Of a stretch of DNA of 36,514 nucleotides, positions 1-36,514 are shown piece after piece; the first letter of the stretch is position 1; every line of letters starts with the position of its first letter. Source of the stretch: Pseudomonadota bacterium (lineage in GTDB: Bacteria > Pseudomonadota > Gammaproteobacteria > Steroidobacterales > Steroidobacteraceae); assembly GCA_025360865.1 (NCBI GenBank), contig JANYBG010000017.1:1-36514 (forward strand). The letters are read 5' to 3'. Under the pieces are notes generated by a model. The model did no database searches, was not told the origin of the DNA, and saw only the letters and a list, made by a program, of their open reading frames with translations. The translations under genes and the position numbers were made by a program.

Positions 1-1
1 C

Positions 2-868
2 CGGCGCTTAGACTTGGGAGTCAGCCTGCCGGCTATCAGCACCGTGCACGCGGTGCTGAATCGGCACGGCCTTGTCAGCCGCGGTCGGCGACGGCATCAC
101 TTCAAGGCTCAAGGCAGCACCCTCTCCCGACCCGACCAACCCAACGAGTTGTGGTGCGCCGATTACAAGGGCGAGTTCATGCTCGCCGATCACCGCTACT
201 GCTATCCCTTGACCATCACAGACTTCGCTTCGCGTTACCTGCTGTGTTGCGAAGGCCTGCACAGCACCCGCGAGCAGTTCGCCTTCAGTGTCTTTGAAAG
301 AACCTTTAGGGATTACGGCCTGCCGCGCACCATCCGTACCGACAACGGAGTGCCGTTCGCCAGTTGCAGCACTTTCTTCGGCTTGAGCAAACTGTCCGTA
401 TGATGGCTGCGCTTGGGAATCGGTATCGAGCGCATCAAACCGGCTCATCCGGAGCAGAACGGCAGGCACGAACGCATGCATCTGACTCTGAAGAAAGAAG
501 CCACCAAGCCTGCCGGAAAGAACTTCCTGCATCAGCAGGCTCGCTTCGATGCCTTCACACGCGTCTACAACCACGAGCGGCCGCACCAGGCCCTGAACAT
601 GCGCTATCCGGCAGAACTCTTTAAGCCCTCCGTGCGCGCCTACGACGGCTTACCTGCGCTTGAATATCCCTTCCACGATCGCACCGTCGTCGTCACGCAA
701 TGTGGGCGCCTGTGCTTCGGTGGACGCAAAATCAACCTCAGCCAGGTCTTTGCAGGTCAGGCCGTCGGCGTCAGGGAGGTCGCCGACCACATCTGGTTGA
801 TCAGCTTCATGCACTACGACTTGGGCTTCTTCGACGATCAGTGCACCCGCGTCGAAATGTGCCAATAA
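2..868 (+). pseudogene. IS481-like (rve/DDE integrase-core) transposase, 5'-truncated by the window edge, interrupted by an in-frame TGA at 401-403
   Basis: ORFs 14..403 and 413..868 are in the same frame. Reading through gives ...NELWCADYKGEF...TIRTDNGVPFAS...GLSKLSV*WLRLGIGIERIKPAHPEQNGRHERMHLTLKKEA..., the D...D...E core of IS481-type transposases. The stop replaces one codon in an otherwise intact frame. Confidence 0.88.
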
Positions 869-890
869 CCCCTTCAGTGCTAAGGTGTCA

Positions 891-1878
891 GGCGGTCTCA
901 ACGGGTCGGCGAAACACCTTCAGCTAATGTGTAGCTTGGGAGGTGGATGTCATGGGTCGTCACTCGAGAGTCTCGGACGCGCAACGCGTGGAACTTTGGC
1001 GGCGGTACCGTGCCGGCGAGACGGTACTGGATATCGCCAACGCCCTTGGCCAGAGTTCGACTGGTAATGTTTATCGTGTGCTGGAAGCCTACGGCGGCAT
1101 CACGCCGCCACAGCGCTGCCGCGCCCCGCGGGTGTTGAGTTTTTCAGAGCGCGAAGAGATATCCCGAGGCGTCGCGGCTGGCGAGACGATGCGCGCCATC
1201 GCGAGAAGACTCGGCCGGGCGATCTCCACTGTCAGCCAGGAGCTCTCGCGACATGGCGGCCGTTGCGCCTACCGCGCGGCACAGGCTGACCGCGAGGCTT
1301 GGCGGTCCGCCCGTCGACCCAAGCGCTGCCTGCTCGCCTGCAACCAGCCGTTGCAACGGCTGGTTGCAGCTAAACTGCAGCAGGACTGGTCGCCTCAGCA
1401 GATTGCAGCCTGGCTGCGAGACCAGTATCCCGGCAATCCGGAGAGGTGGGTGTCCCACGAGACCATCTACCGTAGCCTGTTCATTCAGGCTCGCGGTGCC
1501 TTAAAAAAGCAGCTCCTCGCGCATCTTCGCTCTGGGAGGCGCATCCGTCGTTCCCGTCATGCAGTCGACGGCCGAACTCGTGAACGCATACTGGGGGCGG
1601 TGTCCATACGCGAGCGGCCGGCCGAGGTCGAAGATCGAGCCGTTCCGGCAAAGTCTATTTTTGTGACCCGTTTAGCCCTTGGCAACGTGGCAGCAACGAG
1701 AACACTAACGGGCTCTTGCGACAGTATTATCCGAAGGGCATGGATCTCTCAGACGTCAGCCAGGCCCAACTGGATGTTGTGGCGAGAAAGCTCAATACTC
1801 GACCACGGCAGACTCTGGACTGGCAGACGCCAGCCCATATTTTGCGATTAAGTGTTTCGACAACCGGTTGAGGCCAAG
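891..1878 (+). mobile_element. Degenerate IS30-family element with imperfect terminal inverted repeats
   Basis: Left end 891-918 ggcggtctcaacgggtcggcgaaacacc, reverse complement GGTGTTTCGCCGACCCGTTGAGACCGCC. Right end 1851-1878 agtgtttcgacaaccggttgaggccaag. 20 of 24 positions match in the best part. The two ends flank the IS30 transposase reading frame. Confidence 0.8.
943..1871 (+). pseudogene. IS30-family transposase, inactivated by internal deletion and frameshift near 1648-1651
   Basis: N-terminal HTH and IS30-type sequence ([66 protein letters not shown]). Then a different frame from 1651 reads [73 protein letters not shown] ending at 1871, the normal IS30 C-terminus. The region carrying the first two catalytic Asp residues is missing. 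Confidence 0.88.
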
Positions 1879-2053
1879 TCAGCGATCTGGCCGGAATACT
1901 CTGTAACCTATGTGCCCGAAAGCACAATCAAAGCGTTAGCCACGACCGGCACGGACGCGAGGTGCCCAGCATTCATTGGACACTGTTTAGGACCGCCATC
2001 GCCCGCTATCTGCAAGAAAAGTGATGGACCGCATTCGGGGACCAATGGGGCAA

Positions 2054-2920
2054 TCAGGAGCCGAAGACGTTCCAAAGGTAACTCGCTGCCCCACGAAGCT
2101 CGCGCAGAAACCTACGTATCGCAGCGTCTGACAGAAGATTCGTGCGCCGATACCAATTCTCAAGGATCACTCGGTTCGTTTGCCGCTTACACAGGTGCTT
2201 CGCGTAATAGGCGCCACGACCGATGTCGTACGCCTTTAATGTGGTGTGGAGATCGGCGTTTGACCTTCGTCCGTGATGATGCCTAACAGTCGGCGTTGGC
2301 GAATAAATCCCTGTAAACCCGCAGCACGACGCGCGGAACAGGAAATCGATGTCCTCGGCCGACCTTGTGACGGAACCCGCTCCGAGCCTGACGTCGAACG
2401 GGCCAATGACCTCTAGAACCCGTCGGCTAAAAGCCATATTTGCACCCATCATCGCCCCGGCGGGAATGAATGTGTTCGGGGGAAATAGCTCCGGCGTGGT
2501 GGAAGTTTTAGTCGAGATTCGGAGGTCAGCCGGGTCATGCAACAGTACTCGCCCACCGCAATAATCAATGCTTGGGAATGAGAAGACGTCAAGGATATCG
2601 TTCAAATATGACTGGGTTGGATAGCAATCATCATCAGTGAACGCGACTATGTCACCGCGAGCGTGACGCAGGCCGGCATTGCGCGCGCGCGAGAGGCCGA
2701 CAACAGGTTCGGACACAACGTCGACGCGCACGCTGGTCTTTGACTGGATCGATCGGATCCATTGCCAAGTGCCATCGGTCGAACCGTTGTCCACAACAAT
2801 GAGTTGCCAAGGCGCCCGGCACTGCAATCCTAATATGACAGCGAGCGCTGCTCGCAACGACGGAAACCGGTTCCGAGTGCAGACTATCAGCGTGAGGCGC
2901 TCTTTCGCGTGGGACGTCAT
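2054..2920 (-). CDS. Family 2 (GT-A fold) glycosyltransferase
   Basis: 288 aa; LTLIVCTRNRFPSLRAAL, LIVVDNGSTDGTWQW, GLSRARNAGLRHARGDIVAFTDDDCYP (DxD-type), SAEDIDFLFRA. Confidence 0.9.
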   Translation of the reverse strand: MTSHAKERLTLIVCTRNRFPSLRAALAVILGLQCRAPWQLIVVDNGSTDGTWQWIRSIQSKTSVRVDVVSEPVVGLSRARNAGLRHARGDIVAFTDDDCYPTQSYLNDILDVFSFPSIDYCGGRVLLHDPADLRISTKTSTTPELFPPNTFIPAGAMMGANMAFSRRVLEVIGPFDVRLGAGSVTRSAEDIDFLFRASCCGFTGIYSPTPTVRHHHGRRSNADLHTTLKAYDIGRGAYYAKHLCKRQTNRVILENWYRRTNLLSDAAIRRFLRELRGAASYLWNVFGS

Positions 2921-3330
2921 GCGTAAGTCCGGTTATCGACGTTCACTCGGCTCAAGCCTTGAGCCAGACATCGAGGCTGTGGATCGTGAGTTTTTTCAGC
3001 CTCCAAGTCCACGCCAAATCAGGCTAAGTGAGAGGTTCGGAGCATTCTGTTGTGAACCGGCGTCGAGGATTGAACATTGCCCGCAGTGCTTGCTCGTTCT
3101 CCGCGCATCGCTGGACTGGGATTGACTTTCCGACTCATCGAGCTCGTCTGGCGATCCCGCTTGGATATCGACTGCCGTGTGCGAATCGCCTGAGATGACG
3201 GTCCCTTCTCGTCTTCCACGACCGATTCGGAAACCGGACAGAGAATGCCATTGCCGGTTCTCTTTCGGGGCGTCTCATTCAAGCCCGTGTCCCGGTGGGG
3301 AACCAGAACGGGACGGGTCGATTGCTGAAA

Positions 3331-3357
3331 GGTACGTCTCCCGTTAGGGAACGTACT
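3331..3357 (-). terminator. Candidate hairpin terminator just downstream of the C39-like peptidase gene
   Basis: gtacgt-c-tccc-gtta-ggga-acgtac: 10-bp stem with one bulge and a 4-nt loop, 3 nt past the stop at 3360. The following T-tract on the minus strand is short (CTTTC). Confidence 0.45.
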
Positions 3358-3359
3358 AT

Positions 3360-4772
3360 CTATGACTGACGGTCTCGCCGCTGATCGCGGTAGCGTTGCA
3401 GGTCGCGCTGAATAGCTTGTTTCAGTTTGCGGAGCTGCTTATCAGCGGGCACTGCCACGCCGGCGACCGCACCGATCGAAGGATCCGTCGCAGCCGGGAT
3501 GAGGGTTGCCTTCTTGCCTTTGCCGTAGGCCGCGAAGAACGCGACCTCGCCCGGTACTGAGACCATGTAAAAGCTGTCGACGGGGAGATGTTCTTGCGCC
3601 GCATAGCGTGCCCGGAAAGCCACCAGACGCTGGGTAATCTCGAGATTCGCATAGCCTCCGCGCTGCCAACGGCCGTCCATGAACAGCATTAGGAATGCAT
3701 CGACGACCTCACCCTGCGACTCCACGGGAAACAGGATCGCCGAGGTGGTGCCGGCCAGGAGTCGGGTGGGATCGTCTGAGCGCAAGAGGTGCGCGAAGCT
3801 GAGGCCCACGATCGGAAAAGGAACACCGAGGGAACGCGGCGCGGCGCCTGATACCCGCAGATCGAGCTGCCGGCTCTCGGGCAGCGCCATATTAAGTGCC
3901 TTGGCGAAGCTCAGCTGCGGCCGCGCCCTCGACGGGGGCGGCGGGTGATTGTGAAACCCCACAGGGTCTGGGGGCGGAGGCGGCGGACCCGCGTCAACCC
4001 TGAGGACGGGGGCGTCTGGAGCGATCACCGCGAGATGCCACTGGTCGCCCTCATGCGCGGGGGTGACAGTGACCCCCATGTCGTTCCCCGGAGTAGTGTA
4101 GGTGCTGAAATAGACCCACCGACTGTGCTCCGAGGTGGCGGAGACTCCTGGCGCCGGCCCACACGCCGGCACAACGGACGGCGGCGCCATCGGCACGGGC
4201 CAGGGATCCCAGATCTGGAGATACTGCGTGCCGCTGCTGTCCCTCTCGTCCGAGTAACCCGTCGCAACCAACTGGTGCTTACCTACGGGTAGCGAGCCGG
4301 TGGCGTCTTCAGGATAGTCCCACATGAACAGGAACGGACGCCCCGCGTCAATCTCCTGTCTTGCGGCGTCCCACGTGAGGCCCACGCTGTTGTCGCCGGT
4401 AGCGGATGGAGTGCCGCTGAACCCTGTATTGACGGTGAGTCCGTGCAGAAGCGGGACTCCCCAGCCGTTGCAGTTCCCGAGATTAGCCTCGCAATTCGAC
4501 GCGGCGGTGCCCCACTTATAGGCGGCTTCCAACGCCTGGCTTGTGGGGAAGAGTGCGGGAGTTGCCGCCGGCGGGCTCGTGAGTGGCGGACAACTCGGGT
4601 AGAACTGGTTGACGGCGAGCACGTCGGCTGCTGCCCAACACAGCTTGCTCGCGTACTGCGGCTCGGAATCCGTCAGCAGCAACGTCTTGCTCGCAGCCCG
4701 CGCCATCAGCGGTACGGTCATGATGAGTAACGCAGTGCAGCACGCGAACGAGGCGGGACACCGAGTTTTCAT
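3360..4772 (-). CDS. Exported C39/papain-like cysteine peptidase with a proline-rich linker and C-terminal domain
   Basis: 470 aa; signal peptide MKTRCPASFACCTALLIMTVPLMARAA. Putative catalytic elements: Q-Y-A-S-K-L-C-W-A-A (Gln six residues before Cys, as in papain-like enzymes), GKHQLVATGYSD (His), YLQIWDPWP (Asp). Confidence 0.7.
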   Translation of the reverse strand: MKTRCPASFACCTALLIMTVPLMARAASKTLLLTDSEPQYASKLCWAAADVLAVNQFYPSCPPLTSPPAATPALFPTSQALEAAYKWGTAASNCEANLGNCNGWGVPLLHGLTVNTGFSGTPSATGDNSVGLTWDAARQEIDAGRPFLFMWDYPEDATGSLPVGKHQLVATGYSDERDSSGTQYLQIWDPWPVPMAPPSVVPACGPAPGVSATSEHSRWVYFSTYTTPGNDMGVTVTPAHEGDQWHLAVIAPDAPVLRVDAGPPPPPPDPVGFHNHPPPPSRARPQLSFAKALNMALPESRQLDLRVSGAAPRSLGVPFPIVGLSFAHLLRSDDPTRLLAGTTSAILFPVESQGEVVDAFLMLFMDGRWQRGGYANLEITQRLVAFRARYAAQEHLPVDSFYMVSVPGEVAFFAAYGKGKKATLIPAATDPSIGAVAGVAVPADKQLRKLKQAIQRDLQRYRDQRRDRQS

Positions 4773-4963
4773 GCGTATTCTTATAGTGGATCGGTCAGTG
4801 GCAGTTTGAACCAGCTGCGCGTACAGTCAACTGGAAGCAGGCAATACGAAAAAGGCAGTCAACACTAAACGAGGGGGCGAGCGATGGTCACTGAAAAAAC
4901 TCGATCCACGAAGAGCGGATCGAAAGCGTTTCCGCGCGACGAACTGGGCCGGGAGCTGCGAAC

Positions 4964-5494
4964 ATGACCATTCCCCGGCGTGATTTATTGACCGGCGCCT
5001 CGTTGGTTCTCGTGGGAAGCGCCAGCGGGTGCGGAAAGGGAAATCCGGGCAATCCGGGCAATCCGGGCAATCCGGATCTGCTTCGCACTCAGTTCATTGC
5101 GGATTTCACCGCGGCGTTCATTGGTGATCCGACAAGAATCAGCCCGGGTCAGGTAGACCGTTGGCCGGACCCGAACCGCATTTGGCCGGCACCCGGACAA
5201 ACAAAAAATGACATCGTTACCGACTATGCGACGTTCGTGAACGTGCTGATGACGGTGGGGTATGTCATGGCGCCGCCGCCTGCCGCCCCGAGCGGCTCAC
5301 TGGGCGCCCGGATCGCGCAGTTCCTGCAGGCGCGGAATTGGCCGACTGGGACCACGGTCCCGCCGGAATACAGGGCTGAGCTGCCCACCGTCCACCTCGC
5401 GGAGATCTCGGTGATCCTTGACCGCCTGCTGCAGGCGGTCAACTCGTTTGGGGACGGTGCAGGTGGCGGCGGCAGTAGCTGGCCGCATCACTGA
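4964..5494 (+). CDS. Small Tat-type, probable lipoprotein of unknown function with an NPG repeat
   Basis: 176 aa; MTIPRRDLLTGASLVLVGSASGCGKGNPGNPGNPGNPD: twin-arginine motif, hydrophobic stretch, lipobox-like SASGC, then the GNP repeat. No family recognised for the remainder. Confidence 0.7.
   Translation: MTIPRRDLLTGASLVLVGSASGCGKGNPGNPGNPGNPDLLRTQFIADFTAAFIGDPTRISPGQVDRWPDPNRIWPAPGQTKNDIVTDYATFVNVLMTVGYVMAPPPAAPSGSLGARIAQFLQARNWPTGTTVPPEYRAELPTVHLAEISVILDRLLQAVNSFGDGAGGGGSSWPHH
5041..5075 (+). repeat. 9-bp tandem repeat (aatccgggc, about 4 copies) encoding NPG units
   Basis: aaatccgggcaatccgggcaatccgggcaatccgg read directly from the sequence. Confidence 0.9.
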
Positions 5495-5512
5495 CGCCTG
5501 ACGCCCAATCTC

Positions 5513-8452
5513 TCACGATTGCGGTGGCGTTGCCGCCGCCTCCGGCGCAAGTGTTCTGACGTTCGCTTCGTTGTCAGCGCGTACGCGTTCCAGCAGCGCG
5601 CGGAAGTCGGCCCGAGGACGCAAGGTGGAGAAATACGGCTCGCGCTCGGCGAGCCAAGCGTCGCGCCAGCCCTGATCCGCAGCGCGCTGCAGAGCGCGCA
5701 TCGCCCCTGCTACGTCCCCGCGCAAAGCCGCCACCTGCGCCTGCAGCTCATACACCCCGTGGCGGCGCATGCCCGCCGCGGTCAACCGATCGAGCAGCGC
5801 CGTAAGCGCGGTCAACTGTTGCGCTGCTCCCGCCGCATCGCCAGTCGCCTGGTGCGCCGCAGCGGCGATCAGCAGATAAGCGCGCCCGGTGCGCGCGAGC
5901 CACGGGCTGGCAAGGTCATCGGGCCTGAGTTCGGTCGAGGCAAGTGCCCGGTCGACGAACGCCCGCGCGGCTTGGGGCTCGCCTGCGAGCAGCTCCACGT
6001 TCGCCAGCTCAAATAGCACGCCGGGGTCGCTCGCATCGGCGAGGCGCTGCGCGGCAATCCGCTGGTGCAGCGCCTCGAGACCACCGCCGGCGTATGCCGT
6101 GACGAGTCCGATCCAGCTGAGCCAGGGGGTGGCATTAGTATTCCCAGTCGCGACGACCGCCGCGTCGTAGCTCTCGCGTGCCCGTTCCGGAAGACCGAGA
6201 CTCAACAGCCAGTGTCCGCGCTGCGCGTAGAGTTCCTGAGCGTCGGCTGAGCGCGAGAGGGCGACGCTATTCCAGCGCAGCGCCTCGGCGAGCCGGCCGC
6301 GCGCCTCTTCCAGGTCGCTCGACACGCTATAAGCGGATACAGACTGCGGGTCGAGGCTGCGGGAGCGGTCGCAGGCTGCGGCCGCACCGTCGTATTGCCC
6401 CAGATCTGCGAGCGCAGTGCATCGTTGCGCGGCGAGGTTGTAATCCAGCGGATCAAGATCGGCGGCGTGACTGTAGTAGCGCAGCGCGTCGCGCGGCTGA
6501 CCGTTGACGAGGTAGTAGAAACCGAGCTCAGAGGCTGCGTCGCGAGAGTTGGGATTGAGCGCCTCGGCATGATGCAGGTCACGCAGTGCCGCATCATGCC
6601 GCAGCAGCTCTGTCTCAAGCGCGCCACGCACCACATACACGTCGGCGAGGCGCGGCGCCTGTTTCGCGGCGCGTTCCAGCAGAGGCATGGCGTCGCCCGC
6701 GATATCCACGATGGGTCGGTCGTTGAAATAGCGCTGATTCAGGTACGCGTAGGCGAGCCCGACCTGCGCGAGCGCGAAGCTCGGATCGAAATTGATGGCT
6801 TGCCGGTACAGCTCGATGGCGCGCTCGTTGTCCTGCTTGGTTCCTTGCTGCTGATGATGGCGCGCGACGAGGTAGAGCGCGTAGGCCTGCGCACTGGAGC
6901 TGCGCCGTTCGCTCAGGTTGGCGATCGCCACGCCCGTCAACCGAAGCTCCAGATTGTTGGCGACTGACCGTGCCACCTCTTCCTGCATCAGGATGACATT
7001 GGTCGACGCGGCATCATAGGAACCGGACCAGAGGTTGTAGCCGTCGCGCGTGGAGATGAGCTGCACGCTTACGCGCAAGACATTGCCGGCGCGCCGCAGC
7101 GTGCCTTCGAGCACGTGCGTTGCGCCGAGCTGGCGACCGATCTCGCGCACGTCAGTCTGACGGTCGCGAAATACGAACGCCGAGCTGCGCGCAACAACCC
7201 GCAACATCGGGATCTGCGCAAGCCAGTTGGAGAGCTCCTCCGTGATCCCGTCACTTAAGGGCTGCTCGGTCTTGCCGACGCTCAGATCGACGAATGGCAG
7301 CACCGCGATCGCCGTCTGACCGTTCGAGGTCGCTCCCTCCACCACGACCGAGTGCCGGGATACCCACCACCTATCGAGTAAGTAGGTCAGGCCCACAGCT
7401 GCGATCGCAATGAGGATCGCCGCGCTGAGGAGGGCGACTGGCCGAGCGCGGGGCCTGGTGTCAGCGCCGAGCCCGGCGAGCAGTGCTTCCACGGTGCTGG
7501 TGCGTGCCTCCCGGTCAAAGGCCAGCCCTTTTGCCAGCGCCGCATTCTGTCCCCGCGACAGCCCCTGGAGCGGCGGCACCTGGGTACCCGCTGCCCGAGC
7601 GTCGAGCGCGCTGAGTTCCCCGAATGGGCGCTCCCCGCAGAGCATCTCGTAGATCACGCAGGCGAAGGAGTAAATGTCATCGCGCCGGTCCGCCTCCTTC
7701 CCCTCGAGCATCTCGCAGCTGGCATAGGCGGGTGTGAGGGCGCGCGGCCCGGAATCGGCGTGCAGTAGCGGACCGCGCGACACCCGCGCAATGCCGAAGT
7801 CGAGCAGTTTGGTCCTGCCCGAGATTGTCCGGAACACATTCGCAGGCTTCAAGTCGCTGTGGATCACGTTGTGGTCATGCGCGTTGCCCAGCGCCTTGCC
7901 CACGTCCTCAATGATTGGCCAGGCGTGACTGAAGGGCAGGCCGCGGCCAAACTCCTCATCGAGCAGCATGTCCAGCGACTTGCCTTCGAGATACTCCATC
8001 AATACATAGAGCCTCTGGCCATCCACATTCACCGAATGCGCGTCGACAATGTTGGGATGGCTCAGCTTGCGCGTCTTACGGACCTCCTCCCTCAGCAGCG
8101 TGAGGATCGCGGGGTGCAACTCCTCCTTGAGAACCTTGATGGCGAACCTCTCGCCGGGCACCTGCTCATCGGCGGCCAGGTACACCACCCCCATCCCCCC
8201 CTCACCGAGCTCGCGCTCTATGCGGTAGCGGCCGCCGAGCAGATGGCCAATCGCAAGCCGCACGCTGTTGGATGACATGGCCGTTTGCGCTCGCCCGGTC
8301 GCGCCTCGGCGGCGCCCCTGAGGCTGCGTCTCCGGAAGTTCTGCGGGGGGTGGGCCTTCTTGTGCGCACGCTGACAGCTGCGGATCGACTTCGGCCTCCC
8401 GCGGTGAGGCTGCGGTGGACAGGGATGCGCGGTCCTTTTCTTCTGCGGTCAT
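5513..8452 (-). CDS. Transmembrane Ser/Thr protein kinase with FlgO/TolB-like domain and TPR repeats
   Basis: 979 aa; LGEGGMGVVYLAAD (G-loop), FAIKVLKEE (Lys), HSDLKPANV (HxD, not HRD), LLDFGIARV (DFG); TM ALLSAAILIAIAAVGLTYLL; TAIAVLPFVDLS...LSDGITEELSNWLAQIPMLRVVARSSAFVF...LGATHVLEGTLRRAGNVLRVSVQLI; then TPR-like repeats. Confidence 0.92.
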   Translation of the reverse strand: MTAEEKDRASLSTAASPREAEVDPQLSACAQEGPPPAELPETQPQGRRRGATGRAQTAMSSNSVRLAIGHLLGGRYRIERELGEGGMGVVYLAADEQVPGERFAIKVLKEELHPAILTLLREEVRKTRKLSHPNIVDAHSVNVDGQRLYVLMEYLEGKSLDMLLDEEFGRGLPFSHAWPIIEDVGKALGNAHDHNVIHSDLKPANVFRTISGRTKLLDFGIARVSRGPLLHADSGPRALTPAYASCEMLEGKEADRRDDIYSFACVIYEMLCGERPFGELSALDARAAGTQVPPLQGLSRGQNAALAKGLAFDREARTSTVEALLAGLGADTRPRARPVALLSAAILIAIAAVGLTYLLDRWWVSRHSVVVEGATSNGQTAIAVLPFVDLSVGKTEQPLSDGITEELSNWLAQIPMLRVVARSSAFVFRDRQTDVREIGRQLGATHVLEGTLRRAGNVLRVSVQLISTRDGYNLWSGSYDAASTNVILMQEEVARSVANNLELRLTGVAIANLSERRSSSAQAYALYLVARHHQQQGTKQDNERAIELYRQAINFDPSFALAQVGLAYAYLNQRYFNDRPIVDIAGDAMPLLERAAKQAPRLADVYVVRGALETELLRHDAALRDLHHAEALNPNSRDAASELGFYYLVNGQPRDALRYYSHAADLDPLDYNLAAQRCTALADLGQYDGAAAACDRSRSLDPQSVSAYSVSSDLEEARGRLAEALRWNSVALSRSADAQELYAQRGHWLLSLGLPERARESYDAAVVATGNTNATPWLSWIGLVTAYAGGGLEALHQRIAAQRLADASDPGVLFELANVELLAGEPQAARAFVDRALASTELRPDDLASPWLARTGRAYLLIAAAAHQATGDAAGAAQQLTALTALLDRLTAAGMRRHGVYELQAQVAALRGDVAGAMRALQRAADQGWRDAWLAEREPYFSTLRPRADFRALLERVRADNEANVRTLAPEAAATPPQS

Positions 8453-8703
8453 CTAGTGCGCCTTGGTGGTCGGCAAAAGCATGCGCCCACTCGGCCAATA
8501 ACAGCAAATTCGATCCGCGCCGGCGGTAAACGCGCAGTTACGCGGATCCGCCGTAATTGCGTAAGCGCGCAAGATTTCACTGCTTCCTAAGATCTCCCTA
8601 AGGACCGCCGGGTGGCTCGTGGGTAATGTCACTCCCGAGGCTGAGAACTACCGATACGTCCGAAGCCGCAGTGAAGTTCCCAAATCCAAGACAGGAGACC
8701 GTC

Positions 8704-9057
8704 ATGAACTCGAATGTGAAGACCGATAAGCGCACCGTCCTCGGTTACGCCTCGACGATGTGGCTAGCGTGTGTGTTGGTTGCTTTCAACGCGCATGCTA
8801 ACGATGAGCGCTCCGAGACCGTCAAGTTCTCCGATCTGAACCTCAGCTCACCGGCGGGCGTGGAGGCGCTCTACGGGCGCATTCACGCGGCAGCCCGGCG
8901 CGTCTGTGACCAGCCGGCGGGGGAGCAGGCCGCAGTCAAGGGGTGCATGACTAAAGCTGAGAACGGGGCGATCGGAAAGGTGAACCTCCCGTTGCTCACA
9001 ACGTTCTACCAGCAGAAGACCGGAAGACAGCCGCAAGCGATCACCGCGAGTCGATGA
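8704..9057 (+). CDS. UrcA-like family small secreted protein
   Basis: ATG at 8704 preceded by acaggag. MNSNVK...WLACVLVAFNAHAND signal peptide, then ETVKFSDLNLSSPAGVEALYGRIHAAARRVCDQPAG, the typical UrcA-family pattern. Confidence 0.75.
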   Translation: MNSNVKTDKRTVLGYASTMWLACVLVAFNAHANDERSETVKFSDLNLSSPAGVEALYGRIHAAARRVCDQPAGEQAAVKGCMTKAENGAIGKVNLPLLTTFYQQKTGRQPQAITASR

Positions 9058-9065
9058 AAAGCTGC

Positions 9066-9098
9066 AGGGGTCTGGGCAATGGCCAAGCTCGGACCCCT
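9066..9098 (+). terminator. Weak hairpin downstream of the UrcA-like gene
   Basis: aggggtc (9066-9072) pairs with gacccct (9092-9098) right after the stop codon. No clear T-tract. Confidence 0.3.
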
Positions 9099-9216
9099 AT
9101 TCTTCGACGACGGTCGGCTCGCCCGATGTTTCCCGCAGGACGACGTGCTATTTAGGAGTGGCCACTGCGACACCCCCTTTTTTTTGCGGCGCAGCATAAA
9201 TGGGGGCGGCTGAAAA

Positions 9217-9939
9217 GTGCCGGCTACTGGAACCAGAACCATGAGGCTGAAGTACAGCGACTGCGTGCTCGACTTAGACGCTCGGCAGCTCGAGCGCGCG
9301 AATAAGGCCGTCCCTCTCGAGCCCAAGATGTACGAGTTGCTCGAAGTACTGATCAGGCGCCGGCCGGCGGTCGTCACAAACAACCAACTCGACGAGCTGC
9401 TCTGGCCAAATGTTTACGTCGCGCGCACCAGCTTGACGCGTCTGGTCTCGGAGCTCCGAGCCGTGCTCGGTGACACGCCGCGTGATTCCTGCATCATCCG
9501 AACCGTTTACAAGGTTGGATATGCGTTCTGCGCCGAGGTGACCGACCTTCCTTCAGTGCGGTCCTTGCCGATAACGATCGAGCTGCTTTGGGCGAAGCAA
9601 GCGTTCCCACTCGCGGACGGCGAGCACATCGCGGGACGGGACGCGGAATGCTCACTGGTCATCGAAGGCACCACGGTTTCGCGACGTCACGCCCGCATCA
9701 CGATCGCTGACGGAGCGGCGACAATCGAGGACCTCGACAGCACCAACGGTACTAACGTCAATGGAACACGCATCTCGGCGCCGACGCGGCTCGCCCCCGG
9801 GGATGAGCTTGCGCTTGGGAGCGAAGTGTTGCGAGCGCGGTTGCGCAGTTCATCCGCGTTGACCGTCAAGGTGGACCCAGACAGTGAGGCCAGCGCCAAG
9901 TCTGCGGGCAGATCACCGAAAGGAGAGTTGAAGCCGTAG
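9217..9939 (+). CDS. OmpR/PhoB-type winged-helix DNA-binding domain fused to an FHA domain (start could be ATG at 9241)
   Basis: MRLKYSDCVLDLDARQLERANKAVPLEPKMYELLEVLIRRRPAVVTNNQLDELLWPN...TSLTRLVSELRAVLGD...IIRTVYKVGYAF (wHTH); HIAGRDAECSLVIEGTTVSRRHARITIADGAATIEDLDSTNGTNVNGTRI (FHA: GRD, SRRHA, STNGT). Confidence 0.93.
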   Translation: MPATGTRTMRLKYSDCVLDLDARQLERANKAVPLEPKMYELLEVLIRRRPAVVTNNQLDELLWPNVYVARTSLTRLVSELRAVLGDTPRDSCIIRTVYKVGYAFCAEVTDLPSVRSLPITIELLWAKQAFPLADGEHIAGRDAECSLVIEGTTVSRRHARITIADGAATIEDLDSTNGTNVNGTRISAPTRLAPGDELALGSEVLRARLRSSSALTVKVDPDSEASAKSAGRSPKGELKP

Positions 9940-10226
9940 CGGATTTTTGGACGAGGCCACGAAGGGCTACGTCACGTTCCGCATTTAGTCGGTTCCGCGT
10001 GTCGGTAGTCCAATTCCACACCGGCCACCATTCAAATTCAAAGCGTTGATCGAGATTGACACGGACTGAGACGTCCAATCATATTGGACAGCCCCCTTCA
10101 AGCGTCATCGTTCGTCATCTGACGAGCACTGACCGCGATCGGCACAACCGGTCGTGACGCTCGGGTAACTATTCGCTCTGAGGCAGCCGTGCGGTCCTGC
10201 GCTCGAAACACCGATCGATCGGGGTC

Positions 10227-12272
10227 TCACTCCGGCAATTTCATCTTGCGCAGGATCGCCTTGAAACGGGGGTCGCCGCGTGCGGAAGCGAGGAACGGGT
10301 CCACCTTTACCGCGCCCAGTCCCGAGTCACGCTGTCGATAAGCGCGATCCAGCCATTCCATGGCCTTGTCTTTCTCACCGCACCATGCGTATACGGTCGC
10401 GATCTGGTAAGCACTGTCCTGCGCGTGATGCACGATCAGTTCTTGAAGCGCGCGCTCGGACTCCGCCGCATGCCCGAGGCTGTGTTCGGAGACCGCGATG
10501 CCCCAGACTCTGGTTATTTCATCCGAAATCTGGGTGAAACCCGCACGGGCGGCCTCCGCTCGGCCGTCCAGCACATCCAATGTCAAGAGGTTCGTGCGCG
10601 GCAATTCACTATCAGGGGCGAGAGCTTGCGCTCTTTCCAGCGCGCGCCGGGCCGCCGAATAGTCACCTTGGTTTGTGAGAGAGGAACCCAACCGGTTCCA
10701 CACAAAGGGGTTCAAGGAATCGAGAGCGAGCGATTGTTGCTCGGCGTGGATGGCCTGCTGCACGTGTCCCAAGGACTCGAGCGTCACACCGTACTGCGAC
10801 AGAGAGCGGCTGTCGTTTGGCGCCAGCGTTAGTGCGCGTTCGACGTCCGCCTGAGCACCCGCGAAGTCCAGCATGTCTGACCGGTAATCGGAGCGCGCGC
10901 GATAGCCGTCCACGAGCTCCGCGTCGAGCTCAAGTGCCTTTTCGGCCGCTATTCGGGCGCGCTCGTACCCGGCGCGGTCGTCAGTGCCCTCTGCCAAGTT
11001 GGTCTCGGAATTCGCAATAAACGCGAAGGCGGCGGCGAACTTCGGATCCAGCTTCGTTGCCTCCTTGAACGCCGCGAGAGCCGCTTTGAACCCCGCGTCG
11101 GTGGCGCGATAAAACTGCTGCTTACCCCGCAAGAATTGATCATAGGCCGCCGGTACCGACGTCGGAATCGATGCTAGGGCATCGGATGGGCCTGCAAGCC
11201 TCACTTTCAGAGCGGCCAGGACGGCCGCCGCGATCTCGTCCTGAATCTTGAACGTGTCGCTCATTTCCCGATCGTAGGTCTCCGACCACAGAGGCTCGCC
11301 GTTGTCGGTGCGTATCAATTGCGTGGTCACGCGCAGCCGATTGCCGGATTTCCGGACGCTTCCTTCGAGAATGTTGGCGACATTCAGCTTCTTGGCGATG
11401 GTCGGAATGTCGTCGGACTTACCTTTGAAAGAAAACGACGAGGTTCGCGCGATGACGTGAAGGCCTGGGATCTTTGCAAGAAGATCCAGCAGCTCTTCGG
11501 CAAGACCGTCCGAGAAATACTCCTGATCGTGCTTCTCGCTCATGTCGAGGAACGGCAGCACCGCGATGGATTTCTCGGGAATCGCTCGCCGTCCGATCGC
11601 CGTGGGCTGAGCGCTTGGGGCGGATGTCTGGGTGCCTGCCGCGGAGCGCTTTGAGAAGATGAACTTGTCCACTGCGAGGTAGCCGAAGCCGATGCCGGCG
11701 ACCGCCACGATCATCGGCACTGCACGTAGCGTTGGCCGCGATTTGGCGGAACTAAGAGCAGGTTGTCGGGGCGCAGCCCCAGTGTTGGGTGCCGCGACGG
11801 CCGCTGGCGAGTGAGATTCGGGCGATGCATGAGTCGCTTCGGGCGAAAGCAGCCGTGCGACGCGCTCGACGAATGTGGTCGGAGTCACGCCCGCCGGGGA
11901 GCGCGTCCACTGCACTTTAAGGAATGACTCGGGTACCTCAGCGCCGCGGTCCGGTGTGTCATCGACGCAAACGGGGATGATGAACGCCTTGCTACGGGCG
12001 ATCATGTGGCTGCGTTGGTCGGCGATATCCCATTCAAGCCGAAAGTACCCTTCAGCTCGCGCCTGCGTATGCGCTGAAATGAGCGGAACAAACAGCGCAC
12101 AGTCAGCGATCTGCCGACGGATGTGATGATCCCAGGCGTCTCCGCCCCGCAGCTCGCTCTGATCGAACCAGACCTCGACGCCAGCAGCGCGCAGCGCCTT
12201 GCAGATACGACGAGCCGCATCTGCGTCTTGCGAGGCATAGCTCAAGAATACGGCCTTAGAGGACTGCGCCAC
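10227..12272 (-). CDS. TIR domain, TM, FlgO/TolB-like domain and TPR repeats
   Basis: ORF track gives 10227..12461, but GTG at 12272 with upstream ggggag is a better start. AVFLSYASQDADAARRICKALRAAGVEVWFDQSELRGGDAWDHHIRRQIADCALFVPLIS...FRLEWDIA (TIR); PMIVAVAGIGFGYLAVDKF (TM); KSIAVLPFLDMSEKHDQEYFSDGLAEELLDLLAKIPGLHVIARTSSFSF...LEGSVRKSGNRLRVTTQLI; TPRs. Confidence 0.9.
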   Translation of the reverse strand: MAQSSKAVFLSYASQDADAARRICKALRAAGVEVWFDQSELRGGDAWDHHIRRQIADCALFVPLISAHTQARAEGYFRLEWDIADQRSHMIARSKAFIIPVCVDDTPDRGAEVPESFLKVQWTRSPAGVTPTTFVERVARLLSPEATHASPESHSPAAVAAPNTGAAPRQPALSSAKSRPTLRAVPMIVAVAGIGFGYLAVDKFIFSKRSAAGTQTSAPSAQPTAIGRRAIPEKSIAVLPFLDMSEKHDQEYFSDGLAEELLDLLAKIPGLHVIARTSSFSFKGKSDDIPTIAKKLNVANILEGSVRKSGNRLRVTTQLIRTDNGEPLWSETYDREMSDTFKIQDEIAAAVLAALKVRLAGPSDALASIPTSVPAAYDQFLRGKQQFYRATDAGFKAALAAFKEATKLDPKFAAAFAFIANSETNLAEGTDDRAGYERARIAAEKALELDAELVDGYRARSDYRSDMLDFAGAQADVERALTLAPNDSRSLSQYGVTLESLGHVQQAIHAEQQSLALDSLNPFVWNRLGSSLTNQGDYSAARRALERAQALAPDSELPRTNLLTLDVLDGRAEAARAGFTQISDEITRVWGIAVSEHSLGHAAESERALQELIVHHAQDSAYQIATVYAWCGEKDKAMEWLDRAYRQRDSGLGAVKVDPFLASARGDPRFKAILRKMKLPE

Positions 12273-12291
12273 AGGCTCCCCAGAAGCGTCT

Positions 12292-12648
12292 TTGTTAGCT
12301 GGGAACCAAGGATGCGGGAGTGTAGATGCCAGCGCAACAACTGGCCTGCAATATCCTGCTACACCCCATACGATCACGTTCGGCAAGGAGCCAATGAATC
12401 CGGGAGCGCCTTCCGACAACGTGACGGTGGATGCCGACGGGGCGCGGCACGCGACCATCAAGGCATCTTCGGACCGGGTACATTCGGGCCTTATCGGGGC
12501 CGCGCCTCAAGAGCGGGTTGGACTGCCGCAAACGCCAGTGGCGGTAACGCGCTTCCGCGTCACGTTTACGACAGCGGGAACGTACCCTTATATCTGCGCT
12601 CTTCACGACACCCTGGGGATGAAGGGAGAGATTATCGTTCTTCCCTGA
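12292..12648 (+). pseudogene. Cupredoxin/plastocyanin-like protein, 5'-truncated
   Basis: TPHTITFGKEP...NVTVDADGARHATIKASSDRVHSGLI...VTRFRVTFTTAGTYPYICALHDTLGMKGEIIVLP is the C-terminal part of a type-1 copper domain (C-x-x-H-x4-M). No signal peptide or N-terminal strands upstream; the sequence there belongs to the divergent TIR gene start. Confidence 0.7.
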
Positions 12649-13027
12649 CGCTCCCAGTTCGCAGCGGGGCTTGCTTGGAGAGAGGACGGTGCTTTCGCGC
12701 TCAGAACGCACCGCCTCCCTGGGGGTTCGACCGCCGTCACCGTTGTGCGCGAATGATCGCGTTGTGGGAGGCGTTGAAGCCGCCGAGTGACCGATTCTGG
12801 CGGTTGGTAGGTAGTCCCCAGCGCGCCTACCAGCGAAGTTGGTCTGGCGCGGGGGCAACTGTAGGTTCAACAGAAGGGCTGCTGCCCCTCCGGATTGTCT
12901 AATACCAAATTGGTTACCCGCTTTTCGTTTGAACCCCTGGCCACCACTCACATTATTCGCAGGCCGTCCAATCAGCGCCTCTGGGTTCGCGGCGCATGGC
13001 TGAAACCGCGCATTGGCTTGTGGCCCC

Positions 13028-14266
13028 TCAGTGTTCGACCGGCATCGCTCGAGCGCCTGCCGATGGAGTGCCTTCCACAATGTTCTGAAGTGCCAGCGCC
13101 TCCGCGCTGGGCGGGCAGTCGGTTGCCGCAAGTGGCGCTGGCGCATCGGCACGCAATTTCAGCTGCGGGGTAAGCAGCGCAAGGCGCCGCACGAAGGAAT
13201 CGGTGTAGACCGAAGCACAGGCGCGCGAGACGTGCGAGAGCTCCGGAAGGAACAGGTGACTGGCCACCGGGTCATCATCGGCGTGGAGGCCCTGCACGTG
13301 TGCCGCAGTCAACAAGGCATCCCAGACTTGCTCCCGTGGCACGATACGGTTCTCGTTCTCCCGGAACGGACCCCGTGAGGGCGGTCGTATGAAGATGACG
13401 TCACCCCCGTGGGCGCGGATCGCCCCGACCGCATCCCGGGTCACTGTCTGCGTCATCGCGATCACTTCGGCGCTGACCGGAGGCGCCGAGTACGTCCTCG
13501 CCCAGACCGACCGCGCATGCCGGTTGAGGTACACGTCAGTCTCGATCCGCGGCCATAGCGCACTCTGGCGGTCCGCTGCCGTGATCATGAGCTTCCACGG
13601 TTCCTGATAGGGACCACGAGTTCCGGGGCGCAGTCCCGGGTCGAGTCGCAGCACCAACCGGCTTAGCCGATACTCCGCGTCCAGGAATCCGAACACGTCC
13701 GAGAGGCGTCGGTAGATTAGGAAAGACGCCCGCTGAGCGGGTGATTCGAAGTGATAACGAGCGAGTGCATCCGCGTGCAGGCCGCTGGCGGTGCGGAAGT
13801 AACTCCACTCGGAGATACCCACCAGCGCCAGACCTCTGAAATGGGGGTCGGCCGCGAGGTCTTCGAGGAACGGGCGGGCGTTGGTGCCCGCGAGAGCCAA
13901 CTGCACGGGCCGCACCCCCGTCAGCGCTTCGAATCGGTCCAGATCGGTATCAAACAGGATGCGCGAGTCGCCGACAATCGCCACCTGGACGTCTTCGGTG
14001 TCGATGCGGCGACGCTGATCGGCCCAAAGGGAGGAGTTGTCCTGCAGGTCGCCGGGGAGTAGCTGGAGCGCACGCATCTGCCATTCCCAGGTCGCTGTCG
14101 CGGCAGTGACCAGGACCGCGACGACCAGCACGATGCGGCCCCAGGGCTGGGCGGGAACGGGCCGCTCGGGGACCGGCTGCGCCACCCCCGGACGATCCGC
14201 GGCGGTAAGCCGCCGCGCCTCTGCGCCCAATCCAGCCGGTTCAGAACTGGAAGTAGATGAAGGCAT
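13028..14266 (-). CDS. Membrane-anchored SGNH/GDSL-like hydrolase-fold protein, partner of MBOAT
   Basis: 412 aa; N-terminal TM IVLVVAVLVTAATATWEW, VQVAIVGDSRILFDTDLDRFEAL (GDS block), location overlapping the MBOAT gene. Confidence 0.65.
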   Translation of the reverse strand: MPSSTSSSEPAGLGAEARRLTAADRPGVAQPVPERPVPAQPWGRIVLVVAVLVTAATATWEWQMRALQLLPGDLQDNSSLWADQRRRIDTEDVQVAIVGDSRILFDTDLDRFEALTGVRPVQLALAGTNARPFLEDLAADPHFRGLALVGISEWSYFRTASGLHADALARYHFESPAQRASFLIYRRLSDVFGFLDAEYRLSRLVLRLDPGLRPGTRGPYQEPWKLMITAADRQSALWPRIETDVYLNRHARSVWARTYSAPPVSAEVIAMTQTVTRDAVGAIRAHGGDVIFIRPPSRGPFRENENRIVPREQVWDALLTAAHVQGLHADDDPVASHLFLPELSHVSRACASVYTDSFVRRLALLTPQLKLRADAPAPLAATDCPPSAEALALQNIVEGTPSAGARAMPVEH

Positions 14267-15656
14267 TTCCCGTTCCCTGTTCCACGATCACCGCGAAGAG
14301 CATGAGCGACCAGGCAGCGGCGATGACCGGCGCCGGACTCATCGCCACCAGCGATTCGAGCGTTCGTGTGCGCATCTGCCAGTGAGCAAGCACGAGGCCC
14401 CCTACGATGACGGCAATGGCGATTAGGTGCGCCGCCGCGAGTATCGGCTCACTGGCGGAGTTAGCACCCGCCATCCCCTTAAGAACCAGCCAAGCCTTCT
14501 CGAAGGTCTTGGCGCGAAAAAATACCCAAGTGACGTTGACGAGCGCATAGGTGAGCAAACCGAGCAGCACGCACACGACCGGCCCTGGCGTGTAACCTGC
14601 GAAATGCTGACGCAGCCAGCGTTCACTGGCGAGGTACGCTCCATGCAGCGCGCCCCAGACGACGAAAGTCCAGCTCGCGCCGTGCCACAGGCCACCGAGC
14701 AGCATCGTCATCATGAGCGCGAAATAGGCGCGCCGCTCGCCATGACGGTTGCCGCCGAGGGGGATGTACAGGTAGTCGCGCAGCCAAGCGGACAGGGTGA
14801 TGTGCCAGCGCCTCCAGAAATCGGAAAAGCCGACCGCCGCATACGGAAAGCGGAAGTTGTCCGGCATCTTGAACCCGAGACACAAGGCCGCGCCGATCGC
14901 GGTCGTGGAATAGCCCGCGAAGTCGCAGAAGATCTGTCCACTGAAGGCGAGCGTACCCATCCAGGCATCGAGCGCCCCGGGGATCTTGGTGCCGTCGAAG
15001 AGCTGTTCCGAGGGACCGGCGAGGAAGCCGTCCGCAAGAACCACCTTCTGGAACAGACCGAGGGTCATGAGCGCGAGACCAAAACGCAGCTGCCCCAGGT
15101 TTGGCCGCACGACTTTCTGAAACTGCGGCACCAGTTCCGAGGGACGCATGATCGGGCCGGCGACGAGGTGCGGAAAGAAGGTCACAAAGAGCATGAAATC
15201 GAGCATTGAGGTTGTCGGTTGCGCGCGTCTCAGATAGACGTCGAGCGTGTAGGACATCGTCGCGAACGTGTAGAATGAGATGCCCACGGGCAGGACGATG
15301 TCGAAGTGCGGCGGCTGGTAGTGAACCCCCGCCACGGCTGCGAGTGACTGAAAATTTCTGAGCAGGAATTCCCCATACTTGAACCATCCAAGCATGCCGA
15401 GATTGGCGCTCACCGACACCAGCATCCAAGTCCGCCGGCGAAAGATGTTGCTCGATCGCGCAATGCGGTTGGCGGCCCACCAGTCCACGACAGTCGAGAT
15501 CCATAGCAATACGATGAAGGGCGGATTCCAAGCCGCATAGAAAAGGTAACTTGCCACGAGCAAGATGATCTTGCGGGTGGTCCACGCGAAGGGCATCCAG
15601 AAAAGCCCCAGAACGATCGCGAAGAAGATGACGAAGGTCAGCGAATTAAAGACCAT
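14241..15656 (-). CDS. MBOAT-family O-acyltransferase (AlgI-like)
   Basis: 471 aa; LPVGISFYTFATMSYTLDVYLRRAQPT, FVTFFPHLVAGPIMRPSELVPQF, FSDFWRRWHITLSAWLRDYLYIPLGGNRHG, LLGGLWHGASWTFVVWGALHG. Confidence 0.95.
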   Translation of the reverse strand: MVFNSLTFVIFFAIVLGLFWMPFAWTTRKIILLVASYLFYAAWNPPFIVLLWISTVVDWWAANRIARSSNIFRRRTWMLVSVSANLGMLGWFKYGEFLLRNFQSLAAVAGVHYQPPHFDIVLPVGISFYTFATMSYTLDVYLRRAQPTTSMLDFMLFVTFFPHLVAGPIMRPSELVPQFQKVVRPNLGQLRFGLALMTLGLFQKVVLADGFLAGPSEQLFDGTKIPGALDAWMGTLAFSGQIFCDFAGYSTTAIGAALCLGFKMPDNFRFPYAAVGFSDFWRRWHITLSAWLRDYLYIPLGGNRHGERRAYFALMMTMLLGGLWHGASWTFVVWGALHGAYLASERWLRQHFAGYTPGPVVCVLLGLLTYALVNVTWVFFRAKTFEKAWLVLKGMAGANSASEPILAAAHLIAIAVIVGGLVLAHWQMRTRTLESLVAMSPAPVIAAAWSLMLFAVIVEQGTGNAFIYFQF

Positions 15657-15947
15657 GTTGAGACCCCGGATCTCCCATGCTTGCGACAGATTCGCCGCAC
15701 CGCCAGGCGCGCAGCATCGTCCCTGGAAATTTCAATTCAACTCGATCGGCAGGGGATTTCGATCTCAGCGCTGGTGCCGCCAGTCCGAATCATTGCCTCA
15801 ATCATCAATTCCGATGCACTCCGGGGTCGGTTATTAGTCCGCCCCATAGCCAGTCTTGGACGGTGGATTGGAAATCCGCGTGTGGGTGGTTCAAGTTAAC
15901 CTCGGCCACCATCAACGTCTGTCCACCCGCAATACACCCGGCTAGGC

Positions 15948-17048
15948 TCAAATCGCAGCCATACGCTCCAGAACGGCTTGTTCCTGCTCCATGGTTGGCC
16001 AGTGCTTCGCCGCAGCGCGGCGCTCAGGTGTCTGCGCACGCCACCATTCCAGCGTGGCGCGCCCAGTCTGGGTAAGTGGCCGGTAGCTCAGTCCGACCAG
16101 TCGCGCGCGGCTGCCGTCGAAACCCGTTCGCTCATTCGCGAAGATGCCGCCACTGAGCGTCGGTTCCACCAAGGGAAAATCCAGTTTCAGCTCCTCGATG
16201 ACGGCGGCTGACGGGCGTGCGAAACGCACAGGCCGCTCACTGAGAGGCCGCAGGGCCTCGAGGGCGCGATCCCATGGCTCGCGCGGAGAAGCGGCATTGA
16301 AGACTCCGGGGATATCGCGCTCGATGAGCGTAACAAGCCACGGACACAGATCACGCGCGTCCACGCTCTGCAAGTCTTTTGCGTCGGTCCGGGGGCCGAG
16401 CACGGTGCCCCCGTTCGCGGTGCGCGCCACCCAATAGGTGAAGCGGTCGGTTTCATCGCCCGGGCCGATCACGTAGGTAGGCCGCACGATGGTGGCTGCG
16501 CTGCCGTATACCTCGCGGACAATCCGGTCTCCCTCGGCTTTCAGCGCCCCGTAAGTCTGGGCCGTCACCTGCTCGTTCTCGGGATCGGAGAGCGCTCGCA
16601 ACGGTGATGTTTCAACACAGACGGGCTGCGCACCTTCGTAAGCCGCGACCGTCGAGACAAAAAGGTAGCGGCCCACACGGCCTTTGAGGAGTTGCGCCGA
16701 GTCACGCACGTGCCGCGGGATGTAGCCAGAATTGTCTATTACCGCGTCCCAGCGACGCGAGCCCTCCAGTACCGCGAGTCCAGGCACCACCTTCGAGTCC
16801 CGGTCTCCAACCAAAACCTCCACCCGCCCTTCAAGAAGCGCTCCATTCTTGCGCCCGCGATTGAACACCGTGACGCGATGTCCGCGAGCGAGCGCGTACT
16901 CCACCTGGTGTGGGCCGAGAAAACCTGTACCACCCAATACCAGAACATTAAGAGGGCGGCGGGCGCGCGGCACATCCGCAAAAAGCCGCGTCGTGCCAAG
17001 CGCGAGGCTTGCGGTCGCGAGGGTGAGCATTTCTCGACGCGTGGTCAT
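15948..17048 (-). CDS. Tat-signal NAD-dependent epimerase/dehydratase (extended SDR)
   Basis: 366 aa; MTTRREMLTLATASLALGTTRLFA twin-arginine leader; LNVLVLGGTGFLGPHQVEYALARGHRVTVFNRG (Rossmann GGTGFLG); YLFVSTVAAYEG, YGALKAEGD. Confidence 0.88.
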   Translation of the reverse strand: MTTRREMLTLATASLALGTTRLFADVPRARRPLNVLVLGGTGFLGPHQVEYALARGHRVTVFNRGRKNGALLEGRVEVLVGDRDSKVVPGLAVLEGSRRWDAVIDNSGYIPRHVRDSAQLLKGRVGRYLFVSTVAAYEGAQPVCVETSPLRALSDPENEQVTAQTYGALKAEGDRIVREVYGSAATIVRPTYVIGPGDETDRFTYWVARTANGGTVLGPRTDAKDLQSVDARDLCPWLVTLIERDIPGVFNAASPREPWDRALEALRPLSERPVRFARPSAAVIEELKLDFPLVEPTLSGGIFANERTGFDGSRARLVGLSYRPLTQTGRATLEWWRAQTPERRAAAKHWPTMEQEQAVLERMAAI

Positions 17049-17263
17049 GGGCTATGCGCCTATCGGTTAGTTAGTCATTCCCCGGAGCCGGGCGATCATA
17101 CACGGAACCTGAGGCTAGTCCGCCGTGCGGATGGCTTCCGCCGCTGAACAACCGCGCCGTTCAAATCGACTCCGGCGGCTTTGGAGACTCGCATCCGATC
17201 GGCACCTTGCGCGCCTGCGCGCCTGCGGGTATGTGCCGATGTGGACGGAAAACGCGGGCGACT

Positions 17264-17713
17264 TCACCTGCGGATAGGGTTGTTGGCGGCAACCGACGCC
17301 TCGATCTGCTGCACTGATAAGCGCGCCTGCTCCGGCCGCATTTGTGCTATCGATCCGGATTGCTGCGGGTGCTTGCCTAAGTAGTACGCGATGTCGGCCG
17401 CGTACGGACTCTCCGCCATCAGCGCAAGCATGCTCGGCGTCACCGGCGCCTTCCCGTGAATCACGACTAGATCGAAATCAGCGAACAGATGTCTGCGCGG
17501 CTTTATCGCCTCCATGAATTTTGTGACTCGCGCCTGCACGCTCGCTTGCTCGCGAGCGTGTTGCTCGTTCGCCGCCTCGATTTTCTGCCGCGTGTCAATG
17601 TCCTGATTGAACCGATTCGGGCTAGTGGGACCCGGAAAAGACTTAGGGATTTGCGAGTGCGCAGAACCAGCCAAGGCCATCGCAATCGCGGTCAAGCAGC
17701 CACCTCGAAGCAT
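17264..17713 (-). CDS. Small exported protein of unknown function; C-terminal half resembles phage scaffolding-type sequences
   Basis: MLRGGCLTAIAMALAGSAHSQ signal peptide from ATG at 17713; VTPSMLALMAESPYAADIAYYLGKHPQQSGSIAQMRPEQARLSVQQIEASVA. Confidence 0.6.
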   Translation of the reverse strand: MLRGGCLTAIAMALAGSAHSQIPKSFPGPTSPNRFNQDIDTRQKIEAANEQHAREQASVQARVTKFMEAIKPRRHLFADFDLVVIHGKAPVTPSMLALMAESPYAADIAYYLGKHPQQSGSIAQMRPEQARLSVQQIEASVAANNPIRR

Positions 17714-17981
17714 TAGACTCCCTCTTAGGTCGCGTTGACCTAACACCGCACCGCCGCAGCGTAGGACTTTACTGCGACCGAAGGCAGCACGCTACTGCCA
17801 AGCGCGGGCTTCGCGAAATCGAAGTCCCTAGAAGAGCATTCTTTGTGGCCCTGCACGCGATTTGCGCCCCTCCAGCGTTTCGGTGGTTAATTCCACCCCA
17901 CCGTCTAGATCATCCAGTGATGACACTTCTTCGGGCCGCCTTGGTTCCGCCCTCGTGGGGGGGTGCTAATTTGGTGCCTTG

Positions 17982-20375
17982 CTAGAACCTCTCAGAGCGA
18001 AGCCGCAGCGCATTTCCAATTACTGACACAGAGCTGAGCGACATCGCGGCCGCTGCGATCATCGGGCTCAGAAGCCACCCGAAAAATGGATAGAGCGCAC
18101 CGGCGGCCACTGGCACGCCAATCGCGTTGTACACAAACGCAAGAAAGAGATTCTGTTGGATGTTGCCGATTGTCCGCCGGCTCAGCGAACGCGCTCGGAC
18201 GATGCCGCGCAAGTCGCCTTTGACGAGAGTCACGCTCGCGCTTTCCATCGCCACGTCAGTTCCGGTTCCCATGGCGATGCCGACCTGTGCCTGCGCCAGC
18301 GCTGGTGCGTCATTTACGCCATCCCCTGCCATAGCAACGAACCGTCCGTCCGCTTGGAGGCGCTTGACGGTCTCGATCTTCTGGTCAGGCAGCACCCCCG
18401 CCACGACTTCATCGATCCCCAGCCGTTTCGCGACTGCCTCAGCGGTAGTCTTGTTGTCACCGGTGAGCATGATAATTCGCACGCCCTCCGCATGCAGTTG
18501 GCGCACGGCTTCGGCGGAAGTCTCCTTGATCGGGTCGGCGACCCCAATGATTCCGGCAAGCTTGCCGCCCGATGCCAGGAACATGACCGTCTGCCCCTCC
18601 GACCGCAGAGCGTCCGCTGTTGCGCGCATCGCGCCGATCGGGATTTTCTCAGCCTGCATCAATTCAGCGTTGCCGAACGCGACCACGGCGCTGTCAACGC
18701 GGCCGATGACCCCGAGGCCGGTGCGGGCCTGGAACTCCTGCGCGGCAGTGGTCTGAATCCCTCGTTCCTTCGCGGCAGCCAGGATTGCGCTGGCGAGGGG
18801 GTGCTCGCTGCCAACTTCCAGCGCGGCGGCTAAGGTGAGCACCGTGCCTTCGTCACCGCCGTCCATGACGACGATTTTCGCGACTTTCGGACGACCCTCG
18901 GTCAATGTGCCCGTCTTGTCGACTACCAAGGTATCAACCTTGCGCAGGTCTTCGATCGCCTCCGCGTTTCGAAACAGCACGCCTATGCCCGCTCCTCGCC
19001 CCATGGCGACTATGATCGACATGGGCGTCGCGAGGCCCAGAGCACAAGGGCAGGCGATGATCAGCACTGAGACGGCTACGAGCACGGCGTGGGCGAGCCG
19101 AGGCTCCGGGCCCCAGAGCGCCCACACGACCCCACCAATGACGGCGGCGGCGATGACCGCCGGTACGAACCAGGCGGCTACACGATCCGCCAGACCCTGA
19201 ATGGGCGCGCGCGTACGCTGGGCGATGGCGACCATATGAACGATCCGAGCAAGGAGTGTGTCACTTCCGACCTTGTCGGCGCGCATAACGAACGAACCCT
19301 GACCATTGAGTGTCGCGCCCACCACGCGGTCGCCCGTATGCTTTTCCACGGGAATTGACTCCCCGGTGATCATCGACTCATCGATCGCGCTGGCACCTTC
19401 GAGCACAACGCCGTCCACAGGAACCTTCTCGCCGGGACGAACCCGCAGCTTATTACCCACCACGACGGCAGCCAGATCAACGTCAGTCTCCGTCCCATCA
19501 GCGTCGACTCGGCGTGCTCGCGCGGGCGCTAGGTTGAGCAGGCTTCGCAGAGCGTGGCTTGTTTGGCTCCGTGCCCGCAGTTCGAGCCATTGGCCCAAAA
19601 GCACCAGCGTCACAATGACGGCAGCGGCCTCGAAATAGACACCCACCCGGCCATGGGAATCCCTAAATGCCGGGGGGAAGACCTGCGGCGCCAGCACGCC
19701 CACGACACTATAAAGGTACGCGACTGACGTACCGAGTCCGATGAGGGTGAACATGTTGAGCTTGAGCGTCACGACGGAACGCCAGCCGCGCTCCAGGAAT
19801 GGCCATCCACCCCAGAGAATCACCGGCGTAGCGAGCGCGAACTGTCCCCACTCAAGGGCGCGACTATCCCATCCCATCGCGACCGTGCTGACCATTGCCA
19901 GCATCGCGTAGGCCAGGAGAGGCAGCGACAGCGCGGCGCTTACCCAGAAGCGCCGACGCATATCGACGAGTTCAACGCTCGGCTCATCGTCGGTTGACGG
20001 GGAAACAGGCTCAAGTGTCATGCCACAAATGGGGCAGTTGCCAGGCCCCGCCTGCCGAATCTGCGGATGCATAGCGCACGTGTAAATCACGGTCGCTTTC
20101 GCAGGATCGGCCGGGGCGTTGGGCGAGTGCAGGTACTGCGTGGGATTCGCGTGAAACTTGCCGAGGCAACGCGCGCTGCAGAAAAAGTATTCCGTACCGT
20201 CTCGCGGCTCGTGGTACTTGGCGGCCACTGAATCGACCGTCATGCCACATACCGGGTCGATTGCATGGTCAAGCGTCGCGATCAGGGGCCTCTGGTCACC
20301 ACAGCAAGACTTCTCGCTCCGGCGCGTCGGTGGTTCCCCAGCCTCGGTAGCGGGAGCTGCAGGTCTGCCGTTCAC
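17982..20375 (-). CDS. copA: Copper-type heavy-metal P1B ATPase with YHS and heavy-metal-binding N-terminal domains
   Basis: 797 aa from [11 protein letters not shown]...[16 protein letters not shown] (YHS), [41 protein letters not shown] (CPC), [19 protein letters not shown]. Confidence 0.93.
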
Positions 20376-20685
20376 TTGGCGTCCTTTACTCTTTCGTCGT
20401 TAGGGTTGAAGGTCGTTTATGCGCTCCGTATCAAGGTTCTCAAGAGGGAGCCAGGATGCATCGCCGTGCAACCAGCAGCATGACCATTGGCCAGTCTGCG
20501 ACGGCTGGAGGCGGCGGCATCGAAACTGTACAGTGCCGGCGGCGACCCGTCTGCGGCCTGCCCCACTTAGGGCGACAGCCGGGTTCCGACGGTATGGAAG
20601 GGTGTGCTCGAGCGTCCGCGCGGGACCAAGCGCATTCAGCAGGCCGGCTGCGTGTTTGCGCACGCGAGACTTGGTGCGGCTGGAT

Positions 20686-21939
20686 CTAGCGGCCCGCTGA
20701 AGGCTCGATCGGCTTGTCGCCAGACTCTGGCGACGGATTCAGGCCCGTGGAAGTGGCCAGTTCGCGCGTGTTGATGAACGGACTCTTCTGGCTGCGCGGC
20801 ACGGGACTCTGCCGCAGCTTGCGCCACAGATCGAAGAGCGTGAGTGCCCCGGTGAGAGTGCCGAGCACGCCAAAATACGCCCGCGCGCCGAACGCGCCCA
20901 TGAGGCTGCCGGTGACCACCGGTCCGAAGGCGGCGGCCATGCCGTTTATCAGCAGAAGCGCGCTGCTGGCGGCGATCATCTGCGAGGGTTCGAGCTTGTC
21001 GTTCACGTGCGAGACCGATAGCGAGTAGAGCGTCAGCGCCGTGCCGGAGAACAGCGCCGCGAGCGTGAGGAACAGCATCCGCGGCAGTGGGCCGAGCACC
21101 ACGATCGCACCCGCCGCGACCGTGGCGATCAGGCACATGCTCGCGATGACCGTGCGCCGGTCCAGGCGATCGGAGAGCCGTCCCACCGGGTATTGGGTGA
21201 GGACCGCTGCGAGGATGCTGACCGCCATGAAGGCGGCGACGCCGCGCGTGCCGAATCCCAACAGCCGCGCGTACACGGGGCCCATGGAGAAGATGATGGC
21301 CGAGATCATCCCCGAGAATGCCACCGCGACGACCCCGAGCGGCGAGTTGCGGTACAGATCCCGGAAGCTTACCCGCCGCGGCACGGCCGGACCGGTCGCC
21401 TCCTGCGCCGAGGCGACAATGGGCACCATCGCGGCCGAGATCAGCGCTGCGACCAGCATGAAGGGCTCGGTGGACTGCGGACTGGAAAGCACCAGCAGAA
21501 ATTGCGCGCCCCCCAGTCCGACATACAGCACAAGCATGTAGATCGCGAGCAGCCGACCACGATTGGTCCGCGAGGCGCGGTGGTTGAGCCAGCTCTCCGC
21601 CACCACGTAGATCCCGGCGAAACAGATACCCGACACAAGACGCATCAGCGCCCAAGGAATGGGGTGCACCCAGGATGCATGCACCAGCGGTGCCACCGAG
21701 GCCAGAGCGGCGAGGGTGGCGAAGACCCGCACCGGGCCCACCCGACGCAGCAGCTTGGGTGCGAGTCGCGTGCCGACGAGGTAACCCACGTAGTAGCAGG
21801 ACATGATGATGCCGGTGAGGGCAGTGGGAAACGCCTCACTGGTCGCGCGAACGCCTAGCAGGGTGCTCTGCAGCCCCGCGCCGAGCATCAGGATGCCCAT
21901 GCCGAGCAGCAACGGCCAGGTGGCGAGGATCGGGCTCAC
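20686..21939 (-). CDS. Major facilitator superfamily transporter
   Basis: 417 aa, about 12 hydrophobic segments; GYLVGTRLAPKLLRRVGPVRVF, YPVGRLSDRLDRRTVI (MFS loop motif). Confidence 0.88.
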   Translation of the reverse strand: MSPILATWPLLLGMGILMLGAGLQSTLLGVRATSEAFPTALTGIIMSCYYVGYLVGTRLAPKLLRRVGPVRVFATLAALASVAPLVHASWVHPIPWALMRLVSGICFAGIYVVAESWLNHRASRTNRGRLLAIYMLVLYVGLGGAQFLLVLSSPQSTEPFMLVAALISAAMVPIVASAQEATGPAVPRRVSFRDLYRNSPLGVVAVAFSGMISAIIFSMGPVYARLLGFGTRGVAAFMAVSILAAVLTQYPVGRLSDRLDRRTVIASMCLIATVAAGAIVVLGPLPRMLFLTLAALFSGTALTLYSLSVSHVNDKLEPSQMIAASSALLLINGMAAAFGPVVTGSLMGAFGARAYFGVLGTLTGALTLFDLWRKLRQSPVPRSQKSPFINTRELATSTGLNPSPESGDKPIEPSAGR

Positions 21940-22022
21940 GGACGGTGGACTCTAGGGACGCCTCGGCGGCGGTTGTTTGCGATCATATACAGCGGTGTTC
22001 TCGGGCGGCTCCCGCTTTGTCG

Positions 22023-23870
22023 CTAGGCCAACCGCGCACGCTCGTCCTCAAGTGCTTCCCAGCGCGCGAACTTCGCGAGCAGCAGCTCTTCAAGCTCTGT
22101 CAGCCGCTTGCGGTCGTCACGCAGCCGCTCGCCCCCCATGCGGTGATAGTCCGGCTCGCCCATGCGCGCGGTAAGATCAGTCTGCTCGCGCTCCAGCGAT
22201 TCGATCTCCACGGGCAGGGTAAGCAGCTCACGCTGTTCCTTGTGGCTCAGGCGCGTGCGGGTCTTGGCGGGGCCTTTCCCGCCGCCGCCGTCGCGCGGCC
22301 AATTTCGCCCGGGCGGCTGGCTCGCCTCGTTCGCGCGGCCCGCCAATGGCGCCGGCCGCTGCTTCAGATAGTCGCTATAACCCCCCACGTACTCGCGCCA
22401 CACCCCGTTGCCCTCGGCCGCCAGCACCTGCGTGACGACATTGTCCAGGAAGCGCCGGTCGTGGCTCACGAGCAGGAGAGTCCCCTGGTAGTCCTGCAGC
22501 CGCTCCTCGAGCAGTTCCAGGGATTCCATGTCGAGATCGTTGGTCGGCTCATCAAGGACAACCAGATTCGCTGGCTGCGCGAACAGGCGCGCGAGCAGCA
22601 GACGATTGCGCTCGCCGCCGGAGAGCATGCTGACCGGTGACTTCGCGCGGTGCGCGGGGAACAGGAACTCCCCGAGGTAGCTAACGATGTGCTTGCGCTC
22701 CTCGCCGATTTCGACCCAGTCGGAGCCCGGGCTGATGGCCTCGGCGAGGGTCGTGTCCTGATCGAGCCGCGCTCGCAGCTGGTCGAAGTAGGCGATGCTC
22801 AGTCGTGTCCCGAGGCGCACCGTCCCGGCGTCGGGGGCGAGCTCGCCGAGAATGAGGCGAATCAAGGTCGACTTGCCGGCGCCGTTCGGGCCGACGAGGC
22901 CAATGCGATCGCCCCGCATGATGCGCATCGAGAGATTCTCGATCAGCGGTGCCGCGGCGAAGCGCTTGTTGACCCCCTCGAACTCGGATACGAGCTCGCC
23001 TGAGCGCTCGCCGGCGTTGAGAGTGATGCGAATGTCTCCGAGCCGGTCGCGCCGCGTGGTGCGCTCCACGCGCAATTGCTCGAGACGCCGCACGCGTCCC
23101 TCGTTGCGCGTGCGGCGCGCCTCGACGCCCTTGCGGATCCAGACCTCCTCCTGCCGCCAGAATTTCTCGAAGTGGCGCCGCGCGATGTCCTCCGCCGCGA
23201 GCTCGTCATCCTTGCGCAGCTCATAGGCCGCGAAGCTGCCGGGATACGAGCGCAGGATGCCGCGGTCGAGCTCGATGATGCGGGTGGTGATCCGGTCGAG
23301 GAAGGCGCGGTCGTGGGTTATGACGATGGTAGCCGGCACCTTGAGCAGCAGCTCCTCGAGTCGCTCGATGGCCTCGATGTCCAGATGATTGGTCGGCTCA
23401 TCCAGCAGCAGCAGGTCCGGCTGCAGCGCGAGCGCCAGGGCAAGTTCCGCTCGCTTGCGTTCGCCACCGGAACAACTCGCCGGCGAAGTGTCGCCCGCGA
23501 TGCCGAAGCGGTGCAGGAACTCCTCGAGCCGCGACTCCAGGCGCCAATGCTCGCGCTCATCGGCCGGCGCCCCCTCGCCATAGGCGGTGCGCTCCCGGGC
23601 TCGCAGCACCAGGCTTTCCCGCAGCGTTTCCGCGGAGGGGAGCTGCGGCTCCTGTTTCACGAGCCCAAGGCGCAGGCCTTCGCGTCGCTGCACTTCCCCC
23701 TCATCGAGCGGCGTCGCACCGGCGAGCACGCTCAGCAGTGTCGACTTGCCGGTGCCGTTGCGCCCGATCAGTCCGACTCGCTCGCCGGCCTGTATGGTGA
23801 ATTGCGCGCCATCAAGGAGCGGCCGCTCGCCGAAGGCGATGTGAGCGTTGAGAACTGCGACGAGAGACAT
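22023..23870 (-). CDS. uup: ABC-F ATPase, Uup-like (start at ATG 23870 MSLVAVLNAH rather than 24056)
   Basis: Two ABC modules: GLIGRNGTGKST...SCSGGERKRAELALALALQPDLLLLDEPTNHLD and GLVGPNGAGKST...SGGERNRLLLARLFAQPANLVVLDEPTNDLD; C-terminal coiled coil. Confidence 0.93.
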   Translation of the reverse strand: MSLVAVLNAHIAFGERPLLDGAQFTIQAGERVGLIGRNGTGKSTLLSVLAGATPLDEGEVQRREGLRLGLVKQEPQLPSAETLRESLVLRARERTAYGEGAPADEREHWRLESRLEEFLHRFGIAGDTSPASCSGGERKRAELALALALQPDLLLLDEPTNHLDIEAIERLEELLLKVPATIVITHDRAFLDRITTRIIELDRGILRSYPGSFAAYELRKDDELAAEDIARRHFEKFWRQEEVWIRKGVEARRTRNEGRVRRLEQLRVERTTRRDRLGDIRITLNAGERSGELVSEFEGVNKRFAAAPLIENLSMRIMRGDRIGLVGPNGAGKSTLIRLILGELAPDAGTVRLGTRLSIAYFDQLRARLDQDTTLAEAISPGSDWVEIGEERKHIVSYLGEFLFPAHRAKSPVSMLSGGERNRLLLARLFAQPANLVVLDEPTNDLDMESLELLEERLQDYQGTLLLVSHDRRFLDNVVTQVLAAEGNGVWREYVGGYSDYLKQRPAPLAGRANEASQPPGRNWPRDGGGGKGPAKTRTRLSHKEQRELLTLPVEIESLEREQTDLTARMGEPDYHRMGGERLRDDRKRLTELEELLLAKFARWEALEDERARLA

Positions 23871-24049
23871 AGGCGCATTGTCCGGATTCCACGGCCGATG
23901 GCCAAGTCTACGGGTTTCGGTCCGTACGCGGAGCGGGGCGCTGACCCGTCTGTAGCCCGGGAGTCGCGCGAGGTCCGAGACCTCGGCGGATTCGAGCGCG
24001 CTAATATGCAAGTCTCCGCCAACCCGCGCCATTTTTCCGGAGACATGCC

Positions 24050-24559
24050 GTGCCATTCACACTAGCGTTGCGCGCCGCTTTAGCGCTCGCCCTGGCCGCC
24101 TTTGCGCATTGCGCGACCGCGGCGGACGTCCTGGAGCGGCCAGGCGCTGGGGTCGCGACGGCGGAGGGCAAGGGGTCCGGCGCGTCAGAGGAGATCCGGA
24201 CCCTTGAACTTGCGCACAACGCCGCGATCGCGCGCGGGGACGTCGCGGTGGTGGACAGGATGACACGGGGCGATTTCACCTTCATCACCACCAGAGGATT
24301 GGTTGTGACGAAGGCGGGAATGCTCAAGGGCCTCGCCGAGGGCGCATTCAAGTACGAGTACCGGCAGATATACGACCTGAGTATCCGGGTCTATGGCGAT
24401 GCGGCCGTGGTGACCGGCCGGTCGCTACACACCGGACAGGAGGACGGCAAGGATTCCAGCGATGCGTACCGCTATACCCGGGTATATGTCCGGGAAAACG
24501 GGCAGTGGCTCGCGGTCCTCTGGCAGGCGACCCGCGAGCTCGACCTGCTGAGGGACTGA
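24050..24559 (+). CDS. Exported NTF2/SnoaL-like (DUF4440-type) protein
   Basis: 169 aa from GTG; hydrophobic leader ending in ATAAD; EEIRTLELAHNAAIARGDVAVVDRMTRGDFTFITTRGLVVTKAGML...YRYTRVYVRENGQWLAVLWQAT. Confidence 0.78.
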   Translation: MPFTLALRAALALALAAFAHCATAADVLERPGAGVATAEGKGSGASEEIRTLELAHNAAIARGDVAVVDRMTRGDFTFITTRGLVVTKAGMLKGLAEGAFKYEYRQIYDLSIRVYGDAAVVTGRSLHTGQEDGKDSSDAYRYTRVYVRENGQWLAVLWQATRELDLLRD

Positions 24560-24767
24560 GCCCCTCGCGGCTAAATCCAACGCCCCCGTTGGGCGAAGGC
24601 TGCGGGCGTCGCGACCCGCTGTCTGGGCACGCGGGGCGAAAACCTCCGAAGGCCTGGCGAACAGGCGGAAAGGCGCGCGAAACGCGGCCGCCGTGACGCG
24701 ACGTTTCAAAACGCGCATGTCGATGGTATACAAACGCCTATTCCACTGGGCTCACGGCGGCCTCACC

Positions 24768-25433
24768 ATGACCACTGCGATCAAGATCGACTTCGTTTCC
24801 GATGTGTCCTGTCCGTGGTGCGTGATCGGGCTGCGCGCCCTCCAGACCGCGCTCTCTCGAATGGGGGGCGAGGTGGCCGCGGACATCCGCTTCCAGCCCT
24901 TCGAGCTCAATCCCCAGATTAGCCCAGAAGGCGAGGACATCGGCGAGCACATCGCGCGCAAGTACGGCTCCAGCGCGGAGCAGCTTGCGAACACCCAGGA
25001 GATGATCCGGGCGCGCGGGGCTGAGTTGGGGTTCGAATTCGGTTTGGGCAAGCGCAGCCGGATCTACAACACCTTCGACGCGCACCGGCTGCTGCACTGG
25101 GCGGAAGGGAGCGGCAAGCAAAGGGCACTCAAGGAGGCGCTGTTCGCCGCCTATTTCACCGAGGGTCGTGACCCAAGTGCCCAGGCGGTGTTGGAGGACG
25201 TGGTCGCCAAGGTCGGGCTCGACGCGCCTCGCGCCCGCCAGATCCTCTCGTCGAATGAGTACGCCGATGAAGTGCGGGCGCGCGAGCGGCTGTACCTGAA
25301 CAAGGGGATTCACGCCGTCCCCGCGGTGATTATCAACGACCGGTACCTGATCCAGGGTGGACAGCCGGTGGAAGCCTTTGAGCGCGTGCTGCGAAAGGTC
25401 GCAGGGGAAATGAGCGCCGCGGACGCCTCTTGA
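24768..25433 (+). CDS. DsbA-family oxidoreductase, FrnE-like
   Basis: ATG at 24768; KIDFVSDVSCPWCVIGLRALQTAL (CPWC), FELNPQISPEGEDIGEHIARKYG, GIHAVPAVIINDRYLIQGGQP (cis-Pro region). Confidence 0.93.
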   Translation: MTTAIKIDFVSDVSCPWCVIGLRALQTALSRMGGEVAADIRFQPFELNPQISPEGEDIGEHIARKYGSSAEQLANTQEMIRARGAELGFEFGLGKRSRIYNTFDAHRLLHWAEGSGKQRALKEALFAAYFTEGRDPSAQAVLEDVVAKVGLDAPRARQILSSNEYADEVRARERLYLNKGIHAVPAVIINDRYLIQGGQPVEAFERVLRKVAGEMSAADAS

Positions 25434-25770
25434 AGGCGGGGAAGCCTCAGCCCGGTGGGCTGCGCGGGAATCGAGTCATATGGCGGGAAATGGCGCGCCA
25501 GCGCGAGCGCCACGCTCCCCTGGCCGACCGCCGATGCGGCACGGGCGAGGCCCCGCGGTCGCTCACGTGTCAACACCGTCCGCCGCCTCGCGGACCGACG
25601 TGAATGATGATGGTATCCAGGAACGATATACACGCCGACCGCGCCTGAGCGTCACGCTCTCATTTCCCTCCACGCGGGTCGGCAACGTAGCATGCGGAAT
25701 CAACGCGCGGCCGGTGCCCGGCTGCGGTCATCGCCGATGAGATCCACGGGACTTGAATTGAGGAACCGTA

Positions 25771-26946
25771 GTGAGCGATGCAAAGCTGATGTTCTCGGTG
25801 GACTCACTGCTAGCCGAGGCGCGCACGCGCACCGGGGGCCTTGAGGATTTTGGGCCCGGTCCGTTCACCGAGCCCCTCGCCCTGTTCGTGGCCTCGCTTG
25901 AGACGGACGCCCGACTCAACGCGGTGGGTCAGTACATCGCCCGGGAGCGAGCGCTGGCGCACATCGTCAACCGGCTGCAGTACGTCAACGACCGCAAGCT
26001 CTTCGCGGGCGTCGAGCGGCAGAGGATCGTGAAGCCGGTCTTCATCATTGGCCTGGGGCGCACTGGTTCCACCATCCTGCACGACATCCTGGCGCAGGAC
26101 CCGGCCAACCGCGCGCCCCTGACCTGGGAAGTGACTTTCCCGTCGCCGCCGCCGGCCACCGCGACTTTCCAGACCGATCCCCGCATCGCCCGCTGTGAGG
26201 CGGGGTTCCCGCCTCTCGATGAACGCCGCGAGAAGTTCAAGGCGATGCATCCCATGGGGGCGCGGCTGTCTCAGGAGTGCGTGGTCATGATGGGTGATGC
26301 CATGTGCACGCCCCTGTTCCACAACCAGTTCCGGGTGACCGCGTACCAGGACTGGGTCGATCGCGAGGGCGACTGGGCGCATGTCTACGACTTCCACCAC
26401 AAGCAGCTGCAGCACCTGCAGTCCAGCCATGCGGGAGAGCGCTGGGTGCTGAAGACCGGTGCGCACATGTGGGGACTTGAGCACCTGCTCAAAACCTATC
26501 CGGATGCCCGCATCGTTTTCACCCATCGTGACCCGGTCAAGTCGCTGACCTCATACGCCAGCCTCACCGCCCTGGTGCGTTCGATGGGTAGTGATGAAGT
26601 GGACCGGTTCGAGGTCGCCGAGGACTGGAATCCACGCCTGCAGCGCGCACTTGAACATGCGATCGCGGTGCGGACGGCGAAGAACTACCCGGACGCGGTT
26701 TTCTACGATATGAGGTTCTCGGAGTTCATCCTCGACCAGTTCGCGGTCGTCAAGAAGATCTACGGCGCCTTCGACCTGCCGATGACCGATGCGGCGGCGG
26801 CGAGAATGAAATGGTTCATCGCCGACAACCCCCAGGGCAAGCACGGCATTCACCGCTACTCCCCGGAGGAATACGGCATCAGCCCTGCGGTGGTGCGCCG
26901 TGATTTCCGGCCCTACATCGAACGCTTTGATCTGCCACCGGAATAG
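25771..26946 (+). CDS. Sulfotransferase-family protein
   Basis: 391 aa from GTG; PVFIIGLGRTGSTILHDILAQDP (PAPS 5'-phosphosulfate-binding-like loop), RWVLKTGAHMWGLEHLLKTYPDARIVFTHRDPVKSLTSY. Confidence 0.92.
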   Translation: MSDAKLMFSVDSLLAEARTRTGGLEDFGPGPFTEPLALFVASLETDARLNAVGQYIARERALAHIVNRLQYVNDRKLFAGVERQRIVKPVFIIGLGRTGSTILHDILAQDPANRAPLTWEVTFPSPPPATATFQTDPRIARCEAGFPPLDERREKFKAMHPMGARLSQECVVMMGDAMCTPLFHNQFRVTAYQDWVDREGDWAHVYDFHHKQLQHLQSSHAGERWVLKTGAHMWGLEHLLKTYPDARIVFTHRDPVKSLTSYASLTALVRSMGSDEVDRFEVAEDWNPRLQRALEHAIAVRTAKNYPDAVFYDMRFSEFILDQFAVVKKIYGAFDLPMTDAAAARMKWFIADNPQGKHGIHRYSPEEYGISPAVVRRDFRPYIERFDLPPE

Positions 26947-26977
26947 ACCCGCTTCCCCGACGAACGGAAATAGACTC

Positions 26978-28033
26978 ATGACCGATTCGCGCACGATGAA
27001 GGCTTGGCGGACGCATGCCTACGGGGAGCCGAGCACGGCCCTGCGCCTGGACATCGTCTCCGTTCCCGAGCCCGGACCCGGCGAGATCAGAGTCCGGGCG
27101 CAGGCGATCCCGATCAACCTGAATGACCTCGAGCGCATCCGTGGCGGCAATATGATGGCCGAACCCACGCTGCCGTACAGCCCGGGGATGGAGGCGATGG
27201 GAGTGGTTGATGCCTGTGGCGAAGGCGCCGAAGCCTGGCAGGGCCGGCGTGTCGTCGCCATTACCCGGCACGCGCATGGGGGCTTCGCGGAGTACGTCAT
27301 CTGCCCGGCGACCTCGGCGTTCGACATGCCCGAGGCGATACCGCTGCCGGAGGCGGCTGGGGTCCTGTTCCCCTTTCACCTGGCGTGGCTGGGGCTTTTC
27401 GATCGTGCCGAGCTCAAGGCCGGGGAAAGCGTCCTGATCCACGCGGCCGCCGGCGGCTCGGGGTGCGCCGCCATACAGCTCGCCGTTAACGCCGGTGCGC
27501 GGGTGTTCGCGACGGCGGGCTCGGACGACAAGCTGGCGCTGTGCCGAGAACTGGGTGCCGAGGTGGCGATCAACTACCGCACCGAGGACTTCGTGCGGAT
27601 CGTGCTGGAAAAGACCGGCCGCAAGGGCGTCGATGTCGTGTTCGACAACGTCGGTGAGGCCCTTTTCGAGAAGTCGGTTCGCTGTATCGCCTACAACGGC
27701 CGCTTCCTGATGATGGGTTTCGCGTCGAATAAGAAGGTCGCGGACGAGAAGTTCGTCGTGCCCCGCCAGGTCTGCCTGGGCAATTTCAAGTTGTCCGGTG
27801 TGCTGATGGCCTACGCCGGGGAGGCCATGAGCGCGATGCTGAAGCAGGGCATGGGCTGGAACTTCCCGCCGCAGAGCCTGGGTGCTGAGATCAACCGGAA
27901 GGTCGTGGATCTCATAGTGGCTAGGAAGGTGCGGCCGGTCATCGGCAAGGTGATGGACTTCGCGGAGATGCCCGCCGCCTGCGAGGCCATGGCCGCCAGC
28001 AAGACCGTCGGCAGGACGGTCATTGTCCTGTGA
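26978..28033 (+). CDS. MDR-family zinc-independent alcohol dehydrogenase / quinone oxidoreductase
   Basis: ATG at 26978; GMEAMGVVDACGEG, GESVLIHAAAGGSGCAAIQLAVNAGARVFATAGSDDK, GRKGVDVVFDNVGEALFEKSVRCIAYNGRFLMMGF. Confidence 0.93.
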   Translation: MTDSRTMKAWRTHAYGEPSTALRLDIVSVPEPGPGEIRVRAQAIPINLNDLERIRGGNMMAEPTLPYSPGMEAMGVVDACGEGAEAWQGRRVVAITRHAHGGFAEYVICPATSAFDMPEAIPLPEAAGVLFPFHLAWLGLFDRAELKAGESVLIHAAAGGSGCAAIQLAVNAGARVFATAGSDDKLALCRELGAEVAINYRTEDFVRIVLEKTGRKGVDVVFDNVGEALFEKSVRCIAYNGRFLMMGFASNKKVADEKFVVPRQVCLGNFKLSGVLMAYAGEAMSAMLKQGMGWNFPPQSLGAEINRKVVDLIVARKVRPVIGKVMDFAEMPAACEAMAASKTVGRTVIVL

Positions 28034-28041
28034 ACCGCTTC

Positions 28042-29847
28042 TCAGGCGGTCACAGGTCCCTGCGGCGCCGCAGCCCTGGAGCCGATGAGGCTGATGAACC
28101 CGGGGTGCCCACGTAGTCCATCCAAGTCCGGGTCGTGCTTCAGCCAGCCATCGTCGGCGTAGCCCTTGGCCATCGCTCCGCGCAGTGTTTCGACGGCCCG
28201 GTCCGCCTCGCCAAGCCGCGCGTACAGGCATGCGCAGTTATAAAGCATCATTCCATCGTCGGGACTGACCTCGAGCGCCTTGGTACCTTCACGCAGCGCC
28301 TCCTCCTTGCGATTCATCTCCGCGAGTACGACCGCGAAGTACATGCGCGCCCGCGCGTCATCGGGATTCTGCAGCAGATAGTTCGGCATCAGCTCCGATA
28401 CCTGCTTGCGCGCGGCCCGGGCCTCCTCGGTCCGGCCGAGCCCGTCGCAGCTCTGGGCCAAGTCCACGTAGCCGGAGAAGAATGACGGCTTCAGTTCGGT
28501 GACGCGGCGGAACAGGTCGTACGCCTTGGCGAACTCCCCGTTGGTGAAATGAATGCGGCCGAGCGTCCAGTGCGCCACGAAGCCGTCGGGATCCATCTCA
28601 ATCGCCTTGCGGCTGGATTCACCGGCCTCCGCGAGCTTGCCCCAGATGAAGTAGGACAACCCCATCGCGGTATAGGCCTCCGGTAGGTTGTTGTCATACA
28701 TGAGCGCCTTGAAGCTCAACTCCTGCGCACGCGTACGGAAAGCGTCATCACGCGCGAAGTACTGGTACAGCTGGCCATAGGCGATGGAGGCGGCCGCGTA
28801 GGCGGCCGCGTAGCGCGGGTCGAGCTCCGTCGCCTTCTCGAACAGCTGGATCGCGTATTCGACGCTGCGCTTGGTCAGGCGGTACAGATAATCCTGACCC
28901 TTCAGATACAGGTCGTACGCGTGAGCGTCGATCGTCTGTCTCTTGGTCAGCGAGACCTTCTCCGAGAAGGAGAGCTTCAGCTTCAATGCCTCAACGATCT
29001 GCTGCGCCACCTGCTCCTGGATGTCAAAAATGTCGTCCAGCTTGCCTTTGTAGGTGTTCCCCCAGATCTGGCGGTTGGTCGTCACATCCACGAGCTGGAC
29101 GTTTATGCGGAAGGAGTCTTGGGAGCGCCGCACGCTACCGCCGACGATGTAGCGGGCACCGAGCTCACTGCTGATCGCGCGCACGTCGTGCTTGCGCTCT
29201 TTCAGCTGCTTGGATGCCCAGCGCGATACCAGTTCGATCTCGCTCACCAGGGACAGGCGGGTGGTCAGTTCCTCGGTCAGTCCATCGCTGAAATAATCCG
29301 TCTCCGGATCTGAGCTCATGTTGTCGAACGGCATGACAGCGACCGCGCCGCCCTCGCCGAGACTTGCGGGACGTTCCGTGCTCGCCTGGGCTTCGCGCGT
29401 CTGGGCTTGACTGGCCGCCTCCGCCGGCGCCGCCACAGTGACGCCGATCCGCGCGAGCGATCGCAGGATCGACTTCAGCCCCGCCTCGGAGTCGCCGTCG
29501 TCGAAGTATTCAATATGCTGGATGCCGGCCAGCGGGTACTTGAGGGTCGAAGGAATGACCGTGGGTTCAAGATGGACCGGCAGGATATTGCCGTTGCGCT
29601 CGCTCACGAGCATCACCTCCTTCGCCACGTTGTGCGATTGGACCGCCGCCTCGGTGACGATCAGCAGTAGCACCTTTACGCTCTCGAGCGCGGTGACGAT
29701 CTGTTCGCTCCAGAGCGACGCGGCGTCAAGTCCGCCCTGGTCGATCCAAAGCGAGACGCCCGCGGCGCGCAGTTTCGCCGCCAGCGCGAGAACACGCGCG
29801 GAGTCCTCCCTGGAATAGCTTACGAATACCTCAGGCTGTCGCGCCAC
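28042..29847 (-). CDS. TIR domain, FlgO/TolB-like domain and TPR repeats (no obvious TM)
   Basis: 601 aa; PEVFVSYSREDSARVLALAAKLRAAGVSLWIDQGGLDAASLWSEQIVTALESVKVLLLIVTEAAVQSHNVAKEVMLV (TIR); GAVAVMPFDNMSSDPETDYFSDGLTEELTTRLSLVSEIELVSRW...VGGSVRRSQDSFRINVQLVDV; TPRs. Confidence 0.92.
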   Translation of the reverse strand: MARQPEVFVSYSREDSARVLALAAKLRAAGVSLWIDQGGLDAASLWSEQIVTALESVKVLLLIVTEAAVQSHNVAKEVMLVSERNGNILPVHLEPTVIPSTLKYPLAGIQHIEYFDDGDSEAGLKSILRSLARIGVTVAAPAEAASQAQTREAQASTERPASLGEGGAVAVMPFDNMSSDPETDYFSDGLTEELTTRLSLVSEIELVSRWASKQLKERKHDVRAISSELGARYIVGGSVRRSQDSFRINVQLVDVTTNRQIWGNTYKGKLDDIFDIQEQVAQQIVEALKLKLSFSEKVSLTKRQTIDAHAYDLYLKGQDYLYRLTKRSVEYAIQLFEKATELDPRYAAAYAAASIAYGQLYQYFARDDAFRTRAQELSFKALMYDNNLPEAYTAMGLSYFIWGKLAEAGESSRKAIEMDPDGFVAHWTLGRIHFTNGEFAKAYDLFRRVTELKPSFFSGYVDLAQSCDGLGRTEEARAARKQVSELMPNYLLQNPDDARARMYFAVVLAEMNRKEEALREGTKALEVSPDDGMMLYNCACLYARLGEADRAVETLRGAMAKGYADDGWLKHDPDLDGLRGHPGFISLIGSRAAAPQGPVTA

Positions 29848-30034
29848 GAGCTCCTCTTTGGGTGGGCGGTTGGCTGTTATTGTGACCGCGAGATTACCAC
29901 GAGCGGGTATTCAAGAGGATCGCTCCGGCGACGGTGGCGCAGTGCCGCGCATTTAGCGCCGGGCCGCGGGAGGCGTGCTGCCCGGCCGTGGCCCTCAGGG
30001 TATTATGTGCGGTGGTTGAAGGGGAGGTGCGCGG

Positions 30035-31891
30035 GTGCTGAGGTGGTTCGAAAACCGGATCGATCCGTATCCGGCCACCGTGCGCCCCGAGTTCTCGCGC
30101 CGGCTGCTGCCATTTCTCTGGCAGTGCGGGGAAGGTCTGCGCGGGCACATCCTGGCGATGACGATCCTCACCGGGATGATCGGCGCCTTCGAGGCGCTGC
30201 TCTTCTCAATGCTGGGCAAGCTCATCGACTGGATGGGGCAGTCGACCCCCGAGCGCTTTCTCGCCGAGCAGCGCGCGCACCTGCTGATATTGGCCGCGAT
30301 TCTGGCCGCCAGCCCGGTCGTCATCGCGCTCGCGACCTGGATCAAGTACCAGTCCATCCAGCCGGTATTTCCGATGCGCCTGCGCTGGATCTTTCACAAG
30401 CAGATGCTCAACCAGAGCATGAGCTTCTTCCACGACGAATTCGCCGGCCGCATCGCCGCCAAGCTCATGCAGACCGCGCTCGCGGTGCGCGATACCTGGA
30501 TCACCATCACCGACATCCTCGTCTATGTGGTGGTCTACCTGCTGACCGTTTCGATCGTGGTCGCGAACTTCAGTTCCTGGCTGCTCGCTCCCTTCATCGG
30601 CTGGATGCTCCTCTACGGCGCGGCTCTCGCGTTTTTCGTGCCGCGTCTGGGACGCGTGGGGGCGGCTCAGGCCGATGCGCGCTCGCTGATGACGGGCCGC
30701 ATCACCGACGCCTATACGAACATTTCAACGATCAAGCTGTTCGCGCACGCCAGTCGCGAGGCCGGTTACGCGCGGGCGGCGATGGCGGATTTCCTCGTGA
30801 CGGCGCGACGCCAGTCGCGCTACGTGAGCGCCTTCGAGATACTCAACCACTGCCTGAACATCCTCCTGATCGGCGCAACCGTCGCCATCGCGATTGGCCT
30901 GTGGATGCGCGGGCAGATCGGGATCGGGGCGGTGGCGGCGGCCTCGGCGATGGCGCTGCGCCTGAACGGCATCTCCCACTGGATCATGTGGGAACTCGCT
31001 GGCCTGTTCGAGAACATCGGTACCGTGCAGGACGGCATCACCACCGTCACGCGCCCGATCAGCATTGAGGACGCGCCGCAGGCGCAACCGCTGCGGGTCA
31101 CGCGCGGCGAGATTAGCTTCGAGCAGGTGGGCTTCCACTATGGCTCGGGCGCGCGCGTGATCGACAACCTCTCGCTAACCATCCGCCCAGGGGAGAAGAT
31201 CGGCCTCGTGGGGCGCTCAGGCGCGGGCAAGTCCACGTTGGTGAACCTGCTGCTGCGGTTCTACGCGGTTGAGTCCGGTCGCATCCTCATCGACGGCCAG
31301 GACATCGCACTCGCGACTCAGGAGAGTGTGCGCGAGCAGATCGGCATGGTGACGCAGGACACCTCGCTGCTGCATCGCACGGTGCGCGAGAACATCCTGT
31401 ATGGGAGACCGCAGGCCTCGGACGCGGACATGCGCTCCGCGGCGCGGCGCGCGCGCGCCGAGGAGTTCATCGAACATCTGAGTGACGGCCGCGGCGGCCG
31501 CGGCTACGAGGCCATGGTCGGCGAGCGCGGCGTGAGGCTCTCCGGTGGCCAGCGGCAGCGCGTGGCGCTGGCGCGCGTCATGCTGAAGGACGCGCCGATC
31601 CTGCTACTGGACGAGGCCACCAGCGCACTGGACTCGGAAGTCGAGGCGGCCATCCAGGAGACGCTTGCCGCGCTCATGCGCGGGAAGACAGTCGTCGCCA
31701 TCGCTCATCGCCTGTCCACCATCGCGGCCATGGACCGACTTATCGTCCTGGACGCCGGGGCAATCGTCGAGCAGGGCACGCACCAGTCCCTGCTGGCCGC
31801 GGAGGGCCTCTACGCGCGCTTGTGGTCGCATCAAATCGGCGGCTTCCTGGGTGAGGACGCGGAGACACAGCCCGTCCGCCGGGCGGTCTGA
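30035..31891 (+). CDS. ABC exporter, fused permease and ATP-binding domains
   Basis: 618 aa; TM domain followed by IGLVGRSGAGKSTLVNLLLRFY, VRLSGGQRQRVALARVMLKDAPILLLDEATSALD. Confidence 0.95.
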   Translation: MLRWFENRIDPYPATVRPEFSRRLLPFLWQCGEGLRGHILAMTILTGMIGAFEALLFSMLGKLIDWMGQSTPERFLAEQRAHLLILAAILAASPVVIALATWIKYQSIQPVFPMRLRWIFHKQMLNQSMSFFHDEFAGRIAAKLMQTALAVRDTWITITDILVYVVVYLLTVSIVVANFSSWLLAPFIGWMLLYGAALAFFVPRLGRVGAAQADARSLMTGRITDAYTNISTIKLFAHASREAGYARAAMADFLVTARRQSRYVSAFEILNHCLNILLIGATVAIAIGLWMRGQIGIGAVAAASAMALRLNGISHWIMWELAGLFENIGTVQDGITTVTRPISIEDAPQAQPLRVTRGEISFEQVGFHYGSGARVIDNLSLTIRPGEKIGLVGRSGAGKSTLVNLLLRFYAVESGRILIDGQDIALATQESVREQIGMVTQDTSLLHRTVRENILYGRPQASDADMRSAARRARAEEFIEHLSDGRGGRGYEAMVGERGVRLSGGQRQRVALARVMLKDAPILLLDEATSALDSEVEAAIQETLAALMRGKTVVAIAHRLSTIAAMDRLIVLDAGAIVEQGTHQSLLAAEGLYARLWSHQIGGFLGEDAETQPVRRAV

Positions 31892-31919
31892 TCGGACTCT
31901 CGCTCGGTCCTGCCCCCGA

Positions 31920-33161
31920 CTAGTTGGCGGGGCAGGTGACTTCCTTGTCCGGCGATTTCGCCTTCGGGGTATTGAGCTTCCAGCCGGCCGGTATTTCGAA
32001 CTGGTTCGCGGCGATCGGCGTGGTGGTGATCGAGGTCGTCTCCATGGTGATCATGGCGAACTGCATCATATTGGGGGGCAGGTCCGTCGCCGGCGCCGCC
32101 GGCGATGTGCTGGCCCCCTTCTTTCCGAACATTCCGCTGGCTAGCTTGTTGGTGAAAGCGCCGGCCGCGGAGCCGAATATGCGCCCGGCCACCCCGTTCC
32201 CCGCGGCGTTGGTGGCGGCCTGGTCGACGGCTGATTCAGCCTCGCCTTTCGATGAACCCGCCGCCGCCTGGCCCGCGGCCGTGCTCGCATCGGCCACGGT
32301 GCCGCCGCCCCCGCTGGAGGCCGCGGCCTTCTTCGCCTCGGCGCACTGCGCGCCGCCGAACATGATGCGGATCGTGGTTTTGAGCGGATAGCCCTTGAAT
32401 TGGGCGGCTTTGGTGGACAGTTCCTTGAGACTGTCGCGGTATTGGCCGAGGAACTGCTGCAGCATCTTCTGCGTCGCCGAATTCGGATCGTTGAGGTCGA
32501 GTCCCAGCTTTTTCATATAGGCCATGGCGAAGGCCTTGCGATCGGCGGAGCCTGGGATGTCATCCTGGGTCAGCCACGAATCCAGGGTGATGACGAAGTC
32601 GCAGGTGTCGTTGCTTTCGGGGTTGTGGCAACTCTGGGTCAGCGTGAGCTCGCTGACCTGGGTGTCGTGGCCGGCGATGCTCGCGTGCTTGTCAAGTTGA
32701 TGCGCCTCGATCTTGGGCGGAGACATCTGGCATTTGGAGGTGTCCGGACCGGCGGGTTGCTGCCGGGCGGGGCAATTCTTCAGCTTCTCCAGCGCCGCGC
32801 GCATCTTTTCCTGAGCGGCCTGCATCTCGGCCGGTGTCGGCAGATGTGTCTCGGTGTATTCCTTGTCCTTCGGATTCAGTGCCCAGACCAGGTCCTTATC
32901 CAGGCGCGTGATCTGGCCGCCCCCGATGTTGCGGCATAGCAATGACATCAGTCCGTCGCAGTGGAACTCGCTATCGCTGCGCTGCTTGTCACCGCTGGTC
33001 CACTCGGTGCTGCTGCCGTGCGCCTTGATCAGGAGCAGGTCAAACGTCGTCTGTTCCTGGACTGTCACATCGGCAAGGACCGGCGGGGCCACAAGCCCGC
33101 AGGCGCCGGCGGCCAGGAGGGTCATAGGTGCGAGGCGGATAAGATGGCCGGACCTGATCAT
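31920..33161 (-). CDS. Exported protein of unknown function, Cys-containing, Ala/Gly-rich C-terminal region
   Basis: 413 aa; leader LAPMTLLAAGACGLVAPPVLA; DVTVQEQTTFDLLLIKAHGSSTEWTSGDKQRSDSEFHC...; codon use consistent with a real gene; no confident family. Confidence 0.7.
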   Translation of the reverse strand: MIRSGHLIRLAPMTLLAAGACGLVAPPVLADVTVQEQTTFDLLLIKAHGSSTEWTSGDKQRSDSEFHCDGLMSLLCRNIGGGQITRLDKDLVWALNPKDKEYTETHLPTPAEMQAAQEKMRAALEKLKNCPARQQPAGPDTSKCQMSPPKIEAHQLDKHASIAGHDTQVSELTLTQSCHNPESNDTCDFVITLDSWLTQDDIPGSADRKAFAMAYMKKLGLDLNDPNSATQKMLQQFLGQYRDSLKELSTKAAQFKGYPLKTTIRIMFGGAQCAEAKKAAASSGGGGTVADASTAAGQAAAGSSKGEAESAVDQAATNAAGNGVAGRIFGSAAGAFTNKLASGMFGKKGASTSPAAPATDLPPNMMQFAMITMETTSITTTPIAANQFEIPAGWKLNTPKAKSPDKEVTCPAN

Positions 33162-33505
33162 TATTTTTCTCCGTGTCGACAGCTGGGTTCCCGCTCCGCG
33201 AATCTCGCGCGGAGCATTCCCGCGCGGGAGTTTATGCTCTCAGCACCCGACCGTGTCCAGCCGGTGACGGTGACGTAAGCGTGACCGCCAGCTCGGCGGG
33301 TAGGGTGGGTTCGGTCATCCGGCGTCGGCTAGTCTCGGACCAGCGGTCATCCATCCAATGGCAACCAAGGGTCGACTCTGATGCGCCGCGTCTTCGATCC
33401 GCATTGCGACCGCGAATCGGATAGATGAACTGATGAGTCGGCGGCTGGTCGAGCTCGACAGGCACCTGCCGGAATGGTTTCAGCAGAGCCGGAGAGGAAT
33501 GCGAC

Positions 33506-33712
33506 ATGGATGATGAGTCACTTGAGGAAATTCACCTGAAGCTGGCGTTCCTGGAGCGCGCCAACACGGAACTCAGCGACGTGGTCTTCCGCCAGCAGCG
33601 GGAGATCCAGATTCTGACCGCGAGGATCAAGGAAGTGTCCGAGCGACTGAGCGCGGGGCAGGGCGGGGGTGAGGAGCCCAGTCCCGAGGACGAGCGTCCC
33701 CCGCACTACTGA
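33506..33712 (+). CDS. slyX: SlyX-family coiled-coil protein
   Basis: 68 aa; LEEIHLKLAFLERANTELSDVVFRQQREIQILTARIKEVSERL...PPHY, typical SlyX pattern with terminal PPHY. Confidence 0.92.
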   Translation: MDDESLEEIHLKLAFLERANTELSDVVFRQQREIQILTARIKEVSERLSAGQGGGEEPSPEDERPPHY

Positions 33713-33768
33713 TGCGTGAACGCCGCGGCCGGCTCACGCTCGCCAACCTCAAGGCAGCGTGATGTTGC

Positions 33769-33797
33769 CGAACCGGCGGCGCTGGCGCGCCGGTTCG
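33769..33797. terminator. Hairpin between convergent slyX and PQQ dehydrogenase genes, possible bidirectional terminator
   Basis: cgaaccggcg (33769-33778) pairs with cgccggttcg (33788-33797), perfect 10-bp stem. No T-tract. Confidence 0.4.
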
Positions 33798-33836
33798 CCA
33801 GTCAACTGCGCCGCCGGGGGCCAGGGCGCTCGCCCG

Positions 33837-35978
33837 CTAGATCCAGCCCCACGCCTTGAGTTTCATCTTCAGCGACAGCATCAGGAAGTGCCAGAGCGCG
33901 CCGATCTGCTCCGTGAAGCTCGGCTTGTAGCGGGCACGCTCGCGGATGTAGTGGCGCAGCGCCGTCTGGTCCTGGGCCGTCAGCTCGGGAAACGCCGGCA
34001 TGCCGCGGCTTGAAAGTCCTCCGGCCAGCACCGCGGCGAACGCATCCGCGCTGAGCGGGACGCCCGAAGCGCGCAGGTCCGGCGCGAAGCCCCCCGCCAC
34101 CGCGCCGGCGCCGTGACAGATGAGGCATTTCTGGTAGAGCCGGGCACCCTTCGCGGACCGCGCCGGATCCACCTTGAACGACGGATCGTCCACCGGCATC
34201 GGCTGCGACGGCGGCGGCGATGGTGGGAGCACCGCCGACCCGTCGAGTACGTAGGTCAGCAGGCGGCGGGGATGCTCACGGCCGACCCAGCCATGCTGGG
34301 CGCTCAAGGAACCCAGCAGCATCTGTCCACCGGCCCAGCCCGCCAGGATCGAGACATACTGCTTGCCGCCGACGCTGTAGGTGATCGGCGGTGCCTGGGT
34401 GCCAACGCCCATGTCGGTGCTCCAGAGCAACGCTCCCGTCTGGTCGTCCCGCGCCACGAACTTCCCATCGGCCTGGCCCTGGAACACCAGGCCACCGTGA
34501 GTTGACATGACGCCGCCATTGGTCGCTCCCGACAACGGCACCTCCCAGGCTTTTTTCTGCGTGGCCGGGTTCCAGGCGATCAGCGAACTGCTGCCCGCGC
34601 TCTTGGGGATGTCGTCGTTGAAGGCCTTAAGGCCCATCGGGCCGTCGCGATCCATGTCGTAGGTCTTGGGATCGAAGCCCTGGTCGTTGTAGTACCCGGG
34701 CATCTCGTGCACGGGTACGTAGGTGAGTCCCGTATCCGGACTGAAGGACATCGGCTGCCAGTTGTGCACGCCCCCGGAACCGGGCCACATCAGCGCCTCG
34801 CCATCCTCGTAGCGCACGCCGGGGTTCTCGATCGGGCGACCGCTGGCCATGTCGATGCTCTTGGCCCAGGTGACCTTGCCCAGCTTCTCAGCGGAGATCA
34901 GCTTGCCGGTCGCGCGGTCGAGGACATAGAAAAAGCCGTTCTTCGGTGCGTGCAGCAGCACCTTGCGCAGCTTGCCGTCGACCGGGATGGTCGCCATCAC
35001 GATGTCCATTGTGGAGGTGAAATCCCAGCTCTCACCCGGGCTGGTCTGGTAGTGCCAGACGTATTCGCCCGTGTCGGCATCGAGTGCGACCACGGAGCAC
35101 AGGAAGAGGTTGTCGCCACCACCGGGGCTGCGCAGCTTGGCGTTCCAGGGGCCGCCGTTGCCGGTGCCGATATAGACGCGATTCAGTTCCGGATCGTAAG
35201 TCATGGCGTTCCAGGCGGTGCCGCCGCCGCCGAACTTCCACCACTGACCCTTCCACGTCTTGGCGGCCATCTCCATGGCCTTGTTCTCGAAGCCCTTGGA
35301 CGGGTCGTCCGGCACGATGTACCAGCGCCACAGCAGCTTGCCGGTGTCGATGTCGTACGTGGTGACGTAGCCGCGCACATGGCCGAAATCGGCGCCGCCC
35401 TGGCCGACGATCACCTTGCCGTTGAAGACACGCGGGGCGCCGGTGATGTAGCGGTTGTCGCCGGGCTCGGTGGTGAGGGTCTCCCAGAGGAGCTTGCCGC
35501 TCTTGGCGTCCAGGGCGAAGAGGCGCCCGTCCTGGACGCCGGCGATGACCTTGTCCTTCCAGAAGGCGAGGCCGCGGATACCCCAGGCGAAGTGCATCTT
35601 CTCCGGGGCTATCTGCGGGTCGTAGGTCCACAGCTGCTTGCCGCTGACCGCATCCACCGCGTGGATCACACTGAAGCCGACGGCGATGTAGATGACGCCA
35701 TCGGCCTCGACGGGCGCGCTGGAGACATTCCATTCCGGTAGTTCCATCGACCAGGCCAGGCTCAGCTTCGAGACGTTCCGGCGGTTGATCTGGTCGAGCG
35801 GGCTGAAGCGCTGTTCGCTGAAGGTGCGCCCGTACGCGGGCCAGTCAATGCCATTGGCATCGTTGCTGAGCGCGGCGTTGTCGATGTCGGCCACCGCCAG
35901 GGGCTGGCCGGCGTAAGCGATGACCAGAGCCGCGATCGAGGCGCTCACAATCCGGCGTATGGTCCGTCCACCCTGCAT
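33837..35978 (-). CDS. PQQ-dependent alcohol dehydrogenase with C-terminal cytochrome c domain (quinohemoprotein); start likely ATG at 35978
   Basis: MQGGRTIRRIVSASIAALVIAYAGQPLAVA signal; repeated beta-propeller motifs (VVALDADTGEYVWHYQTSPGESWDF, GGVHNWQPMSFSPDTGLTYVPVHE); CLICHGAG heme c site. Confidence 0.93.
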   Translation of the reverse strand: MQGGRTIRRIVSASIAALVIAYAGQPLAVADIDNAALSNDANGIDWPAYGRTFSEQRFSPLDQINRRNVSKLSLAWSMELPEWNVSSAPVEADGVIYIAVGFSVIHAVDAVSGKQLWTYDPQIAPEKMHFAWGIRGLAFWKDKVIAGVQDGRLFALDAKSGKLLWETLTTEPGDNRYITGAPRVFNGKVIVGQGGADFGHVRGYVTTYDIDTGKLLWRWYIVPDDPSKGFENKAMEMAAKTWKGQWWKFGGGGTAWNAMTYDPELNRVYIGTGNGGPWNAKLRSPGGGDNLFLCSVVALDADTGEYVWHYQTSPGESWDFTSTMDIVMATIPVDGKLRKVLLHAPKNGFFYVLDRATGKLISAEKLGKVTWAKSIDMASGRPIENPGVRYEDGEALMWPGSGGVHNWQPMSFSPDTGLTYVPVHEMPGYYNDQGFDPKTYDMDRDGPMGLKAFNDDIPKSAGSSSLIAWNPATQKKAWEVPLSGATNGGVMSTHGGLVFQGQADGKFVARDDQTGALLWSTDMGVGTQAPPITYSVGGKQYVSILAGWAGGQMLLGSLSAQHGWVGREHPRRLLTYVLDGSAVLPPSPPPSQPMPVDDPSFKVDPARSAKGARLYQKCLICHGAGAVAGGFAPDLRASGVPLSADAFAAVLAGGLSSRGMPAFPELTAQDQTALRHYIRERARYKPSFTEQIGALWHFLMLSLKMKLKAWGWI

Positions 35979-36253
35979 TTCGTACCCTTTGCCGCCGGGA
36001 GCCCGTGGTGGCTGGCGGCCTAAGCTGTTGCGGTGACGGACTTTAACCGCACGCCGCAAACAGCGCGAGCGCCTTACCCCACATGGATTAGGGACACGCG
36101 CTTCGGCAGCCGGCGATTCCGCGGCCCAGGGGCGATAAGTCGCGAACCAACTTTTCAGGGGCCGGTCGCGCAGCCGCTGTTCTCACCTAAGCCGCGTGTG
36201 ATGCCGTAACATCGCTTTTCCTCGCGCGAATTCAAACAAGAAACGGACGTTCG

Positions 36254-36514
36254 ATGGCCCATGACGTTTTCCTGAGTTACTCCTCGGCTGACCGCGTGAC
36301 GGCGAACGCCGTGGTCGAGGTACTGGAGACTCAGGGGGTGCGCTGCTGGATCGCCCCGCGCGACATTCCGCCGGGCACCGAGTACGGGCAGGAAATCGTC
36401 GAGGCCGTGAAGGGCTGCCGCGTCTGCGTCATCATCTTCTCGGCCAGCGCCAACGCCTCGCCGCACGTGCGGCGCGAGGTCGAGCGCGCGGTCTCCGCCG
36501 GCAAGCACCTGGTG
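36254..36514 (+). CDS. TIR-domain protein, cut by the right window edge
   Basis: Own translation from ATG 36254: MAHDVFLSYSSADRVTANAVVEVLETQGVRCWIAPRDIPPGTEYGQEIVEAVKGCRVCVIIFSASANASPHVRREVERAVSAGKHLV. Absent from the ORF track because it has no stop in the window. Confidence 0.88.
   Translation, partial: MAHDVFLSYSSADRVTANAVVEVLETQGVRCWIAPRDIPPGTEYGQEIVEAVKGCRVCVIIFSASANASPHVRREVERAVSAGKHLV

What the first reader, a model, noticed from the sequence alone, without database searches (positions are those of the whole stretch)
5513..9939. Kinase-TPR protein and a nearby wHTH-FHA regulator as a candidate phospho-signalling pair
Seen: a transmembrane Ser/Thr kinase (5513-8452, minus) and a DNA-binding wHTH-FHA protein (9217-9939, plus), separated only by a small UrcA-like gene. 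Established: FHA domains bind phosphothreonine and PknB-type kinases can phosphorylate FHA regulators (e.g. EmbR in mycobacteria, which also has an OmpR-type DNA-binding domain and an FHA domain). Inference: the kinase may control the regulator's DNA binding, with the UrcA-like gene or the divergent promoter as target. The catalytic loop is HSD rather than HRD, so activation may not depend on the usual activation-loop phosphorylation.
Basis: partly seen in the sequence, partly recalled or inferred. Interest (0 to 1): 0.6.

Follow-up and report, generated by a model that had tools for sequence, protein, structure and literature searches.

The report
Kinase–FHA regulator pair controlling urcA
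A membrane protein kinase and a DNA-binding protein that recognises phosphorylated threonine are inherited together next to a small secreted-protein gene (urcA), whose promoter carries a conserved double binding site of the right kind, so the three very probably form one dedicated signal-to-gene circuit that I found no description of.

Summary
The wHTH-FHA gene has eight relatives (seven orthologues, one distant). Seven of the eight have a Ser/Thr kinase beside it; in the eighth the contig ends about 1 kb away. Among 396 genomes of the order, the orthologous kinase occurs in 5, all of which have the wHTH-FHA gene (7 have that; Fisher p about 3e-10). The kinase's cytoplasmic half is 79-84% identical between loci while its periplasmic TolB/TPR half is exchanged. 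urcA lies beside them in seven of nine loci. Its promoter carries an 11-bp-period direct repeat (CTTCCTAAG-NN-CTYCCTAAG), exactly 21 bp before a -10-like hexamer, in all seven. The site is unique in the 3.8-Mb genome. Across the genus, urcA genes sit beside wHTH-TolB-TPR regulators or ECF-sigma/kinase pairs about tenfold more often than flanking DNA predicts, and wHTH-linked urcA promoters are enriched for 11-bp repeats. Best reading: envelope signal, then kinase, then wHTH-FHA, then urcA. Phosphorylation, DNA binding and the direction of control are inferred. Known analogues are PknH-EmbR, AfsK-AfsR-afsS and PknS-EcfK; this is a new variant.

The parts
5513..8452 (-). Transmembrane Ser/Thr kinase (979 aa): N-terminal cytoplasmic Hanks kinase, one TM, periplasmic TolB/FlgO-like domain and TPRs
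   Evidence: Pfam PF00069 131.8 bits; TM by hydropathy at residues 339-360
7583..8251 (-). Kinase domain, HSD catalytic loop (non-RD), DFG and GEGGMG intact; 79-84% identical in orthologous loci
5516..7318 (-). Periplasmic TolB-like + TPR sensor half, swapped between loci (39-42% and 22-28% identity to orthologous loci)
8478..8493 (+). 16-bp element AGCATGCGCCCACTCG conserved upstream of the kinase gene (window, G016, G017, G308); function unknown
8583..8602 (+). Predicted wHTH-FHA operator: tandem direct repeat CTTCCTAAG-AT-CTCCCTAAG, 11-bp period
   Evidence: footprint in all 7 loci read; unique in own genome at up to 2 mismatches; chance 0.06 per window at up to 3 mismatches
8624..8629 (+). 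-10-like hexamer TAATGT, exactly 21 bp after the second repeat in all 7 loci
8704..9057 (+). urcA: small secreted UrcA-family protein (117 aa), signal peptide, conserved Cys68 and Cys81 in the mature part
   Evidence: TIGR04433 59.5 bits
9066..9098 (+). Terminator-like GC hairpin between urcA and the wHTH-FHA gene, present in 6 of 7 loci
   Evidence: Trans_reg_C 55.4 bits, FHA 71.4 bits; orthologues start at this ATG
9862..9864 (+). Codon of Thr208 in the tail after the FHA domain, the residue aligned as invariant in 9 of 9 relatives; candidate phosphoacceptor (inference)

Best explanation
A dedicated phospho-signalling circuit. A periplasmic signal is read by the TolB/TPR half of the kinase, and the cytoplasmic non-RD kinase becomes active. 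It phosphorylates its neighbour, the wHTH-FHA protein (possibly at Thr208), or itself, and the FHA domain binds that phosphothreonine, which brings two wHTH domains together head-to-tail on the 11-bp direct repeat at 8583-8602. From there, just upstream of a -10-like hexamer, the protein recruits RNA polymerase to transcribe urcA. Shown: the gene and domain content, co-inheritance, conserved linkage, sensor exchange behind a fixed kinase, and the conserved, genome-unique tandem site at fixed distance from a -10-like element. Inferred: phosphotransfer, FHA binding, DNA binding, activation rather than repression, and the nature of the signal.
For: Co-occurrence: orthologous kinase in 5 of 396 genomes, all five with the wHTH-FHA gene (7 of 396 at E<=1e-80; Fisher p 2.7e-10). 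Linkage: kinase, urcA and wHTH-FHA contiguous in the window, G016, G386, G308 and G375 (divergent) and, with one extra gene, in G063 (one strand); in G017 the two contig ends share about 32 identical bases inside the intergenic region. Fixed kinase, swapped sensor: kinase 79-84% identical while TolB is 39-43% and TPR 22-29% between sensor types; G386's TolB is 77% identical to a TIR-TolB and a wHTH-TolB protein but only 54% to G063's kinase TolB. Where the kinase is replaced by another type (G375), urcA, the wHTH-FHA gene and the operator stay. Operator and -10 spacing invariant in seven loci across four genera; unique in the genome. Independent support: urcA genes linked to other wHTH regulators are enriched for direct repeats at period 11 and not at other periods (p 7e-5). 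FHA motifs intact (GR, SRRH, NGT).
Against: No biochemistry exists. Co-occurrence rests on one inherited locus type in a single family, so the instances are not independent. Kinase and regulator could be co-inherited without direct phosphotransfer. In G368 no kinase or urcA was found, but the contig ends about 1 kb away. Among about 100 urcA genes in the genus, roughly 60% have no such regulator nearby, so urcA is not always wired this way.
Confidence: 0.75

Rival explanations
1. The FHA domain does not receive the kinase's phosphate but docks on the autophosphorylated kinase at the membrane, sequestering the transcription factor there, so kinase activity represses (or de-represses) urcA.
For: FHA domains bind phosphorylated kinases in other systems (EmbR needs its FHA domain to interact with PknH, PMC4601284). 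Same gene content and linkage data.
Against: The kinase's N-terminal extension and activation loop hold no invariant Thr besides the P+1 Thr, whereas the aligned regulator tail holds one. The operator sits where activators of this fold bind, just upstream of the -10.
Confidence: 0.15
2. urcA is not just the target but part of the sensing device: the secreted UrcA protein binds the periplasmic TolB/TPR domain and gives feedback to the kinase, as CpxP does to CpxA. (Compatible with the best explanation, so the confidences do not sum to one.)
For: UrcA and the TolB/TPR half share a compartment. urcA is linked to several unrelated signalling outputs whose common part is often the TolB/TPR sensor: wHTH-TolB-TPR, ECF+kinase-TolB-TPR, kinase-TolB-TPR+wHTH-FHA.
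Against: Some linked regulators lack TolB/TPR (wHTH-PD40, wHTH-STAND). About 60% of urcA genes have no linked sensor. No structural evidence: the UrcA model is low-confidence with no fold match.
Confidence: 0.3
3. The genes are chance neighbours in the window; the kinase has other substrates and the regulator other inputs.
For: Ser/Thr kinases (10 hits) and wHTH proteins (several) are plentiful in the genome.
Against: Contradicted by co-occurrence and conserved adjacency across genera.
Confidence: 0.04
4. The pair arose by splitting a one-component, urcA-linked wHTH-TolB-TPR regulator into kinase-TolB-TPR and wHTH-FHA.
For: Same partner gene and same operator style in relatives; the wHTH is nearest to wHTH-TolB-TPR proteins.
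Against: The closest wHTH domains are not the urcA-linked ones, so convergent recruitment to urcA fits better.
Confidence: 0.1

Closest known systems
PknH-EmbR (Mycobacterium tuberculosis)
   Same: Ser/Thr kinase and an OmpR-type wHTH regulator with a C-terminal FHA domain; EmbR's FHA domain is needed for the kinase interaction (PMC4601284). 2fez (EmbR) is the best solved-structure match, through the FHA part only.
   Different: EmbR has a BTA domain between wHTH and FHA; here the wHTH joins the FHA directly (232 aa). Here the sensor is TolB/TPR, the kinase is non-RD, the host is a gammaproteobacterium, and the likely target is urcA.
AfsK-AfsR-afsS (Streptomyces)
   Same: Ser/Thr kinase, OmpR-fold activator phosphorylated by it, a small target gene, and two 11-bp direct repeats in the target promoter near the -10 (PMC10936776).
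   Different: AfsR carries NOD/TPR domains and no FHA. In the afsS promoter the box overlaps the -35/-10 spacer, whereas here the repeat ends 21 bp before the -10-like element.
PknS-EcfK and ECF43-type kinase/sigma pairs (Xanthomonas)
   Same: Transmembrane Ser/Thr kinase with periplasmic TPRs acting on an adjacent transcription factor by direct phosphorylation (PMC13147305). Pairs of ECF sigma and PknS-like kinase sit beside other urcA genes here.
   Different: The output is a sigma factor, not an FHA regulator; the ECF-linked kinase domains found here are only 32-39% identical and RD-type.
CadC/ToxR-type wHTH-TM regulators (wHTH-TolB-TPR)
   Same: OmpR-type wHTH, TM and periplasmic TolB/TPR; linked to urcA in relatives, with 11-bp repeats in the urcA promoter.
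   Different: One protein, no kinase and no FHA.
UzcRS-urcA (Caulobacter)
   Same: urcA as a target of an envelope-signal system whose regulator reads repeats in its promoter (PMC8963506).
   Different: UzcRS is a histidine-kinase two-component system; here the regulators are Ser/Thr-kinase, ECF or one-component types.

Membership tests
EmbR-like kinase-regulated wHTH-FHA transcription factors | N-terminal OmpR-type wHTH and C-terminal FHA in one protein | tested here: met
   PF00486 55.4 bits, PF00498 71.4 bits
EmbR-like kinase-regulated wHTH-FHA transcription factors | Central BTA domain (SARP family) | tested here: not met
   No BTA family among Pfam hits; wHTH and FHA are adjacent
EmbR-like kinase-regulated wHTH-FHA transcription factors | Phosphorylated by the cognate kinase, FHA-dependent | not testable with these tools
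   Needs protein biochemistry
Hanks-type Ser/Thr receptor kinase | P-loop, catalytic Lys, catalytic Asp, DFG, TM segment and periplasmic domain | tested here: met
   GEGGMG 83, FAIK 103, HSD 198, DFG 218, TM 339-360; PF00069 131.8 bits
Hanks-type Ser/Thr receptor kinase, RD subclass | RD catalytic loop (HRD) | tested here: not met
   HSD in five orthologues, HND in one; non-RD subclass
UrcA family (TIGR04433) | Match above curated cut-off | tested here: met
   59.5 bits against 25
UrcA family (TIGR04433) | Uranium- or metal-induced expression, as in Caulobacter | not testable with these tools
   No expression data
OmpR/PhoB/SARP-type promoter | Tandem direct repeats with 11-bp period close to the -10 | tested here: met
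   Seven of seven loci, fixed 21-bp spacing to a -10-like hexamer
ECF43-type sigma/kinase pair (PknS-EcfK) | Adjacent ECF sigma factor | tested here: not met
   No ECF hit beside the window kinase; kinase domain 34-38% identical to the ECF-linked kinases
His-Asp two-component system | Histidine kinase and receiver domain | tested here: not met
   Neither domain in the kinase or the wHTH-FHA protein

The most novel reading that the evidence does not exclude
In this gammaproteobacterial family urcA is a standard companion gene of envelope sensors, recruited repeatedly behind interchangeable outputs (one-component wHTH-TolB-TPR, kinase to ECF sigma, kinase to wHTH-FHA). The secreted UrcA protein works with the periplasmic TolB/TPR sensor, as feedback ligand or effector, and sensor halves are exchanged freely between these outputs. 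That would make the kinase/wHTH-FHA pair a Ser/Thr counterpart of a two-component system, with a dedicated operator and a swappable sensor.
Probability: 0.35. Interest if true: 0.75.

Novelty: new variant of a known kind. Interest (0 to 1): 0.62.

Why it matters
Bacterial Ser/Thr kinases are usually seen as promiscuous, with few dedicated cognate transcription factors. This is a compact cognate pair with a predicted, genome-unique operator and one evident target gene, so kinase-to-gene signalling could be tested with three proteins and one promoter. It also gives genomic context for UrcA, a secreted family of unknown function, which in this group keeps being placed beside envelope sensors. The exchange of sensor halves behind a conserved kinase shows modularity like that of histidine kinases.

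Tried and rejected
(1) Split-protein origin from the urcA-linked one-component regulators: the nearest wHTH domains are not urcA-linked. (2) The TIR-TolB-TPR gene at 10227-12461 as a fourth member: not present at the orthologous loci read. (3) A genome-wide regulon: the operator has one match in the genome at up to 2 mismatches. (4) A sigma-70 promoter with a recognisable -35 at urcA: none found, as expected if the activator replaces it, but not evidence. (5) UrcA fold: AlphaFold model from 5 sequences, mean pLDDT 61, three helices in the mature part, no PDB match below E 2; uninformative. (6) Wider distribution: no wHTH-FHA relative at E<=1e-22 among the other 368 genomes of the class sample and none covering 80% of the query on plasmids. 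(7) A second operator copy upstream of the wHTH-FHA gene: only in G308. (9) A first enrichment count by called genes was replaced by a six-frame census because the gene caller missed some urcA genes.
Full report
OBSERVATION. All three genes are real and at the stated coordinates. The kinase (5513-8452, minus) has a Hanks domain (Pkinase 131.8 bits), a FlgO/TolB-like region just below its cut-off and TPRs; hydropathy gives one transmembrane segment at residues 339-360, so the TolB/TPR half is periplasmic if, as usual, the kinase is cytoplasmic. The small gene is a true UrcA-family member (TIGR04433, 59.5 bits, cut-off 25) with a signal-peptide-like start. The third protein is an OmpR-type wHTH joined to an FHA domain. 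Its start is better placed at ATG 9241 than at GTG 9217, because the orthologues begin there.

CO-OCCURRENCE. In the first 60 relatives the full-length wHTH-FHA protein occurs only in G016 and G017, the two genomes that also hold the closest kinase and the closest UrcA. A profile search over 396 genomes of the order found the wHTH-FHA orthologue in seven (G000, G016, G063, G386, G375, G368, G308) plus a distant one in G265; G017 was not in that sample. A profile of the kinase's cytoplasmic half found orthologues in five, all among those seven; Fisher p 2.7e-10 (genomes are related, so this is not a probability of independent events). G386 has a second, more distant kinase of the same clade (HGD) with no wHTH-FHA gene in the stretch read.

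LINKAGE. Kinase, urcA and wHTH-FHA are contiguous and arranged as in the window (kinase divergent) in G016, G386, G308 and G375; all on one strand in G063, with a nitroreductase-family gene between kinase and urcA. In G017 the pair lies on two contigs whose ends share about 32 identical bases within the kinase-urcA intergenic region, so they are almost certainly adjacent. In G375 the kinase is not orthologous: it is 66-69% identical to ECF-linked, PknS-like kinases and about 35% to the window type, yet urcA, wHTH-FHA and the operator are kept. In G265 a different kinase lies about 1.1 kb from the wHTH-FHA gene, without urcA. In G368 neither kinase nor urcA was seen before the contig ends.

SENSOR EXCHANGE. 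Between the window, G016, G017 and G063 the kinase region is 79-84% identical in every pair. Between the window, G016 and the G017/G063 pair, however, the TolB region is only 39-43% and the TPR region 22-29% identical (G017 and G063 share one sensor type, about 75% identical). This is exchange rather than fast drift: G386's TolB is 77% identical to the TolB of a TIR protein and of a wHTH protein, but 54% to that of the G063 kinase; and the TolB of G063 and G308 is 78-79% identical to that of an ECF-linked kinase in G075 whose kinase domain is only 36-39% identical to theirs. The conserved unit is kinase plus urcA plus regulator; the sensor is replaceable.

OPERATOR. The region upstream of urcA is mostly unalignable between genera, but every one of seven loci holds a tandem direct repeat of period 11 (window: CTTCCTAAG 8583-8591 and CTCCCTAAG 8594-8602), followed after exactly 21 bp by a -10-like hexamer (TAATGT in the window; TAANNT in five loci, TAGGTT and CAACTT in the others); the repeat ends about 100-115 bp before the ATG, G017 being uncertain because of the join. 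The pattern has one match in the own genome at up to two mismatches; 0.06 matches per window are expected by chance at up to three. Tandem 11-bp repeats near the -10 are how OmpR-fold activators such as AfsR bind (PMC10936776). A GC-rich terminator-like hairpin follows urcA in six of seven loci, so urcA may be transcribed well above the regulator gene.

UrcA ACROSS THE GENUS. UrcA matches were found in 45 of 58 congeners. I read the neighbourhood of essentially every match with E<=4.5e-11 (104 UrcA places) in six frames: 38 have a wHTH, ECF or kinase domain within 2.5 kb. The density of such domains is 0.13 per kb within 1.5 kb and 0.012 per kb at 3-8 kb, a 10.8-fold ratio, p 2.7e-12 without correction for relatedness; the profiles were trained partly on these loci, a mild bias. 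The partners are wHTH-TolB-TPR (18), ECF sigma with or without kinase (11), wHTH-FHA (4), wHTH of other architecture (4) and kinase alone (1). About half of the wHTH-TolB cases share one syntenic site beside rpiA and are not independent. In the own genome the rpiA-site urcA is present without that regulator, and another urcA lies beside an ECF/kinase pair. A period scan of urcA upstream regions shows a rise only at 11 bp and only in the wHTH-linked group (mean best match 7.1 of 9 against 6.0 for unlinked genes, p 7e-5 without the wHTH-FHA loci; within-group test p 1.5e-4). This supports, on separate loci, the rule that the neighbouring wHTH regulates urcA.

MECHANISM. Best-supported: periplasmic signal, kinase, wHTH-FHA, urcA. 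Shown here are gene content, co-inheritance, linkage, sensor exchange, and an operator of the right type at constant promoter geometry. Inferred are phosphotransfer, the phosphoacceptor and activation. A candidate acceptor is Thr208 in the tail behind the FHA domain, the one tail position aligned as Thr in all nine relatives; the tail alignment of the distant members is uncertain.

COMPARISON AND NOVELTY. It works like PknH-EmbR and AfsK-AfsR-afsS, and its kinase layout like PknS-EcfK, but it is not a member of the EmbR/SARP family (no BTA domain) nor of the ECF pairs. A literature search in open-access papers found no description of a wHTH-FHA/urcA system; most subscription papers could not be searched. 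I rate it a new variant of a known kind.

LIMITS. The named relatives are metagenome-assembled; five orthologous loci match records titled only Gammaproteobacteria or Proteobacteria bacterium. Counts are not corrected for phylogeny. Nothing biochemical was tested.

Noticed in passing
window 10227-12461 (-), 28042-29847 (-), 36254-36514 (+): TIR-domain or TIR-like proteins, two of them TIR-TolB-TPR: the same TolB/TPR module behind a TIR domain instead of a kinase or wHTH. TIR-TolB of a relative shares 77% of its TolB domain with a kinase of this family.
   Followed up: partly
L134/L175 (G017), L142:8449-9549 (G063), L198:4012-5103 (G308): A SagB-like nitroreductase-family gene (PF00881) lies directly downstream of the kinase in three orthologous loci and is absent from the window; it may be a second output.
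   Followed up: partly
L075 (own genome C78:1-4048): A second urcA in the same genome is divergent from an ECF sigma factor (PF07638) and a PknS-like kinase.
   Followed up: partly
L078 (own genome C216) against L080-L084, L087, L106: At the rpiA locus relatives carry urcA plus a wHTH-TolB-TPR regulator and CTTCA-type tandem repeats; the window's genome keeps urcA there without the regulator, and its repeats look degenerate.
   Followed up: partly
window 8478-8493: 16-bp AGCATGCGCCCACTCG, identical in four loci upstream of the kinase gene; possibly a kinase promoter element or part of a small upstream reading frame.
   Followed up: no
L138:8408-11002, L145:786-3320, L085:1045-3174: Other urcA-linked regulators join the wHTH to STAND/NB-ARC ATPase or PD40 propeller domains.
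   Followed up: no
L007:5514-7050 (own genome C138): A PP2C-like phosphatase gene (by reading, not scanned against a library) directly upstream of an FHA-domain protein gene elsewhere in the genome; a possible phosphatase for Ser/Thr signalling.
   Followed up: no
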